From assembly GCF_001061665.1 (NCBI RefSeq), contig NZ_JVSP01000001.1, positions 35,349 to 99,348 of the forward strand: a stretch of 64,000 nt of DNA. The letters are read 5' to 3'. The DNA is from Rothia mucilaginosa (GTDB lineage: Bacteria > Actinomycetota > Actinomycetes > Actinomycetales > Micrococcaceae). The notes beneath the pieces are model-generated. The model did no database searches. It saw only the letters and a list, made by a program, of their open reading frames with translations, and was not told where the DNA came from. The position numbers and the translations under genes are program-made. Below are positions 1 through 64,000 of the stretch, piece by piece (the stretch's first letter is position 1; each line of letters starts with the position of its first letter).

Positions 1-534
1 AATTTCGGTACCTCCCCGCCTCGCTTATCTACACTCCGTGCAACTCCGGTGGGCACCGATGCCAGCGGAGCCCCTATTGCTCTATTCTTTTCTTTCAGCC
101 GAAAGGAAATTTGTTATTTTTTCATGCATAAAATCTCGTTCTCAACGACCACTCGCAATGCAGGCCTTCCGGCTCCGTGCGCCTCAGTTATAACACCCCC
201 GAATCCCCCGCCGAATCCCCTGGACCTGGGGATTTATCTCCCAGATAGCCCTTCTCCCCTCCCTATTATGTGGGGTTGAAACCCTCTCATTGCAGATTAT
301 TGCGTTTGTGTGCATATTTTTTGGGTCCCCCAACCGCTAATCAACCTTATTAGATTGACGGTCACTTTTTTGTATGATGGTTTGCGAGGGTTCCCCTCAA
401 TTCACTTCACTTCAGCGAGCGCACGCCACCGGTACGAGCCAATAAGCCGACCAGCCACACCACTACCCACCGCCGGGGTGCGATGTCGCATCCCGACCCT
501 ACCCGCGCGCCATGGCTGGCGCGTACGACCGCTC
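1..534. other. Intergenic stretch, no supported gene
   Basis: I see no convincing gene here. Open frames exist, but their codons lack the strong G/C third-position preference of the neighbouring genes and none has a recognisable family match. Positions 90-130 and 290-380 are AT-richer than the rest and could hold promoters, but no clear paired -35/-10 boxes stand out. Confidence 0.5.
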
Positions 535-963
535 ATGATTCCCCATTCAGCATCAGAACACACCCCTGCGAGGCAGGCGAACTACTCCGCCCCCTCACCC
601 GCGAGGCAGAGCTCTCCCACCCCGGTAACGGCTGACGCCCCCTCAACCGACACCCCGAGCCAGGACCAGCTCCAGCACTACCTCTCCGTCATCGGCGAAT
701 ACATCCGCCAGGCGCGCGAACACGCTCAGACGCTCCACGATTCTTACACCAATGAGGTCTATGAGCTCTGGCACGAACACATCACCTACTCCGCCGCCGC
801 TGATGAGGCCAGTATCGCCTCCGGCTCCCTGAGCGCCGCCGAGCTGGAGGAGCTAACCCGCAAGTGGGTGCGCCTCATGCGTGAGGGTCGAGACATGCTG
901 CACCACGAGACCACCATTGCCGCAGACCGGGCAATTGTGCAGGACGGCTTCCCCCTCAACTAG
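535..963 (+). CDS. Small hypothetical protein, about 142 residues
   Basis: I do not recognise this protein. The frame is open from 310, but actinobacterial-type codon use begins only near the ATG at 535, so I chose that start; no strong Shine-Dalgarno sequence precedes it. The first 40 residues are Pro/Ser/Thr/Ala-rich and probably disordered. The rest looks helical and charged, with SVIGEYIRQAREHAQTLHD followed by a Tyr/Glu/His-rich stretch and a basic segment with EELTRKWVRLMREGRDML, ending in GFPLN. There is no signal peptide, membrane segment or cysteine motif. It lies 120 bases upstream of the LssY_C membrane protein on the same strand. The frame is plausible but the function is unknown. 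Confidence 0.45.
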   Translation: MIPHSASEHTPARQANYSAPSPARQSSPTPVTADAPSTDTPSQDQLQHYLSVIGEYIRQAREHAQTLHDSYTNEVYELWHEHITYSAAADEASIASGSLSAAELEELTRKWVRLMREGRDMLHHETTIAADRAIVQDGFPLN

Positions 964-1083
964 CCCCCCCCGGAAAAGACCTCGGGCCATTCTCCTCCGT
1001 GGGCCTTCCGCGACCGGGGCTCCCGAGCAACGAGCTTTTGGTATAGTTTTCTGGCACCAGTTCAGCGCACAGAAAGGGCGGGA

Positions 1084-2631
1084 ATGTCCCACCAAAAACG
1101 CGTCCTGCGGCCTATACGTAGCGATGTCGCTCCCCCAGTTACCTCGCCACCGGTCTACCGTGGTGATATTGACGCGCGCGGCACGGCGCAAAACCTCGTC
1201 CCACGCAGCTTGTGGGTCGATTTCTGGGACACTCTCTTCTTCATCTTTGCCGGTGTGGCCTCCGTCGTGCTGACCTTCATGATTCTGGCGAATACGGTTG
1301 GCCATTCTTTCTGGGGTTTCCCCATTGCCTTCATTTTCTGGGCAGTCACCGCGTACCTGACGCTACCGCGTTTTCATGCGATCATGACCCGCATATACGT
1401 GCCCGACTACTTTATTGGGCGCACCCGTACCCCGGACGGTCGGCTCGGTGACCCGGTCAATATCGGTCTGATTGGTACCGAGGAGCAGATTCATCAGGTC
1501 ATGCAGGACGCCGGCTGGACCCGCGCTGAGAACGTCACCCTCGTCTCCTCGTGGAAGATTATTATCTCCACCATCACCCGCCGTTCCTACGCGGAGGCGC
1601 CCGTCTCCCCGCTGAAAATTTTTGGCAAGACGCAGGCTTTCGCCTACCAGAAGGAAGTGGACGGCAACCCCGAGAAACGCCACCACGTGCGCTTCTGGAA
1701 AACCCCTGACGGCTGGCTTCTGCCTGGCGGTCACCAGGTGGATTGGTTAGCGGCGGGCACCTACGACTCCGGTGTGGGTTTCAGCTTCTTCACTCTGCAG
1801 GTCACACACCGCATTGACGGTGAAACCGACTTTGAACGCGACTACATTGTGGAGTCCATTCAGTACGCTCACCCGGAAACTCACGTTGAGATTCTGCACG
1901 ATTTCTCCTCCGGCTACCACGCCCGTAACGGCGGTGGCGACGCGATCCGCACGGACGGCGCGCTCCCGGTCATCGTGCTGAACAATGAAGGACTGGAGCC
2001 GCAGGAGCAGGAAGAAATTCACCTCTCCAGCGCGCACGACCTGGCGTACCGCATGCCGCTGAGTCTGCTGGTCGGTTCGGGTATGCTCATCGCCGTGACC
2101 CTCGCAGACATTATCAACAGCGTCATTCTGGCGCTCAGCCGCCCGGCTCTGCGTGCCAAGCTCCTGGAGGAAGGATCCGGCGACGATCTTGATTTGCTGA
2201 GCCTATTCGATCAGGTGGATAGCGACGTGCTGCTGACCATCACCAGCGCGGTGTTGGTGGGCTTCGTAGCCGTCTATTCTGCGGTCCACCTCTTCCTGCT
2301 GTGGAGCACGCTGCGCGGCTCGTCGAAGGCTCGTCGATTGGCTCTGCTGTTGACGGCATTGAACTTCGCGGCGATTACCGGCGGCGTGCTGTGGGGGCAC
2401 CACTCCCTGCTGCTGTCCACGATTTTCTTCCAGCTGGGCGTTGCGGTGTTCGCAATGTTGGCGTTCACCTCGGACGAGGCGGTCCAGTACACCGCGACCC
2501 GCACCTTCCACATGCGCGACACGAAGATTGTGCAGCGCGCGACGCACCCGAAGGTTCTGGAGCGCAGGGCTCAGCGCAAGGCGCAGAAAGCACGAAAGAC
2601 GGCTTCTGAAAACCGAAGCCGCCAAGTCTGA
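1084..2631 (+). CDS. Polytopic membrane protein with LssY_C-like domain
   Basis: A 515-residue integral membrane protein. Two hydrophobic helices lie at about residues 45-95, a soluble region at about 105-310, and four further helices at about 325-350, 390-410, 420-445 and 450-470, with a basic C-terminal tail rich in Lys/Arg/Ala. The soluble part resembles the LssY C-terminal domain: it carries GDPVNIGLIGTEEQIHQVM, then FGKTQAFAYQKE and WLAAGTYDSGVGF, the usual order in that family, whose biochemical role is not established. AGAAAGGGCGGG lies just before the ATG and a TATAGT -10-like box lies at 1042-1047. A hairpin terminator follows at 2664. The domain call is from memory of the family pattern; membrane topology is inferred from hydrophobicity. 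Confidence 0.75.
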   Translation: MSHQKRVLRPIRSDVAPPVTSPPVYRGDIDARGTAQNLVPRSLWVDFWDTLFFIFAGVASVVLTFMILANTVGHSFWGFPIAFIFWAVTAYLTLPRFHAIMTRIYVPDYFIGRTRTPDGRLGDPVNIGLIGTEEQIHQVMQDAGWTRAENVTLVSSWKIIISTITRRSYAEAPVSPLKIFGKTQAFAYQKEVDGNPEKRHHVRFWKTPDGWLLPGGHQVDWLAAGTYDSGVGFSFFTLQVTHRIDGETDFERDYIVESIQYAHPETHVEILHDFSSGYHARNGGGDAIRTDGALPVIVLNNEGLEPQEQEEIHLSSAHDLAYRMPLSLLVGSGMLIAVTLADIINSVILALSRPALRAKLLEEGSGDDLDLLSLFDQVDSDVLLTITSAVLVGFVAVYSAVHLFLLWSTLRGSSKARRLALLLTALNFAAITGGVLWGHHSLLLSTIFFQLGVAVFAMLAFTSDEAVQYTATRTFHMRDTKIVQRATHPKVLERRAQRKAQKARKTASENRSRQV

Positions 2632-2663
2632 CCCGCATCCGGCAATTCGGCACCGTTAGACAG

Positions 2664-2700
2664 AAAGTACCGCCCGGTCAGTGTGACCGGGCGGTACTTT
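2664..2700. terminator. Bidirectional intrinsic terminator
   Basis: A near-perfect inverted repeat with arms AAAGTACCGCCCGGTCA and TGACCGGGCGGTACTTT and a two- to four-base loop. It ends in T on one strand and begins with A on the other, so it can serve both converging genes (the LssY_C protein and the DsbA-like gene). Confidence 0.85.
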
Positions 2701-2819
2701 TATGCTCTGTTGAGGCTCTATCGCCGAGGGGCTCTGCCGAACTCGGGGTTTTCGAGTCTTGGGGCTTCAGTCCCCGGCGTTTCGAGCCTCGGAGTTTCGA
2801 GCCTCAGTTCCCGCTGTGT

Positions 2820-3461
2820 TTAGGCTTCGCCGTCCTCGCCGTGGAAAATCGGGCCCACGGTGCGGGGGCGCTTCAGCTCGAAGAAGCCGGGGTAGGAAGC
2901 CAGCGCCAGGGCGCCGTCGAAGAGCTTACCCGCCTCTTCACCGGCGGGGCTTGGGGAGATCACCGGGCCGAAGAAGGCGGTGCCATTAATAGAAATCAGC
3001 GGAACACCGATGTCGGTGCCACCCACGGTCTTCAGGGCGAGGTCCAGGGAAGCGCGCATCTGCTCGTCGTACTTGTCGGTGAAGGCCACATCCGCCAGCT
3101 CTGCGGGCAGGTTGACCTCCTCCAGCGCCTTGACGATTGCGTCACGGTAGGAATCAGCCTTGTTCTTGTTGTGGTGAATCTGCTCGCCCAGAGCGTCGTA
3201 GAGGGGCTTGATGACCTCGTTGCCGTGCAGCTCGCGCACAGCGGTAATGAGGCGGGTCGGCGCCCAGGACCGGTCCATCGCTGCCTGGTAGTCGGCGGGC
3301 AGGTCGCGGCCCTGGTTGTGCATGGACAGGGAGAAGGGACGCCAGGTCACCTCAATATTGCGGACCTTCTGCACCTCGCCAATCCAGCGGGAGGTAATCC
3401 AGCACCAGGGGCAAATCGGATCGAACCAGAAATCAACCTGTGCGGGGGCGTTCTCAGCCAT
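2820..3461 (-). CDS. Mycothiol-dependent nitroreductase / DsbA-family oxidoreductase (Rv2466c-like)
   Basis: A 213-residue thioredoxin-fold protein of the DsbA/FrnE type. The redox motif CPWC follows the first strand in FWFDPICPWCWITSRW (about residues 11-26), and the cis-Pro segment is GVPLISINGTAFFGPVISP. This matches the actinobacterial mycothiol-dependent nitroreductase typified by Rv2466c, a mycothiol-reduced cytosolic enzyme. No signal peptide is present, consistent with a cytosolic role. The gene sits in the same neighbourhood (clp-tig, nei2, rpiB, pepN) as in Mycobacterium, which supports the assignment. The ATG is preceded by AAGAGAGGAACACCC, a good ribosome-binding site. Substrate in this organism is unknown. 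Confidence 0.85.
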   Translation of the reverse strand: MAENAPAQVDFWFDPICPWCWITSRWIGEVQKVRNIEVTWRPFSLSMHNQGRDLPADYQAAMDRSWAPTRLITAVRELHGNEVIKPLYDALGEQIHHNKNKADSYRDAIVKALEEVNLPAELADVAFTDKYDEQMRASLDLALKTVGGTDIGVPLISINGTAFFGPVISPSPAGEEAGKLFDGALALASYPGFFELKRPRTVGPIFHGEDGEA

Positions 3462-3578
3462 GGGTGTTCCTCTCTTGTACGGATGCGCGTACCGCCCGTG
3501 CGGCCCGGCACCCTGTATTCACCTTTGATATCTGCACCAGCCAAGCCCGCGGTCTCTAAGTGCGGCACCTGCTAGTGA

Positions 3579-3608
3579 GCCGTCACCCCGTATAACCGGG
3601 GCGACGGC
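3579..3608. terminator. Hairpin between clpX and the DsbA-like gene
   Basis: Arms GCCGTC-CCCCG and CGGGG-GACGGC around TATAAC. It lies just past the clpX stop, so it probably ends clpX transcription, although the T-rich flank (CTTCTTTATT) is on the opposite side, as for a rightward terminator. Confidence 0.55.
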
Positions 3609-3646
3609 TTCTTTATTCCCTGGCCTCTTCGGCCGGAAGTATTCGA

Positions 3647-5023
3647 TTAGGCCACCTTGCGCCCGGCCTTCGCGGCCTTCAGGGAGGCGGTCTTCGCCTC
3701 GCCCTTTGCGGTGCGGGTGGTCTCGGTTCCCGGATCGGGGGCCTGCAGCACGTAACGGGGCTCCGCGCCGTTGAGTACGGTGTCCTCACCGATGACGATG
3801 GATACCACGTCGGTGCGGTCCGGAATCTCGAACATGACCGGTTGCAGGATCTGCTCCATCATGGAGCGCAGGCCGCGGGCACCGGTGCCGCGCTCGGCGG
3901 CAAGGCGGGCAATAGCTGCGATTGCCGCATCGTCAATAATCAGTTCCACGCCGTCCAGGGCGAAGAGGTGACGGTACTGCTTGAGCAGTGCGTTCTTCGG
4001 TTCGGTCAGCACTCGAGCCAGCTCCTCTTCGTTGAGCTCGCTCAGGGTCGAGATGACCGGCAGGCGGCCAATCAGCTCGGGGATGATGCCGTAGTGGGCC
4101 AGGTCCTCGGGCATAATCTGCTCGAGCGGGTCCCTCACCGTACCGCCCAGGTCGGCGCCGAAACCGATGCCGCCGGCACCCACGCGGGCCGCGATGCGGT
4201 CGTCAATATTGTCGAAGGCGCCGGCCACGATGAAGAGAATATTGGAGGTATCGATCTCAATATTCGCGTGGGCCGGGTGCTTGCGTCCGCCCTCCGGCGG
4301 TACGGTCGCCACGGTGCCCTCAATAATCTTCAGCAGCGCCTGCTGCACGCCCTCACCGGACACGTCGCGGGTGATGGAGAGGTTCTCGCCACCCTTGCGA
4401 GCAATCTTGTCAATCTCGTCGATGTAGATGATGCCGCGCTGAGCCTTCGCCACGTCACCGTCGGCGGCGTTGATGAGGCGCAGCAGAATATTCTCCACAT
4501 CGTCACCCACGTAACCGGCCTCGGTGAGGGTGGTTGCGTCGACCAGGGCGAAGGGCACATCCAGCTTCTTCGCCAGGGTGGAGGCCAGGTAGGTTTTGCC
4601 GCAGCCGGTCGGGCCGAGCATCAGAATATTGGACTTGCCCAGCTCCACCTGCTCCCCCGCCGTCGCCGAGAGCGTGCGGGAGGTCAGCACCGGGTTGTCC
4701 AGGTCGTGAATACGCTTGTAGTGGTTGTACACCGCCACCGCCAGGGTGCGCTTCGCGGCGTCCTGACCGATGACGTAATCGTTGAGGTGGCTATAGATCT
4801 CGCGCGGGGTGGCTAGTTGCTTGGGGGATGCGGGGGCCACCGGAGCGTTTGCCTTCAGACGCTCGTCGGCCAGGATCTCTTCGCAGAGCTCCACACATTC
4901 ATCGCAGATGGAGACATTCGGCCCGAGCACAATCTTGAATACTTGTGCGCGCGTCTTCTTGCAGAAGGAGCACCGCATGCTGGCGTTGGGCGGCTCGGGG
5001 GGCAAAGTAATGTCTGTTGCCAC
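3647..5023 (-). CDS. clpX: ClpX, ATP-dependent unfoldase of the Clp protease
   Basis: ClpX (458 residues) is the hexameric AAA+ unfoldase that recognises tagged proteins and feeds them to ClpP. The N-terminal zinc-binding domain has paired cysteines (CSFCKK near 18 and CDECVELC near 40). The AAA+ module has Walker A GPTGCGKT, Walker [11 protein letters not shown], a pore-loop GYVGDDVE and an arginine-finger region, then the ClpX C-terminal domain with [13 protein letters not shown]. The last 40 residues are a basic Ala/Lys/Thr-rich tail beyond the usual end (typical length about 420-430). It is transcribed in the same direction as clpP1 and clpP2 but separated by 444 bases with a terminator, so it has its own promoter. 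A GAAAGGGGATT sequence precedes the ATG. Confidence 0.98.
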
Positions 5024-5332
5024 GAGAATCCCCTTTCATTCGTGTGGTCGTCTCTCGGAGCGGCGTGCGGAGGGGCCGGGCGCTCTTTCACGGTGAGAGA
5101 TGATCTCTACCTCTCTAGGCTACCGGAGTTCACCCCGGAACTCAGAATTACGACCCCCGAAGAAGATAGTCGGTACCCATATGACGAACCGGGTCAAATA
5201 TGACGTTTAGGGGCGTTCCTTGACCGACCCCGTTGCGCGGGGGTTTCGGCGGGACTAGAGGAGCCGCTCAACGGCTTAAAAGCATCCCCGTGTTACGTTG
5301 CGGCATCCGTCATAATGCGTCGCATAAAGCTA
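5024..5332. other. clpX upstream region
   Basis: No gene supported. The stretch should hold the clpX promoter on the minus strand. A TTGACC hexamer is visible there (reverse complement at 5192-5197), but a convincing -10 at the right spacing is not. I looked for ClgR- or HspR-type operators and saw no clear match. Confidence 0.45.
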
Positions 5333-5400
5333 AGGGACGGAACGGCGCCCGAACCCCCACGCCTGCACGGCGCTAGGGTTTCGGGAACCGTTCCGTCCCT
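5333..5400 (-). terminator. clpP1-clpP2 operon terminator, long inverted repeat
   Basis: Thirteen-base perfect arms (AGGGACGGAACGG and CCGTTCCGTCCCT), extended inward by CCCGAACCC against GGGTTTCGGG with a bulge. The structure lies 68 bases past the clpP2 stop codon, where a leftward terminator is expected. Confidence 0.75.
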
Positions 5401-5467
5401 CTCTCACAGCGGTTACCGTTCATCGCGCCCGATACTCGTTTGGCGAGCCATCGAGCCCGGTGGCGGC

Positions 5468-6151
5468 TTAGGTGTGGGAAATAGCGGTGTTGGTCGCGGG
5501 CTTGCGCAGCTTACGAGACTCCAGGACCTTGTCGACCAGGCCGTACTCCAGCGCATCGGCGGCGGTCAGAATGTTGTCACGCTCGATGGAGCGGTCAACT
5601 TCCTCGTAGGTCTTGCCCGAGTGCAGTGCCAGGGTCTGGGCGGTCCACTCGCGCATACGCATAACCTCGTTCGCGTGAATCTCGATGTCGGAGGCCTGAC
5701 CACCCTGCTGGCCGCTCAGGGCCGGCTGGTGAATCAGCACGCGAGCGTTCGGCAGTGCCAGACGCTTGCCGGGGGTGCCGGCAGCCAGTAGCACGGCCGC
5801 AGCCGAAGCCGCCTGGCCCAGGCACACGGTCTGAATCTCGGGGCGGATGAACTGCATGGTGTCGTAGATGGCGGTCATCGCGGTGAAGGAACCGCCGGGC
5901 GAGTTGATGTACAGGGTGATGTCACGCTCGGGGTCCTGTGCCTCCAGCACGAGCAGCTGAGCCATGATGTCGTCTGCAGAGGCGTCGTCCACCTGGGTGC
6001 CCAGGAAGATGATGCGGTCCTCGAACAGCTTGGCGTACGGGTCCTGACGCTTGTAGCCGTAGGGGGTGCGCTCCTCGAAGCTGGGGAGCACGTAGCGGTT
6101 GCTCGGCATAGCCGGCGCCGAGGTGGTGATATCGTTCGGCAGGTAGTTCAT
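5468..6151 (-). CDS. clpP2: ClpP2, Clp protease proteolytic subunit
   Basis: A 227-residue serine peptidase that, in actinobacteria, forms a mixed ClpP1P2 tetradecamer. The catalytic triad is visible: Ser116 in GQAASAAA, His141 in LIHQP and Asp192 in ERDNILTA. I start it at the second of two nearby ATGs, because AAGGGAG lies six bases before it, while the first ATG (6157) directly abuts that sequence. Its ribosome-binding site overlaps the clpP1 stop region, so the pair is translated from one mRNA. The sequence after the active Ser is AAAVLL rather than the more common MGAFLL, as in other actinobacterial ClpP2 proteins. Confidence 0.97.
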
Positions 6152-6162
6152 GTGCATCTCCC

Positions 6163-6816
6163 TTATGCGTTCTTCGACTCGGGCAGCTTACCGGCGGTGG
6201 TGGCAATGTGATCGAAGAAGCCGTATTCCAGGCCTTCTTCCGCGTTGAACCAGTTATCGCGGTCGTTGTCCTTCAGGATGGTTTCCAGGCTCTTACCGGT
6301 GCGCTCCGCGGTAATCTCCGCCAGGCGCTTCTTCATGTCCAGAATCAACTCGGCCTGGGTGCGAATGTCGGATGCGGTACCGCCGATGCCGCCGAGGGGC
6401 TGGTGCATCAGGATGCGGGCGTTCGGGGTTGCGTAGCGCTTGCCGATGGTGCCCGCGGTGAGCAGGAACTGACCCATGGAGGCCGCCATACCGGTCACCA
6501 CGGTCACCACGTCGTTCGGGATGAGCTGCATGGTGTCGTAGATTGCCATACCGGCGGTCACGGAGCCGCCGGGCGAGTTGATGTACAGGTAGATGTCCGC
6601 CTCGGGGTCCTCCGCCGAGAGCAGCAGCATCTGCGAGCAGATGAGGTTAGCGTTCGAGTCGCGCACCTCGGAGCCGAGCCAGATGATGCGCTCCTTCAGG
6701 AGGCTGTTGTACACGTAATCTTCCTGGGCGCCAACGATGGGGGTTGCCATCGACGGCGAGGGCGCCACGCCGGCCGCCTGGGAGGCGCCGATGGGCAGAG
6801 GCATGTAGCTGGACAT
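6163..6816 (-). CDS. clpP1: ClpP1, Clp protease proteolytic subunit
   Basis: A 217-residue ClpP paralogue, the first gene of the clpP1-clpP2 operon. The triad is Ser113 in GMAASMGQF, His138 in LMHQP and Asp187 in DRDNWF; the oxyanion segment SPGGSVTAG is intact. I chose the ATG at 6816 (MSSYMPLP) because AAGAAGAGGAAG lies just before it; the longer frame to 6879 adds a basic stretch not found in ClpP. The N-terminal segment is longer than in E. coli ClpP and is probably cleaved or disordered. About ten bases separate the two clpP coding regions. Clp proteolysis is essential in mycobacteria; the same dependence is plausible here but not shown. Confidence 0.97.
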
Positions 6817-7041
6817 TCTTCCTCTTCTTCTCTTAGGGACTTCGCGGCATCTTTGCGCACAGTGCGCGCCGAAGCGCACGCGAAAAGTTTCGTTGCTACT
6901 ACCTTACCGATAGTTGCCTCTCCCCCGCTCCCCGCGCGTCGCCCGTTCGCCAGGGGGTGAAGCTCACACCTGCCGGGACGGTAACCGGCCCGCCCCGAGG
7001 CCGCTCGCGGGAAGCACACGATTGCGGGGCAGGCGCAGAAA

Positions 7042-7086
7042 CGCCTCGGCGGGCACCCACCGAAACCGGTGAGCACCCGCCGAGGC
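7042..7086 (-). terminator. tig terminator hairpin
   Basis: A strong stem, GCCTCGGCGGG against CCCGCCGAGGC with inner CACCG/CGGTG pairing, 75 bases after the trigger factor stop. The rest of the 344-base gap between tig and clpP1 (6817-7160) holds no supported gene; the clpP1 promoter should lie within 6820-6920. Confidence 0.75.
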
Positions 7087-7160
7087 GATGCGATATGCGC
7101 GCCAACGCGCCCACGGAGGCTACCCCGCAAGCGCCACGCGCAAGCTATTCGTGGGAGGGA

Positions 7161-8462
7161 TTAGGCAGCTGCCTCTTCACCCTGGCCCAGGAACTTGGAC
7201 AGGTCAACGGTGTTGCCCTTGGAGTCCTTGACCACTGCGGTCTTCAGGACCTCAGCCAGAGCCTTGGAACGGCGAACCTCGCCGACCAGTGCGCCAGCCT
7301 GGCCGGAACCGTCCAGCATCTGTGCGAACTGGTTCGGATCCATACCGTACTGAGAGCTCATGGTGATGATGTAGTTAATCATCTCGGCCTGGTCGACGGT
7401 CACTTCCAGAGCGTCGGCGAGGGCGTCCAGAACCATCTCGTTCTTGAAGGCGGTCTCGGTGTTCTCGCGAACCTCGGCGCGGTGCTCCTCGGTGTCGTGG
7501 CCGGGCTCAGCGTTGGGAGCGTTGAAGTGCTGCTCCAGCTGATCCTCGATGACCTTCTCGGGGACGGGGACCTCGACCAGCTCAACGAGCTTGGTCAGGA
7601 CCTTGTCGCGTGCCTGGGTGCCCTGCTCGGCAACCTTAGCCTCGGCAACCTGCTTCTTGATGTCTTCCTTCAGCTCTTCGATGGTGTCGAACTCGGAAGC
7701 CAGCTGTGCGAACTCGTCGTCAGCCTCGGGCAGCTCGCGCTCCTTGACGGCGGTCAGCTTGACCTTGATGACGGCTTCCTCGCCGGCGTGCTCGCCGCCG
7801 GAGAGCTTGGTCTCGAAAGTTGCGTCCTCGCCAGCGGACAGGCCGGTCAGGGCCTCGTCGATGCCCTCGAGCATGGTGCCGGAACCGATCTGGTAGGACA
7901 GGTCGTTAGCTGCGTCCACCTGCTCGCCGTCGATCTCTGCGGCGATGTCGATGGTCACGAAGTCCTTGTCGGCGGCGGGGCGCTCGACGGTCTTCAGGGT
8001 GCCGAAGCGCTCGCGCAGAGCGTCCAGTGCCTGAACCTCGTCCTCGGGGGTCACCTCAACCTCGTCCACCTCAACCTCGATGCCCTCGTAGTTGGGCAGC
8101 TCGATCTCGGGGCGGACGGTCACGGTGATGGTCAGCTTGATGTCAGCTTCGCGGTCCTCGGTGGTGGGCTGGGACTGAACGTCCAGCTCGGGCTGTGCCA
8201 GGGGGGAGAGGTCGTTCTCGCCCAGTGCCTGTGCGTAGTAGTCGTTCAGGGCGTCGTTCAGGGATGCCTCAACGATGTAGTCGAAGCCCGCGCGCTGCTC
8301 GATGAGCTGCTTGGGCAGCTTGCCCTTGCGGAAGCCGGGAACGCTAATCTGGCCAGCCAGGTTCTTGTAGGTGCGGTCCAGGTAGGGCTTGAATTCTACG
8401 AAGGGAACCTCGACCTCAATCTTTGCGAGGGTCGGGTTGAGCTTCTCGACGGCGGTCTTCAC
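7161..8462 (-). CDS. tig: Trigger factor, ribosome-associated chaperone and prolyl isomerase
   Basis: Trigger factor (433 residues) binds the ribosome near uL23 and shields nascent chains. The ribosome-binding signature GFRKGKLP is at about residues 44-51 in the N-terminal domain. The FKBP-like domain follows (about 160-245, with [14 protein letters not shown] and [16 protein letters not shown]), then the helical C-terminal chaperone arms rich in Glu/Ala/Lys. Length is within the family's range (about 430-470) and it ends GQGEEAAA. It lies upstream of clpP1-clpP2 on the same strand, the common bacterial arrangement, but with its own terminator. The ATG is preceded by ATGAGGAGATCACGGAC, a good ribosome-binding site. 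Confidence 0.98.
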
Positions 8463-8570
8463 GTCCGTGATCTCCTCATATCGTTCGGTACGGCACGGGT
8501 CTCGGGCGTGCCGCTGTTGCTTAGTGGAAAGAGCGCCACGACCCTGTAGCGTCGCGGCAACCGTTTCACG

Positions 8571-8645
8571 TCGGGGCGACAGGATTCGAACCTGCGATCT
8601 CCTGCTCCCAAAGCAGGCGCGTTAGCCAAGCTACGCCACGCCCCG
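8571..8645 (-). tRNA. tRNA-Pro (anticodon TGG)
   Basis: Read on the minus strand it starts CGGGGCGTGG and ends CGCCCCG plus discriminator A. The acceptor arms pair fully. The anticodon arm is CCTGC-TTTGGGA-GCAGG, giving anticodon TGG, and the T arm contains GGTTCGAATCC. No CCA is encoded. It lies just upstream of tig in the same direction. Confidence 0.95.
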
Positions 8646-8775
8646 TGAAACTAACCGCGTTAAACACCGGAGCGTTTAACACAGTCAATGTCCTAGTTTA
8701 CCTGTTTTCCCGCTAAATGCCCAACAGAACAGCGGATGCGGGCGCGGGTTCAAGCAACACTCTCACGCCTCGGGT

Positions 8776-8805
8776 TTGACAGGTTCCACCCCACACCGAT
8801 ACTAT
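8776..8805 (+). promoter_or_regulatory. Promoter of tRNA-Gly
   Basis: TTGACA at 8776-8781 and TACTAT at 8800-8805, spacer 18 bases. The expected start is near 8812, nine bases before the mature tRNA. Confidence 0.75.
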
Positions 8806-8820
8806 GGTCAGGTTCCATGC

Positions 8821-8891
8821 GGGGATGTAGCTTAATGGTAAAGCCTCAGTCTTCCAAACTGATTACGCGGGTTCGATTCCCGTCATCCCCT
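8821..8891 (+). tRNA. tRNA-Gly (anticodon TCC)
   Basis: The acceptor arm GGGGATG pairs with CATCCCC. The anticodon arm TCAGT-CTTCCAA-ACTGA gives TCC, and the T arm contains GGGTTCGATTCCC. No CCA is encoded. Its 3' half is copied in damaged form several times in the following 250 bases. Confidence 0.95.
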
Positions 8892-8900
8892 CGAGGTTTA

Positions 8901-8938
8901 GGGTCTCGACGCTTTCGCGTCGAGGCCCTTTTCTTTTT
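8901..8938 (+). terminator. tRNA-Gly terminator
   Basis: The stem GGGTCTCGACG/CGTCGAGGCCC with loop CTTTCG is followed by TTTTCTTTTTC. Confidence 0.85.
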
Positions 8939-9172
8939 CCCTCGAGGGGATGACGGGAATCCCTTCCGCATGCGGATTTGTTTCCTCGCGCGCTCGGAAT
9001 CCGCACGCTCCAGCTCGTCATCCCCTCCACAAATCCCGCTCAAGGTTGCCGGGAATCGCTTACGTCTAAAAGTTCCGAAAGCTTTCGAAACTTTTAGACT
9101 CCAGCCCGTCATCCCTCGAGAACTAATCTCCGGGAATCGCTTACGGGTGAAAATACATTCCCTCGCGCGCTC
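8939..9172. repeat. Degenerate copies of the tRNA-Gly 3' end with flanking repeats
   Basis: Several fragments of the T-arm/acceptor half of the adjacent tRNA-Gly recur here. There is an inverted copy at about 8941-8959 (CTCGAGGGGATGACGGGAAT) and direct partial copies at about 9015-9027 (CTCGTCATCCCCT) and 9106-9120 (CCCGTCATCCCTCGA). Between them other short units repeat: GGGAATCGCTTACG twice (about 9053 and 9134) and CCTCGCGCGCTCGGA twice (about 8984 and 9162). A perfect stem, TCTAAAAGTT...AACTTTTAGA, lies at about 9064-9099. No integrase gene lies nearby. Confidence 0.7.
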
Positions 9173-9222
9173 GGAGCCCCCGAGAAGATTCTCGGGGGCT
9201 CCTCACTTTTCTTTTTCTACAG
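9173..9222. terminator. Strong hairpin before nei2 end
   Basis: GAGCCCCCGAGAA against TTCTCGGGGGCTC, then TCACTTTTCTTTTTCT to the right. It lies 30 bases past the nei2 stop, so it probably ends nei2 as well as any rightward transcript. Confidence 0.75.
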
Positions 9223-9246
9223 CTGAGTTTTTAGAACCGGCGTTTC

Positions 9247-10131
9247 CTACACCTGGCAGCCGGGGCACCAGTAGAGCTTGCGTCCGGCGATTTCTTCCAT
9301 GCGGATGGTGGTGCCGCATCGCGGGCACGCCTCGCCCTGGTGCTTGTACACGTAGTTCGCGTGCTCGGGCCAGGCCTCAGTTTCGGGAATACCGGGGCGG
9401 TCCTCGGGCTCGGTGGTGATGATGCGACCCACGCGCACGCCAATGACGAGCAGGTGCTTGTTGTCTTCCCAGAGGCGCTTGAGCTCGTCGTCGCTCAGGC
9501 TCTTGCCGGGGCGCAGCGGGTCAATTTCCTGGCGGTACAGCGACTCGGCGCGGAAGATATTGCCCACGCCCGAAATGGCGGCCTGGTCCATGAGGATCAC
9601 GCCGATGGGGCGTCCGCTCTTGCGGGCCGCGCGGTAGAAGCGTTCGGGGTCGGCGTCGGAGTTGAGCGGGTCCGGGCCCAACTTGGAGCGGACGGTGCGC
9701 ACCTCCTCCGGGGTGAGCACGCGGCAAATGGTGGGCCCAACCAGGTCGGCCCAGCCGTGCTCCGAAACGATGCGGCAACGCACGGTGCTCTTCGGTTCGG
9801 GAGGACCGGCGTAGGGCTGCTCCTCCCCCGCAGCGTATTCCTTCTCACCAATCTTGCGAGGCGCGCCGATGCTCGAAGCACCCGTGAACGTCTCGTCGCC
9901 CCCGAAGGTCCAGTTACCGTAAATACCCAGGTGCACGTTCAGGGTCAGCTCGTTATCGAAGGTCACGAACAGGTGCTTGCCGTGCGCGTAGGCGCCGGCG
10001 ATAACGTGCCCGTCCAGCAGGGCCGCCCCATCGGTGAAGCGTCCCTGCGGGGAGCTGACGCGCACGCGCTCGCCGGTGAAGACGTCACTGATTTGGCGGG
10101 CGATACGGTGGATGGAGTGGCCTTCGGGCAC
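9247..10131 (-). CDS. nei2: Nei2-type DNA glycosylase/AP lyase (endonuclease VIII family)
   Basis: A 294-residue Fpg/Nei-family base-excision repair enzyme that removes oxidised bases and cleaves the abasic site. The mature N-terminus PEGHSIHR supplies the catalytic Pro2 and Glu3; Nei2 proteins of actinobacteria share the PEGH start and the following VSSPQGRF. The helix-two-turns-helix region (IGVILMDQAAISGVGNIFRA) lies near 185-205, and a four-cysteine zinc finger closes the protein (CPRCG near 270 and CPGCQV at the end). The segment with GEKEYAAGEEQPYAGP near 90-105 is longer than usual. Rightward neighbours rpiB and pepN match the Rv2464c locus of Mycobacterium. This is one of two Fpg/Nei genes in the window (see mutM). 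Confidence 0.93.
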   Translation of the reverse strand: MPEGHSIHRIARQISDVFTGERVRVSSPQGRFTDGAALLDGHVIAGAYAHGKHLFVTFDNELTLNVHLGIYGNWTFGGDETFTGASSIGAPRKIGEKEYAAGEEQPYAGPPEPKSTVRCRIVSEHGWADLVGPTICRVLTPEEVRTVRSKLGPDPLNSDADPERFYRAARKSGRPIGVILMDQAAISGVGNIFRAESLYRQEIDPLRPGKSLSDDELKRLWEDNKHLLVIGVRVGRIITTEPEDRPGIPETEAWPEHANYVYKHQGEACPRCGTTIRMEEIAGRKLYWCPGCQV

Positions 10132-10213
10132 GGGTTCTCCTCGAAAACTTGTCGGCTAGAAATAGTGCGGGTGGGCCCGATAGAAATCGGGGGTCGTGAA
10201 AAACGGGGCGTGA

Positions 10214-10260
10214 AAACGCCTTTGGCGCATAGCCTGCGCTATGTACCAAAGGCGTTCAAA
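10214..10260 (-). terminator. rpiB terminator
   Basis: AACGCCTTTGG pairs with CCAAAGGCGTT, with an inner CATAGC/GCTATG stem. On the minus strand TTTTC follows. Confidence 0.8.
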
Positions 10261-10263
10261 ACT

Positions 10264-10755
10264 TTAGGCGGCGTCAATCTGCTTGCCGGCAATCGCGCCG
10301 GTCTGCTCGTACTCGGCCAGCTGGCCGATGCGGCGTGCGTGACGCTCCTCGTTGGTCCAGGGGGTAACCAGGAAGATCTTGATAATCTCCAGGGCTTCTT
10401 CCTTGCTGTGCTGACGGCCGCCCACGGCTACCACCTGCGCGTTGTTGTGCTCGCGGGCCAAGGCCGCAGTGTCGTGGTTCCAGGCCAGGGCCGCGCGGAT
10501 GCCCTCCACCTTGTTGGCGGCCATCTGTTCGCCGTTACCACTGCCGCCCAGCACGATGCCGAGAGAGTCCAGGCCGGCCTCACGGTCGCGCTTCACGCCC
10601 AGGGCGGCGTTGATGCAGAACGAGGGGTAGTCGTCCAGCGGGTCGTAGTCGGCGGGGCCGTGGTCAATCATCTCGTAGCCCTCGGCGGTGAGGGACTCGA
10701 TCAGGTAGTGGCTCAGTTCGAGGCCTGCGTGGTCGGTTGCGATGTGTACGCGCAT
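10264..10755 (-). CDS. rpiB: Ribose-5-phosphate isomerase B
   Basis: RpiB (163 residues) interconverts ribose-5-phosphate and ribulose-5-phosphate in the non-oxidative pentose phosphate pathway. Family features are MRVHIATDHAGLELSHYL at the start, the YPSFCINAA region and LGGSGNGEQMAANKVEGIRAAL. In actinobacterial RpiB the base is a Glu in GSGNGEQ rather than the Cys seen in E. coli, and Glu is present here. I use the ATG at 10755 because CAGGAGAGCACC precedes it; the frame extends upstream to 10830 without family similarity. It is oriented the same way as nei2 and ends in its own terminator, and is divergent from pepN. Confidence 0.95.
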   Translation of the reverse strand: MRVHIATDHAGLELSHYLIESLTAEGYEMIDHGPADYDPLDDYPSFCINAALGVKRDREAGLDSLGIVLGGSGNGEQMAANKVEGIRAALAWNHDTAALAREHNNAQVVAVGGRQHSKEEALEIIKIFLVTPWTNEERHARRIGQLAEYEQTGAIAGKQIDAA

Positions 10756-11160
10756 GGTGCTCTCCTGGTGTGGTGTTGCGTGCGGCTCGGGGCGGCAATG
10801 GCCGGGTCGAGGCACGCCTCGCATCCTCAATTGGGATGTTTTCCCCCGATTCGGTTCGGGGTTTCTCTTAGTCTGTACCTACTAACTGTAGCGAATTCGC
10901 GCGGGTTCGGGTAATGGGGAGCCCCGCCCACCCCGCCCGCATACGGTAAACTGTGGGATATGGCACTTTGCGGTGTCCCGATGCGTAGCGCCCGCGAGAA
11001 AACACCACCCGCAGCGCTCAGACGCAACCCCGGCAAGCCCTGACAGCATTGAGCGAGTCCAACGGCGCGGCGGATGCGCACGCCCGGGCACCGCGTCGGC
11101 GTGTCAGGACGGCACGCCGCGCCACCGTCCGCCGTGTCACTTCTATGGAGAGGGAATCCA
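10756..11160. other. Divergent rpiB/pepN intergenic region
   Basis: No gene supported over 405 bases. It should hold both promoters. A short inverted repeat, CATCC-TCAATT-GGATG (about 10823-10838), is followed by TTTT on the plus strand and could be a weak hairpin. No operator family is recognised. Confidence 0.4.
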
Positions 11161-13710
11161 ATGCCCGGCCTAAACCTAACCCGCGATGAGGCGATTGAGC
11201 GCGCATCCATTATTAAGCGCGTTCACTCTTACCATATCTTCCTCGACCTGCGCACCGATCAGGATGTCTTCACCTCGAACGTTGAAATCCGTTTCGACGC
11301 TCAGGAAGGTGCCTCGACCTTTATCGACGCCATCACCTCCTCGGTCAAGTCCATTAACCTCAATGGCGAAGAGCTCAGCACCGACCTGGCTGACGGCGAG
11401 CGCATCCAGCTGCCGAACCTGGCCGCCGAGAACGTTCTGAAGATCGAAGCCGAGATGTTCTACACCAACACCGGTGAGGGTCTGCACCGCTTCGTGGACC
11501 CCGCCGACGGCGAGATTTACCTGTACTCCCAGTTTGAGGTGCCGGACTCCCGCCGCGTGTTCCCCGTCTTCGAGCAGCCCGATCTGAAGGCCACCTTCGA
11601 GTTTGAGGTGCGCGTACCCTCGCACTGGGTGGTTGTGTCGAACCAGCCCGAGGTGAAGGTTGAGCCGAAGGACTGCGGTTGCGGCCGCGCCAACACCTGG
11701 TACTTCAAGCCGACCCCGCGCATGTCCTCGTACATCACCGCAATCGTGGCCGGCCCCTACGAGAAGATCACCAGCGAGCTGACTAACTCCGAGGGTCGCG
11801 TGATTCCGCTGGGCGTGTACGCCCGTAAGTCCCTCATGCCCTTCGTTGATGCCGAGGACATGTTTGAGCTGACCCGCCAGGGCTTCGAGTTCTACGAGGA
11901 GCAGTTCAAGACCCCCTACCCCTTCGAGAAGTACGACCAGCTGTTCGTGCCCGAATTCAACGCCGGCGCGATGGAGAACGCGGGCTGCGTGACCTACCTG
12001 GAGACCTACGTCTTCCGCTCCAAGGTTGCGGAGGCTCTGCGTGAGCGCCGCGCCATCACCGTTCTGCACGAGCTGGCCCACATGTGGTTCGGCGACCTGG
12101 TCACCATGAAATGGTGGAACGACCTGTGGCTGAACGAGTCCTTCGCGGAGTTCATGTCTACCCTGGCCGCCGCGGAGAACACCCGCTATGCCAAGGAGGC
12201 GTGGGCTACCTTCTCCGCTTCGGAGAAGACCTGGGCCTACCGCCAGGACCAGCTGTCCTCGACCCACCCGATTGTGGCCGAGATTCGCGACCTCGCCGAC
12301 GTTCAGGTGAACTTCGACGGCATCACCTACGCAAAGGGTGCCTCGGTGCTGCGTCAGATGGTGGCTTGGGTTGGTCAGGAGAACTTCATGGCCGCACTGA
12401 AGGTGTACTTCGATAAGCACAGCTGGGGCAACACCGTGCTGGACGACCTGCTGGTGGAGCTGGAGCGCACCTCCGGCCGCGACGTGCGTGCGTGGAGCGC
12501 CAAGTGGCTTGAGACCGCCGGCGTAAACACCCTGGCCGTTGAGGTTGAGAACGACGAGGCGGGCAACATTTCGAACCTGGGTATCCGCCAGTCCTACGCC
12601 GAGGGCTTCGAGACCCTGCGCCCGCACCGCGCCGTGATTGGTTTCTACAACCTGGTGGACGGCAAGCTGACCCGCACCGACCGCATCGAGCTGGACATCG
12701 ACGGCGAGCTGACCGTGGTCGAGGAGGCTGTCGGCAAGAAGCGCCCCGACCTGCTGCTGCTGAACGATGAGGACCTGGCCTACGCCAAGATTCGCCTGGA
12801 CGGGCGCTCCATCGAGACCGCTATCAAGCACCTGGGCGACATCGATTCCTCCGTGGCTCGCGGCGTGGTCTGGGGTTCGCTCTGGGACACCGTGCGTGAC
12901 GCTCAGATGCCGGCCCGCAAGTACGTTGACCTGGTGCTGAACAACATCGGTAAGGAGACCAACTCCACCGCTCTGCGCACCCAGATTAACAACCTGTCCG
13001 TTACCCTGCACTCCTTCGTGGCTCCTGAGGCTCGCGAGGAGACCCGCCACCGTGCAGCTGACCGTCTCTGGGAGCTGGCCAAGGCCGCTGAGCCCGACTC
13101 GGATGCTCAGCTGCAGCTGCTGCAGGCGTTCATCAACCAGACCCGCACCGAGGAGCAGTACGACAACGTGCAGCGCCTCTTCGAGGGCGAACTGACCCTT
13201 GAGGGCCTGGACATTGACGCCGACCTGCGCTGGAACCTGGTGTGCCGCCTGGCAACCGGTGGCCGTTTCTCCGCCGAGCAGATTGCCGAGGAGCTGGAGA
13301 ACGACAACACCGCGAACGGCCAGCAGTACGCCGCCCAGGCGTACGCGTCGATTCCGACTGCGGAGGCAAAGGCCGAGTACTGGAACAAGATCATGGTGAC
13401 CGGCGAGCTGTCGAACATGATTCAGCGTTACGCTATTTCCGGTTTCAAGTCCGGCAAACCCGAGCTGATCGCCCAGTACGATGAGCCGTACTTCGAGCAG
13501 ATTGAGGGCATTTGGCGTTCGCGTTCGCACGAGATTTCGATGCAGATCATTGGTGGCATGTACCCGAGCGTGCCGACCGCTGAGCTACTGGAGCGTACCG
13601 AGGCGTACCTGGCTTCCCTGCCCGAGGATGCTGCGGCTCTGTACCGTCAGATTGCGGAGGCGCGCGACGGCGTGGCTCGTGCACTGAAGGTTCAGGCCGC
13701 CGATATCTAG
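11161..13710 (+). CDS. pepN: Aminopeptidase N (M1 family zinc metallopeptidase)
   Basis: An 849-residue cytosolic M1 aminopeptidase that trims N-terminal residues from peptides, probably including products of Clp proteolysis. The exopeptidase motif GAMEN is at 269-273. The zinc site is HELAH with His303, His307 and Glu326 (in NESFAEF). The C-terminal third is the ERAP1-like helical domain (from about 530). Length matches actinobacterial PepN. I use the ATG at 11161, seven bases after GGAGAGGG; the frame is open further upstream but without family similarity. Its position next to rpiB and nei2 matches Rv2467. A strong terminator follows at 13795. There is no signal peptide. Confidence 0.97.
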   Translation: MPGLNLTRDEAIERASIIKRVHSYHIFLDLRTDQDVFTSNVEIRFDAQEGASTFIDAITSSVKSINLNGEELSTDLADGERIQLPNLAAENVLKIEAEMFYTNTGEGLHRFVDPADGEIYLYSQFEVPDSRRVFPVFEQPDLKATFEFEVRVPSHWVVVSNQPEVKVEPKDCGCGRANTWYFKPTPRMSSYITAIVAGPYEKITSELTNSEGRVIPLGVYARKSLMPFVDAEDMFELTRQGFEFYEEQFKTPYPFEKYDQLFVPEFNAGAMENAGCVTYLETYVFRSKVAEALRERRAITVLHELAHMWFGDLVTMKWWNDLWLNESFAEFMSTLAAAENTRYAKEAWATFSASEKTWAYRQDQLSSTHPIVAEIRDLADVQVNFDGITYAKGASVLRQMVAWVGQENFMAALKVYFDKHSWGNTVLDDLLVELERTSGRDVRAWSAKWLETAGVNTLAVEVENDEAGNISNLGIRQSYAEGFETLRPHRAVIGFYNLVDGKLTRTDRIELDIDGELTVVEEAVGKKRPDLLLLNDEDLAYAKIRLDGRSIETAIKHLGDIDSSVARGVVWGSLWDTVRDAQMPARKYVDLVLNNIGKETNSTALRTQINNLSVTLHSFVAPEAREETRHRAADRLWELAKAAEPDSDAQLQLLQAFINQTRTEEQYDNVQRLFEGELTLEGLDIDADLRWNLVCRLATGGRFSAEQIAEELENDNTANGQQYAAQAYASIPTAEAKAEYWNKIMVTGELSNMIQRYAISGFKSGKPELIAQYDEPYFEQIEGIWRSRSHEISMQIIGGMYPSVPTAELLERTEAYLASLPEDAAALYRQIAEARDGVARALKVQAADI

Positions 13711-13794
13711 TCGTGTTGCTTTAGGCATCAACCCGTTGGCACGGCGGTGCGCGTGAGCGGCTCCCCGAGTCGCTCGGTGCACGCCGCACCCGAG

Positions 13795-13847
13795 ACACCC
13801 CCTCTCCCCCCAGGCATCCGCACGATGCCGGGGCGGAGGGGGTGTTT
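13795..13847 (+). terminator. pepN terminator
   Basis: ACACCCCCTC pairs with GAGGGGGTGT, with further C/G-rich inner pairing including GGCATC/GATGCC, followed by TTT. The remaining gap to 14067 holds no supported gene; positions 13965-14030 are AT-rich and include GCATATTTTTCAGTGTTTTT. Confidence 0.8.
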
Positions 13848-14055
13848 CCGTGCCCGAGATATGCCCGAGAGAGCGTCGGCTCCCGGCACCCGAGCGGGGA
13901 AACGGGGCGGGGACCGAAGGGGTTCGAATCCGGAGGGAGGGATTCGGAGGGAGCCTGAACCTGGGCACACAAATTATCGGCACTCGGGTGCATATTTTTC
14001 AGTGTTTTTGCTTAAACCCCTCGGAAAAGCTCTCCACTTGGGGTTGAACCTACCG

Positions 14056-14061
14056 TACACT
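14056..14061 (+). promoter_or_regulatory. -10 box giving a probable leaderless start
   Basis: TACACT ends seven bases before the ATG at 14068, so transcription would start at or next to the start codon. No Shine-Dalgarno sequence precedes the ATG. Leaderless mRNAs are common in actinobacteria. It lies inside a small inverted repeat (CCTAC...GTAGG). Confidence 0.5.
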
Positions 14062-14067
14062 GTAGGT

Positions 14068-15231
14068 ATGTCTTCTACCCGGCCCCATTTCAAACGCGTC
14101 ACCACGGTAGGCGCCGTCCTCGGCGTCTTCGCATTAGGTTCCCTCGGCCTCTACGCCGTCGAGGGCTCCAGCGCCCCCGACGCATCCGCGGCCACCGCCC
14201 AGGCGCTCAACCCGGAATCCCCGGTCGTCGCCTCGACGGACCCGGTGGCAAGCCCCACCGAGAGCCCCTCGGCGGAACTCACCCCCGAAACCGTGGCGCA
14301 GCAGATGGACCGGGTCGCACAGGAGGCCTTCGGGGCGGAGGGCGCGCACCCGGTGGGCGAGGCGCAGAAGCCCTTTACCACCTCCCAGGATGCCGCCGAC
14401 GTCACGGTGCAGCAGTACCAGGGCGGCGTGGTCATGCATACCGCAGCCCATGGCGCGGTGGCCATGCACTCCGGCGTCTACGCGCACTGGTGGAAGCAGC
14501 GCGAGTACAGCGATTTTGCCGGCCTCGAGGGGCTGCCGACCGGCTGGCGCTCCGAGAACGGAATCATCTACACGACTTTCGAGAAGACCGAACTCTACTG
14601 GGACACCGCGATGAACGTGCCCCGAAGCACCACGACTCTGGGCGCGCAGGACGCCCTCGTCATCGGTGACTCGCAGGTTCTGCCGACCTCGTGGGTTGGC
14701 CTGGGCCTTTCCGAGGCGGGCTTCACCTCCCACATGTTCCGGTGCGGCGGCGTTGGCTTCGTGGCCTCCCGCCCCGGCGCCTGCCCCTCCTACTACCAGG
14801 GCGTAATGGAGAGCGTCTGGGCCCTGCCCGGCGGCGCCCCCGGCGTGATTTATCTGGATGCGTCCGGCAACGACATGTACGTCGACGAGGATGAGGCGAA
14901 GGCTACGGAGCAGACGCAGGACCGCCAGACACGGGTCATCCAGCAGCTGCAACGCATGTACCCCTCCTCGAAGATTGTGCTCGGCGGCGTGGTGTCGATG
15001 AGCGAATCCGCCGCGCCCGATCCGCAGAAGGCCCACAAGCGTCACACGGCCAACGAGGCGGCGAAGGTCGTGGCTCAGCAGACCGGCGTACTCTTCATGG
15101 ACACCTCGGACTGGCTGACCCTGTACCTGGCCGAGGGCGATATGGCCGACGGCCTGCACCTGAAGGACGAAACCCAGTACAAGATGGCGGCCCCCTTCGC
15201 CGCGCGGATACGCGAGTTGCTGGCTTCCTAA
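14068..15231 (+). CDS. Exported LGFP-repeat SGNH/GDSL-type hydrolase
   Basis: A 387-residue protein with an N-terminal signal or anchor (about residues 12-35, VGAVLGVFALGSLGLYAVEG) and a Pro/Ser/Thr-rich linker. An LGFP-like region (about 105-190: AVAMHSGVYAHWW, GLPTGW, YTTFEKTELYW) resembles wall-binding repeats. The C-terminal half looks like an SGNH hydrolase: GDS in VIGDSQVLP supplies the nucleophile, SGND the third block, and ADGLHL the Asp-His block near the end. Substrate is unknown; acyl groups on cell-wall glycans are a reasonable guess. Two cysteines (in FRCGG and GACPS) could form a disulfide. I chose 14068 because the sequence before it lacks family features and a -10 box sits seven bases upstream. 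Confidence 0.8.
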   Translation: MSSTRPHFKRVTTVGAVLGVFALGSLGLYAVEGSSAPDASAATAQALNPESPVVASTDPVASPTESPSAELTPETVAQQMDRVAQEAFGAEGAHPVGEAQKPFTTSQDAADVTVQQYQGGVVMHTAAHGAVAMHSGVYAHWWKQREYSDFAGLEGLPTGWRSENGIIYTTFEKTELYWDTAMNVPRSTTTLGAQDALVIGDSQVLPTSWVGLGLSEAGFTSHMFRCGGVGFVASRPGACPSYYQGVMESVWALPGGAPGVIYLDASGNDMYVDEDEAKATEQTQDRQTRVIQQLQRMYPSSKIVLGGVVSMSESAAPDPQKAHKRHTANEAAKVVAQQTGVLFMDTSDWLTLYLAEGDMADGLHLKDETQYKMAAPFAARIRELLAS

Positions 15232-15255
15232 CCCCGCATCTTCTTTTGCATAGCA

Positions 15256-15293
15256 TGAGGCGCCGGAAAGAACCTATCTTTCCGGCGCCTCAC
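15256..15293. terminator. Terminator after the SGNH gene
   Basis: TGAGGCGCCGGAAAG pairs with CTTTCCGGCGCCTCA, a 15-base perfect stem. It stands between converging genes and probably serves both. Confidence 0.85.
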
Positions 15294-15389
15294 GCTACGG
15301 TCAATTATTGGGAGGGTTCATGCAGGGCTCGTCAGGAGCCGCCCTCCGATGCGTCCGGGTTATGGCCGAGACCTATAAACCGAGGAGGT

Positions 15390-15992
15390 CTACGCAGCCA
15401 GGCGCTGGTCCTTCTGTGCCTCGGCGCGTTCGTGGGCGCGCACGCCGTCGGCCAGGCGGCGCTGCTGGCGCTCGCGGGCGGCCTGCTTCTCACGCTGTTC
15501 GGCGGCCCAGGCGACGGGGTCAATGCCCACGGGCTCGTAATGCCACTCACCCACGTAGTCGCGAATCGGGGCCACCCAGGTCACGGGGATGCCTCGGCGC
15601 AGGTACACCTCGTGCTCGTTATCTTCAAAGGCGTGGATGATGCGGTGGCCGTCTGCCTCCAGGGAATCCAGGATGGAGCTCTTCCAGGCGGCGGTGTCGG
15701 ACTGGTCGCGGCCGGGCTTGGCAATCACGTACTTGGGGTTGATGCCGGCGCGGGCGATGAACTCGTTCAGTTCCTTCATGTAGGTGCCGTCGCGGCCGGT
15801 AATCACGGCAATCTGAGCGCCGGTCTGTTCAGCCATATCGCGTACGCTATCGGCCACCTCAACGTTCACGGTGGCGTGGCGGATGGCCTTGAAAAAGCGG
15901 CGGTAGCTGGTGAAGAAACCGCTCAGATACTTGTCCATCTGGTCTCGGTTGCTGGCAAGAGTGCCGTCAATATCGACTGCAATCAGGTCCAT
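15390..15992 (-). CDS. HAD-superfamily hydrolase
   Basis: A 200-residue HAD phosphatase-like protein. Motif I is DIDGTL (Asp nucleophile and acid/base at about 6 and 8), motif II is VITGRDGTY, and a late acidic motif is AFEDNEHE. The C-terminal 40 residues are basic and helical (EQREKQAARERQQRRL), beyond the catalytic domain. I use the ATG at 15992 (MDLIAVDIDG) because the family begins there; its ribosome-binding site is weak and an in-frame GTG lies four codons upstream. Phosphate-ester hydrolysis is expected; the substrate cannot be told from sequence. It may be a 5'(3')-nucleotidase-like or sugar phosphatase. Confidence 0.75.
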   Translation of the reverse strand: MDLIAVDIDGTLASNRDQMDKYLSGFFTSYRRFFKAIRHATVNVEVADSVRDMAEQTGAQIAVITGRDGTYMKELNEFIARAGINPKYVIAKPGRDQSDTAAWKSSILDSLEADGHRIIHAFEDNEHEVYLRRGIPVTWVAPIRDYVGEWHYEPVGIDPVAWAAEQREKQAARERQQRRLADGVRAHERAEAQKDQRLAA

Positions 15993-16289
15993 GAGGGGTC
16001 TCACTTTCAACCCGCGCGGGAGGATGCGCCCGGTGACGGCGCGGCGGAAGATTCCCGTGCGGTGTGGCTGGTTTATCGGTGCGTTTGCCACACCCCGGTG
16101 TGGGTGTAGCCTTTCTAGATTACCTCTTTCCGTAAAGTTTTGTCTCGTCAGCGGTCATATATTAAGCCGTGCTGATCGCTTTTTGGACGCATCTCACCCC
16201 CTTGCAGACCGGGGTCCGCGAGGGAGGTGAAGGACAGAAGCGGGCGCTACGGGCCCGAATACGACGATTATGCGCCCTAGAGCGAGGAA

Positions 16290-17144
16290 CTAGAGCAGGG
16301 AACCGGAGCCACGGCGCACCAGCACCATGCCGGCCGGTGCCACGATGCGCAGCCACTCGTCCGAGCCCACGCGGGCGGCGAAGACGGGAAGCTCACCGGT
16401 AAAGCCCTCGGGGATGAAACCGTACACGCGCAGAGCAAAGGCGGCACCGGTGGGAACCTGCACGCCGTCAAAGGCAGGCAGGTACTCCAGCACCATGGGC
16501 GAGGACCAGATGCGAGAGCGTACCGTCGTCAGAACCGCAGCCCCCGGGTTCTCGGGCAGGGCGCGGTCCACGGCCTCCAGGCCCTCGGCGGTGGCTCGGG
16601 CAAACTCCTCGACCGGCACGGTGCCCACCTCGGACCAGCCGCGCACGGGGGTTGCCTTACCGGTCCAGCCGGCGTTGACGGTCACCGGGGGCATGTAGAG
16701 CACGAGCTCGGGGTTCTGCTGCCCCTCGGCGCTCTGCTGCTCGGCTCCCTGCTGTTCGGCCTGCTTCTGCAGCCGAGCCAGGCGTTCCTGCAGGGCCTGG
16801 GCCCGGACCGTCATGTCCAGGGCGGATTCGGCGGCGAGGTGCAAGGCGCGCATCCCCATGATGACGGGTGCGGTCGAGGAAGCGTCCTCGGGCTCCAGGG
16901 AGCAGGCGAAGACTGCCAGCACGCGGCCGCGGGCGGTCAGGCGGATCGCCGCATCCGGGTTTACGGCCAGAGCGCGGGAGATGTAGGTGGCCAGGTCCTT
17001 CACCACGGCGGCGCCGTGCGCGCCTCCGGGTAGGATCAGGTAGGGCTCCTCCACGCCTTCGTGGGGGTTGTACTTGAGCTCGATGGGGGCGCGGGTGCCG
17101 TCTTCAGCGGCGGGTGCGGGATTCTTCTCGGACGGGGTGCTCAT
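16290..17144 (-). CDS. Hypothetical cytosolic protein, 284 residues
   Basis: I do not recognise a named family. The product is soluble, with no signal peptide or membrane helix. The first 25 residues are Pro/Ala/Glu-rich. A domain follows with YLILPGGAHGAAVVKDL and IRLTARGRVLAVFACSLE, then a Gln/Ala-rich coiled or linker segment (about 118-150, LQERLARLQKQAEQQGAEQQ). A second domain contains GWSEVGTVPVEEFARAT and ends in WLRIVAPAGMVLVRRGSGSLL. The spacing suggests two related alpha/beta domains with a helical linker. It is divergent from tesB, 128 bases away, and its ATG is preceded by AAGGAGCTACG. Function unknown. Confidence 0.7.
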   Translation of the reverse strand: MSTPSEKNPAPAAEDGTRAPIELKYNPHEGVEEPYLILPGGAHGAAVVKDLATYISRALAVNPDAAIRLTARGRVLAVFACSLEPEDASSTAPVIMGMRALHLAAESALDMTVRAQALQERLARLQKQAEQQGAEQQSAEGQQNPELVLYMPPVTVNAGWTGKATPVRGWSEVGTVPVEEFARATAEGLEAVDRALPENPGAAVLTTVRSRIWSSPMVLEYLPAFDGVQVPTGAAFALRVYGFIPEGFTGELPVFAARVGSDEWLRIVAPAGMVLVRRGSGSLL

Positions 17145-17272
17145 CGTAGCTCCTTGGGTTATTCTCTATCTCTTCGCTCCGAGGCGGTCGGTGCAGGCCG
17201 CGCGCGTCTCAGAGTGTGCCTTCCCACTCTACGCCACCTTCGGCCCCTCTGAAAACGTGGGAAAATGAAAGC

Positions 17273-18181
17273 ATGATTAAGCCCACTGTGACTCAGAACC
17301 TCATGCGGATGCTGGACCTCTCCCCCGTCGAGGCGGCGCCCGCCTCCTTCGGCAGCGATGAGGTACTCAGCGGCGTGACGCTCACCCGCGAGCAGCCTCG
17401 TACCTTTGGCGGCCAGGTGCTCGCCCAGTCGATTATTGCCGCCGACCGTACGGTTGAGGGGAAGGCCCTGCACTCCATCCACGCGTACTTCCTGCGCCCC
17501 GGGGATATTGAACGGGAGCTGTTCTTCTCCACGCAGCGCCTGAACGATAGCCGCTCCTTCTCGACCCGCCGCGTGCAGGTGTTCCAGGATGAGGCACCCA
17601 TGTTCTCGGCGATTATGTCTTTCCAGGCTGAGAGCCGCGGCCCCGAGCACACCGCAGTGACCATGCCTGATGTCCCGGACCCCGAGTCCCTGCCGAAGGT
17701 CAGCGACTACCTGGGCGAGTTGCCGCATCCGATTGCGCAGGCGGTGGCGTGGGAGCGCCCGATTGATATGCGCCACGTGGATGCGCCCCTGTACACTCAG
17801 CCGGATTCCTCCTCGACGGAGCCGCGTGCCTGCGTGTGGTTCAAGACCTTTGACCGCCTGGTGCACGCTGATGGTTCTGAGGCCTCGGAGGCGGAGCACC
17901 GCGCCGCTATCGCCTATGCTTCGGATTATCTGCCGTTGGAGCCGGCTCTGCGCCGTCACGGCAAGTTTTGGCTGGAGCCGGGCCTCAAGAGCGCCTCACT
18001 GGATCACGCGATGTGGTTCCACCGTTCGGCGCGCGCCGACGAGTGGTTGCTGTACGTGCTGGATTCCCCGAGTGCCCAGGGTGGCAGGATGCTCGCGCAG
18101 GGTTCGATTTTCAATCGTTCCGGTGAGCTGGTGGCGACCGTGGCGCAGGAAATGATGTTCCGTCTGCCGGAATATCGATAA
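17273..18181 (+). CDS. tesB: Acyl-CoA thioesterase II
   Basis: TesB (302 residues) hydrolyses medium- and long-chain acyl-CoA to free acid and CoA. It has the double hot-dog layout: the first half contains RTFGGQVLAQSIIAAD and ALHSIHAYFLRPGD, the second half SLDHAMWFHRSARADEWLLY and GRMLAQGSIFNRSGELVATV, all typical of the family. The second-half Asp and His/Ser residues that form the active site are present. Length fits the family (about 285-300). The ATG at 17273 has only a weak GGGAAA before it. A hairpin follows at 18239. Its link to the ole genes elsewhere in the window (both use acyl-CoA) is speculative. Confidence 0.94.
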   Translation: MIKPTVTQNLMRMLDLSPVEAAPASFGSDEVLSGVTLTREQPRTFGGQVLAQSIIAADRTVEGKALHSIHAYFLRPGDIERELFFSTQRLNDSRSFSTRRVQVFQDEAPMFSAIMSFQAESRGPEHTAVTMPDVPDPESLPKVSDYLGELPHPIAQAVAWERPIDMRHVDAPLYTQPDSSSTEPRACVWFKTFDRLVHADGSEASEAEHRAAIAYASDYLPLEPALRRHGKFWLEPGLKSASLDHAMWFHRSARADEWLLYVLDSPSAQGGRMLAQGSIFNRSGELVATVAQEMMFRLPEYR

Positions 18182-18238
18182 AGCGGAGCACCGCTAGAGT
18201 TTCGGCGCTACGAGAGCGTAAAACGTCAGAGCATACAG

Positions 18239-18274
18239 AAAGACCGTGTGAGGTGGTTGTCTCACACGGTCTTT
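18239..18274. terminator. Terminator between tesB and the HdeD-like gene
   Basis: AAAGACCGTGTGAG pairs with CTCACACGGTCTTT around GTGGTTGT; it is flanked by A on the left and T on the right, so it works in both directions for the converging genes. Confidence 0.85.
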
Positions 18275-18315
18275 CTTATGTTCTAGTGTACGTTCTAGAC
18301 GGGGCGAAGAAGCTC

Positions 18316-18891
18316 TTATTTGGCTTCGACGTCAATCACACCGTCCGGGGAAATGTGCACGGTGCTCTTGGTGCGGCGGGAAACAAAGAAGTCACCCACG
18401 AATACCAGACCGGTCACCAGAAGACCCAGTGCTGCCATCCATACTGCCGCCACGCCGAAGAACATCGGGAACAGCACCACGAGCAAGCCCAGAATAAGGG
18501 TACCAATAGCAGAGAGCTGCAGGTGGCGTCCGGCGGCGTAGCTCAGGTATTTCATGGCCTGGGCAGTCATCAGACGAATCAGCGCCCACATAATCATCCA
18601 CGCACCCACAATGGTCGGGATGAAGGTTGCCTGTTCACCCACCGAGGCAGTCAGCAGAATCAGGCCAGCCACCACGGTCAAGATGCCGTCAACCAGGTCC
18701 CAGCCGGTACGTGCCTGCTTTGGCGTGCCGAAGTAACGCACCAGTTCAAACACGCCACCAAGCCACACCGAAATGGAGAACACATAACCCAGAACTACCA
18801 GCGGAATAGCGGGATTGGCGAACATGTAGATTGCCGCTGCAATCAGCAACAGACCGGTAACCAAGGACATCCAGTTATATTTTGAAAGCAT
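18316..18891 (-). CDS. HdeD-family (DUF308) membrane protein
   Basis: A 191-residue polytopic membrane protein with about six hydrophobic helices: residues 7-25, 30-48, 66-84, 90-108, 122-142 and 145-165. The pattern of three helical pairs and sequences such as LLLIAAAIYMFANP and DGILTVVAGLILL fit the HdeD/DUF308 family, known for acid resistance in E. coli; the role in actinobacteria is not established. The basic C-terminal tail (SRRTKSTVHISPDG) should be cytoplasmic. I use the ATG at 18891, preceded by GAAGAGAAGAG; the upstream frame to 19104 lacks similarity. It stands alone between two terminators. Confidence 0.85.
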   Translation of the reverse strand: MLSKYNWMSLVTGLLLIAAAIYMFANPAIPLVVLGYVFSISVWLGGVFELVRYFGTPKQARTGWDLVDGILTVVAGLILLTASVGEQATFIPTIVGAWMIMWALIRLMTAQAMKYLSYAAGRHLQLSAIGTLILGLLVVLFPMFFGVAAVWMAALGLLVTGLVFVGDFFVSRRTKSTVHISPDGVIDVEAK

Positions 18892-19083
18892 AATGCTCTT
18901 CTCTTCGTAATCACATGTGTCAGTTGCACTTACGTGCATACCCATTATAAACCGTGAATATGAAATCCGCCACGATATATCGGTCGCCACTGAGCGAACT
19001 ATTTCTACCGACGAATAACCCACCACGTAGCGGAACAACACGTGAGATAGCAGGACTATACCCCTTCCCCAGCAGACACAGCG

Positions 19084-19127
19084 AAGCCCCGCCTCCTGCG
19101 TCATAACAGCATCAGGAGGCGGGGCTC
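19084..19127. terminator. ettA terminator
   Basis: AGCCCCGCCTCCTG pairs with CAGGAGGCGGGGCT; it lies just past the ettA stop codon (minus strand). Confidence 0.8.
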
Positions 19128-19138
19128 ACCACCAAACC

Positions 19139-20818
<1,680 letters not shown>

Positions 20819-20888
20819 AGTTACCTATTTTAGCGTGGATTCGCCGGGTGTTACGAGAGATTTGGCGAAGGGCACTAGACTCGAAAGT

Positions 20889-21410
20889 ATGAGTACCCGA
20901 CAGTATCGCCCCGAGAGCATCGACCGCTCCCCCGCTCGCACCCCGGAGGGGGTCACGGATTCCGTCCCCGGGGAGCCCGAAACCTTCGGAGCCCCCGGAG
21001 CAGGCGGAGCAGGTGGAGAGCTCACCGCCGAGTCCCTTCAGCCGGTTCTGCACCGCCTCGCGCTCGCCATGCCGTTGGCAACCTCCGACCAGCCGTTCGG
21101 GCCCGAACACACGGTGTACAGGGTAGGCGGCAAGATGTTCGCCATGTACACCGAGGGCATCGGCTACCCCATTGCGAACCTGAAGACCGACCCCGAGGAA
21201 TCGGAGGTGCTGCAGCGCATCTACCCCTCCATCATTCCGGCCTGGCATATGAACAAGCGACACTGGATTTCGGTGAGTGCCGGTGAGGGCGTGACCGAGC
21301 GGGTGCTTGCCGAACTTGTGGAGGATGCCTACCTGCGCGTCATGTACTCACTGCCCAAGTCGAATCGGCCCATCGAATTTCGCGAGCGCCCCGTACCCGA
21401 AAAGCACTGA
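20889..21410 (+). CDS. MmcQ/YjbR-family protein
   Basis: A 173-residue protein whose C-terminal 110 residues match the MmcQ/YjbR fold: TVYRVGGKMFAMYTEG, NLKTDPEESEVLQRIYPS and IPAWHMNKRHWISV. The family adopts a CyaY-like fold and has been proposed to bind DNA, but its role is unclear. The first 60 residues are Pro/Glu/Gly-rich and probably disordered. I start at 20889; a TAGACT box ends seven bases before that ATG and there is no Shine-Dalgarno sequence, suggesting a leaderless mRNA. It is divergent from ettA and converges with the candidate RNA gene downstream. Confidence 0.85.
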   Translation: MSTRQYRPESIDRSPARTPEGVTDSVPGEPETFGAPGAGGAGGELTAESLQPVLHRLALAMPLATSDQPFGPEHTVYRVGGKMFAMYTEGIGYPIANLKTDPEESEVLQRIYPSIIPAWHMNKRHWISVSAGEGVTERVLAELVEDAYLRVMYSLPKSNRPIEFRERPVPEKH

Positions 21411-21467
21411 CGGCCGGAGGCGCGTGCTGGGCAACCGGGCGCGCGCGGGCGGGGTAGAGCGGAGGGT

Positions 21468-21799
21468 TTAAAAAGCGGAACGGGTGGGCATCCAATCCGG
21501 ACCATTGGATGCTCACCCGTAAGCATAGGTACTTTTACCCGCGCGACGGAGGGTCATCAACCACGATGAACGCTCGAACCACCAAGCTCCCATCCCATAA
21601 AGTGCGGGGTGCTTATACCATGCACCACTGATTAACACTGGGATGAATGAAGTTCTCAGACCGGGCATCCCATGCAGAGGATGCACCCGCGTGATGGCGT
21701 CATCTACCCCCGAGGTGAAACTCAGCCGAATCATGCAGTTCGACCGAGTGGGGATTACATGCTTCGCCCGCACTACCGGCACGGGAGAAGTCTGCTCTC
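21468..21799 (-). ncRNA. Candidate structured RNA gene, family not identified
   Basis: About 332 nt on the minus strand with a promoter before it and an intrinsic terminator at its end. No plausible coding frame is visible. Many helices can be drawn: 21516-21526 with 21781-21785 and 21759-21764 (closing, with a bulge), an 11-base stem 21720-21730/21739-21749 (two wobbles), 21665-21670/21679-21684, 21591-21597/21639-21645 enclosing 21608-21612/21622-21626, and 21554-21558/21565-21569. I looked for RNase P, tmRNA and SRP hallmarks and did not find them. A 6S- or Ms1-like RNA polymerase-binding role is possible but unproven. Confidence 0.7.
21481..21519 (-). terminator. Terminator of the candidate RNA gene
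   Basis: On the minus strand CGGGTG-GCATCCAAT pairs with ATTGGATGC-CACCCG; a GCTTTTTAAA tract follows about seven bases later (21468-21477). Confidence 0.85.
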
Positions 21800-21805
21800 G
21801 GGATA

Positions 21806-21834
21806 ATCATAACCTTTTTGCATTAAAGTGTCAT
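21806..21834 (-). promoter_or_regulatory. Promoter of the candidate RNA gene
   Basis: On the minus strand ATGACA (21829-21834) and TATGAT (21806-21811) are separated by 17 bases, in AT-rich DNA. The start is predicted near 21799. The remaining bases up to 22022 show no gene. Confidence 0.75.
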
Positions 21835-22022
21835 ATTTTGATTGAGGATTCACGGAATCTTTCATTGAACGTAGATCAACTCGGTTGATTTTCTCGCGTC
21901 ATACGTTGATTATTCCCTCAATCAAGCCTTGACCTGGGCTTTTACCGCGATAAGCGCCTCCGCACTCCGGGTGCCGACGGCCCGCAAAAACCCACCGCTC
22001 GGGTGCACTCCGTGCAACCGGG

Positions 22023-22943
22023 CTAGGATGCGGCGCCCGCTTCGGGAGCCGAAGCCTCAGACGATGCAGGCTCCGAGGAGGCAGCCTCGGCGGCATCCTT
22101 CTGCTGCTTCGTCTTCTTCTGAGCCGCCTTCGCGGGGTTCGCAAAATGCACCCCGCGCTCGGCCAGGAAGCGGCGGTCCTTCTTATCCCACTGCTCCACC
22201 GGGTACGCCTCCAGCAGGTCCGGGCGGCGCTCCAGGGTTCGCTCAATTTGGCGGTCACGACGCCAACGCGCAATCGCGCCGTGATTACCCGACAGCAGCA
22301 CCTCCGGCACCTTGCGGTCGCGCCACACGGCGGGCTTCGTGTACACAGGGTACTCCAGCAGACCGCCCGTGTGCGACTCCTCCTCGAGGGAGGCGGGGTT
22401 GCCCATCGCGCCGGGAATCAGTCGAGTAATGGCCTCAATCATCGCCATGACCGCGACCTCACCGCCGTAGAGCACGTAGTCGCCCAGGGACACAGGCATC
22501 ACGCGGAAACCCTCCTGCGCCCAGTCCAGCACACGCTCGTCGATGCCCTCGTAGCGCGCCGGGGCGAAGACGATGTGCTTCTCCTCCGCCAGCTCGTACG
22601 CCATCGCCTGGTCGAAGACGGCACCCGCCGGGGACGGAACGATGAGCAGCGGGCGGGTATCTGCGGCGGGGTCGGTACCCTCAGCAGAGTCTTCGGTGGC
22701 AGTCTGCAGCGGGGAGGCGGCCAGCACCTCGTCCAGGGCCAGGCCCCACGGCTCGGGCTTCATGACCATGCCCGCGCCACCACCGTACGGGGTGTCATCC
22801 ACAGTGCGGTGACGGTCAAAGGTGTAATCGCGCAGGTCGTGCAGGTGCAGGTCCACCAGGCCCTTCTCGCGCGCCTTGCCCAGCAGGGACAGCTTCAGCG
22901 GTTCCAGGTACTCGGGGAAAATCGTGACCACGTCGTAGCGCAC
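22023..22943 (-). CDS. trmD: tRNA (guanine37-N1)-methyltransferase
   Basis: TrmD (306 residues) methylates G37 of tRNAs reading CNN codons, preventing frameshifts; it is a SPOUT-class dimer. Family motifs include [13 protein letters not shown] at the start, [14 protein letters not shown], the knot segments [13 protein letters not shown] and [13 protein letters not shown], and [21 protein letters not shown]. The last 45 residues are an Ala/Glu/Lys/Ser tail beyond the usual end, and about 15 acidic residues are inserted after VLAASPL. It follows rimM by three bases, so the two are translationally linked in the rpsP-khpA-rimM-trmD cluster. Confidence 0.97.
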
Positions 22944-22946
22944 GGA

Positions 22947-23597
22947 CTACTCCCCCGCCCGTTCGGTGGCCTGTTCGGCTTCCTCAACCAGGTCAATCAG
23001 ACCCGCCGGAGGGGTCAACAGCACGAAGCCGGGCTCCTCCTCGGTGGAGGGAACCACCTCGGGCACGATCTCCTCGACGAAGGGAATCATGATTTCCTCG
23101 CCCGCGCCGGAGGCCAAGCGCGGCGAACGAGCCAGCTTAATGAGCAGCAGGTCCTGGACCGGCATGGTCTGCAGCCCGGTCACCTTGCCCAGCGGCTCGC
23201 CCACGGCCGGGTTATCCACGGGGCTCTCACCCTCGGGCACATCCGCCAGCAGGTACACGGGCAGGTCCACGAGCTCCTGCTCGTAGAAGCCCTCTTCCTC
23301 GCCGTCGTCCTCGGGAACCTCGTAGACCAGGCGGGTGCCGCGCAGCTCCTCCGCCTGGTTGCGGGTGGTCACCTCGTCAAAGCGGACCACCAGAATCTTC
23401 TTGTTCCAGCGGGCACCGGCAACCGTCAGCTCGCCGGCGGGGGCCACCGAAGCGGCAGCAGAGCCGGGCTTGAAATTCTCGATACCGAGCACCTCACCGC
23501 GGACAAAACGCTCCTGCGGGGCGTCGGTGAAAAGCTGAACCGTCACCTCGCCGCGAATACCGTGCGGCTTACCGATACGAGCCACCACAACCTGCAT
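22947..23597 (-). CDS. rimM: RimM, 16S rRNA processing/30S maturation factor
   Basis: RimM (216 residues) binds uS19 and assists maturation of the 30S head. The N-terminal beta-barrel starts MQVVVARIGKPHGIRGEV, the hallmark of the family; the PRC-barrel half contains GKVTGLQTMPVQDLLLI and IMIPFVEEIVPEV. The C-terminal end LTPPAGLIDL is typical, followed by a short acidic tail. The linker with PEDDGEEEGFYEQELVDL is acidic. I use the ATG at 23597, preceded by AGCGGAGGAAAATT; the open frame upstream has no similarity. A hairpin separates it from khpA. Confidence 0.95.
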   Translation of the reverse strand: MQVVVARIGKPHGIRGEVTVQLFTDAPQERFVRGEVLGIENFKPGSAAASVAPAGELTVAGARWNKKILVVRFDEVTTRNQAEELRGTRLVYEVPEDDGEEEGFYEQELVDLPVYLLADVPEGESPVDNPAVGEPLGKVTGLQTMPVQDLLLIKLARSPRLASGAGEEIMIPFVEEIVPEVVPSTEEEPGFVLLTPPAGLIDLVEEAEQATERAGE

Positions 23598-23753
23598 AAT
23601 TTTCCTCCGCTGGGTACAAGTCGAACCTATGCCGCGCGTCTGCACGGCTCCCACTATTCTACCGGGCACTTAGGACGGGCGCATTCTGCCGCCTCGCTCC
23701 TCCCCCCTCGGCGACCGGGGTGAGCGCTCGCGAACAGAGTCCGGGTACGCGAA

Positions 23754-23787
23754 CGCCCCCGCCTCCGGAAATCCGGAAGCGGGGGCA
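23754..23787 (-). terminator. Hairpin between khpA and rimM
   Basis: GCCCCCGC-TTCCGG pairs with CCGGA-GCGGGGGC. It lies 17 bases past the khpA stop, and could end or attenuate rpsP-khpA transcription before rimM-trmD. Confidence 0.65.
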
Positions 23788-23803
23788 CTTCAAACGTTAC
23801 GAG

Positions 23804-24049
23804 CTAGCGTCGCTTCTTGTCGGTGTCGATAATGTCGATACGCATCGGCTCGCCATCAGAAATAGCGTCCATCACCAGACGGATGCTCTTGGCGGTACGA
23901 CCAGACCTGCCGATAACTCGGCCCAGGTCATCCGGATGCACGCGAACCTCAAGGGTCTCGCGGTGACGCTGGGTGCGCAGGCGCACCTTCACGTCCTCCG
24001 GACGATCGACAATCCCTCGAACCAGGTGTTCGAGTGCGTCAGCCAACAT
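23804..24049 (-). CDS. khpA: KhpA-type KH-domain RNA-binding protein
   Basis: A small (81-residue) single KH-domain protein, usually encoded between rpsP and rimM. The KH signature GRVIGRSGRTAKSIRLVMDA contains the GxxG loop (GRSG). KhpA pairs with KhpB/Jag-type proteins in Gram-positives and affects many transcripts; that partner is not in this window. It begins two bases after the rpsP stop, so the pair is translationally coupled. The C-terminus is short and basic (TDKKRR). Confidence 0.95.
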   Translation of the reverse strand: MLADALEHLVRGIVDRPEDVKVRLRTQRHRETLEVRVHPDDLGRVIGRSGRTAKSIRLVMDAISDGEPMRIDIIDTDKKRR

Positions 24050-24051
24050 GA

Positions 24052-24465
24052 TTACTCAGCTGCTTCCTCAGCCTCAGCCTCGGGAGCTGCTTCCTCAGCA
24101 GCCTCTTCAGCCTTGGGGGTGATAGCCTCGGGCAGGATCACGGAACCCTTCTCGGGAACAACGAACTCAGCCTTAGCCTCGACGGGCAGAACCTTGGACT
24201 CTGCCTTCTCGCCCTTGAATGCAGCCCAGTCGCCCGAGAGCTTCAGCAGAGCCAGAACCTGCTCGGTCGGCTGTGCACCGACGGAGAGCCAGTACTGAAC
24301 ACGCTCAGAGTTGATCTCGATACGCGAGGGGTGCTCGGTCGGGTGGTAAATACCAATCTCCTCGATGGTCTTACCGTCGCGCTTGACGCGCGAATCAGCG
24401 ACCACAACGCGGTAACGAGGATCGCGGATCTTACCCATACGCTTGAGACGAATCTTAACAGCCAC
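24052..24465 (-). CDS. rpsP: Ribosomal protein bS16
   Basis: bS16 (137 residues) is a 30S assembly protein. The first 80 residues are the conserved core: [38 protein letters not shown] and [18 protein letters not shown]. The last 50 residues form an Ala/Glu-rich acidic extension typical of actinobacterial bS16 (the core is usually about 80-90 residues). It heads the rpsP-khpA-rimM-trmD cluster. The ATG is preceded by AGGAGTAACCACTAAAGTGG, a slightly distant ribosome-binding site. Confidence 0.97.
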
Positions 24466-24661
24466 TTTAGTGGTTACTCCTGTTTCATAATTTGGTGCGA
24501 GGCACGCGGTTCAGCACCCGTGGGGCGGGCCATTCACGGCGCCTCTATGGACACAACGGCGCGCGAAGAGAGGGGTCGCGCGTCGCCGGGTACTCAGTTA
24601 GGGTATCAGAGCCCGAGATTTTAAGCTAGCGGCCGTGCACATTTAATTGCGGTTAATCGCC

Positions 24662-24705
24662 GCGGGCCCCTCCATTGCCCGCAAAAGGCTGACGGAGGGG
24701 CCCGC
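24662..24705 (-). terminator. Nudix gene terminator
   Basis: GCGGGCCCCTCC pairs with GGAGGGGCCCGC, immediately past the Nudix stop. It lies at the left end of the minus-strand gene; downstream bases to rpsP hold nothing I can name. Confidence 0.8.
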
Positions 24706-24713
24706 AAGCCCCG

Positions 24714-25199
24714 CTAGTCGAGGTTGCTCATCTCCAGGGTCTCCCCCGTATCCAAGGCCCGGTAGCACTCGCGCAGGCGGTGCACCATCGAGGGGCGCAC
24801 GTAGCCCTCCAGGTTCTCGGGGGCCACCCACTCGTAGGTCACCAGCTCGGCGTCCTGCAGGGTAATCTTCGTATCCGCCGCAATCACGCCGCCGTCATAC
24901 ATGTAGTAGGTGGAGTCACCCCACACGCCCAGGGCCAGGCCGTGGAAAATCAGCAGCACGCGGCCCAGCTTCAGGTCCAGGCCCAGCTCCTCCACGATTT
25001 CGCGCTCGCATCCGGGCTTGGGGGCCTCGCCAGCCTCCACAGTGCCGCCGGGCAGAATCCAGCCGTCCTTATAGTTCGGCTTGACCAGCAGCATCTCGCC
25101 ACGCTCGTTGCGGATTAGAGCACCAGCCGCCAGGCGGCGCGTGGGCAGGGTCGCGATAAAAGCCTTCAGCTCTTCATCGCTCAGGTAGGTATCCCTCAT
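24714..25199 (-). CDS. Nudix hydrolase
   Basis: A 161-residue Nudix-fold pyrophosphohydrolase. The Nudix box is complete: G-x5-E-x7-REUxEExGU in GGTVEAGEAPKPGCEREIVE followed by ELGL (about residues 47-70), which binds the catalytic divalent metal. It is preceded by RNERGEMLLVKPNYKDGWILPGG, typical of the fold. Substrate cannot be inferred. The gene lies 11 bases from the stop of the large unknown gene and is co-directional with it, so the two are probably one transcript with the unknown gene first. AAGGAGAACTACG precedes the ATG. Confidence 0.9.
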   Translation of the reverse strand: MRDTYLSDEELKAFIATLPTRRLAAGALIRNERGEMLLVKPNYKDGWILPGGTVEAGEAPKPGCEREIVEELGLDLKLGRVLLIFHGLALGVWGDSTYYMYDGGVIAADTKITLQDAELVTYEWVAPENLEGYVRPSMVHRLRECYRALDTGETLEMSNLD

Positions 25200-25210
25200 C
25201 GTAGTTCTCC

Positions 25211-27952
25211 TTAACGTTCTTTCGGCGCGCGCACGCGACGCACCATGTTCCGGACTCGCTCGCGCAGGCTCGGGTTCGGGCTCGATTCTTCCCCGGGTTC
25301 TTCCGCGGTACGGTAGTTGCCCTCGCGCAGCTCGTCAATCAGGGTGCGCTTGGCGGGGTGATGTTCCCGCCCGCTCTCACCAGGATGCACGACCTCCGCG
25401 GGGGTCGCGGCGGGGCGACCCTCGTGGCCGTGCTTCTCCAGCTGGGTACGTTCGAAGGAACGCACGACGGCCGGAATCAGCGCGGATTCAACCGTGGCGT
25501 TCAGGGCAAAGAGTGCCGCAGCTACCGAGAACTTGCGGCTCGCCCTACCCTGAGCGCGGCGGCGGCGCGCCACGGCCGCCAGGGTCATAGCGATAGCGCT
25601 CTGAGCGGTAACGTCCGCACCCAGGGCAAGCCCCACGCGGCGGGTCTTCGCGCGAATCTGCTCCGGGGTCAGACGCTTGCGGCGCGAACGCGGAGCAGAG
25701 CCCTGTACGAAAGGGCCCTGCGGCGCAGGGGGCTGGGGCGCCGGGTCTTGGGGTGTGCTCGGCGCAGGCTCATCGCTCGCCGCGGCATCATTCGCGAGCG
25801 CGGCGGAACCCTCGGAAGCCCGCTGGATTACCGATGCTTCGTGCGGCTCCTCGTGCGACACGGGGTCGGCCTCGCGCAGGGCGCTGTCGAGGGACAAGCG
25901 TCCTTCTTCAGCCTCCACGAAAGAGTCCGGGACCGATCCCTCCGGCGAACCCATATGGGTGTACTCGTAGGGAATGTGCCCGTTATTGATGGCGTCCATC
26001 CACTCGGCGAGGGTCACTCGGCGACCGGTCGCCACCAGCTGATAGCTACGCTCCAGAGGCGAGGTGTAGCCATCCGGGTAGGGTTCAATCTCCTCGTCGT
26101 CCTCGAAGGAATCATCCTCCGCGGCAGTGTCCTTAGAGACAGGGCTCCCAGAGATAGTGTTCTCGGAGAAGGTAGCCTCGGCAACGGAGTCTTCCAGCGG
26201 GAAGGTAACGTCCACAGCTTCAGATGCCTGCGCCTCATCAGTAGCTTCAGCCGCATCAGCTGATTCAGCAGAACCGGCGGGCTGTGCGAGCTCCTCATCC
26301 TCGGAGCCGAAGATACGGGCCGTGCTAATCGAGGCCACGTCAAAGCCGGCGGTCGGCACCAGCGCCAGCTCGGTGGGCACGTCCAGAAGCTGCAGGACCG
26401 ATTCCAGAGCCAGGGTGTTGCTCGTATCGCGAAGGTACGCGTTCAGGCGGCGGCCGGTCGTAGACTCAGCCTCAACACCGAACAACGCCATCACATTGGC
26501 GATGCTCTGCGCAAGCTCTTCCTCATCGGAACCAAAAATTTTCGAGCCGGCAAGCTCCGGAGCCGTTCCGGGAAGACCCGCGAGCAAATCCTCCAGCAGG
26601 CCGTCGTAACGGGCCAGCTCCTCCACGCTGAAGGCGCGGTTCAGGCGCTTGGGCACGCGCTGCCAGCGGAACTCCTCCACGATGCTCTCGCGAGGCTCGC
26701 CGAAAGCCTCCAGGTACCACTCGTCATCGGAGTAGGGCTCGAGGGCGGGTTCTTCGCAGACCACCAGGTGCTGCTGGTTCACGTTACCCTCAACGATCAG
26801 GGCGTTGCAGCTCAGCAGCCCCAGCAGGGCCATAAGGTCCACCGGGTCGGCCGAGATGAGGGTCCACTCCCCCGCCGGGGCGGCCACCACCTGCCGGGTA
26901 CCGGCCGGAAGGTAGGCCAGGAGAAGGCCCGTAATCATGTCGATGGGCAGGTCGACGAGCATGGCGGCGTCGCCGTCCACGTAGAACTCCAGCTCCTGCA
27001 CGGTGCCGGGCAGCGCCTCCCATTCGGTCGCCTCGCCCTCCATGGCGGCACCGGTGACAGGGAGCTTCTCAACCAGCTGGGCCACGTAATCCTCGATGGG
27101 GGCGCCCAGGCTCAGCGTGCCGTCTGCCACCTCCAGAACGTTCAGGTACCCCTCGGGGTCCACCGCGCAGAGCACGTGGAGCTGCACCTGCGTCTCACCC
27201 AGCTCGTAGGCGATGAGCTCGGAGTCGCCGGCCGTGGCCTCGATGAGGGCGGCAATCAGTTCCTCGTCGGTGGTGGAGCGCGCCATGATGCGGCGGCGCT
27301 GAATCTTTTCCTCCAGCTCAAGGTTCCGGTCGCTAGGCTCCTCGCCCTGCGGCTCGGTTTCGCCGCCCTCGCCCGGGCGTTCAGGGCTCACGGAATCGTC
27401 CGGGTCGGAGGGCGCGGGGGCGCTATCCCACAGGCCCGAGAGCTTGTCGACGGTCCACTCCTCGCTCTCCAGGTCGGCGGCGATGCGGTCCACCCGGCTG
27501 CGGTCCTGCCAGGAGTCCGCCGCGGAGTCCCGCATGCTGCGAGCCTCGCGGATAAGCCGCAGCAGGGTAGCGGTCACGTCGTCGACGGCCGGTTCGTCGC
27601 TCTCGCTGGAGTAAACGAGATCGCCGGTGACGTCGGCGGAGTTCTCACCGTAGTCCAGGGCAAGACGCACCCAGAGAGGAATGTATCCGGGGAGCCCGGG
27701 CAGCTGTTCGTCGTGGTCGTCAAACAAGGGCTCGAGCACCGCTCCGAGTTCCGGCTCCGTCTCGTCCGAGGCGACCTCCCCCGCGGTATCACGAGCCGGG
27801 ACGCTTTCGGGCAGGGAGCCTCCGCCAGACAGTCCTCGCACCTCGCCGTGCTGGGCTTTGTCAGGCTGAATCTCGCCGTACTGGGTCTCATCGTGCTGAG
27901 TCTCGCCGGTACGCGGGTTCTCGCGCTTCCCGTTCTGCTCGTTCTGAGTCAT
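25211..27952 (-). CDS. Large acidic protein of unknown function with a duplicated IFGS motif
   Basis: I do not recognise this 913-residue protein. The first 150 residues are charged and probably disordered. An alpha/beta-looking region spans about 225-430 (ELIAALIEATAGDSELIAYE, MLVDLPIDMITGLLLAYLP, PVDLMALLGLLSCNALIVE). A sequence repeats: KIFGSDEEELAQ and RIFGSEDEELAQ about 90 residues apart. A long acidic low-complexity stretch follows, then TLAEWMDAINNGHIPYEY. The C-terminal 160 residues are basic (RSRRKRLTPEQIRAKTRR) with Ala-rich, mildly hydrophobic stretches. No signal peptide. The ATG at 27952 follows GAAGGGAGGGACA. It lies between ffh and the Nudix gene, co-directional with both. Confidence 0.8.
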   Translation of the reverse strand: MTQNEQNGKRENPRTGETQHDETQYGEIQPDKAQHGEVRGLSGGGSLPESVPARDTAGEVASDETEPELGAVLEPLFDDHDEQLPGLPGYIPLWVRLALDYGENSADVTGDLVYSSESDEPAVDDVTATLLRLIREARSMRDSAADSWQDRSRVDRIAADLESEEWTVDKLSGLWDSAPAPSDPDDSVSPERPGEGGETEPQGEEPSDRNLELEEKIQRRRIMARSTTDEELIAALIEATAGDSELIAYELGETQVQLHVLCAVDPEGYLNVLEVADGTLSLGAPIEDYVAQLVEKLPVTGAAMEGEATEWEALPGTVQELEFYVDGDAAMLVDLPIDMITGLLLAYLPAGTRQVVAAPAGEWTLISADPVDLMALLGLLSCNALIVEGNVNQQHLVVCEEPALEPYSDDEWYLEAFGEPRESIVEEFRWQRVPKRLNRAFSVEELARYDGLLEDLLAGLPGTAPELAGSKIFGSDEEELAQSIANVMALFGVEAESTTGRRLNAYLRDTSNTLALESVLQLLDVPTELALVPTAGFDVASISTARIFGSEDEELAQPAGSAESADAAEATDEAQASEAVDVTFPLEDSVAEATFSENTISGSPVSKDTAAEDDSFEDDEEIEPYPDGYTSPLERSYQLVATGRRVTLAEWMDAINNGHIPYEYTHMGSPEGSVPDSFVEAEEGRLSLDSALREADPVSHEEPHEASVIQRASEGSAALANDAAASDEPAPSTPQDPAPQPPAPQGPFVQGSAPRSRRKRLTPEQIRAKTRRVGLALGADVTAQSAIAMTLAAVARRRRAQGRASRKFSVAAALFALNATVESALIPAVVRSFERTQLEKHGHEGRPAATPAEVVHPGESGREHHPAKRTLIDELREGNYRTAEEPGEESSPNPSLRERVRNMVRRVRAPKER

Positions 27953-27989
27953 TGTCCCTCCCTTCGGCCCCCTCATCGGGCGCCATACC

Positions 27990-28029
27990 GGTACGGGTGC
28001 GCACCGTAAAGTCGATGCGCACCCGTACC
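27990..28029 (-). terminator. ffh terminator
   Basis: GGTACGGGTGCGCA pairs with TGCGCACCCGTACC, 25 bases past the ffh stop. Little T follows on the minus strand, so read-through into the next gene is possible. Confidence 0.65.
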
Positions 28030-28054
28030 GCCCCTTGCGGGGTTGCGTCTGCTA

Positions 28055-29632
28055 CTACTGCAGGAACTTCTCAAAGCCCTTCGGCAGGTTCATGCTGGAC
28101 AGATCCATTTCCTGGTTCTGAGCCTGCTGACCGAAGGCAGCGCCGGCGCGTGCCTGCTGCGCCTTAGCTGCTGCCGCCTCCTGGGCCGCACGCTTCTGCG
28201 GGTTGCCGGAGCGGGCCTTCTTCTTCTTGTTGTTCTTCGCGTTCTTGCGAGCACCACCCGCTGCAGCCGCCATACCGGGCATCTGCATACCGCCGGGCAT
28301 GCCGGGCATCTTGCCCGAAGCGAGCTTCTTCATCATCTTCTGAGCCTGGGCGAAGCGCTCCATCAGCTGGTTCACCTCGGACACGGTCACGCCCGCACCC
28401 TTAGCGATACGGGCACGGCGGGAACCGTTAATGATGCGCGGAGCCACGCGCTCGTGCGGGGTCATGGAGCGAACAATCGCCTCCACGCGGTCAATCTCGC
28501 GCTCGTCAAAGGCCTCGAGCTGCTGACGCATCTGAGCCGCGCCGGGCATCATCATGAGTAGCTTCTTCATGGAGCCAAGCTTACGAATCTGCTGCATCTG
28601 AGCCAGGAAGTCCTCGAAGGTGAAGTCTTCCTGGTCGATGAACTTCTTCGCCATACGGTCGGCTTCGGCCTTATCCCACTGAGCCTCGGCCTGCTCGATC
28701 AGGGTCAGGATGTCACCCATATCCAGGATGCGGCTTGCCATACGGTCCGGGTGGAACTGCTCAAAGTCGGTCACGTTCTCACCGGTGGAGGCGAACATAA
28801 TCGGCTTGCCGGTCACCGAAGCCACCGACAGGGCCGCACCACCGCGGGCGTCGCCATCCAGCTTGGACAGGACAACACCGGTGAAGTCCACGCCCTCGTT
28901 GAAGGCGTTGGCGGTGTTCACGGCGTCCTGACCGATCATCGCGTCGATGACGAACAGAACTTCGTTCGGCTCAATGGCGTCGCGGATATTGCGTGCCTGC
29001 TGCATGAGCTCGGCGTCAACACCCAGACGACCCGCGGTATCGACAATCACCACGTCGTGCAGCTTGGCACGAGCCTCGGCCACACCGTCACGCGCCACCT
29101 GCACGGGGTCGCCGGTGGGCACGTCAAACTCGCTGGTCACACCGGGGTGCGGTGCGTAGACGGGCACGCCCGCGCGCTCGCCGACGACCTTCAGCTGGGT
29201 CACCGCGTTGGGGCGTTGCAGGTCGGAGGCAATCAGCATGGGGGTGTGACCCTGGCCCTTGAGCCAATAGGCCAGCTTGCCAGCCAGGGTGGTCTTACCG
29301 GCACCCTGCAGACCCGCGAGCATGATGATGGTCGGGCCGCTCTTGGCCATATTGATGCGGCGGGTAGAGCCGCCCAGGATGCTCACCAGCTCGTCGTTCA
29401 CGATCTTGACGATCTGCTGGGAGGGGTTGAGCGCCTCGGAAACCTCCGCACCGAGGGCGCGCTCCTTCACGTGGGCGACGAACTCGCGGACCACGGGCAC
29501 CGCGACGTCGGCGTCGAGCAGGGCGCGACGGATTTCGCGGACGGTTGCATCAATGTCTGCCTCGGAGAGGCGGCCCTTGCCGCGCAGGTTCTTAAAGGTT
29601 GCCGTCAAGCGGTCGGAGAGAGAATTGAACAC
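28055..29632 (-). CDS. ffh: Signal recognition particle protein Ffh (SRP54)
   Basis: Ffh (525 residues) is the GTPase that binds signal sequences and 4.5S RNA to deliver ribosomes to the membrane through FtsY. The NG domain has G1 LQGAGKTT, VIVDTAGRLGVD and TGVVLSKLDGDARGG. The M domain carries the RNA-binding SRRARIAKGAGVTVSEVNQL and Met/Gly-rich loops (MPGMPGGMQMPGM), followed by a basic Asn/Lys and Ala-rich tail. Neither the SRP RNA nor ftsY is in this window. The minus-strand ATG is preceded by GTTAAGAAAGTGATCACGGATC, a weak ribosome-binding context. Confidence 0.97.
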   Translation of the reverse strand: MFNSLSDRLTATFKNLRGKGRLSEADIDATVREIRRALLDADVAVPVVREFVAHVKERALGAEVSEALNPSQQIVKIVNDELVSILGGSTRRINMAKSGPTIIMLAGLQGAGKTTLAGKLAYWLKGQGHTPMLIASDLQRPNAVTQLKVVGERAGVPVYAPHPGVTSEFDVPTGDPVQVARDGVAEARAKLHDVVIVDTAGRLGVDAELMQQARNIRDAIEPNEVLFVIDAMIGQDAVNTANAFNEGVDFTGVVLSKLDGDARGGAALSVASVTGKPIMFASTGENVTDFEQFHPDRMASRILDMGDILTLIEQAEAQWDKAEADRMAKKFIDQEDFTFEDFLAQMQQIRKLGSMKKLLMMMPGAAQMRQQLEAFDEREIDRVEAIVRSMTPHERVAPRIINGSRRARIAKGAGVTVSEVNQLMERFAQAQKMMKKLASGKMPGMPGGMQMPGMAAAAGGARKNAKNNKKKKARSGNPQKRAAQEAAAAKAQQARAGAAFGQQAQNQEMDLSSMNLPKGFEKFLQ

Positions 29633-29932
29633 GATCCGTGATCACTTTCTTAACGTTGAGGTGGCCCCCACCGCGGGGGCGTGCGGGGATGGTTAGTCAG
29701 TCCTTAAGGATACAGGATGCGCGCTTTCTCCCCCGCTTATGCCTGTGGATAACGCGCGGGGTTCACCGCGAGCTCAGCAAAGGGCCGCCGGCGAGCGCAT
29801 CCGAGGCCGTCTTCGGCGTGCGGGTTGCCAGACGTTCACCCGGTGCTCGGGACTGCCCGCAATGAGGTCGGGGCTGCTCTTTTCCGCTCCCCCGCGTCCC
29901 GCTAATGATTAGATTTTCTAGACCGCCTGGGT

Positions 29933-29938
29933 TAGAAT
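29933..29938 (+). promoter_or_regulatory. Probable -10 box of tRNA-Leu
   Basis: TAGAAT at 29933-29938, about 30 bases before the tRNA; a TAGATT sequence at 29910-29915 sits 17 bases upstream as a weak -35. The rest of the ffh-tRNA gap (29633-29968) has no supported gene. Confidence 0.5.
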
Positions 29939-29968
29939 CTTAGAAGTGTCGCGCTCCGCGTGCGATGC

Positions 29969-30051
29969 GCCCGAGTGGCGGAATTGGCAGACGCGCCTGA
30001 CTCAAAATCAGGTTCTTCGGAGTGTGGGTTCGAGTCCCACCTCGGGCACCA
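29969..30051 (+). tRNA. tRNA-Leu (anticodon CAA), CCA encoded
   Basis: The acceptor arm GCCCGAG pairs with CTCGGGC, followed by A and an encoded CCA. The anticodon arm CCTGA-CTCAAAA-TCAGG gives CAA. There is a long variable arm (TTCTTCGGAGTGT region), as in class II tRNAs, and the T arm has GGTTCGAGTCC. Confidence 0.95.
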
Positions 30052-30055
30052 ACGC

Positions 30056-30097
30056 AAAAGCGGCGGGAAAGTTTGAAGCTTTCCCGCCGCTTTTTCT
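30056..30097 (+). terminator. tRNA-Leu terminator
   Basis: AAAGCGGCGGGAAAG pairs with CTTTCCCGCCGCTTT, followed by TTCT. Confidence 0.9.
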
Positions 30098-30149
30098 ATA
30101 CCCGCGCATCCCAGCGTTGCCGCGCAAGCTACCTCATCCCCATAACAAA

Positions 30150-30191
30150 ACCGCCGCCCGGCCGTGACAGTTCACGACCGGGCGGCGGTCT
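30150..30191 (-). terminator. pyk terminator
   Basis: ACCGCCGCCCGG pairs with CCGGGCGGCGGT with an inner GTGA/TCAC stem; TTTTG follows on the minus strand. Confidence 0.85.
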
Positions 30192-30256
30192 CTATGCACC
30201 GAGTGTACAGGCTGAGGATTACCCTCAGCTACGCATTGGAAAGAATGGTCAGCGGC

Positions 30257-31720
30257 TTAGCGCTTGACCTCGTTCTCCTCGTAAGGACGCAGAGTTTCGC
30301 GCTCACCGTCTGCACCGGAAACGCGGTGTACCTGAACCATGTTGGTGGTACCGGCGCGACCCGCGGGAGCACCGGCAGCCACGACGACCAGGTCGCCGGC
30401 TTCTGCCAGGCCGTTCTTGAGCAGGTACTCGTCCACGAAGGTAAAGATAGCTTCCTGATCAGTAATCATCTCAACCTGCTCAGCTTCAACACCCCACAGC
30501 ATGGACAGGAAGGAACGAACCTTCGAGCTGGTGGTGAATGCAACCACGGGGGTCTCGGGACGCAGACGTGCCAGACGGCGTGCGGAGTCACCGGACTGGG
30601 TGAAGGTTACGATGAGCTTCGCATCCAGCTGGTCGGCGATGTTCACTGCAGCACGGGTGATTGCGCCGCCGCGGGTGCGGGGCTTGCGGTCCAGTTCGGG
30701 CACGCGGTACAGGCCGCCCTTTTCGGTGTCCTTGACGATCTCGGCCATGGCCTGCAGGGTCAGGATCGGGTACTTACCGACCGAGGTCTCACCGGAGAGC
30801 ATCACGGCGTCTGCGCCGTCGAGGATTGCGTTAGCGCAGTCAGACACCTCTGCACGGGTGGGGACGGGGTTGTCGGTCATGGACTCGAGCACCTGGGTTG
30901 CCACGATAACGGGCTTTGCCCAGCGGCGTGCCATGTCGATAGCCTTCTTCTGAACGAGGGGGACCTCGGAGAAGGGCAGCTCAACACCGAGGTCACCACG
31001 AGCAACCATGATGCCGTCGAACTTGTCGATGATGTCCTGCAGGTTGTCCACTGCCTGGGGCTTCTCGATCTTGGCGATGACGGGTACGCGGATACCCTCT
31101 TCCTCCATGATCTTGTGGACGGGCTCAACGTCTGCACCGGTACGAACGAAGGAGAGTGCAATGATGTCCGCACCCATCTTCAGGGCGAAGCGCAGGTCGT
31201 TGGCGTCCTTCTCGGTCAGTGCGGGCAGAGAGACCGCAGCGCCGGGCAGGTTGATGCCCTTGTTGTTGGAGATGGGGCCGCCCACGATGACGCGGGTGCG
31301 CACGCGGGTGGGGGTCACCTCGATAGCCTCGAGGCGAATCTTGCCGTCGTCGAGCAGGAGCTTGTCGCCGAGCTTTACGTCGCCAGGCAGACCCTTGTAG
31401 GTGGTGCCGCAAATTTCTGCGGTACCCTCAACGTCTTCGGAGGTAATGGTGAAGTCTGCGCCGGGCTCAAGGTATTCCTTGCCGTTTGCGAAACGCTCGA
31501 GGCGAATCTTGGGGCCCTGCAGGTCGGCGAGGATAGCAACGTCCTTACCGAGCTTTGCAGACTGGTCACGGATGGTGTCGTAGCGTGCCTGGTGCTCGGC
31601 GTGATCACCGTGGCTCATGTTCAGACGGGCGACGTTCAGGCCAGCCTTGATTGCCTCGGAGATCTTCTCGGGGGACTCGATTGCCGGACCGATGGTTGCA
31701 ACGATTTTTGCGCGCCTCAT
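30257..31720 (-). CDS. pyk: Pyruvate kinase
   Basis: Pyruvate kinase (487 residues) transfers phosphate from phosphoenolpyruvate to ADP, the last step of glycolysis. It begins MRRAKIVATIGPAIESPEKI and has NMSHGDH, the active-site segment IAKIEKPQAVDNLQDI (catalytic Lys), MVARGDLGVELP and ETSVGKYP. The C-terminal allosteric domain follows from about 345. Length is normal (about 470-490). I use the ATG at 31720, preceded by AAAGGTTAGGTAC; upstream residues in the open frame are not family-like. It has its own terminator, and is divergent from the flavodoxin gene across a 498-base gap. Confidence 0.97.
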   Translation of the reverse strand: MRRAKIVATIGPAIESPEKISEAIKAGLNVARLNMSHGDHAEHQARYDTIRDQSAKLGKDVAILADLQGPKIRLERFANGKEYLEPGADFTITSEDVEGTAEICGTTYKGLPGDVKLGDKLLLDDGKIRLEAIEVTPTRVRTRVIVGGPISNNKGINLPGAAVSLPALTEKDANDLRFALKMGADIIALSFVRTGADVEPVHKIMEEEGIRVPVIAKIEKPQAVDNLQDIIDKFDGIMVARGDLGVELPFSEVPLVQKKAIDMARRWAKPVIVATQVLESMTDNPVPTRAEVSDCANAILDGADAVMLSGETSVGKYPILTLQAMAEIVKDTEKGGLYRVPELDRKPRTRGGAITRAAVNIADQLDAKLIVTFTQSGDSARRLARLRPETPVVAFTTSSKVRSFLSMLWGVEAEQVEMITDQEAIFTFVDEYLLKNGLAEAGDLVVVAAGAPAGRAGTTNMVQVHRVSGADGERETLRPYEENEVKR

Positions 31721-32119
31721 GTACCTAACCTTTGTGTGTTGTTTCGCGCACCCCATGAGGGGAAACGCCGGTTTTTCGGGGAAGGTCACTACTGATTTCC
31801 CACTCATTCCCACGCTTTCCAACAAAATGGAACATGCCGAAGGCGTAGGATTCTTTCTCAATTATAGGGGTTTTACAGCCTCTTGGGTATGCCTATTTCG
31901 GTCTTTCTGCCGGGGAATTAGTGTTTCACCTCGCACCCCAAAATCTTCTCCCGCACACCCCCGGCATCCCTTCCGCGCAAAGTCGCGGTATACGGCATTT
32001 GAGGCACTCCCCACCAAGAGAAGATAAGCAATGTAACAATTGGTCACGCCCATTAACCTTCGGGCGTGTTTGTGAGCTCAGGGTCCCTTCTTGTGAGGAC
32101 CTATGAGAAAATATATGAG
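31721..32119. other. Divergent pyk/flavodoxin intergenic region
   Basis: No gene supported. On the plus strand TTGTGA (32091-32096) and TATATG (32112-32117), 15 bases apart, form a weak promoter that would start transcription at the hairpin listed next. The pyk promoter on the other strand is not obvious. Confidence 0.4.
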
Positions 32120-32173
32120 GCTTCCAAGGCTAGGCGATTTCACATTTTCGCGCGCCTAGCATATATTGGAAGC
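32120..32173 (+). promoter_or_regulatory. Nested hairpin in the flavodoxin leader
   Basis: Two stacked perfect stems: GCTTCCAA (32120-32127) with TTGGAAGC (32166-32173), and GCTAGGCG (32129-32136) with CGCCTAGC (32153-32160), loop ATTTCACATTTTCGCG. It sits 46 bases before the flavodoxin ATG and just after a possible promoter. It does not look like a terminator because no T tract follows. I do not recognise a known riboswitch. Confidence 0.6.
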
Positions 32174-32218
32174 AATAATTAGTATTTGAAATGCGAAATA
32201 TATCTGGAAGGTTCACAG

Positions 32219-32791
32219 ATGACTACTCGCGTGCTGATTATCTTCGGCTCCACCTACGGCTACACCGAGCAGTACGCCACCTGGCTGGCAGAAGATCTGC
32301 GTGCACTCCCGCAGGCCCCCGAAGTTGAGACTGTCCCCGCCTCCAAGGTCACCCCCGAGCAGGCAGAGGCATTCGATGCCTTCGTGATTGCCGGTAGCGA
32401 CTACGGTGGATTCCTCAACGGTGCCCCGGCCCTACGCAAGAAGATTCTGCCGGTTATCGCCCCGAAGAAGAACCGCACCGCGTTCTTCACCGTGTCCTTC
32501 ACCGGCGAGTACTCGAAGAAGCTGCTGGACAAGGCCGTAGCCAAGAGCTACACCCCCGAGCTGACCGAGGGTCGTCCCGTTTACCACCTGCGTGGCGGCA
32601 TCGACTTCGATAAGATTTCGCTGGCTCACAAGACCGCCCTGAAGGGCCCGGTCCGCGCATGGCTCATGGCGAACCCGAACCCCAACGAGGGCATCAAGCA
32701 GATGCTCGAATGCTATAAGACCGGTAAGGCAGAGTATATCGACCGCGAGAGCCTCAAGCCTCTGGTCGAGGACATTGCCAAGTTCCTCTAG
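32219..32791 (+). CDS. Flavodoxin-domain protein (HemG-like)
   Basis: A 190-residue flavodoxin-fold protein. The FMN phosphate loop is FGSTYGYTEQYA (about residues 9-20); further family segments are FVIAGSDYGGF, FFTVSFTGEYSKK and LRGGIDFDKISLAHKTAL. The pattern resembles flavodoxin-domain protoporphyrinogen oxidases (HemG type), which use FMN, but no haem genes are nearby, so the role remains open. I use the ATG at 32219, with TGGAAGGTTCACAG before it. The 5' leader contains a nested hairpin. Downstream, 675 bases separate it from the lysozyme gene. Confidence 0.8.
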   Translation: MTTRVLIIFGSTYGYTEQYATWLAEDLRALPQAPEVETVPASKVTPEQAEAFDAFVIAGSDYGGFLNGAPALRKKILPVIAPKKNRTAFFTVSFTGEYSKKLLDKAVAKSYTPELTEGRPVYHLRGGIDFDKISLAHKTALKGPVRAWLMANPNPNEGIKQMLECYKTGKAEYIDRESLKPLVEDIAKFL

Positions 32792-33027
32792 GATTGCGCT
32801 AACGTAGCCGTTCTGAGGAATCGCTTAGCTTTCGTGTGTACCCCGCTCGAACGCACCGGGTATCCCGTTCAACGATTGAGACGGATGCGTTCGGGTGAGG
32901 GATACGCGATTCAAAACGTGCCGATTGGCACCATAGAGTGGTCGATGACTTCATCTCTCCTGCATCGACCATGAAACTCCGGGTACCGGTGCGAGGCCGC
33001 GCCAAAAAACAGTACCCGGAAACCGAG
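32792..33027 (+). other. Structured region after the flavodoxin gene
   Basis: No gene supported. It contains interleaved inverted repeats: CGAACGCA with TGCGTTCG (about 32857-32864 and 32886-32893), and GTATCCC with GGGATAC (about 32869-32875 and 32900-32906), which together would form a pseudoknot. There are simple stems GTGCC/GGCAC (about 32918-32931), TGGTCGATG/CATCGACCA (about 32939-32971) and CCGGGTA/TACCCGG (about 32980-33021). Confidence 0.5.
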
Positions 33028-33065
33028 GGGTGGGTCTTTGTGTGTGCGGCCCACCCCTTCTTTCA
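33028..33065 (+). terminator. Intrinsic terminator after the structured region
   Basis: GAGGGGTGGGTC pairs with GGCCCACCCCTTC (one wobble); CTTCTTTC follows. It lies about 240 bases past the flavodoxin stop, so a transcript covering the structured region would end here. Confidence 0.7.
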
Positions 33066-33466
33066 TGACCCAGTCACAGGCCCGATGCACCCCCTCCTCC
33101 GCACGACGCCGAAAAATGCGCACGGACGAAAAAATAACCGTCCAAAACCCCTCGGAAACATTGCGTTTCGCGGCGCGCGTACCGTACCCTTTTAGCTGTG
33201 CCCGTCGGCGCCTGCCACCCCATCACCGGCCAGCCACCCCGCGGTGGCGCATCTTCTTCCGGTGGCAAAAATCCAACCACGAATCCACGAGGGACCACTG
33301 TGCCTTCAACGGATTGTCGCGCCCGAACGCGGCCGCCATTTCACTCACATCACCGGCGACCGTACCCGAACGCACACTACAGAACGATTCGTTCGTTCCG
33401 TGTCATGCTGTTCTACCGTGCGTCGGAACCACACCATTCACAGTCAACTCAAACACAGGCATAAAT
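33066..33466. other. Lysozyme upstream region
   Basis: No gene supported over 400 bases, although a frame stays open on the plus strand into the lysozyme gene. I looked for c-di-AMP (ydaO-type) riboswitch hallmarks, common before actinobacterial wall hydrolases, and did not find them. The lysozyme promoter presumably lies here. Confidence 0.4.
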
Positions 33467-35344
33467 ATGAAGATATTCCAGACTGCCGGGCGCTCCGCGG
33501 CAGCCCGCTCCCTCATGGCATCGGCCGGTGCCCTCTCCCTCCTGGCGTCCTCTCTGACCGCAGTTCCGGAGGCCTTCGCGGCCCCCGAGGCTTCCACAAG
33601 CCCCGCGGCTACCGCCAGCGCACAGCCCGTCGATGCGAACACCTCGTACGAGAACCTCACCTACGCACCCGCCCCGGACCCCGCACAGGTTGAACGCGAC
33701 AACCCCGCCATGGGTGCCGGCGAGCGCGAACGCATGGGCACCGCTAATGCCCGCACCGGCGCAACCTCCGCCCCCACGGCAACCCTGAGTGGGCTCGCCG
33801 CGGGTAGCTCTTCAGCACAGGCGCTGGCCCTGGGCCGCTCCGCCTGGACCCCGAGCGGCGGCACCCTCGGCATGGACGTCTCCTCGCACCAGCAGAACGT
33901 GGACTGGGCAAGCGCCTGGGCGGCCGGTTCCCGATTCGCCTACGTGAAGGCCACCGAGGGCGCGTACTACACCAACCCCTACTTCGGTCAGCAGTACAGC
34001 GGCTCGGCCTCCGTCGGCATGGTGCACGGCGCCTACCACTTCGCCAACCCCCGCACTTCCTCCGGTGCCGATCAGGCCCGCTACTTCGTGCAGAATGGCG
34101 GCGCGTGGACTGCCGACGGCAAGACTCTCCCGGGCCTGCTGGACATCGAGTTCAACCCCTACCCCACCTACGGCAACACCTGCTACAACATGACCGCGGC
34201 GCAGCTGACCGCCTGGATCCGCGACTTCGTGGACACCTACCGCGCGCTGACCGGTCGCGCGCCCATGGTGTACACCGCAACCTCTTGGTGGTCCCAGTGC
34301 GTGGGCTCGCAGGAGTTCGGCTCCCTGCCGCTGCACCTGGCCAGCTACTCCACGGTCGTGGGTCGTATTCCCGCCGGCTGGAACGGTTACGACATCTGGC
34401 AGTTCACCGACTCGGGCCCGTTCGTGGGTGACTCTAACTTCTTCCCCGGCAGCGTCGAGGACCTGAAGGTTCTGGCGAAGAACCCGAAGGCTGAACACCG
34501 CAACTGGGCCAAGGACAACCAGCCGACCCAGAACCCGAACGTGGTCGTCACCCCGACCGGTTCGATTGATATTCGCACCGGCATTGGCGTGGCCTGGAAC
34601 CGTAACCGAAGCTTCTACGGCAACCCGGTCGGCGGCGAATATAGCCTGGGCTACGGCGTGTACGCCCAGAAGTTCAGCAACCGCAAGACCATCTACTGGA
34701 CGAACGCGAACGGGGCCCACTGGGTGGTGACCGACGGCGGCCTCGATCACAAGTTCCGCTCTAACGTGGCCCGCTACCGCGGCCTGACCACCGATGAGGG
34801 GGGACGCTTCCAGACCGTGGCGGTCTCTTTCGCCAACGGGGAGGGCGCCTACTGGACCGAGAGCACCGGAACCCATACGCTCAACGAGCGCGGCGGCATC
34901 TATTGGGCCTGGCGCAATTCCGGTGCCCAGGGTGCCCCCACCACGGATGAGGAGAACCTGGGCGGCGGCATCGCCAAGCAGGAGTTCTCCGGCCGTCGCA
35001 CCTTCGTGTGGAGCGCGAAGACCGGCACCCACCTTCTGCGTACCGGCGGCGCGTTCTACTACCGTTTCCTGGAGCACCGCAATGCCTGGGGCGCCCCGGC
35101 GACCGACGAGACCGCTAACTCCACGGGCGCGCAGGTGCGCTTCGCCTCCGGCAAGATGCTGCTCTGGTCGGATGCGTACGGCGCCTACGAGACCAACGGT
35201 AACGGCGCGATTTACAACCACTGGGCTCGCAACACGGCTCGTTACGGTGCGGCTCGCGGCAACGAGTCCTACGCGAACGGGGTGTACTACATGGATTTTG
35301 AGCGCGGCACAATCCGCTGGACCGCTCAGCGCGGCATCTACTAG
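33467..35344 (+). CDS. Secreted GH25 lysozyme with C-terminal LGFP repeats
   Basis: A 625-residue exported muramidase. The signal peptide covers about residues 1-38 (ALSLLASSLTAVPEAFA). After an Ala/Pro/Thr-rich linker, the GH25 domain runs from about 130 to 340. Asp137 in GMDVSSHQ and Glu228 in LLDIEF are the likely catalytic acids, with YVKATEG, GMVHGAYHF and GYDIWQFT also typical. The last 260 residues hold repeats of LGFP type (for example NRKTIYWTNANGAHWV, AYWTESTGTHTL, TFVWSAKTGTHLL and GAPATDE), thought to bind the cell wall. The start at 33467 has weak ribosome-binding sequence. A role in wall turnover or attack on competitors is plausible. Confidence 0.93.
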   Translation: MKIFQTAGRSAAARSLMASAGALSLLASSLTAVPEAFAAPEASTSPAATASAQPVDANTSYENLTYAPAPDPAQVERDNPAMGAGERERMGTANARTGATSAPTATLSGLAAGSSSAQALALGRSAWTPSGGTLGMDVSSHQQNVDWASAWAAGSRFAYVKATEGAYYTNPYFGQQYSGSASVGMVHGAYHFANPRTSSGADQARYFVQNGGAWTADGKTLPGLLDIEFNPYPTYGNTCYNMTAAQLTAWIRDFVDTYRALTGRAPMVYTATSWWSQCVGSQEFGSLPLHLASYSTVVGRIPAGWNGYDIWQFTDSGPFVGDSNFFPGSVEDLKVLAKNPKAEHRNWAKDNQPTQNPNVVVTPTGSIDIRTGIGVAWNRNRSFYGNPVGGEYSLGYGVYAQKFSNRKTIYWTNANGAHWVVTDGGLDHKFRSNVARYRGLTTDEGGRFQTVAVSFANGEGAYWTESTGTHTLNERGGIYWAWRNSGAQGAPTTDEENLGGGIAKQEFSGRRTFVWSAKTGTHLLRTGGAFYYRFLEHRNAWGAPATDETANSTGAQVRFASGKMLLWSDAYGAYETNGNGAIYNHWARNTARYGAARGNESYANGVYYMDFERGTIRWTAQRGIY

Positions 35345-35380
35345 GCCTACGCCCTAGCAAACATCACGGATATAGAGAAC

Positions 35381-35413
35381 GAGGGGCACCTTCTGCCACA
35401 GAAGGTGCCCCTC
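35381..35413. terminator. Hairpin after the lysozyme gene
   Basis: GAGGGGCACCTTCTG pairs with CAGAAGGTGCCCCTC around CCA. It is a typical terminator stem but only GTTT follows. A TATAGA box (35371-35376) just before it leaves open that it is the 5' hairpin of the downstream RNA. Confidence 0.7.
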
Positions 35414-35436
35414 GCCGTTTCCGCTCCGAGGATGCT

Positions 35437-35843
35437 AAGCCTCTGCCGAGTGTGGGCAGAAGGGTTACACACTGCCGCGAGCGGGGTGGGTTACCGAGTG
35501 AGTAGAGAAACCCGGTCATGTTACCCGTGCCGGCAGGTAAGTTTATGTCGTACCCGAGAAGGTAGTTGAGTCATCTCGCGAGGCGGGCCCTGGATTAGTG
35601 TGGCGAACGCAATCCCCCTTGACTACGTCCGTGGGGCCCACACTAACCGCTGTGAGGCCTAGTCCCAGGAGGTGTCTAGAGGGGCAGCCTGACCGGAAGT
35701 AGGACTCATGGCGAATGACGGCACGGTACGAAGATGCTGAAATTCACCCGGGATGCGGCGTTCCGGGGAAGGAACCGATATCTAGGAGGGCGGTTCCTTC
35801 ACACGCCGTGTCCCTCATTCAAGGATAGGTCGAAGGAGGGCTT
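35437..35843 (+). ncRNA. Candidate large structured RNA, about 400 nt
   Basis: No plausible gene covers this stretch, yet it is dense in long-range pairing. AAGCCTC (35437-35443) pairs with GAGGGCTT (35836-35843, one bulge) as a closing helix. GTGTG 35450-35454 pairs with 35468-35472, GGGTT 35488-35492 with 35509-35513, and TTAGTGTGG 35595-35603 with 35638-35646 enclosing CCCCC/GTGGGG. An 11-bp stem 35751-35761/35803-35813 (two wobbles) encloses the perfect 9-bp hairpin 35769-35777/35791-35799. Purine-rich joining segments on the plus strand suggest that strand is the RNA. I cannot assign a family. Size and complexity recall raiA-, GOLLD- or HEARO-class RNAs, but I cannot test that. Confidence 0.65.
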
Positions 35844-36122
35844 TCCGCCCATCATTTCGGAAAATATTACGTCTCAACCGTTGATTGAAAGTTTACCTGA
35901 TAAAAATATATTTTGAATTCTTTGGATGTCTAATAGTGCATATTTTTCGGGTGATTTACTGGAGTTTTTGAGATAATCCTCGATTATTTCAAAATAATTT
36001 TATGGATATATTACGTTTAGGTGTTTCGCACTCTCAGCGGTAACGCCGAGCTTTTCCATCCAGAAATCTCTCTTGCGGAAACCCTTGCCACAGGCTGCGG
36101 AAAGCCCGGAGCGCAACGCACA
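35844..36122. other. AT-rich spacer after the candidate RNA
   Basis: Positions about 35855-36020 are strikingly AT-rich for this genome (for example GATAAAAATATATTTTGAAT, TTTCAAAATAATTTTATGG). I see no gene. It could carry promoters, a terminator for the RNA, or be foreign DNA. Confidence 0.55.
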
Positions 36123-36195
36123 CTAGGGCGCACCCCGTGCCGTATGCACCGCGAGAAAGTACCCTTACTCCCCCGCTACACGGGATGCGCCCTAG
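36123..36195 (-). terminator. Long inverted repeat downstream of adhP
   Basis: CTAGGGCGCACCCCGT (36123-36138) pairs with ACGGGATGCGCCCTAG (36180-36195), 15 of 16 positions, with a 41-base loop. It lies 57 bases past the adhP stop and may end its transcript. Confidence 0.5.
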
Positions 36196-36251
36196 ACGCT
36201 TCATCGCCCGATCAGCCGCGGCTCACGCCGCACGCACCGGGCTCGCACCTC

Positions 36252-37292
36252 CTAGAGGCTAGCGAAGTCCAGAACCATACGGCCGGTAATCTTACCAGCA
36301 GTCATTTCCTCGAAGACAGCCGGTGCCTCGTCAACCTCACGCAGCTGAACCACCGGAACCACGAGGCCGTCAGCACCGAACTGGAACGCCTCCGCCAAAT
36401 CCTGACGGGTGCCCACCAGGGAACCCACCACGCGGATACCGTCCAGAACGATCTTCACAATGGACAGCTCCATCATCTCCGAAGGCAGACCAACAGCCAC
36501 CACGGAACCGCCCGCACGAACCGACTCGATAGCCTGGTTGAACGCAACCTTCGACACAGCAGTCACCACAGCAGCGTGAGCGCCGCCGCCGGTCAGCTCG
36601 CGAATACGAGCCGGAACGTCCTCAACCTCACGGCCGTTGATGACGTGATCAGCACCGACCTTACGAGCCAGAGCCAGCTTGTCGTCGTTGATGTCGACAG
36701 CGATAACCTTGGCGCCGAAGACCTTCTTAGCGTACTGAACGGCAAGGTTACCCAGACCGCCAGCGCCGTAAGCAACCAGCCACTGACCCGGGCGAACCAG
36801 CGACTCCTTGGTTGCCTTGTAGGTGGTCACACCAGCGCAGGTAATGGAGCTGGCCTGCGCCGGGTCAAGGCCCTCGGGAACCTTCACAGCGTAATCAGCG
36901 GGCACCAGGGTGTATTCGCTCATGGCGCCGTCGACGGTGTAGCCGGCGTTCTTGACCGAACGGCACAGAGTCTCACGACCCGAGGTGCAGTACTCGCAGT
37001 GGCCGCAGCCCTCGAAGAACCAAGCCACCGACACGCGGTCGCCTTCCTTCAGGGACTCAACACCCTCGCCGACCTTGACGACACGACCAACGCCCTCGTG
37101 GCCCAGAATACGGCCCGGAAGCTCACCGAAATCACCGGCAGCCACGTGCAGGTCAGTGTGGCACACGCCCGAGTATTCAATCTTCACGAGCGCCTGACCG
37201 TGACCGACGGCCGGAACGGGAACCTCACGGACAACAACCGAACCGTCAACATTCTCAGGGACAACAACAGCCTTCATGGTTTCCTTGCACAT
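36252..37292 (-). CDS. adhP: Zinc-dependent alcohol dehydrogenase (AdhP type)
   Basis: A 346-residue medium-chain dehydrogenase that interconverts ethanol-like alcohols and aldehydes with NAD(H). The catalytic zinc ligands are Cys in [10 protein letters not shown], His in GHEGVGRV and a later Cys; the structural zinc site is [15 protein letters not shown]. The nucleotide-binding loop is [14 protein letters not shown]. Two starts are possible: 37292 (AAGGAG eight bases before) and 37277 (MKAVVVPE, with its own AAGGAAACC), the latter matching the usual AdhP start. It stands alone; a tandem heptamer repeat lies 40-70 bases upstream. Oxygen- or aldehyde-dependent control is possible but not visible. 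Confidence 0.95.
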
Positions 37293-37333
37293 GACCTAAA
37301 CTCCTTAGTCATTTGTGGTCGCGCTCAAGCCGC

Positions 37334-37361
37334 AATCTGCAATCTGCGATCTGCGCTTTGC
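37334..37361. repeat. Tandem 7-bp repeat upstream of adhP
   Basis: Four units: AATCTGC, AATCTGC, GATCTGC, then the degenerate GCTTTGC. It lies within the probable adhP leader or promoter. The rest of the 397-base gap up to 37689 contains only the terminator listed next. Confidence 0.55.
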
Positions 37362-37572
37362 AACCTAGCGGAGTGAGCGCGCATATTCTTTACATTTCCA
37401 CCGTAAAATGACGAGCTGCCAATCGGAAGGACCCTTCCCAAATATGACGAAGGGGATGTTTAGGAATCTGCAAACCAATGTTGATAAGTTTTCGATAAGG
37501 TCCATTCCGACTAATGCGCTAAACCGCCAAAGGTTGAAATGACGCTATGACAAAGCAACACAGAAGATGAGA

Positions 37573-37602
37573 ATGCCTCCCAAACCAGCGGTCTGGGAGG
37601 CA
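37573..37602 (-). terminator. Terminator of the glycine-rich exported protein gene
   Basis: TGCCTCCCA-GACC pairs with GGTT-TGGGAGGCA on the minus strand; TTCTCATCTTCT follows. It lies about 90 bases past that gene's stop. Confidence 0.7.
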
Positions 37603-37689
37603 CTCAGAAAAAATTTAAATATTAAGTTTGGTGCGCACAGTACCCTAAAGGTAGGGTTCAACCCGCACCTATACGGTTCCTAGCGGCAT

Positions 37690-39072
37690 TTAGAAGCAGA
37701 AAGCAACCTCGACCGAACCGGCACCGCGCTCACCCGAGGCGCTCGGGGCGTTCATGGCCCAGCCCAGGTCACTCACGTACGCGGTCGTATCCATGTAGGT
37801 TCCACCACCGGCGCCGCCGCCGGCCAGCTGCACCGTACCCACCGCGTAGCGGGAACGAGCCGGATCGTTATTCCACTTCTGCGAGACCACGCGAGCCGAG
37901 ACGCTCAGCGCCGCACCCGAACCGCCGCCGCCGTACCCGGCACCGCCGCCTCCGGATACCACCGACTGGTAGCCATTAAACATCGCGCCCGCATTCGAGG
38001 GGGACGCGTCGGTGCCCGCGGGGGTCTGATCCCACTGGTACGAATAGCTGACCACGCCGTCCGCGCCCTTCGCACGGAAGCCGCTCGGGCCGGTCTCGCC
38101 CGCCGCCGCGCTACTCACCAGCTTCTGCGTGGAGGTGCTCGAGAAGCCAATCACGGAACCGTCGGAAGTCGGCGGATCCAGCTTCTCACCGCCACCACCG
38201 CCCATGCCGTTCATAGCGCCCGAACCGGGGTTCACCTTCAGCAGCGGCACCGACTGCGCCGTGTACGAGGTGAAACCCACGAAACCCGGGGAACCGTCGC
38301 CGTCGCTGGAACCGGCGCCTCCGCCGGTGCTGAACTGGTGGCGGCGACCGGAGCTATCCAGGGAGTAGTAAGCCGTCGCCTGCAGCGCACCCGGCTTCGC
38401 GGGGCTCGGCAGATCCGTCGCGTACGTGGCCAGAGTTCCCGCGCCGCCGCCACCGCCGGCGACAATCATCGGCACGCCGTCCACCTCAATCGCGGAAGAA
38501 CCGCCGCCCGAGGAGGAATAAAGCACGGCGTTCATGCCGCCATGTCCCATCACACCACCGGTGCGGCCGGTCAGGCTCTCAATCGCGGCGACCACATCCG
38601 CAGGGACCGGGGAGGAAGCCTTCGAGGAGCCGCCCACGCCGTAGCCGTCACCGCCCTCGGCCGGGGTCAGCTCACCGTTACCGATGCCGCCCGAACCGGC
38701 CGTCAGGGTAATCACCTGGCCGCCGCGCACCGGCATGGATCCCTCTACCAGGGCGCCCGAACCGGCGTCCGCAACGGCGTAGTTCGTGCCGCCGGCGCCG
38801 CCAATCACGGTGAAACGCATGCGTCGGGCACCCGCGGGCACGGTCAGAACGGCAACCTTCTTCACGCCGTCACCGGCGGTAATCAGGGTGGAATCCTCGT
38901 AGGGGCCGGTACATTCGCCTTCCTCGGGGGAGGCGGCAAAAGCGGGAACCAGGGTCGAAGCCGCGACGGCGGGGGCAGCCCAGGCCGCACCGGCCACGAG
39001 ACGACGACGGGTCAGGCCCGAACGGGAGGAGGGAGAAATTGGGCGTGAAGAATCGCCGGAAGAAGAGCTCAC
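37690..39072 (-). CDS. Tat-exported glycine-rich protein
   Basis: A 460-residue exported protein. The N-terminus has a twin-arginine signal, SGLTRRRLVAGAAWAAPAVA, with cleavage near AFA-ASPEE, so it is folded before export. The mature part is rich in Gly and Ser, with repeated clusters such as IVAGGGGGAG, STGGGAG, GGGGAGYGGGGSG and LAGGGAGGG alternating with beta-like strands. This resembles glycine-rich domain proteins whose clusters form polyglycine-II-like bundles. It ends VEVAFCF; one Cys near the mature start and one at the end could form a disulfide. No LPxTG or membrane anchor, so it is probably secreted or loosely surface-bound. Function unknown. Confidence 0.8.
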   Translation of the reverse strand: MSSSSGDSSRPISPSSRSGLTRRRLVAGAAWAAPAVAASTLVPAFAASPEEGECTGPYEDSTLITAGDGVKKVAVLTVPAGARRMRFTVIGGAGGTNYAVADAGSGALVEGSMPVRGGQVITLTAGSGGIGNGELTPAEGGDGYGVGGSSKASSPVPADVVAAIESLTGRTGGVMGHGGMNAVLYSSSGGGSSAIEVDGVPMIVAGGGGGAGTLATYATDLPSPAKPGALQATAYYSLDSSGRRHQFSTGGGAGSSDGDGSPGFVGFTSYTAQSVPLLKVNPGSGAMNGMGGGGGEKLDPPTSDGSVIGFSSTSTQKLVSSAAAGETGPSGFRAKGADGVVSYSYQWDQTPAGTDASPSNAGAMFNGYQSVVSGGGGAGYGGGGSGAALSVSARVVSQKWNNDPARSRYAVGTVQLAGGGAGGGTYMDTTAYVSDLGWAMNAPSASGERGAGSVEVAFCF

Positions 39073-39321
39073 GATATGTGTCCTGTAGTTGAGTGAATAA
39101 TTCTGAGCGCGGTGCGTGCCGCGCGGAAGGGGCCGATTCCCAGAGGCTATGCCCCCACGCGAGCACGTATTACCGTGGTTCCTCTATTATGCCTTCTCAG
39201 GCCCCTGTTTTCACAAGTCGCCGAAAACTCTCTGCGGTGTGGAAGCCGAGTTGGGAACTCCACGAGAGCAGAACGCCGGCACGGGGCCCAAAACGGGGTC
39301 AGGCACGGGAGCTGAAAGACA
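39073..39321. other. Upstream region of the glycine-rich protein gene
   Basis: No gene supported. The minus-strand promoter for the exported protein should lie at about 39080-39200; no clear -35/-10 pair stands out. Confidence 0.4.
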
Positions 39322-39362
39322 GAAAACCGCCGGACGGGGTGCTCCCCCATCCGGCGGTTTTC
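39322..39362 (-). terminator. trpB-trpA-lgt terminator
   Basis: GAAAACCGCCGGA pairs with TCCGGCGGTTTTC with further CGGGG/CCCC pairing, past the lgt stop; the minus strand continues with TTTTCTGTC. Confidence 0.9.
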
Positions 39363-39389
39363 AGCATGAATTATCGGTTACCGAGAGCA

Positions 39390-40409
39390 TCAGCTGGACG
39401 CGGTGTCCTCCGACTTCCCGGCCTTTTCGGTCTTTTCGGCGCCCTCCGACTTCCCCTCGGAATCGTCGGAGTCTTCGGCGCTCGCAGAGTCCTCGGCATC
39501 ATCGGCCTTCTTCTCCGAACGCTTCGGAGCAACCTCCACGGGGCCGGGCTCAACACCCGCGGCGGCCTTCGCCGCCGCGCGACGACCGGCCACCACAAAG
39601 CCCGCGGCACCCAGCAGAACCAGCAGCAGGGCCGTCCACACGTGAATACGAACACCCCAGAGCATCTCCGAAGTATCGATGCGCAGGAACATCTCGATGA
39701 AGAGGCGACCCACACCGTAGTAGAACACGTACAGCCACAGGGTCTGACCCAGCTTCAGCACGCCCTTACGGCCCAGCCACAGCAACAACGCCACACCCAG
39801 CAGGTTCCACAGCGACTCGTACAGGAACGTCGGGTGGAACAGCGTGCCGGCCGGATACTGCGAGGGAAAATTACCGCTCGAGGTGCTAATCTCCAGACCC
39901 CACGGCAGGGTCGTCGGCTTGCCGAACAGCTCCTGGTTGAACCAGTTGCCCCAGCGGCCAAAGGCCTGGGCCAGCAGGATGCCGGGGGCCACCGCATCCG
40001 CAAAAGCAGGGAAATTCATGCCGTAGCGGCGGCAACCGTACCAGGCGCCCAGCGCGCCCACCGACACGGCACCCATGATGCCGATGCCGCCCTCCCAAAT
40101 CTTCAGAAAGGCCCACGGATCAGCGACATTCGGGCCGAAGTAGCTGCCCGGGTCGGTAATCAGCACGTGGTAGGCGCGGGCACCCACGATGCCGGCCGGG
40201 ATGGCCCACATCGCCACGTCAAAGACGCGTTCAGGGGTACCACCCGCCGCCTTCCAGCGGCGGGCGCCCAGCCACAGGCACACCGCCATACCGGTCAGAA
40301 TGCACAGAGCGTAGAAATGCACACGAAACGGGCCCAGCTGCAGGTACGAGACGCTCGGGGAAGGAATCGACAGCGCCGGCAGGGCCACCGCCGAAAGCAG
40401 GGCCGACAT
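39390..40409 (-). CDS. lgt: Prolipoprotein diacylglyceryl transferase
   Basis: Lgt (339 residues) attaches diacylglycerol to the lipobox Cys of preprolipoproteins at the membrane. It has about seven hydrophobic helices and the signature GRWGNWFNQELFG with its conserved Arg and Asn. HPTFLYESLWN follows, and RIDTSEMLWG comes later in the chain. After residue 270 comes a long, mostly acidic cytosolic tail (Ser/Glu/Asp/Lys) with repeats such as SASAEDSDDSEGKSEG, not part of the catalytic core. Its ATG overlaps the trpA stop by one base (TAATG), so it is translated as part of the trpB-trpA-lgt unit, as in several actinobacteria. Confidence 0.96.
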   Translation of the reverse strand: MSALLSAVALPALSIPSPSVSYLQLGPFRVHFYALCILTGMAVCLWLGARRWKAAGGTPERVFDVAMWAIPAGIVGARAYHVLITDPGSYFGPNVADPWAFLKIWEGGIGIMGAVSVGALGAWYGCRRYGMNFPAFADAVAPGILLAQAFGRWGNWFNQELFGKPTTLPWGLEISTSSGNFPSQYPAGTLFHPTFLYESLWNLLGVALLLWLGRKGVLKLGQTLWLYVFYYGVGRLFIEMFLRIDTSEMLWGVRIHVWTALLLVLLGAAGFVVAGRRAAAKAAAGVEPGPVEVAPKRSEKKADDAEDSASAEDSDDSEGKSEGAEKTEKAGKSEDTASS

Positions 40410-41263
40410 TAAGCCTCACGCCCCGCCAGCTCGCGGGTCAGGCGGGCTACCGCATCCACGCCGCCGGAGGCCAGGGCCTTCACCAGCGCGGTACCGACGA
40501 TCACACCGTCCGCGTAGGCGCCAATCTCCTCCACGTGAGCGCGGGTCGAAACGCCCAGGCCCACACACGCGCGCTTGGCGCCGGCGGCCTTGATATCCGC
40601 CACCAGGGTGCGGGCCGCCTCCGACACGGAGGTGCGGGCACCGGTCACGCCCATGACCGACACCGCGTACACGAAGCCGCTCGAGGCCTTCGCCACGGTT
40701 GCCAGACGCTCCGGCGAGGAGGACAGCGCGGCCAGGAAAATACGATCCAGACCGTACTCGTTCGACGCCTCAAACCAGGCCGATGCCTCGTCGGGCACCA
40801 GGTCGGGGGTAATCATGCCCGCACCACCGGCGGCCGCCAGGTCACGCGCAAAATTCTTCACGCCGTACGCCAGCACCGGGTTCCAGTAGGTCATGACCAC
40901 GACCACCGCGTCGGTGGCCTCGGTAATGCGGCGGACCGCCTCAAAGAGCTGGGAAAGCTTGAAACCGTTCTCCAGGGCCTGGCCGGTCGCCTTCTGAATC
41001 ACCGGACCGTCCATCACAGGGTCGGAGTAGGGAACGCCCAGCTCGATGATGTCGGCGCCATTGTTGCCCAGGGCAATCGCCGCGTCAATGGACTCCTCCA
41101 GGGTGGGGAAACCCACCGGCAGGTAGCCAATCAGGGCCGCACGGCCCTCGGCCTCGCACTGCGCGAGACGAGCGGCCAGGGGCGAATCGGAGTTAGCGGG
41201 AGGGAAGGTACCGTCCACCACCTCGTAGGGGGCGGCGTGGGGAATGAAGTCCTGGTAGCTCAT
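40409..41263 (-). CDS. trpA: Tryptophan synthase alpha chain
   Basis: TrpA (284 residues) is the TIM-barrel subunit that cleaves indole-3-glycerol phosphate to indole and glyceraldehyde-3-phosphate. ALIGYLPVGFPTLEESIDA leads into ADIIELGVPYSDPVMDGPVI, containing the catalytic Glu (IIELG) and Asp (YSDP); the phosphate-binding loops are YAVSVMGVTG and VGLGVST. Length is normal apart from a longer N-terminus. The ATG overlaps the trpB stop (TAATG) and its own stop overlaps the lgt start, so three genes are coupled. Confidence 0.97.
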   Translation of the reverse strand: MSYQDFIPHAAPYEVVDGTFPPANSDSPLAARLAQCEAEGRAALIGYLPVGFPTLEESIDAAIALGNNGADIIELGVPYSDPVMDGPVIQKATGQALENGFKLSQLFEAVRRITEATDAVVVVMTYWNPVLAYGVKNFARDLAAAGGAGMITPDLVPDEASAWFEASNEYGLDRIFLAALSSSPERLATVAKASSGFVYAVSVMGVTGARTSVSEAARTLVADIKAAGAKRACVGLGVSTRAHVEEIGAYADGVIVGTALVKALASGGVDAVARLTRELAGREA

Positions 41264-42597
41264 TACTTAGCCTCGCTCTCGGTCTGGGCGTTCTTTTCAG
41301 CGGAGGCGGCGGCCTCCTTGTTACCGGTCATCAGGGTCGAGGACGGGATGGCCTTACCCAGGCCGAACCACTTCTGAGCGGTCTCCATGTCCTTATCGCC
41401 GCGGCCCGACAGGCACACAATCATGGTCTTCTCGCGGGCGGCCTCCGGGTCCTCGGCGGCCCAGCGCTGGCACACGCGCAGTGCGCCGGCCAGGGCGTGC
41501 GAAGACTCAATCGCCGGGATGATGCCCTCGGTGCGGCAGAGCAGGCTCAGCGCATCCATAGCCTCGGTGTCGGTCACCGGCTCGTAGGTCACGCGGCCAA
41601 TATCGGAGAGGTACGAGTGCTCCGGGCCCACACCCGGGTAGTCCAGGCCAGCCGAAATCGAGTGGGACTCGATGGTCTGGCCGTCCTCGTCCTGCATCAG
41701 GTAGGTCATCGCGCCGTGCAGCATGCCCGGGCGGCCCAGGGTGATGGTCGCCGCGTGACGGCCGGTCTCCACGCCGTCGCCGCCGGCCTCAAAGCCGTAA
41801 ATCTCGACCGAAGGGTCGTCCAGGAACGCGTGGAACAGGCCAATCGCGTTCGAACCGCCGCCCACGCAGGCGGCCAGGCCGTCGGGCAGGCGACCGGTTA
41901 GCTGCTGAATCTGCTCGCGCGCCTCCGTGCCGATGGCGTCGTGGAAGAAACGCACCATCGCCGGGAACGGGTGCGCGCCGGCGGCGGTACCCAGCAGGTA
42001 GTGGGTGTTCTCGACGTTCGCAACCCAATCGCGCAGCGCCTCGTTAATGGCATCCTTCAGGGTGCGGGAGCCGTTCTGCACCGCAATCACCTTCGCGCCC
42101 AGCAGCTGCATGCGGGCAACGTTCAGGGCCTGGCGCTCGGTGTCTTCCTCACCCATGTACACCACGCACTCCATGCCGAACAGGGCTGCGGCGGTCGCGG
42201 TGGCCACGCCGTGCTGGCCGGCACCGGTCTCAGCAATCAGGCGGGTCTTACCCATGCGCTTGGCCAGCAGAGCCTGGCCCAGCACGTTGTTGATCTTGTG
42301 GCTACCGGTGTGGTTCAGGTCCTCACGCTTGAGGAAGACGCGGGCACCGGCGTGCTCCGAGAACTTCGGAACCTCGGTCAGCAGCGACGGACGGTTCGAA
42401 TACTCAGCAGAAAGACGCTTGAACTCGGCCAGGAACTCGGGATCGTTCTTCGCCTCGTTAAAGGTGGTTTCCAGCTCATCCATGGCGGCAATCAGCGACT
42501 CGGGCATCCACCGCCCGCCGTACTCACCAAAGTAGGGGCCGGGGGCGTTCTTCAACGACTTACCGTTGAGGAAAGCATCTGCCAGGTTTTCGCTCAT
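41263..42597 (-). CDS. trpB: Tryptophan synthase beta chain
   Basis: TrpB (444 residues) joins indole and serine to tryptophan using pyridoxal phosphate. The PLP lysine is in [20 protein letters not shown]; the catalytic Glu segment is [20 protein letters not shown]; the phosphate-binding loop is [10 protein letters not shown]. The last 30 residues are an Ala/Glu/Lys tail. I use the ATG at 42597 (a GTG lies directly before it), preceded by GGAAGGAATA. No trpC, trpD or trpE is here, so trpBA is separated from the rest of the pathway or they lie elsewhere. I looked for a Trp-rich leader peptide upstream and did not see one. Confidence 0.97.
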
Positions 42598-42873
42598 CAC
42601 TATTCCTTCCCTGGATGGTTGATGCCGGATGCGCGAATCTCGCGAGCCCGCGGGGGCGGGGGCGGCGCATCGGGCCTGAACGGGGCGAGCCCGGCCGGCG
42701 TGTACGGGTTTTCCCGCGCCGTTTTAAGAAATGCGCGAAAAAAATCCGAAATGCTTAAAGAAAGCGTGCCGGCGGGTGTTCACCCATAATTTTCAATAGT
42801 ACCCCGGGCGTGCCTGCCCGAATGTCGCCGAGGGGCGTGATAAAGCCCCAAGCGGGTCCATTCCGAAGGAAAC

Positions 42874-45800
42874 CTAGAGCAATTCGCGCAGCTCTTCCAT
42901 ATCCTGAGACAGTACGGCGGAGACACCCTCGCGCATCGACACCCCGTACAGGGTCTGCGCCATCTGCATCGTGCGCTTCTGGTGCGTCACCACAATCAGC
43001 TGGGAGCGCTCCCCCAGCTCGCCCAGCACCTGCAGCAGGCGCGAGAGGTTGCGGTCGTCCAGGGCGGCCTCCACCTCGTCGAGGGCGTAGAAGGGCGAGG
43101 GGCGCGACATATAAATCGCAATCAGCAGGGCCAGCGAGGCCAGCGAGCGCTCGCCGCCCGACAGCAGGGAAAGTCGCTTGACCTTCTTGCCGGCCGGGCG
43201 GGCGTGAATCTCCACGCCGGCGTTCAGCGGGTCGGCGGGGTCGTCGAGCTCCAGGTGGCCCTCGCCGCCGGGGAAGAGCGTCGCGAAGATGCGGCGGTAG
43301 TGGGTGTTGATGTCCTCCAGTGCGGCGGTGAAGACCTCGGCGATGTGGGAGCTCACCTCGTCCATGACCGTGTTGAGGTCGCGGCGGGTCGCCTTCAGGT
43401 CGTCAATCTGCTGGTTCAGGTAGGCGTGGCGCTCGGAGAGGGCCTCGTACTCTTCCAGGGCCAGCGGGTTGATGGCGCCCAGGGCGGTGAGCTCGGCGCG
43501 GGTCGCCTCCAGGCGGGCACGCACGACGGCGGTGGGGACCTCGCGTTCGGAGGGCTCGTCCTCGGGGTTTTCCGCGCCGTCGGCATTTTCTACATTCTTT
43601 GCGGCGCTTTCGGTATTTTCGGTCGCGTCCTTTTCCGCGGTATTTTCGGGCGCCCCGGCGAGGCTTTCGATATTTTCGGAGACGTCCACGGGCAGCTGTT
43701 CGGAGTAGTCCTCCCCCAGCTGCTCCAGGCTCACGCCCGTCTGCAGGCGCACCCGCTCGGCCAGGGCCTGCAGGCGCTCCTGCACGCGGGCCGCCTCGGT
43801 CTGGGTGCAGGCCAGCAGGGTCAGGGCCGCGGCGTGGCTCGACTGCAGGTCGCGCACCTCCTCATCGGCGGCGAGGGCGCTCTCGCGGGTCTTCTCCAGC
43901 TCGGCGCTCAGCTCGCGCAACTGCCCCTCGCGCTCGGTCACCTCGGCGGAGAGCACCTCGAGCAGTCGGCGGGCACGGCGCTCCACCGTGGCGGCGGGGG
44001 CTTGCTCCCCCGTGCCGGCCAGGTACTCGTCCTCGCGGGTACGGGCGGCGCGGTAGGCGGACTCCGCCTCGCTCACGGCACGCTCGGCGGCGGCCAGTCG
44101 CTCGACGTGGCGGGCGCGCTCGTTCTGAACGTTCAGCGCGGAGTCCTTCAGGGACTCGGCCTCCGCGCGGGCGCGGGCGTGCTCGGCGGCGGCCACGCCG
44201 GCGGCCTTGGCGGCCACGCGTTCGTCCTCGACCGCGGATTCCGATGCGGCGCGGGCGCGGGCCACGGCGGCCTCGGCATCGTCCAGGGAGGCGCGGGTGA
44301 GGGCCACTGCGCGCTCGGCCTCCCGGTGGGCCGCGGCCAGCTCCAGGGCGCTCACGCCCTCGGCCGGGTAGAGCAGGCTGTAGCGGGTGTACTCGACTCC
44401 GCGTGCGTCAAAGACGCGCCAGAAAACGTCCCGGCCGGCGGTTTCTCCCTCGGGGGTCGAGGTGTCACTCTCGGAGCTTTCGAGGTTTTTGGAGTCGTTG
44501 GAGTCTTCGGGGGTTTCGGGGTACTCGGCGGTCAGCAGGCGCAGGGCGACCTCGGCCGCCTTGGGGCTCGGGGCGAAGAGGGTCCCGGCCAGGCGCTCAC
44601 GCAGGGCGGCAACCACAACCCGCAGGGTCTCGCCGTCGATGCCACTCAGTGCGGCGGCCTCCTCGTTCAGGGGCTCGACGACCTCGAGGGCCGCGCGCAC
44701 GCCCAGCTCGGCCAGGCGCTCCGCGTGAGGCTCGGGAAGCGAAGCGGCGGGGACTCGCTCGTGCGAGGGGGCCTCCCCGCGCAGGTGGGAACGGCCAGGG
44801 CCAGCGGAGGACTCGGTGAGCGCGGCCGTGGCCAGGGCGCTCAGGGCGCAGGCCGCCGCGCGAGCGTACTCGGGGTCAATCTGCACGGCGTTGAGCACGC
44901 GCAGGGCACCCGCGGCGGGCGCCCCGGAGTCGGCCGGTTCGGCGTGCTCCAGCAGCTCGCCGGTTTCGGGATCGAACTCGTCCTCGCCCGAAGCGGCGGA
45001 ATTCTTCGCAGGATCCCCGGCCGCGGAGGCCTCGGTCACGGTCCCCCCGGCAGGATCCTCCCCCAGGCTCTGCCCCAGCGCCTCACGCAGGGTCGCGGCA
45101 CGCTCGGAGGCCGCCGCGTAGGCGCGGGTCGCCTCCACGGCCTCGGCGCGGGCCGCATCCAGCTGTTCCTGCGCGCGGGCCCGGCGGTGCGCTGCCTCCC
45201 CGGTGCTCCGCTCGCAACCCTCCACGGCCTCGGCGGCACGCTCCACCCGGGCGAGGGCCTCCGCGTAGCGCTCCTCAAAGCCGGCGTACTGCTCGGTGGC
45301 GCGCTCGGACTCCTCGCGGCGCTCCTCCAGCACCTCCAGGGCGCGCTCGTACCCGGCGCGGGCGGCGGCGGTCGCCTCCGTCAGCTCCACGCGGTAGGTG
45401 CGCACGCGCTCGGCGGCGATGGACTGCACCGAACGGGTGCGCGCCGCAGACTCGCGCAGGGAAGACACCGCGGCCTGGGCCGCCGTCACCTCTGCGGTGA
45501 GTCGAAGCTGCCCCTCGCGATGCGCCTCGGCCGCCTCGCGGGCCGCCCGCAGCTGCTCGCTCAGACCCTCGGCACGGCGGGTGCCCTGCGCCTCGGCGGT
45601 GGCGACTTGCTCCTGCTCGGCGCGCAGAACGCCCAGCTGACGGGCCAGAAGCACCGACTCCAGCTGGCGGATGCGCCCCTGCAGCTGCCGCGCGGTCGCG
45701 GCGGACTCGGCCTGGTCGCTCAGCGGCTGAAGCTGCGAGTCCAGCTCGCTCGCCAGGTCGCTCAGGCGCGTCAGGTTAGAGGCCACCGACTCCAGTTTGC

Positions 45801-46359
45801 GGCTGGTCTTCTCCTGGCGGCGGCGGTACTTCACCACTCCGGCCGCCTGCTCAATCATGTCGCGGCGTTGCTGCGAGGTTGCGTGCAGGACCGCATCCAG
45901 CTGGCCCTGGCCCACGAGCACGTGCATGTCCTGACCCAGGCCGGCCTCCGACAGCAGGTCCTGGATATCGGCCAGGCGCGCCGGGGAACCGTTAATCTCG
46001 TACTCGCTGCCGCCCGAACGGAACATGGTGCGCGAAATCTGCACCCGATCAGCGGGAATACTGAGGGTGCCGTCCGAATTATCGAAAGTCAGGGTGACTT
46101 TGGCGCGGCCCAGGGGTGCACGCTGGGCGCCGTCACCCGAACCAACCTCGCCGGAGCCCGCGAAGATAACGTCCTTCATGCTGCCGCCGCGCAGGCTCTT
46201 AGCGCCCTGCTCGCCCATAACCCAGGCGAGCGCATCCAGCACATTGGACTTGCCGGAGCCATTGGGGCCGACCACCGCGTTAATGCCGGGGGTGAACTCA
46301 AAAGTGGTGGCGGAGGCGAAAGACTTGAACCCGCGCAGGGTCAGCGACATCAGGTGCAC
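42874..46359 (-). CDS. smc: Chromosome segregation ATPase SMC
   Basis: SMC (1161 residues) is the coiled-coil ATPase that, with ScpAB, compacts and separates chromosomes. The N-terminal ATPase half begins MHLMSLTLRGFKSFASA with Walker A GPNGSGKSN; GQGQLDAVLHATSQQRRDMI follows. Long Ala/Glu/Arg-rich coiled coils flank a hinge (about 480-650) with an unusual acidic Glu/Asn/Ser-rich insert. A second Asn/Glu-rich insert lies near 935-975. The C-terminal ATPase half has LLSGGERSLASLALLIA and the D-loop ALDEVEAALDD. The start is a GTG (46359) after AGAAAGG. scpA and scpB are not in this window. Confidence 0.96.
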   Translation of the reverse strand: MHLMSLTLRGFKSFASATTFEFTPGINAVVGPNGSGKSNVLDALAWVMGEQGAKSLRGGSMKDVIFAGSGEVGSGDGAQRAPLGRAKVTLTFDNSDGTLSIPADRVQISRTMFRSGGSEYEINGSPARLADIQDLLSEAGLGQDMHVLVGQGQLDAVLHATSQQRRDMIEQAAGVVKYRRRQEKTSRKLESVASNLTRLSDLASELDSQLQPLSDQAESAATARQLQGRIRQLESVLLARQLGVLRAEQEQVATAEAQGTRRAEGLSEQLRAAREAAEAHREGQLRLTAEVTAAQAAVSSLRESAARTRSVQSIAAERVRTYRVELTEATAAARAGYERALEVLEERREESERATEQYAGFEERYAEALARVERAAEAVEGCERSTGEAAHRRARAQEQLDAARAEAVEATRAYAAASERAATLREALGQSLGEDPAGGTVTEASAAGDPAKNSAASGEDEFDPETGELLEHAEPADSGAPAAGALRVLNAVQIDPEYARAAACALSALATAALTESSAGPGRSHLRGEAPSHERVPAASLPEPHAERLAELGVRAALEVVEPLNEEAAALSGIDGETLRVVVAALRERLAGTLFAPSPKAAEVALRLLTAEYPETPEDSNDSKNLESSESDTSTPEGETAGRDVFWRVFDARGVEYTRYSLLYPAEGVSALELAAAHREAERAVALTRASLDDAEAAVARARAASESAVEDERVAAKAAGVAAAEHARARAEAESLKDSALNVQNERARHVERLAAAERAVSEAESAYRAARTREDEYLAGTGEQAPAATVERRARRLLEVLSAEVTEREGQLRELSAELEKTRESALAADEEVRDLQSSHAAALTLLACTQTEAARVQERLQALAERVRLQTGVSLEQLGEDYSEQLPVDVSENIESLAGAPENTAEKDATENTESAAKNVENADGAENPEDEPSEREVPTAVVRARLEATRAELTALGAINPLALEEYEALSERHAYLNQQIDDLKATRRDLNTVMDEVSSHIAEVFTAALEDINTHYRRIFATLFPGGEGHLELDDPADPLNAGVEIHARPAGKKVKRLSLLSGGERSLASLALLIAIYMSRPSPFYALDEVEAALDDRNLSRLLQVLGELGERSQLIVVTHQKRTMQMAQTLYGVSMREGVSAVLSQDMEELRELL

Positions 46360-46671
46360 AAGGGGCCTTTCTGCAGAAGAACTGGTGTGTGCCGGGCACG
46401 TTCTGTGGTGCGTGGCGGCATCCCTCTAGTGTACGCGGTGCGGCGGGCGGGCGGCGTGAACGTGCACGGGGTGAAAAGGGTTCAAAGTTCCTCATTGTGC
46501 ATCATCTTACGCGCGGGGTGAACGGGCGCGTTCATAGTGGGTCTACGGATACGGGTTCGCCCGGTCGGTGCGGTAGATTGGAATGAGCATCACGAATTCT
46601 GCGGGGCCGCTGTTCGCATCCCCGCGTTTTTCTATGTATCCCACTGACTTCTATTTTCAAAGGCCACACCA
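46360..46671. other. Divergent smc/oleA intergenic region
   Basis: No gene supported over 312 bases. It must hold both promoters. GGTGAACGGGCGCGTTCAT and the AGATTGGAATGAGCAT region precede oleA, but no confident pair of boxes was found. Confidence 0.4.
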
Positions 46672-47727
46672 TTGTTGAATGCATCCGCCGATAAGGTCGG
46701 CACGAACTCTGACATTCGCCACGCTAATGCAGCTCTGCTGTCTATTACCCATGAGCTGCCTCCGGAGGTCGTCACGAGCGATTACTTCGATGAGCAGCTG
46801 GCCGGTACCTACAAGCGCCTGAAGATGCCCAAGGGCCTGCTCGAGCGCCTTGCCGGCATTAGCACCCGCCGCGGCTGGGCCGAGGGCCAGACCTTCGAGG
46901 ACGGCGTGGTCGCCGCCGCAGAGAAGGCTATCGAACAGGCGGGTATTGACCGCTCCCAGATTGGCCTGCTGATTAACGCCTCGGTCACGCGCGATAACTT
47001 CGAGCCCGCCGTATCGGTGGGTGTGCACGACCGCCTGGACCTGCCGCGTCACGCCCTAAACTTCGATATTACGAACGCATGCCTGGGCTTCGTGAACGCG
47101 ATGACCGTCGCCTCCACCATGATTGATGCGGGCGCTATCGACTACGCCCTGATTGTCGCTGGTGAGGACCCCTCCCCGTGGCACCGTACCGCGGTGCGCA
47201 TCCTGAATAACCCCGATTCGACCCGCGAGGACGTGCTGGCTCAGTTTGCGACCCTGACCCTCGGTTCGGGTGCGGCGGCGGCTGTGATTGGTCGCGCTGA
47301 CCGCCATCCGGAGGGTCACCGCATCATCGGTTCGGTGTCCCGCGCGGGCACCGAGCACCGCAACCTGTGCATCGGCGGCGAGGCGGATCAGGGCATGAAC
47401 ACTGACGCCGAGGGCCTGCTCAGGCACGGCCTGGAGCTCGTGGCGCAGGCCTGGGAGCAGGCGCATCAGGACGGCTGGGAGTGGAACGACATGACCTCCT
47501 ACGTGACCCACCAGATTTCGAACGCCCACACGAACGCCATTATCGAGGCGGTCGGCATCGAGCGCGACCGTATCCCCCTGACTTTCCCGAAGTGGGGCAA
47601 CGTGGCCGCCGCGGCTCTGCCGATGACCCTGGCCGAGTGCGCGCCGACCTATAGGGAGGGCGACCGTATTCTGTGCATGGGCGTGGGTTCGGGCCTGAAC
47701 ACCGCCCTGCTCGAGATTCAGTGGTAG
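46672..47727 (+). CDS. oleA: OleA, head-to-head fatty acyl condensing enzyme
   Basis: A 351-residue thiolase-fold enzyme of the FabH/OleA group. OleA condenses two fatty acyl-CoAs to a 2-alkyl-3-ketoacid, starting long-chain olefin formation. The triad is Cys137 (ITNACLGFVNAM), His280 (YVTHQISNAH) and Asn310 (KWGNVAAAALP), and the Glu in TRDNFEPAV (Glu111) fits the Glu that OleA supplies across the dimer and that FabH lacks. I start at the TTG at 46672 (a second TTG follows), with AAAGG nine bases upstream; no ATG or GTG fits better. The next genes are oleBC and oleD, which supports OleA over FabH. Confidence 0.9.
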   Translation: MLNASADKVGTNSDIRHANAALLSITHELPPEVVTSDYFDEQLAGTYKRLKMPKGLLERLAGISTRRGWAEGQTFEDGVVAAAEKAIEQAGIDRSQIGLLINASVTRDNFEPAVSVGVHDRLDLPRHALNFDITNACLGFVNAMTVASTMIDAGAIDYALIVAGEDPSPWHRTAVRILNNPDSTREDVLAQFATLTLGSGAAAAVIGRADRHPEGHRIIGSVSRAGTEHRNLCIGGEADQGMNTDAEGLLRHGLELVAQAWEQAHQDGWEWNDMTSYVTHQISNAHTNAIIEAVGIERDRIPLTFPKWGNVAAAALPMTLAECAPTYREGDRILCMGVGSGLNTALLEIQW

Positions 47728-47831
47728 CGACTCACCCCCGCGGGCCCTTCAGCCCGTTCGCCGCCCCCAACCCGGCATCCCCTCACCGATTCCGCTAACC
47801 GCCGAAGCCCTCGGCCGGAAGGACCCCCAGT

Positions 47832-50800
47832 ATGCGTCACCTGAACTTCCCCAAGACCCAGCCTCCCTACAACCCGGAGGAGTGGGCGGGCGTGGACCCG
47901 CGCTACTCCCACCGGCTGGAGGTGCCCACCACCGCCCCCATTGAGCGGCGGGCAAAGCAGGCGGACGCGCGCCGCTGGCACTACCTGGACAACCTACCGG
48001 TGCTCGCCGAACGCGGACTGGAGCCCATCGGCACGATTCTGTGCGTGCACGGCAACCCGACCTGGTCGTACCTGTGGCGCACCGTGCTGGATGCGGGCGT
48101 GAACGAGCGCACCCCGTGGCGCGTGGTGGCGGTCGACCAGATTGACATGGGCTTCTCGGAGCGCACTCACCTGGACCTGGAGAGCGAGCGCCGCAGCCTG
48201 GAGGACCGCATCGCCGACCTGGGCGACTTTACGAAGGCCCTCGGCCTGGATCAGACCGATCAGCCGGTCGTGACCCTCGCCCACGACTGGGGCGGCCTCA
48301 TTTCCTTTGGCTGGGCCCTGGAGCACCGCGACCTTCTCTCGGGCGTGCTGCTGACCAACACCGCGGTGTACCACGACGGCATTGAGAACATTCCCGCCGC
48401 CCTGCGCCTGGCGTTGGGCGTGCACGAGCTGGGCACCCGTGATTCCACCGCGTTTATTGATGTGACACTGGGCCTGGCTCAGAACGAGGGCCGCCTGCCC
48501 GAGCCCGGAACCCCCGGCGCTGGCCCCGCGGGCGGTCCCCTGCCGCAGCCGATGGGTAAGCAGCCCAAGCGCCTGTACCCGAGCCCGCTGAACGAGGCGA
48601 TTTACCGCACCTACCGCGCCCCCTACGCCCACCCGGCCTGGCGCGAGGGCGTGCGCAACTTCGTGGGCGATATTCCGACCGGCACCGACGTGCCCTCGTA
48701 CGCGCCCATGCAGCGCATTGCTGAGCAGATTCGTGACCTGGATGTGCCCGCGTTCTTCCAGTGGGGCACGAAGGATCCGGTGTTCCAGCGCCGCTACCTC
48801 TTCGACCTGATGGAGCGCATGCCGCAGGCTAAGGTGCACCGCTACGAGAAGGCTTCGCACCTGGTGGCCGAGGATTACGATATCGCCGCGCCGATCATGT
48901 CCTGGCTCGCGCAGACCTTCGGAACCCGCGGCGAGGACGGTTCCCTGGTTCCGGCGCGCAACGCTGAGGCCGAGCACCGCGCCGCCCGCGCGCGCCGCCA
49001 CGGCCTGGACGCCGAAACCTCGGCGGGAGCCGCCGGCGAGGGTACCGCTGCTGAGGGCGCTGTTCCCGAGGCGTTCCGCCCCATGCTCGCGGCCCTCACC
49101 GAGCGCGCCGACGACACCTCCGTGGCCGTGGTCGATATGGATCCCAAGGGCGATGGCACCACCGTGAGCGTGACCCTCACCTGGGCCGAGCTGAACCGCC
49201 AGGTCAACGCCGCCGCGGCCCGCCTTCACGCCCTGGGTGTGCGTCCGGGTGACCGCGTGAACCTCATGGTGCCGCCCGGTGCACGCCTGACCACCCTGAT
49301 CTACGCCTGCCTGAAGCTCGGCGCGGTCATCGTCGTGGCCGATACCGGCCTGGGCCTGGCGGGCCTGACCCGCGCGCTGAAGGGCGCCAACCCGAGCTTC
49401 CTGATCGGTATTCCCGCCGCGCTGACCGCCGCCCGCACCCTGCTCTGGCCGGGCAAGCGCATCTCGGTGGAGCCGCTGGGTGCCGCGCAGGAGAAGGTGC
49501 TGGGCGTTGCCGGTTCCGTGTTCGCCGCCTCCGCCGAGGGGCGACTCGGCGAGCCCATCCCCACCCCGACCGTGGTGGAGTTCCCCTCCCCCGTGCCGGA
49601 TGCTGACGCGGCGGTGCTGTACACCTCCGGTTCGACCGGCCCGGCCAAGGGCGTGGTGTACACGCAGCGGCAGCTGGCGGGTATGCGCGACGCCATCGCG
49701 AACACCTACGGCTTCGCGCCCGGTAGCGGCCTGGTGGCCGGCTTCGCGCCCTTCGCGCTGCTGGGTCCGGCCCTGGGCGCGACCAGCGTGACCCCGACCA
49801 TGGATGTGACCCGCCCGAAGACCCTGACGGCCTCTGCCCTGGCCTCGGCCGCGGCGGCCATCGACGCTTCGGTCGTGTTCGCCTCCCCCGCCGCCCTGGT
49901 GAACGTGGTGGCGACCGCCGACGAGCTGAGCGGCGAGCAGCGCGCGGCCCTGGCGAAGGTTCAGACCGTGCTGAGCGCTGGCGCGCCGATTCCCGTGCCC
50001 CTGCTGGAGGCGCTCTCCGCCCTGGTGCCGAACGCCTCCCTGCACACCCCCTACGGTATGACCGAGGGCCTGCCGGTGACCGATGTGTCCTTCGAGATGA
50101 TTCGCCAGGCGATCGCCGAGGGCACCCCGAACGCCGCCGGTGAGGTGCTCGACCCGTTCGCCCGCGACGGCGTGTGCGTGGGCTTCGCGGTGTACGGCGC
50201 GGCGGTGGCTATTGCACCGCTGCTGCAGGACGGTTCGGTCGATTCGCAAATGACCCACGAGCCCGGCGTGACCGGCGAGATTCTGGTCTCGGCACCGCAC
50301 GTGAAGGACCGCTACGATACCCTGTGGGTGACTGAGGAGCAGTCCATTAGCACCCCGGGTTGGCATCACACCGGTGATGTCGGTCACCTGGATGCTTCGG
50401 GCCGCCTGTGGGTTGAGGGCCGCCTCGCCCACGTGCTGCTGACTTCGCAGGGTGTGCTGACCCCGGTGGCCGCCGAGCAGTCCGCCGAGTCGCTGCCGGA
50501 GGTGCGCCGCGCCGCCCTGGTTGCGGTGGGCCCCGCCGGAACCGCCGCCCCCGTGCTGGTCATCGAGGCTTCCGCGAACACCGCCGTACTGGAGGCGCGC
50601 CAGTCGGCCTCCGCGTTCAAGCGCGCCCTGCTCGACCGCGTGCCCGGCGTGGGCCGCTTCCCCATCGCGGAGGGCGTGGCACCCTTCGAGCTCTCCCAGC
50701 TGGTGCGCCGAAAGGTCGCCGAGGATACCGGCGTGGAGGTGGCCGCCGTGCTGGTGGTGCACGAGCATCCGACCGATATTCGCCACAATTCGAAGATTGA

Positions 50801-50849
50801 CCGCCCCGCCCTGGGCGAGTGGGCGGCAAATGTCCTCGCCGGGGCGTAA
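47832..50849 (+). CDS. oleBC: OleBC fusion: beta-lactone decarboxylase plus beta-lactone synthetase
   Basis: A 1005-residue fusion. The first 370 residues are an alpha/beta hydrolase of the haloalkane dehalogenase type (OleB): VHGNPTWSYLWRTV at 72-85 and the nucleophile Asp152 in TLAHDWGGL. The remainder, from about 410, is an AMP-forming ligase fold (OleC): LYTSGSTGPAKGVVYT near 595-610 and LHTPYGMTEGLPVT, ending with KIDRPALGEW. OleC closes the 2-alkyl-3-hydroxy acid to a beta-lactone and OleB decarboxylates it to a cis-olefin. The Ala/Gly/Glu-rich segment near 380-405 is the linker. A fused OleBC is known from Micrococcus. Its 3' end precedes oleD by 33 bases. Confidence 0.92.
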   Translation: MRHLNFPKTQPPYNPEEWAGVDPRYSHRLEVPTTAPIERRAKQADARRWHYLDNLPVLAERGLEPIGTILCVHGNPTWSYLWRTVLDAGVNERTPWRVVAVDQIDMGFSERTHLDLESERRSLEDRIADLGDFTKALGLDQTDQPVVTLAHDWGGLISFGWALEHRDLLSGVLLTNTAVYHDGIENIPAALRLALGVHELGTRDSTAFIDVTLGLAQNEGRLPEPGTPGAGPAGGPLPQPMGKQPKRLYPSPLNEAIYRTYRAPYAHPAWREGVRNFVGDIPTGTDVPSYAPMQRIAEQIRDLDVPAFFQWGTKDPVFQRRYLFDLMERMPQAKVHRYEKASHLVAEDYDIAAPIMSWLAQTFGTRGEDGSLVPARNAEAEHRAARARRHGLDAETSAGAAGEGTAAEGAVPEAFRPMLAALTERADDTSVAVVDMDPKGDGTTVSVTLTWAELNRQVNAAAARLHALGVRPGDRVNLMVPPGARLTTLIYACLKLGAVIVVADTGLGLAGLTRALKGANPSFLIGIPAALTAARTLLWPGKRISVEPLGAAQEKVLGVAGSVFAASAEGRLGEPIPTPTVVEFPSPVPDADAAVLYTSGSTGPAKGVVYTQRQLAGMRDAIANTYGFAPGSGLVAGFAPFALLGPALGATSVTPTMDVTRPKTLTASALASAAAAIDASVVFASPAALVNVVATADELSGEQRAALAKVQTVLSAGAPIPVPLLEALSALVPNASLHTPYGMTEGLPVTDVSFEMIRQAIAEGTPNAAGEVLDPFARDGVCVGFAVYGAAVAIAPLLQDGSVDSQMTHEPGVTGEILVSAPHVKDRYDTLWVTEEQSISTPGWHHTGDVGHLDASGRLWVEGRLAHVLLTSQGVLTPVAAEQSAESLPEVRRAALVAVGPAGTAAPVLVIEASANTAVLEARQSASAFKRALLDRVPGVGRFPIAEGVAPFELSQLVRRKVAEDTGVEVAAVLVVHEHPTDIRHNSKIDRPALGEWAANVLAGA

Positions 50850-50881
50850 ATCCGCCGGGTCTTTACTTTCTAAGGAGCATG

Positions 50882-52108
50882 ATGTCCCCTCATTCTTCGC
50901 ACGGGTCCTCTTCTCGCGAGGCTGCGCCCCGCCTGTCGACCGCGCACACGGCGGCCTCCCCCACGGCTCGTTTCCGTAAGCCGGCGCGCCCCCTGGCCGC
51001 CCGCTACAGCGATCCCGCGCCGCGTTCCCTGCGCGCCGTCGAGGAGTCGGACTTCGCGCCGCGTATTGGCGAGCGTATCCTCTTCACAGGCGCGTCGGGC
51101 CTGCTGGGTCGTGAGAGCGTGCTGGAGCTGCTGCGCGTCGGTTACGATGTGCGCGTTCTGCAGCGCGGCGACTCGGGCATCGCGGCCCTGCTACCCGATT
51201 CGATTCGCCCCCGCTTTGAGCAGGTGCGCGGCGACATCACGAACGAAAAGGTCGTCGACGAGGCCATGACCGGCGTGGACGGCGTGGTGCACGCGGCCGC
51301 GAAGGTTTCGGTCAGCGGCGAGTGGGCCGACTACGAGCGCATTAATATTGGCGGAACCCGCGTCATGCTGCAGGTTGCCGTGAACCACTCGGTGCGCACC
51401 TTCCTGTACATTTCTTCGCCCTCGGTGGCGCACGCGGGATCTTCCATCGTGGGTGACGGCGCCGGCGAGGCGTCCCCGGAGCACGCGCGCGGCAACTACG
51501 CCCGTTCCAAGGCGGCCGCCGAGCTGCTGGTTCTGGAGGCGAACGGCACGCCCCTGCCCTCGGGCGGGGTCATGCACACCGGCGCGTTGCGCCCGCACCT
51601 GATGTGGGGTCCGGGCGATACCCAGCTGGTGGAGCGTATTCTGGAGCGTTCCGCCGCGGGCCGCCTGCCGCTGCTCTCTGGCGGTACGGGCCTGATTGAC
51701 ACGCTCTACATTGATAACGCCGCGGATGCGTTGGTGCGCGGCTATCAGCGCCTCGACGCCTTTGCGGGCCGGGCGCTGGTGGTCACGAACGGCCAGCCGC
51801 GCACTATCTCTGAGCTACTCGGCGGTTTCTGCGAGGCGGTCGGCGTTCCCGCCCCGCGCTTCTCGGTGCCGGCGAAGGTTGCGGCCCTGGCCGGGCGCTT
51901 AATCGAGCGCGTGTGGGAGCGTCTGCCGAAGAACGTGACGGCCGGCGATGAGCCGCCCATGACGGAGTTCCTCGCCGAGCAGCTCTCGACGGCACACTGG
52001 TTCGATCAGCGCCGCACCCGCGAGCTGCTGCAGTGGGAGCCTGCCGTGTCGATTGAGGAGGGCTACGAGCGCCTGGGGGCTTTCTACGGAGACAGGTACA
52101 GCCGCTAG
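50882..52108 (+). CDS. oleD: OleD, NAD(P)H-dependent 2-alkyl-3-ketoacid reductase
   Basis: A 408-residue extended short-chain dehydrogenase. The nucleotide-binding loop is LFTGASGLLGRESVLELL (GxxGxxG) near 61-80. The catalytic YxxxK is in GNYARSKAAAELL, with the upstream Ser in YISSPSV. OleD reduces the OleA product to the 3-hydroxy acid used by OleC. The N-terminal 50 residues are Ser/Ala/Arg/Pro-rich. I use the second of two adjacent ATGs (50882), because AAGGAG lies too close to the first. It completes an oleA-oleBC-oleD set; no transcription terminator is evident before the convergent toxin gene. Confidence 0.9.
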   Translation: MSPHSSHGSSSREAAPRLSTAHTAASPTARFRKPARPLAARYSDPAPRSLRAVEESDFAPRIGERILFTGASGLLGRESVLELLRVGYDVRVLQRGDSGIAALLPDSIRPRFEQVRGDITNEKVVDEAMTGVDGVVHAAAKVSVSGEWADYERINIGGTRVMLQVAVNHSVRTFLYISSPSVAHAGSSIVGDGAGEASPEHARGNYARSKAAAELLVLEANGTPLPSGGVMHTGALRPHLMWGPGDTQLVERILERSAAGRLPLLSGGTGLIDTLYIDNAADALVRGYQRLDAFAGRALVVTNGQPRTISELLGGFCEAVGVPAPRFSVPAKVAALAGRLIERVWERLPKNVTAGDEPPMTEFLAEQLSTAHWFDQRRTRELLQWEPAVSIEEGYERLGAFYGDRYSR

Positions 52109-52143
52109 GTGCAGGCGATAGGTACAGCCGCGGCTAACATTGG

Positions 52144-52701
52144 TTAACTCGGGTAGCTTTCTTCAACCCTGCGAAGTAGATCCAACACCGCCTCGGTGCT
52201 TATCACCATGAGTTTTGGGTACCCGCATCCATCACTTACCGTGCTGAATCCGTAGCGCCCTTCGTAGTACTTTTCGAGTTCCTCGTTCCGCACGTGTAAG
52301 CAAAGGAAGCGGCTTCCAGAGATAGCAACCACATCACGATATTTACGGAAGACCTCCAGCATGAGCAATTCCCCCATGCCTTTACCTTGACCCTCAGTAC
52401 GTAGGGCGAATTTTCCTAAAAGGTGTGCGGGATGGGTCTGGCTCGGCTCAATGCCAGAGCGCAGACGCTTCGTGAGGGACCCACCTGTAATCTGGTAACC
52501 ACTTAGCGTAAAGTATCCAATCACGTCCTCCGGATCATCTGCGTCCCCCATGATCCATACGACGCTCCGGTGGAGTTTCTGGTACTCCCGAGCTTTGGTT
52601 TGCAACCAGTCGCCTAATTCGGTGCCTTCTCCCAAGCTCGTGGTAGTCTCAAAAAATTCCAGGTAGTGTTCCTCGTCAAGCTTTCTAACGGAGTAGTTCA
52701 T
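52144..52701 (-). CDS. GNAT-family acetyltransferase, possible toxin
   Basis: A 185-residue GNAT protein. The acetyl-CoA loop is GQGKGMG (104-110, Q-x-x-G-x-G) after LLGKFALRTE, and a Tyr-rich end motif YYEGRYGF lies at 145-152, where GNAT toxins such as TacT and AtaT carry FYxxxGF. Those toxins acetylate charged tRNAs. It lies 11 bases downstream of the Panacea-domain gene in the same direction, the layout of an antitoxin-toxin pair. Lower GC than its neighbours suggests transfer. A housekeeping acetyltransferase is the alternative. The C-terminus has a short helix and ends YPS. Confidence 0.75.
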   Translation of the reverse strand: MNYSVRKLDEEHYLEFFETTTSLGEGTELGDWLQTKAREYQKLHRSVVWIMGDADDPEDVIGYFTLSGYQITGGSLTKRLRSGIEPSQTHPAHLLGKFALRTEGQGKGMGELLMLEVFRKYRDVVAISGSRFLCLHVRNEELEKYYEGRYGFSTVSDGCGYPKLMVISTEAVLDLLRRVEESYPS

Positions 52702-52712
52702 GACGCTCGTCG

Positions 52713-53309
52713 TTAGTTAACTCGCGCCATGAGACGCTCAAAGAAGGGGGCGTGAGCGACGACAGGAACGGCTTCCAGATGTGCCCATTCACCCTCGGTA
52801 AGACGTTCAACGAGGGGATCAGGTAGCTGGGCACGCAGGGCTTCAGGAATATCGCGCTTCAAGGCAAAGTAATCAATAATATCCGTTGCTTCCAGAGGAG
52901 CACGTCGGGAGCCCTCACGTCGGGAATCCCAAGCGTCCCGCCAAACCTGCTCCTCATGGGTCATATCGACCAGTTGCCAACGCGAAAATTTACCGTAGTA
53001 CCCCCAGACGGCCTCAATAATCTGGATGTAGTAGGGATCTTCAGGCTGAGGCTCGTCCTCCAAAAGTTCCCGACCCATCTCTAAAACATCACGGTCAACA
53101 TCGAGCCGACGAGCGTGAGCGGTCAGCAACTCACCTACCACGGGCCCCTTGGGCATTGCGTAGAAAGACTGCTCGAAAAGCCGTGAACCGGTCAGGTGAG
53201 CGTACCACCCGTAGGTGTAGAAGACCAGCTTCTGCAGGGTGAGCGTCGGCAGGCTCTCCTGTCCGGAGACCTTTAGGATGTCGAGTGAGACATCAAAAAC
53301 AGAGCGCAT
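52713..53309 (-). CDS. Panacea-domain (DUF4065/SocA-like) protein, possible antitoxin
   Basis: A 198-residue protein with the Panacea pattern: LTLQKLVFYTYGWYAHLTG, FYAMPKGPVVGELL and a C-terminal MTHEEQVWRDAWDSRREG. In PanA antitoxins the domain neutralises unrelated toxins encoded next to it. Here the neighbour is a GNAT protein, so it probably acts as its antitoxin; the ORF begins first, as usual. I use the ATG at 53309 (AAAGGAT ten bases upstream); a GTG at 53318 is also possible. The C-terminal 60 residues are less conserved and may form the toxin-specific part. An inverted repeat upstream is a candidate operator. Confidence 0.8.
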   Translation of the reverse strand: MRSVFDVSLDILKVSGQESLPTLTLQKLVFYTYGWYAHLTGSRLFEQSFYAMPKGPVVGELLTAHARRLDVDRDVLEMGRELLEDEPQPEDPYYIQIIEAVWGYYGKFSRWQLVDMTHEEQVWRDAWDSRREGSRRAPLEATDIIDYFALKRDIPEALRAQLPDPLVERLTEGEWAHLEAVPVVAHAPFFERLMARVN

Positions 53310-53396
53310 GGTTTTCACATCCTTTCGGTGCTGAAGTTCAAAAATATCAGATAATCTGGGCGGTATGCTCTGCCAGCCGTCCGTTTATATTTAGCG

Positions 53397-53420
53397 TACA
53401 CCAGTTAATATTTTGGTGTA
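53397..53420 (-). promoter_or_regulatory. Palindromic operator candidate of the TA pair
   Basis: TACACCA (53397-53403) and TGGTGTA (53414-53420) with a ten-base AT-rich spacer, 87 bases before the antitoxin start. AT-rich flanks are promoter-like. The protein bound is unknown. Confidence 0.5.
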
Positions 53421-53477
53421 TATGTACTCGTCATTTCCATATCGTCCGTCTTAGACAAGACTATTGGACGTGCGAGG

Positions 53478-54530
53478 TTAGCGTGAGCGCGGCGCCCGCT
53501 GGCAGTGCGGGCAACGGTAGGATGAGCGGTTCTGGAACGGCTCGCGCACGATCAGGGAGGTGCGGCCCGCCTCCGCGCAACGGTGGCAGGGCTCCCCCGC
53601 CCGCCCGTAGGCGTTCAGCGAGCGCTCGAAGTACCCCGACTCGCCCAGCACGTTCACGTACAGGGCGTCGAAGCTTGTGCCGCCCGCCGCCAGGGACTCG
53701 CGGAGCACCTGGGTGACCGCCTCCAGCAGGTCGCGGGTCTGCGCGGCGCTGAGGGTGCGCGCGGGCTTCGCGTAGTGCAGCCGCGCACGCCACAGCGCCT
53801 CGTCGGCGTAGATATTGCCCACCCCGGAGATTACCGACTGGTCCAGCAGCACCTTCTTAATGCCGCTGGAGGTGCGCAAAAACTTGCGGCGCACCGCCGC
53901 GGGGTCGAAGAACTCATCCAGCGGGTCGCGGGCAATGTGCTTGACCGCTTCCGGTACTAGAAAATGCTCCGGTACTTCGCTCTGCCCCATTTCATCGGGC
54001 GCTACTTCATTCGTTGCAACCGCCGCGGGGACATCCGGCACGAGCGGGCTGAGGAACATGCCGCCGAAGATGCGCTGGTCCACGAAGAGCAAGCGCTGCC
54101 CGGCGCGTCCCTCCCCCTCGGAGGTTTCTTCGGGCCTGGCTTCCGCCGGTCCTAGTTCCAGTGCCACGCGCAGGTGCCGCGGCTGCTCATCAAAGGCCGC
54201 GCGAGCCTCCGAATCATTACCCGAATCCTTGTCTAATTCGCCGCCCGGCTCATCGCGCACGAGCAGCTGACCGCTCATGCCCAGATGCACCACGAGCGCC
54301 TCATCGGCGAGCGCGCCGTCCGGCTCGCTCAGGGTCAGCCACAGGTACTTGCCGCGGCGGTAGGCGCCGCGCAGCGCCCTGCCGGTGAGCGCCGCCTCGA
54401 AGTGGGCGGGACCGGGCAGGTGTCTACGTAGCGAACGCGCATCCAGCACTCGCACCGCCTGCACGGGGCGGCCCAGCGAATGGTCGGCTAGACCTGCGCG
54501 AACGGTTTCTACCTCGGGCAGTTCGGGCAT
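53478..54530 (-). CDS. mutM: Formamidopyrimidine-DNA glycosylase (MutM/Fpg)
   Basis: A 350-residue Fpg that excises 8-oxoguanine and formamidopyrimidines. The mature end PELPEVETVRAGL supplies the catalytic Pro2 and Glu3, so I start at 54530 rather than the frame start 12 bases earlier. GKYLWLTL, LLDQSVISGVGNIYADEALW and the zinc finger (CHRCAEAG and CPHCQ) are present. It is about 70 residues longer than usual because of acidic and Ala/Glu-rich inserts at about 95-140 and 165-195. The gene follows rnc in the same direction, the common rnc-mutM order. Confidence 0.95.
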   Translation of the reverse strand: MPELPEVETVRAGLADHSLGRPVQAVRVLDARSLRRHLPGPAHFEAALTGRALRGAYRRGKYLWLTLSEPDGALADEALVVHLGMSGQLLVRDEPGGELDKDSGNDSEARAAFDEQPRHLRVALELGPAEARPEETSEGEGRAGQRLLFVDQRIFGGMFLSPLVPDVPAAVATNEVAPDEMGQSEVPEHFLVPEAVKHIARDPLDEFFDPAAVRRKFLRTSSGIKKVLLDQSVISGVGNIYADEALWRARLHYAKPARTLSAAQTRDLLEAVTQVLRESLAAGGTSFDALYVNVLGESGYFERSLNAYGRAGEPCHRCAEAGRTSLIVREPFQNRSSYRCPHCQRAPRSR

Positions 54531-54605
54531 GAATCTCTCCAATCAGCGGGGCTACAGAATCAAGAGCCCGCAAAGCTAACAGACCAGCAGGATGCTTGAA
54601 TGAGC

Positions 54606-55295
54606 CTAAACCAGAACCCGGTACGCCTGCTCGGCGGCCAGGCGTTCCGCTTCCTTCTTGCTCGGGCCCACGCCGGTGCCCGTCTTCTGGTTCGCCACGA
54701 TTGCGACCGCGGTGTACACGCGCGCGTGGTCGGGACCCTCACCGGTGACTTCATAGCTGACGTCCCCCCAGCCGCGGGCGGTGGCGAGGTTCAGCAGGTC
54801 GGTCTTCCAATCGCGGCCGGAGTTCAGCACCTTCTCGTCGTCGAGCAGCGGCGCGATCAGGCGCAGAACCAGCTCGCGGGCTGCCTCGCGACCGCACTGC
54901 AGGTAGGTCAGGCCGAAGATTGCCTCCATCGTGTCCGCCAGGATCGAGTCCTTGTCCGCGCCACCGGTGTGCAGCTCACCCTTGCCGAGCCGAATGTACC
55001 GGCCCAGGTCCAGGTCGCGCGCTACCTTCGCCAGCGCCACGGTGGACACCACCACGTGGTGCAGCTTCACGAGTTCACCCTCGGGTAGCTCGGGGTAGCG
55101 CCGGTACACTTCTTCAGCGATCGCCAGGGAAAGCACCGAATCGCCCAGGAACTCCAGGCGCTCGTTATGCTCCACCCCGGGGTTCTCGAAGGCGTAGGAG
55201 CGGTGGGTTAGGGATAGCAAAAACGTCTCGGCGTCGATATCGACCCCGAGACGTTTACGCAACTCCCTAGTATCAACACTAGGAAATTCAGTCAT
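54606..55295 (-). CDS. rnc: Ribonuclease III
   Basis: RNase III (229 residues) cleaves double-stranded RNA such as rRNA precursors. The signature ERLEFLGDSVLSLAIAEE (catalytic Glu and Asp, about 44-61) is present, with the second metal site in DTMEAIFGLTYLQ. The C-terminal double-stranded RNA-binding domain contains YEVTGEGPDHARVY and GVGPSKKEAERLAAEQA. Length is typical. It begins 16 bases after the rpmF stop and mutM follows 75 bases later. Its dsRNA substrates could include the two structured RNAs in this window, but that is only a possibility. Confidence 0.97.
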   Translation of the reverse strand: MTEFPSVDTRELRKRLGVDIDAETFLLSLTHRSYAFENPGVEHNERLEFLGDSVLSLAIAEEVYRRYPELPEGELVKLHHVVVSTVALAKVARDLDLGRYIRLGKGELHTGGADKDSILADTMEAIFGLTYLQCGREAARELVLRLIAPLLDDEKVLNSGRDWKTDLLNLATARGWGDVSYEVTGEGPDHARVYTAVAIVANQKTGTGVGPSKKEAERLAAEQAYRVLV

Positions 55296-55311
55296 AAGGA
55301 TTCACCGCTTC

Positions 55312-55515
55312 TTAGGCGTCTGCAACCTTACGGCCCTTGTACTCCAGGAACAGGGCGTTGCCTGCAGCGTCGGTTACAACCTTTGCCTGGTGGGGCAGGC
55401 TGTAGGTCACGCGACCGTTTTCAACGGTCTTAACCAGCTGGGGCACGGATGCCTTCCACTGGGAACGGCGTGCGCGGGTGTTAGCGCGGGACATCTTGCG
55501 CTTGGGAACAGCCAC
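55312..55515 (-). CDS. rpmF: Ribosomal protein bL32
   Basis: bL32 (67 residues), a 50S subunit protein near the peptidyl-transferase centre. [20 protein letters not shown] is the conserved start. No cysteine is present, so it is the zinc-independent form; in bacteria with two forms, zinc limitation switches between them. The position after the DUF177 gene and before rnc is the usual arrangement. A GAGATAGCTGTG sequence precedes the ATG. Confidence 0.97.
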
Positions 55516-55545
55516 AGCTATCTCACAATCTCTAGTAACAACAAT

Positions 55546-56097
55546 TTAGTTTTCGGTATCTGCACCGAGCAGGCCCTGCAGGGCCGACCAGCGCGGATCC
55601 AACACCTCGTGATGATGCCCGGGGTCATCCTCCAGGCGCGCACCGCAATCGGCGCACAGACCCTGGCAGGTGTCCCTACAAACAGGCTGGAACGGCAGTT
55701 GAAGGATTACTGCGTCCCGCAGAGCCGGTTCAAGGTCGATGGAATCATCCTCAACGGCGTACTGCTCATCTACTTCGTCTTCGGGGCCGCCAGCCGGGGC
55801 CTTCTCAAAGACGAAAAGCTCTTGAATATTGGCCGACATCTCGTAATCAATCGGATCCAAGCAGAGGCTACACTCGCCGTGTACATCCACGACGACGGAG
55901 CCGGTAACTAGGATACCATCAACAACAGACTCCATACGAATATCGAGGTCAATATCCGAACCCTCTTCCACGCCGATGAGCGCGTTACCCAGGTCTGCCG
56001 GTGCGGGCACGACCTCGGTGAGGGTTTCCATGGTGCCGGGACGGTGCATCAGGTTAGTGACCGATACCACCAGCGGCGATGCGTCTGCACGTGAAAT
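55546..56097 (-). CDS. yceD: YceD/DUF177 zinc-binding protein, probable ATT start
   Basis: The DUF177/YceD family accompanies rpmF and has been linked to 23S rRNA or 50S assembly. Core features are HRPGTMETLTEVVPAPADLG, CSLC near 80 and the zinc-like CRDTCQGLCADCG at about 140-152. The region lacks an ATG or GTG where homologues begin, just before SPLVVS. The best signal is AAGGAG (56105-56110), seven bases before ATT at 56095-56097; translation from there gives 183 residues starting MSRADASPLV. An upstream ATG at 56136 would place this strong ribosome-binding site inside the gene. Confidence 0.85.
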   Translation of the reverse strand: MSRADASPLVVSVTNLMHRPGTMETLTEVVPAPADLGNALIGVEEGSDIDLDIRMESVVDGILVTGSVVVDVHGECSLCLDPIDYEMSANIQELFVFEKAPAGGPEDEVDEQYAVEDDSIDLEPALRDAVILQLPFQPVCRDTCQGLCADCGARLEDDPGHHHEVLDPRWSALQGLLGADTEN

Positions 56098-56378
56098 GGC
56101 GTTTCTCCTTACGAAATGTATAAACCAAAGTCCCATTTTAGGGGTGGTTCGCGCGGTTAATCAAGATTAAGGCTCTTTTAAATCCAATTAAGTGGCGCTC
56201 ACCTCTTAAATATCTCCTCAAGGAGGCGCCGCGCGGCGCTTAACCGGCCGGCCGGGAGGCTGCAGAGGCGGTTAAGTGCCCGGTCGGCGGTGCGGGAGCC
56301 GTACCGATGGGCATGTCGGCGGGCGTGTCGGACGGGTGCGCGCCCGGTGGTGTGTGCCTGGGTTGATTAGGCGTTTTT

Positions 56379-56855
56379 CTAGGCGTTTTTCAGCGCGCGG
56401 GCCACCGCCTCCGGCACGAAGGGGGTCACGTCACCGCCCAGCGAAGCCACCTCGCGAATAATGGTCGAGGACACCGCCCCGTAGCGGTCCTCACCCGCCA
56501 GGAACACGGTCTCCACGCGCGCCAGGTGACGATTCATGCTCGCCATGGGAGCCTCGTAGCTGTAGTCCGTGGCCGAGCGCAGGCCCTTGACCAGCACCTT
56601 TGCGCCGCGTTCGGCCGCGTACTCGGCCAGCAGCACGCCCGGCGGAATCGGTTCCACGCTCACGCCCTCAATGCCGAGCTCGCGCAGGGACTCTTCCACG
56701 AGCCGCACGCGCTCCTCGAGGGAGAAGCGGTACTTCTTGGCGCTGTTATGGGCCACGCCCACGATGACTTCATCGAAGAGCTCGGCGGCCCGGGCAATGA
56801 TTTCCAGGTGACCGTGGTGCACGGGGTCGAAGGATCCGGGGCACAGGGCAATCAT
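56379..56855 (-). CDS. coaD: Phosphopantetheine adenylyltransferase
   Basis: CoaD (158 residues) makes dephospho-CoA from 4'-phosphopantetheine and ATP. It has the T/HxGH nucleotidyltransferase motif in CPGSFDPVHHGHLEIIARA, the ribose segment VLVKGLRSATDYSYE and the ISSTIIREVASLGGDV-type end (here VSSTIIREVA). Length is normal. Its start overlaps the rsmD stop by four bases (ATGA), so the two are coupled. About 240 bases separate it from the DUF177 gene; no gene is supported in that gap. Confidence 0.97.
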   Translation of the reverse strand: MIALCPGSFDPVHHGHLEIIARAAELFDEVIVGVAHNSAKKYRFSLEERVRLVEESLRELGIEGVSVEPIPPGVLLAEYAAERGAKVLVKGLRSATDYSYEAPMASMNRHLARVETVFLAGEDRYGAVSSTIIREVASLGGDVTPFVPEAVARALKNA

Positions 56856-57508
56856 GCGGTAACCTCCGCGGTGTCGAAGTGGTGAGGGGTTGTTTCGTCG
56901 GCAGAGTCGTCGGCGGGATCGTCTCCGTCGGCCGGCTCTTCGGGCTCAACGTAGTAGAGCACCGTCTCGCCGTGCTGGCGGGTCGAGAAGCAGTGCAGCT
57001 CGCCGCCCCACTCGGGTTCCGCATCGCGCGAGGAGCGTTCCACCGCCACCACGGCACCCGGGGCGAGCTTGGGGGTCAGCGCCCGCATGAGCTCGCGCAC
57101 CTGCTCGTTCGGCATGGCGTAGGGCGGGTCAACGAACACCAGGTCCCACGGGCCCGATGCGGCCTGCACGTAGCTCAGCGCCTGAGACTGCTGCACGCGA
57201 GCCACAGAACCGGCAGCTTTGCCGCCCATCGCCTTCTGCACCGCCTCGACGTTGCGACGAATCACCGCAACCGCCTTCGGGTAGGTGTCCAGCAGGGTCA
57301 CGGAGGCGGCACCGCGAGAGAGCGCCTCGCATCCCAGCGCGCCGGAGCCACCAAAGGCATCCAGCACGCGGGCGCCGCGCAGCAGGTCGTAGCTCTCCAG
57401 CTTGGAGAAGAGGGATTCTTTCACCCGGTCCGTGGTGGGGCGTGTGTTGTCCCCCGGCACCGAGGCCAGGCGCACGCCTCCGGCGGCACCGGCAATAATG
57501 CGGCTCAT
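56852..57508 (-). CDS. rsmD: 16S rRNA (guanine966-N2)-methyltransferase
   Basis: RsmD (218 residues) methylates G966 of 16S rRNA, a class I methyltransferase. MSRIIAGAAGGVRLAS, NTRPTTDRVKESLFSKL, the SAM motif LDAFGGSGALGCEALSRGA and the catalytic motif DPPYAMP (the [ND]PPY form) are present. The C-terminal 30 residues are acidic (PADGDDPADDSADE) and probably a disordered tail. I start at 57508 (MSRII), preceded by AGAGGAGAGACCCT; the frame upstream is not family-like. It overlaps coaD by four bases. Confidence 0.95.
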   Translation of the reverse strand: MSRIIAGAAGGVRLASVPGDNTRPTTDRVKESLFSKLESYDLLRGARVLDAFGGSGALGCEALSRGAASVTLLDTYPKAVAVIRRNVEAVQKAMGGKAAGSVARVQQSQALSYVQAASGPWDLVFVDPPYAMPNEQVRELMRALTPKLAPGAVVAVERSSRDAEPEWGGELHCFSTRQHGETVLYYVEPEEPADGDDPADDSADETTPHHFDTAEVTA

Positions 57509-57627
57509 AGGGTCTCTCCTCTGAAGTAGTTGACTAACTAGGTAACGGCGGTGTGGTGCAGTTACGGTTTGGGCGGGCACGGTTTTAGCGAACAGTGGGC
57601 AGAGTGTGCTCCCCATTCCCCGAGCAC

Positions 57628-60600
57628 CTATCCCCTGCCGAGGAAGGCCTCGCGGTCAGCGTCCAGGGCACGGTCAATCGTGCGGGCCAGCGACGGGTGC
57701 TTAGCCAGCGTCGGGTCCTTCTCAACCACCGAGCGGGCGTCCTCTCGGGCCCTCTCGATAATGTCGGCATCGGCGAGCGCCCGCAGAAAGCGCAGGGTGC
57801 TCTTCGAACCGGACTGCGCAGCACCCAGAATATCACCCTCGCGGCGCTGGGCCAGGTCGATGCGTGAGAGCTCAAAGCCGTCCGTGGTGGAGGCGACCGC
57901 ATCCAGACGCTCGCGGGAGACACCGCCCTCCTCCTGGCGGGTGACCAGCAGGCAGGTGCCCGCGTAGCCGCCGCGGCCCACACGGCCGCGCAGCTGGTGC
58001 AGGCCCGAGATGCCGAAGCGGTCCGCGTCCATGATGATCATGAGCGTGGCGTTCGGGACGTTCACGCCCACCTCGATGACGGTGGTGCTGATGAGCAGGT
58101 CAATCTCGCCGCGCTCGAAGGCGGTCATGACGGCAGTCTTCTCCGCCGGATCCATGCGGCCGTGCAGGGTGCCGATGCGCACGCCGACGAGGGAATCCTC
58201 GGCGCTCAGGTAGGCGTGCATGGAGGCCACGGAGGTCAGCTGCACCTTGCCATCGCTGCTGGCCCGACCGCCCAGGCCGGGGGTGCCCGCAACGGTCGGG
58301 ACGGAGGCACCGAAGAACGCGGCACCCTCCTCCAGGCCGTCGCCGTCCTCCCCGATTTTGGGTACGACGACGTACACCTGGTGGCCCGCGTCGATTTCTT
58401 CCCGGGCGCGCTGCCACAGGCGGGAGGCCCAGGCGGGCTTCTCGGCGAGGGGCACCACGTGGGTCGAAATCTTCTGGCGGCCGGCGGGTAGGGTGTCCAG
58501 CACGGACACGTCCAGGTCGCCGAACACCGTCATGGCGACGGTGCGCGGAATGGGCGTCGCGGTCATGACCAGCCGGTGCGGCAGGGCGCCGTCGGGGCCG
58601 CGCAGGCCGTCGCGCTGCTCCACGCCGAAGCGGTGCTGCTCGTCCACGACGACCAGGCCCAGGTCGTTGAAGCGCACGTCATCGGAGAGCAGGGCGTGCG
58701 TGCCAATCACAATCTGCGCGGTGCCGTCGGCGAGCTCCTTCAGCACCTGGCGCTTGGCGCGGGTGCCCATGGAGGCGGTCAGCAGGCGCACGCGCACAGT
58801 CCCTTCGGGGATTCCTCCGGCAGAACCGTCAGAGTCCTCGGGCGCGGCCATGTCCCCCAGGATATCCAGCACCGAACGCAGGTGCTGCTCGGCGAGCACC
58901 TCGGTCGGGGCGAGCATCGCGGACTGGCCGCCCGCATCGGCCACCTGCAGCATGGCGCGCAGTGCCACCACGGTTTTGCCGGAACCCACATCACCCTGCA
59001 GCAGGCGGTTCATGGGCGATTCGCTCGCGAGGTCGGCGGAGATTTCCTCCCCCACCTTCCGCTGTCCCTCGGTCAGCTCGTAGGGCAGCACCTCGAGCAG
59101 GCGATCGGCCAGGCCGTCCTTGATGGGTGGCCGGGCCTGCGTGCGGTGCGCTGCTCGGGCCGAGTGCAGGCGCGCCAGGGCGCTCTGCAGCACGAAGGCC
59201 TCACGGTAGCGCATCTGCGCCTGGGCGGCACGCCACGTGTCCTCGGTGTCGGGGGTGTGCAGGGCGCGGTAGGTCCAGGCGAGGGAGGGCACCTTGCGGG
59301 CGCGACGAATCGCGTAGGGCACCGGGTCCTCGAGCTCCTTGAGTGGAACCTTCTCCAGCAGCTGCTCCATGTACCCGGCGATGCGGTCGGTGGGCAGCTT
59401 GGTGGGGGCCCGGTAGACGGGCACGGGGGCGGTGGCGGCCTCGTTCATCTCGGAGCCGGAGGCGTCCTTCGAGAGCAGGGCGTAGTGCGGGTTGGTGAGC
59501 GTGTACTCGCCGCGGTAGATGCCGACCTTACCGGAGAACATCATGGTTTCGCCCTCGCGAATTTCGCGGGCGGCGGTCCAGGCGTTGAAGAAGGAAAGCT
59601 TCATCTGCGCGCCGATGAGCGGCGTGGGTGCGGGCACGCCAAAGAGGCCGCCCTGCTCGGGACGGGTAAAGTCGTCCTGCCCGTAGGAGTCGGCGTAGCC
59701 CGTGTAGGATGCGGGCGCGGCGAGGGAGTCGATGCGCGGGTTGTGCTGGCCGGTTGCCTGCCAGCGCAGACCCAGCCCGGATGCCCCCCGGGAGGAGGTG
59801 CCCGGGGCGGAGGCGTTGGCGCGGCCGGGGGTCACGGACACGGTCCCGATGCCGCCGAAGCCGCTCTCCTCGTGCGCGGAGGAGTCGGCGAGCCGGTCGG
59901 TGATGGTCACCTCGGTGATTTTGCCGCGGCGGGCCGCCATGGTTCGGGTGCTCACGTGCACCACGCGCGCAATGATGGTGACGTCCTGCCCCTCAACGAG
60001 TTCGGCAAAGGAGCTGAGCTCGCCGCGCGGCAGGTACTTGCGCGGGAAGTATTCGAGCATCTGGCCGACCGTGGTGATTCCCAGGTGCGTGGCGATGGCC
60101 TTGGCGCTGGGGGCGGGCAGGTACTTTTTGAGGGGCGCGTTCTCGAGGCTGTCCTCGGCGGCGTAGCGCGCCAGGGCACGACTTTTGGCCTCCGCGGCAA
60201 CTGATGCGGAGGTCGATTTCTCAGCCGGGGCCTTCCGTTCAACCGCAGCTTTCCGTTCAGCCGGGGCCTTCTTCGCGGAGGCTTTCTGAGCTAGTTCTTT
60301 CTGCGCCGGTTTCTTTCGGGCGGGTGCCTTCCGTGCCGGCTTCTTCGGGGTAGATTCCTCCGGCTGATTCGTCTCCGGCTGAGCCGTCTGCCGGACGGCC
60401 AGCGCGATATCCACGAGCTCGTAGAGCGCATCGTCGGTCATGGCGTGCGCGGCGGGGCCCAGCGAATGTTTGAGCGCCCTGAGCGCCTTACGGTAGGGTG
60501 CGCTGGTTCGACGCGCGGCCCGTTCGCTCAGCTCCTCGCGGCTCGCCTCGCCGCGGGCGAAGGCGGCAAGGTCACGGACGGTCAGCTCGGCCGTGGTGCG

Positions 60601-60783
60601 TAGCTGTTCGTCGCTGAGGAGGGGCACCCCGCGTTCCCTCTTGTGAGGTTCGGCGAGCGCAACGGGTTCAGCCGTCTCGGCGAGTTCGGCTGGTTCGGTG
60701 GGCGCGGCAGGCTCAGCCCCGAAAAGGCCCAGGTCCAGGGCCTCCTGTTCGGGGCTGTGCTTTGGGGTGCGGCGCGGGCTCAT
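57628..60783 (-). CDS. recG: RecG, ATP-dependent DNA helicase with an extended basic N-terminus
   Basis: RecG (1051 residues) reverses stalled replication forks. The helicase core spans about 600-1000, with GDVGSGKT (Walker A), DEQHRFGVEQRD (DExH-type) and QLRGRVGRGG. It is about 300 residues longer than usual. The first 195 residues are an Ala-rich, charged extension ending in a Lys/Ala/Pro stretch (KKPARKAPARKKPAQ and similar), reminiscent of histone H1 tails; the wedge domain starts near LPAPSAKAIATHLGITTVGQ. A further insert lies near 330-420. The ATG overlaps the stop of the DAK-like gene (ATGA). Confidence 0.93.
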   Translation of the reverse strand: MSPRRTPKHSPEQEALDLGLFGAEPAAPTEPAELAETAEPVALAEPHKRERGVPLLSDEQLRTTAELTVRDLAAFARGEASREELSERAARRTSAPYRKALRALKHSLGPAAHAMTDDALYELVDIALAVRQTAQPETNQPEESTPKKPARKAPARKKPAQKELAQKASAKKAPAERKAAVERKAPAEKSTSASVAAEAKSRALARYAAEDSLENAPLKKYLPAPSAKAIATHLGITTVGQMLEYFPRKYLPRGELSSFAELVEGQDVTIIARVVHVSTRTMAARRGKITEVTITDRLADSSAHEESGFGGIGTVSVTPGRANASAPGTSSRGASGLGLRWQATGQHNPRIDSLAAPASYTGYADSYGQDDFTRPEQGGLFGVPAPTPLIGAQMKLSFFNAWTAAREIREGETMMFSGKVGIYRGEYTLTNPHYALLSKDASGSEMNEAATAPVPVYRAPTKLPTDRIAGYMEQLLEKVPLKELEDPVPYAIRRARKVPSLAWTYRALHTPDTEDTWRAAQAQMRYREAFVLQSALARLHSARAAHRTQARPPIKDGLADRLLEVLPYELTEGQRKVGEEISADLASESPMNRLLQGDVGSGKTVVALRAMLQVADAGGQSAMLAPTEVLAEQHLRSVLDILGDMAAPEDSDGSAGGIPEGTVRVRLLTASMGTRAKRQVLKELADGTAQIVIGTHALLSDDVRFNDLGLVVVDEQHRFGVEQRDGLRGPDGALPHRLVMTATPIPRTVAMTVFGDLDVSVLDTLPAGRQKISTHVVPLAEKPAWASRLWQRAREEIDAGHQVYVVVPKIGEDGDGLEEGAAFFGASVPTVAGTPGLGGRASSDGKVQLTSVASMHAYLSAEDSLVGVRIGTLHGRMDPAEKTAVMTAFERGEIDLLISTTVIEVGVNVPNATLMIIMDADRFGISGLHQLRGRVGRGGYAGTCLLVTRQEEGGVSRERLDAVASTTDGFELSRIDLAQRREGDILGAAQSGSKSTLRFLRALADADIIERAREDARSVVEKDPTLAKHPSLARTIDRALDADREAFLGRG

Positions 60784-62198
60784 CCGCAGCCCTCCGCGTG
60801 GTGCCCGTCCGCGAGCGAGGAGATGCGCTCGTCCGACCACTCCCCGTATGAGGTCACGAGTCGGCGGGCTGGTTCCACCTCGGGAACGTGCACGTGCACG
60901 GCCCAGAGGCCTGCGGCCATATCCAGCGGGGTGATGAGCAGGCTATCGCCCATACCCTCCAGCTCGAGACGCAGCTGAGCCATCGCGAGGGGTTCGCAGC
61001 GCAGGGTACCCATGAGCTCCCAGCCGCTCTCCCCCTCCTCTGCGGGAGTCTTCGCGCCCGGGGCGGGAGCAACCTGTGCGGGTGCCGTGGAGGCGGGGGT
61101 CAGCATGCTCCGGACCTCCTCCTCGCTCAGGGTTGCGCCCTCCCACCTCGGGTTGGCGTGCACGACGGCCAGGTAGAAGCCGAGAGCGCCGGCGTCCACG
61201 CTTCCGGCCAGGTGCGGTGCGGGCGGATGCTCGGCGGTGCGTTCCAGGGCCCTCAGCATGGCGGCGCGGCGGGCGCGGTTCAGAGGGGTTTCTGTACCCT
61301 CGGCATCCTCCGCCTTGGCACCATCCGCCCCGCTAGCTTCGGGCTCGCCAGCTTCGGGTTCATCAGCGCCGTGCGCGGGTTTCTCGGGGGTGTCCTCCCC
61401 CTCGGGGTAGTACAGCCCCAGGCTGGCCAGCTCCACCATGACGGAAAGCATCGTGGAGGGCACCATCTGCTCCCCCACGCTCGCGCGCACGCGCTCGGCG
61501 GCGCAGGCCATGGCGCGGGCCTCGGCCACCGCGTAGTCAAAACCGCGGGGCGCCTCGAGGTCTCCGCTTCCCGAAGCGGCCGCGTGAGCCGCGCGCACCC
61601 GCTCCTCATCTCGGGCGAGGGCGCTCAGCAGGGGCAGTTCCTCAGCCTCCGGACCCAGCTCCTGAGCAAGGTTGCCGGGCAGGCCCCAGTAGCTGCGCAC
61701 GGCTTCCAAGCCCCAGGCGCAAAGTAGCGTTCCGGAGTTGCCGCGGGCCATCCGCGAAGCGCTCACGATGGCGCGCTCGTAGATTCCGCCCAGGCGCACC
61801 CACAGGTGGGCCAGCCCGGGCACGTCTTCACGATCCGCGGGGTCCTCGAAGAGGAGTTCCTCCATGCCCCGGTCGAATTCCTCGGTGAGCGTGCGCAGAG
61901 TGTGGGCCAGGTTCGACCCGGTGTCGTGGTCGGGCACGGGAAAGCCGTTGAGCTCGTTGAGAGGCTCACGGTAGTGGTCCACCACCGCGCGGGCGCTCGC
62001 GGACCAGGCGATGCCGAACCTGTAGGCTCGCATGCAGGCCCGGCGGTACACCTCGCGGGCCTCGCGCCGGGAGGCGTTGAGCTCGGGGCCGGTCGGCGCA
62101 GAAGCGCTATTCGACCCCTCGGAACGATCCTCGGGACGGGCATCACCGCGGGTTCCGGCGGGCCGGGTGCCCCGCGAGTCTTCACGTTCTGTCCTCAT
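60780..62198 (-). CDS. DAK2-domain protein, FakA-like
   Basis: A 472-residue protein with a DAK2/FakA-type kinase domain at about 45-265: NELNGFPVPDHDTGSNLAHTL contains the paired Asp metal site, and ARGNSGTLLCAWGLEAV follows later. FakA phosphorylates fatty acids bound to FakB proteins; the protein upstream of recG in actinobacteria is often of this type. The usual GDTGTN is DHDTGSN here. The C-terminal region (about 370-472) resembles the FakA C-terminal domain. A long Pro/Glu/Ala-rich linker lies between. I use the ATG at 62198. No fakB is visible in the window. Confidence 0.8.
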   Translation of the reverse strand: MRTEREDSRGTRPAGTRGDARPEDRSEGSNSASAPTGPELNASRREAREVYRRACMRAYRFGIAWSASARAVVDHYREPLNELNGFPVPDHDTGSNLAHTLRTLTEEFDRGMEELLFEDPADREDVPGLAHLWVRLGGIYERAIVSASRMARGNSGTLLCAWGLEAVRSYWGLPGNLAQELGPEAEELPLLSALARDEERVRAAHAAASGSGDLEAPRGFDYAVAEARAMACAAERVRASVGEQMVPSTMLSVMVELASLGLYYPEGEDTPEKPAHGADEPEAGEPEASGADGAKAEDAEGTETPLNRARRAAMLRALERTAEHPPAPHLAGSVDAGALGFYLAVVHANPRWEGATLSEEEVRSMLTPASTAPAQVAPAPGAKTPAEEGESGWELMGTLRCEPLAMAQLRLELEGMGDSLLITPLDMAAGLWAVHVHVPEVEPARRLVTSYGEWSDERISSLADGHHAEGCG

Positions 62199-62426
62199 GC
62201 TCCCCTCCTGCGGTTCCGGTTTCTGGTGTTTCCGCGAGCCCACGCGCGCCAGGGCTGGCCCGCACCACGGCTAATTGCGGTAATTCGCAGGTCGGCGGGT
62301 GGGCGCAGTCTTCGCGCCCTTACCCCACCCCTGCTTCGTATTTCTATTCTAATAGAATTTTCGATTAAATGTACGGTATTTTCCGCGAAACCCAAGAGTC
62401 TAAGAACCCGCGGGTCCCGGCTCGCG

Positions 62427-63734
62427 CTAGGCCCCGTAGTGTTCCCAGCCCAGCTCGCTCAGGGGCGCGCCGTTCATGAGCACGGCACCGGCCGCGAGCG
62501 ACCCGCGATGCCCCGCACCGTAGTGCCCACCGGCCAGGGGATCCGCACTGTGGGCTCGGCCCGCGCGGTCCACGCGGCACGAGCCCAGGATCGTAAAGCC
62601 CTCGGGCACCTCCGCGGGGAAGGTCGCCAGCAAGCCGTGATCCTCTCCCCCGCCGAGCACGAAGGCCCTGGCCAGGGAGGCGGGACTCTCGGCCCCCTCG
62701 TTGTGTTCGACGATGGTCAGCAGCAGACGGGCCACGGGCAGCAGGGGCGCGGCAAGCGCATCCACGGCGGCCTCGTCCAGGTGAATCTGCACGCCGGATG
62801 CGCGGGCGATCCGGCCCGAATCCTTGACGAGCCCATCGGAAACGTCCAGCATGGCGTTCGCGCCCGCATCGCGCGCCGCCTCGCCCAGGGGCACCGGGCT
62901 GACCGGGCGCATCTGCGCATCAATGGCGCGTTCGCAGGCCTCGAGCATTTCGGCAGCTTCGGCGCTATTCAGGGTTCCGATGAGGTCCAAAAGCCCCTCG
63001 GACAGGGGAATTTCGGGGAGCGGATCGTGGGACAGCCCGCCGTTCGCGATGCCCTTCAGCAGCACCATGGCGGGGCGGGATAGCGGGTTGAGGAGCAGCC
63101 GCAACCCGGCGTCGGCCCAGCCGGTACGCCCGGCCAGCGCAAGCGTGTCACCCACCTGCGCGCCGGAGCGCAGCACGGGCCGGTCGGTGCGGCCCAGGGC
63201 GGTGACGGTTACCGAAATCTCGCCGGAGGCACCCATGTCGCCCCCGGCGATTGTGCAGTCTTCAGCTCCGCAGGCGCGCACGCCGTCCACGAGTCCCCGG
63301 GCGAAGTCCTCGACCCAGCCGTAGGGGGTTTCACCCGGCAGGCTCAGGGATGCGAAAAGGCTCACGGGCCGCGCGCCCATGGCGGCGACGTCGGCCAGGT
63401 TTTGCGTGGCCGATTTGCGGCCGACCTCGTACCCGCCGCTACGGGTTCCGTCGAAGCCCCCGAGCCAGGGGTCCATAAAGTCTTGGTTTTGCACGAGGGT
63501 ATCGGTGGTGACCACGGTCCGCTCGGTCGAGGGGGTCAGCACGGCGCAGTCGTCTCCGGGTCCCACCTCGAGCGCTTCGGTACGCCCCGATGCGCGGAGT
63601 GCATCGGTCACTCGTTCGTTATGCGCCTCGATAATGGGCATGAAGGCGCGCAGAACGCGGGACTCTCCCAGCTGCGCGAGAGGCGTCTCGCGCGTGGGAT
63701 GGTCCCGCGTTTCACTAGATGTTTGAGGATTCAC
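62427..63734 (-). CDS. thiL: Thiamine-monophosphate kinase
   Basis: ThiL (435 residues) phosphorylates thiamine monophosphate to the active diphosphate. Typical segments are VGPGDDCAVL, TDTLVQNQDF, GRKSATQNLADVAAMGARPV and CTIAGGDMGAS; the second domain has NAMLDVSDGLVKDSGRIA. It is about 100 residues longer than usual, with an insert around 235-290 and a longer C-terminal end. The only start I can place is a GTG at 63734; AAGGGT sits just before it, closer than ideal. It lies upstream of the DAK-like gene and recG in the same direction. Confidence 0.93.
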   Translation of the reverse strand: MNPQTSSETRDHPTRETPLAQLGESRVLRAFMPIIEAHNERVTDALRASGRTEALEVGPGDDCAVLTPSTERTVVTTDTLVQNQDFMDPWLGGFDGTRSGGYEVGRKSATQNLADVAAMGARPVSLFASLSLPGETPYGWVEDFARGLVDGVRACGAEDCTIAGGDMGASGEISVTVTALGRTDRPVLRSGAQVGDTLALAGRTGWADAGLRLLLNPLSRPAMVLLKGIANGGLSHDPLPEIPLSEGLLDLIGTLNSAEAAEMLEACERAIDAQMRPVSPVPLGEAARDAGANAMLDVSDGLVKDSGRIARASGVQIHLDEAAVDALAAPLLPVARLLLTIVEHNEGAESPASLARAFVLGGGEDHGLLATFPAEVPEGFTILGSCRVDRAGRAHSADPLAGGHYGAGHRGSLAAGAVLMNGAPLSELGWEHYGA

Positions 63735-63830
63735 ACCCTTAATTATCGCGTATTCTGCGCTACGCGTTAGCTCGCGGCCGCTTTTCTCACTAGGGAGAAT
63801 GACAGCCTGGTCTCTACCCGTTCGGGAGTC

Positions 63831-64000
63831 TTAGCTTCCCTGGCTGAAGTAGCGGATTGCCAGGGCAATCAGCACGATGCCGATGAGCGAGAAGAGAATC
63901 AGTGGCGCGATGCCGGACAGGCCCGAGTCGTCCGCGTCGGCATTCTTCACGGCCTGCTCCTGCGAGGCGTTCGCGCCGTCGGCCTTGGTCACGCTCTTGG
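63831..64000 (-). CDS. 3' end of a membrane-anchored protein (partial)
   Basis: Only the C-terminal 56 residues are inside the window. They read as a hydrophilic Ala/Asp/Lys stretch (TKADGANASQEQAVKNADAD), then a single transmembrane helix (IAPLILFSLIGIVLIALAI) and a short end RYFSQGS. The shape suggests an exported or surface domain with a C-terminal anchor, but the family cannot be told. It lies about 100 bases before the thiL start and is co-directional. Confidence 0.75.
   Translation of the reverse strand, partial: KSVTKADGANASQEQAVKNADADDSGLSGIAPLILFSLIGIVLIALAIRYFSQGS

Follow-up and report, generated by a model that had tools for sequence, protein, structure and literature searches.

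Between adhP and a GH25-like lysozyme gene, the window (the whole stretch of 64,000 nucleotides that was analysed) carries a conserved, elaborately folded RNA. Computation supports both this fold and its encoding on the minus strand. The RNA is a new, lineage-restricted large structured bacterial non-coding RNA, assignable to no Rfam family. It is probably a standalone, clade-restricted, trans-acting RNA of about 520 nucleotides whose gene has its own promoter. The predicted gene spans 35374-35897 on the minus strand. We infer its transcription and exact ends, the start from a promoter and the end from a terminator, as well as its action in trans.

An earlier note had proposed a large structured RNA of no known class at 35437-35843. 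The RNA and its lack of a known class are supported by covariation, by conservation without coding and by the lack of an Rfam match. The borders were drawn too narrowly: the unit starts near 35897 and ends near 35374.

A non-coding locus between adhP and a lysozyme gene

adhP is located at 36252-37292 on the minus strand. The lysozyme gene is on the plus strand, from about 33467 to 35344. Both names reflect sequence resemblance rather than a family search. No tRNA, Rfam family or plausible gene was found inside the interval, which the earlier note had also described as free of genes. No open reading frame of at least 25 codons is conserved across the four homologous sequences on either strand, and the indels among them are mostly not multiples of three. 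The RNA locus is non-coding, and a protein-coding reading was rejected on these two grounds.

The same neighbors flank the RNA in the window and in two other genomes, G013 and G014. In a third, G027, the lysozyme gene has decayed, with only residues 94-186 and 269-348 left (L012, about 1180-1700, equivalent to L008, 8680-9180); the RNA region is intact. In the sister species G001, adhP and a lysozyme gene converge at a distance of about 60 bases, and the RNA is missing between them.

A further conserved element lies just after adhP. This 17-bp inverted repeat with an inner hairpin (36123-36195) is kept in all four species. It is present as a single copy in the genome, apart from a 23-nt partial match, and is possibly the adhP terminator.

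Homologues and distribution

A DNA search of 35 Rothia genomes identified homologues in G014 (78% identity), G013 (77%) and G027 (75%), matching 35484-35896 of the window. No homologue of the RNA region was found by this search in the other 31 genomes. All three homologues are located at the same genomic place, between adhP and the lysozyme gene or, in G027, its fragments. A DNA search covering 295 family genomes gave, among the entries listed, matches only in G027 and the genome of the window itself; G013 and G014 are not listed there. The adhP proteins of the four RNA carriers are 95-100% identical, and the next, in G001 and G006, are 86-87% identical. The four RNA-bearing genomes have the most similar adhP, and therefore look like one clade.

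As the earlier note had suggested, a covariance model was built from the related Rothia sequences. This model, R1, has 159 positions. Over the 35 genus genomes its only convincing hits are these four loci, which score 174-198 bits. Searches of 396 genomes of the order and 396 of the phylum, with stricter filters, returned only members of the same four. Since R1 was built from four close sequences, diverged distant relatives may escape detection. Phages, plasmids and viral contigs gave no convincing match. Matches in genome contigs outside Rothia amount to isolated exact 19-mers, which the model does not support convincingly. Each genome has one copy of the RNA, in one place. One Rothia clade of four related species most likely either gained the RNA, perhaps recently, or was alone in retaining it.

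Predicted promoter and terminator

A predicted sigma-70-type promoter is located at 35903-35932 on the minus strand. It consists of TAGACA, a 16-nt spacer and TATATT (or, with 18 nt, TATTTT), and matches the consensus at 10 of 12 positions. Five promoter-like sites were found on the two strands together, compared to 0.2 expected in shuffles. In the homologues, TTGAC[AG], 18 nt and CATACT occupy the same alignment columns as the window's promoter. The form TTGACA-18-CATACT is present in G013, and was found on the RNA strand of the homologue locus L003.

The earlier note had correctly described the adjacent DNA as AT-rich: GC content is 25-36% at 35850-36049. Judging by its motifs, this DNA beside the interval is the RNA's own promoter region. 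The conserved AT-rich region upstream of the RNA spans 35898-36020 (minus strand), with ACGTAATATA at its far edge. Two repeats are found here. An inverted repeat, TTTTGAGATAATC/GATTATTTCAAAA (35966-35994), lies upstream of the RNA promoter and is kept within the conserved region. Its arms changed together in the homologues, for example to GAATAT/ATATTC in G013, and it may serve as a site for a regulator or belong to a longer transcript. In addition, a direct repeat around ACGTAATAT (35855-35872 and 35999-36016) places its copies 144 bases apart, on either side of the AT-rich promoter region; it is largely kept in the homologues.

At the other end, a terminator-like hairpin is located at 35374-35419 on the minus strand, helix 19 of the consensus structure. 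It is formed by a 16-bp perfect inverted repeat followed by UUCUCU (UUUU[CU] in G013 and G014). The hairpin is symmetric and has a T-rich tract on either side. It can therefore act in both directions and, as a bidirectional terminator, probably ends the plus-strand lysozyme gene as well. A strict terminator scan did not report the hairpin in the window and accepted it in L003 alone, there in the direction of the lysozyme gene.

Conserved fold

Averaging the base-pair probabilities of the single sequences with those of the alignment gave a consensus structure of 151 pairs, in which 95.2% of cells are paired over the four sequences. Fourteen pairs changed on both sides, compared to a shuffle mean of 4.4, and the covariation score is 0.173, compared to 0.113 in shuffles. 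On each of five measures, all 500 shuffles fell below the observed value. When the partners were slid, 40-44% of cells were paired; this control is inflated because the structure was derived from the same sequences. Compensatory changes exceed chance in the four sequences, as expected for a structured non-coding RNA. Three of the four are 84-90% identical to each other, and the two-sided changes therefore come mostly from one branch. Single-sequence folding of the minus strand gave z-scores of -2.6 for the window and -5.3, -3.7 and -4.5 for the homologues.

The structure begins with a 5' hairpin, UUCAAYC/GGUUGAR (35869-35892, helix 1), which is 100% paired. Its core varies only between U-G and either C-G or U-A, as read on the minus strand. 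A central domain is closed by a long-range helix (helices 2 and 3), with its 5' side at 35846-35862 and its 3' side at 35528-35543. This helix has one two-sided change, G-C to U-A, in G027, and is poor in the window, with 9 of 16 pairs. Inside the domain, the hairpin GAAGG...CCUUC (35766-35802, helix 6) has an invariant C-rich apical segment, CCUCCUAGAUAU, which is anti-Shine-Dalgarno-like. The hairpin GGUGAAU...AUUCRCC (35710-35748, helix 8) keeps 12 pairs in all four sequences, and its loop CUUCGUACC is invariant. It is followed by an irregular stem, UGAG.CC.../...GG.CUCA (35653-35708, helix 9, 94.7% paired), and by a 22-bp two-part hairpin (35593-35648, helices 10 and 11). The upper helix of the latter has one two-sided change and three pairs that are G-U on the minus strand (A.C on the plus).

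Outside the long-range helix, the hairpin GGGU...ACCC encloses CCGRG...CUCGG (35484-35526, helices 14 and 15), with an invariant loop, UUCUCUACUCACU. The 3' domain is a stem with an inner helix (35422-35483, helices 16 and 17). Here GCUAC/GUAGC is found against CGCUC/GAGCG, amounting to four two-sided changes. All these elements are on the minus strand. Support is strongest for the 5' hairpin, 35710-35748, 35593-35648, 35484-35526 and the 3' stem.

Strand of the RNA

The strand has to be settled by wobble patterns, not by folding energy. The four sequences, taken on the RNA strand, were aligned with MAFFT and folded in both orientations. Seventy-seven pairs were predicted from both strands, and thus favor neither. 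On the minus-strand reading, their departures from Watson-Crick pairing are nine G-U and no A-C. When G-U was forbidden in folding, the wobble count was 12 to 0 for the minus strand, and in single-sequence folds it was 19 to 4. In the window's stem CGGACATAGTC/GACTATGTCCG, three A-C mismatches on the plus strand are G-U on the minus. There are only a few such wobble events, most of them on the branch of the window, but they point consistently the same way.

The earlier note had placed the RNA on the plus strand, where it would continue from the lysozyme gene or start just after it. The plus strand does fold with a lower absolute energy than the minus, but this is because it is G-rich, with more G than C. 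The strand-neutral wobbles, all G-U on the minus strand, read as A-C on the plus in 9 of 9 and 12 of 12 cases. In addition, the lysozyme terminator (35380-35414) precedes the RNA and leaves almost no room for a plus-strand promoter, and the conserved promoter faces the opposite way. We consider a plus-strand RNA very unlikely.

The helices proposed for the plus strand also mostly disappear in the homologues. The minimum-energy fold of 35437-35843 on that strand (-166.8 kcal/mol, z -1.6) was equalled by 5 of 100 shuffles, so that this interval alone folds only weakly better than chance. Many of the helices lose at least half their pairs. Of the 9 pairs proposed for the stem 35449-35457/35636-35644, the other three species retain 2. 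The helix thought to join the two ends (AAGCC/GGCUU) keeps 2 to 4 of 5 pairs, losing half or more in two of the three homologues. Among helices of at least 4 bp, only these are largely kept: the hairpin at 35768-35800, part of 35649-35712 and, in the stem at 35592-35615, its lower portion. The 35768-35800 hairpin and the lower portion of the long hairpin persist since both are genuine minus-strand helices. Most of the helices listed in the earlier note are unsupported.

Alternative explanations

Two further readings would deny the minus-strand RNA a role of its own. The hairpins might belong to the DNA itself, as a mobile-element relic or an origin-like region. The inverted and direct repeats of the AT-rich flank and the lack of the element in the sister species would fit such a reading. 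However, DNA hairpins would not give the strand-wise wobble asymmetry, which is an RNA signature; the element is confined to one copy in one place, and searches of phages, plasmids and viral contigs returned no convincing match. This reading has very little probability. Hardly more probable is a 3' UTR or antisense element that would act solely for adhP or the lysozyme gene. The RNA does lie between both genes and on the adhP strand, but it has its own conserved promoter, the separate conserved hairpin at 36123-36195 may be the adhP terminator, and the RNA is intact in G027, where the lysozyme gene has decayed.

The ways in which a standalone RNA would act are more evenly balanced. In one reading it would be a structural or ribonucleoprotein RNA in the manner of ModT, OLE or ROOL, a scaffold that binds protein or self-assembles without pairing to mRNA. 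Its conserved loops would then bind protein or other parts of the RNA. The invariance of paired and unpaired segments alike, the multi-branched domain with its long-range helix, and two invariant loops without conserved complementary sites all suggest this. In contrast, a C-rich loop is typical of mRNA-pairing RNAs, the scaffold would have no known partner gene, and no covariance-model match links it to families of the ModT, OLE or ROOL type. We regard the scaffold reading as possible, at clearly less than an even chance. By analogy, a scaffold role (ModT, PMC11706538; OLE, PMC12286853) and an anti-Shine-Dalgarno role appear about equally likely.

Proposed mechanism

In the reading that we prefer, a standalone trans-acting RNA, transcription would proceed on the minus strand from the RNA's own promoter (35932-35903), starting near 35897. 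The transcript of about 520 nt would form a multi-branched domain closed by the long-range helix, followed by the 3' domain. It would end at a terminator common, back to back, with the convergent lysozyme gene. The invariant CCUCCUAGAUAU loop, held out by a rigid scaffold, would be offered to the Shine-Dalgarno sequences of mRNAs. Staphylococcus aureus RNAIII works through C-rich loops on Shine-Dalgarno sequences (PMC2837412). By analogy to it, regulation through pairing of CCUCCUAGAUAU with Shine-Dalgarno sequences is a tentative proposal, which we would not put at even chances. In the consensus structure CCUCCUAGAUAU is invariant and mostly unpaired, with two weak pairs inside (helix 7), giving an accessible anti-Shine-Dalgarno loop like that of RNAIII.

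Few 10-nt matches to the complement of CCUCCUAGAUAU are found in the four genomes. A search for the complement ATCTAGGAGG identified, in all four, the Shine-Dalgarno sequence of a five-codon leader ORF (MTHRA) before ABC-F-like genes. The predicted duplex with this leader has an energy of -20.7 to -21.8 kcal/mol, a range that the best among 94 ORF starts of the window also reach. The ABC-F leader is therefore a lead, not evidence. Complements of the two other invariant loops gave nothing conserved in the four genomes, at or near control level.

The ABC-F leaders deserve description in their own right. Two tandem ABC-F-like genes (L052 and L056) are located at about 36.2 and 38.35 kb of contig C14 of G000, with counterparts (L049, L053, L054, L055 and L059) in G013, G014 and G027. 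Ahead of each gene lies a leader of about 150 nt that is highly conserved. The leader ORF, behind ATCTAGGAGG, consists of the five codons ATG ACC CAC CGA GCA TAA, and the L056 leader contains a terminator-like segment ending in GCGCTCGGGTTTTT. The leaders have no Rfam match. Judged by these motifs, the leader looks like an antibiotic-sensing attenuator.

Significance

Few large structured RNAs of bacteria lack a known family, and most of these owe their discovery to a wide distribution. The Rothia RNA is narrowly distributed, perhaps a recent gain, and belongs to human-associated bacteria. Since a sister species lacks it at the same place, its origin and function are testable by simple deletion and comparison. 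A bolder reading falls somewhat short of an even chance: a large multi-domain structured RNA of a new class, restricted to a single oral Rothia clade, with its own promoter, acting as a scaffold or global regulator, and gained recently, so that the ancestral empty site is maybe visible in the sister species.

Comparison with known RNAs

All 4227 Rfam families were searched with cmscan, at the gathering score and then at E-values up to 5. The window has no match at the gathering score. At E-values up to 5, the window and two homologues gave only chance microRNA matches on the terminator hairpin. This Rfam-wide search had been suggested by the earlier note, and it found no family for the interval or the two homologues. 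The classes named there as candidates, raiA, GOLLD, HEARO and OLE, are all in Rfam, and none matches at an E-value of 5. OLE, GOLLD, ROOL, raiA and HEARO were thus rejected by lack of a covariance-model match. For a HEARO or IscB-type guide RNA, an adjacent endonuclease gene is also missing, the neighbors being adhP and the lysozyme gene in the window, G013 and G014. For GOLLD and ROOL, there is no phage or prophage context, and the RNA occupies the same chromosomal place in four species. It resembles raiA, GOLLD, HEARO and OLE only in its length, standalone nature and elaborate fold. Among open-licence papers on Rothia non-coding RNAs, none describes it; a metatranscriptome paper on R. dentocariosa gives other non-coding RNAs, none recognisably that of this locus.

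ROOL RNAs are linked to phages or prophages, and RNAIII also encodes a peptide. Like GOLLD, ROOL and OLE (PMC12286853), the Rothia RNA is large and multi-branched. GOLLD is phage or prophage linked (PMC12286853); unlike GOLLD and ROOL, the Rothia RNA is a single chromosomal locus between metabolic genes. Like the HEARO or IscB-IsrB-associated RNA (PMC12286853), it is structured and several hundred nucleotides long; unlike HEARO, it has neither an adjacent endonuclease gene nor an Rfam match. The raiA motif or ModT family, known in Bacillota and Actinomycetota (PMC11706538), is also standalone and highly structured. However, the raiA motif RNA that was studied is 205 nt (PMC12286853) and the motif occurs in more than 2,500 species, whereas the Rothia RNA is about 520 nt, occurs in four species and matches no Rfam family. 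S. aureus RNAIII is 514 nt long and has a conserved C-rich hairpin loop that complements Shine-Dalgarno sequences (PMC2837412). The Rothia RNA is similar in length and has a conserved C-rich hairpin loop, a likeness for which we claim no homology; unlike RNAIII, it contains no conserved reading frame.
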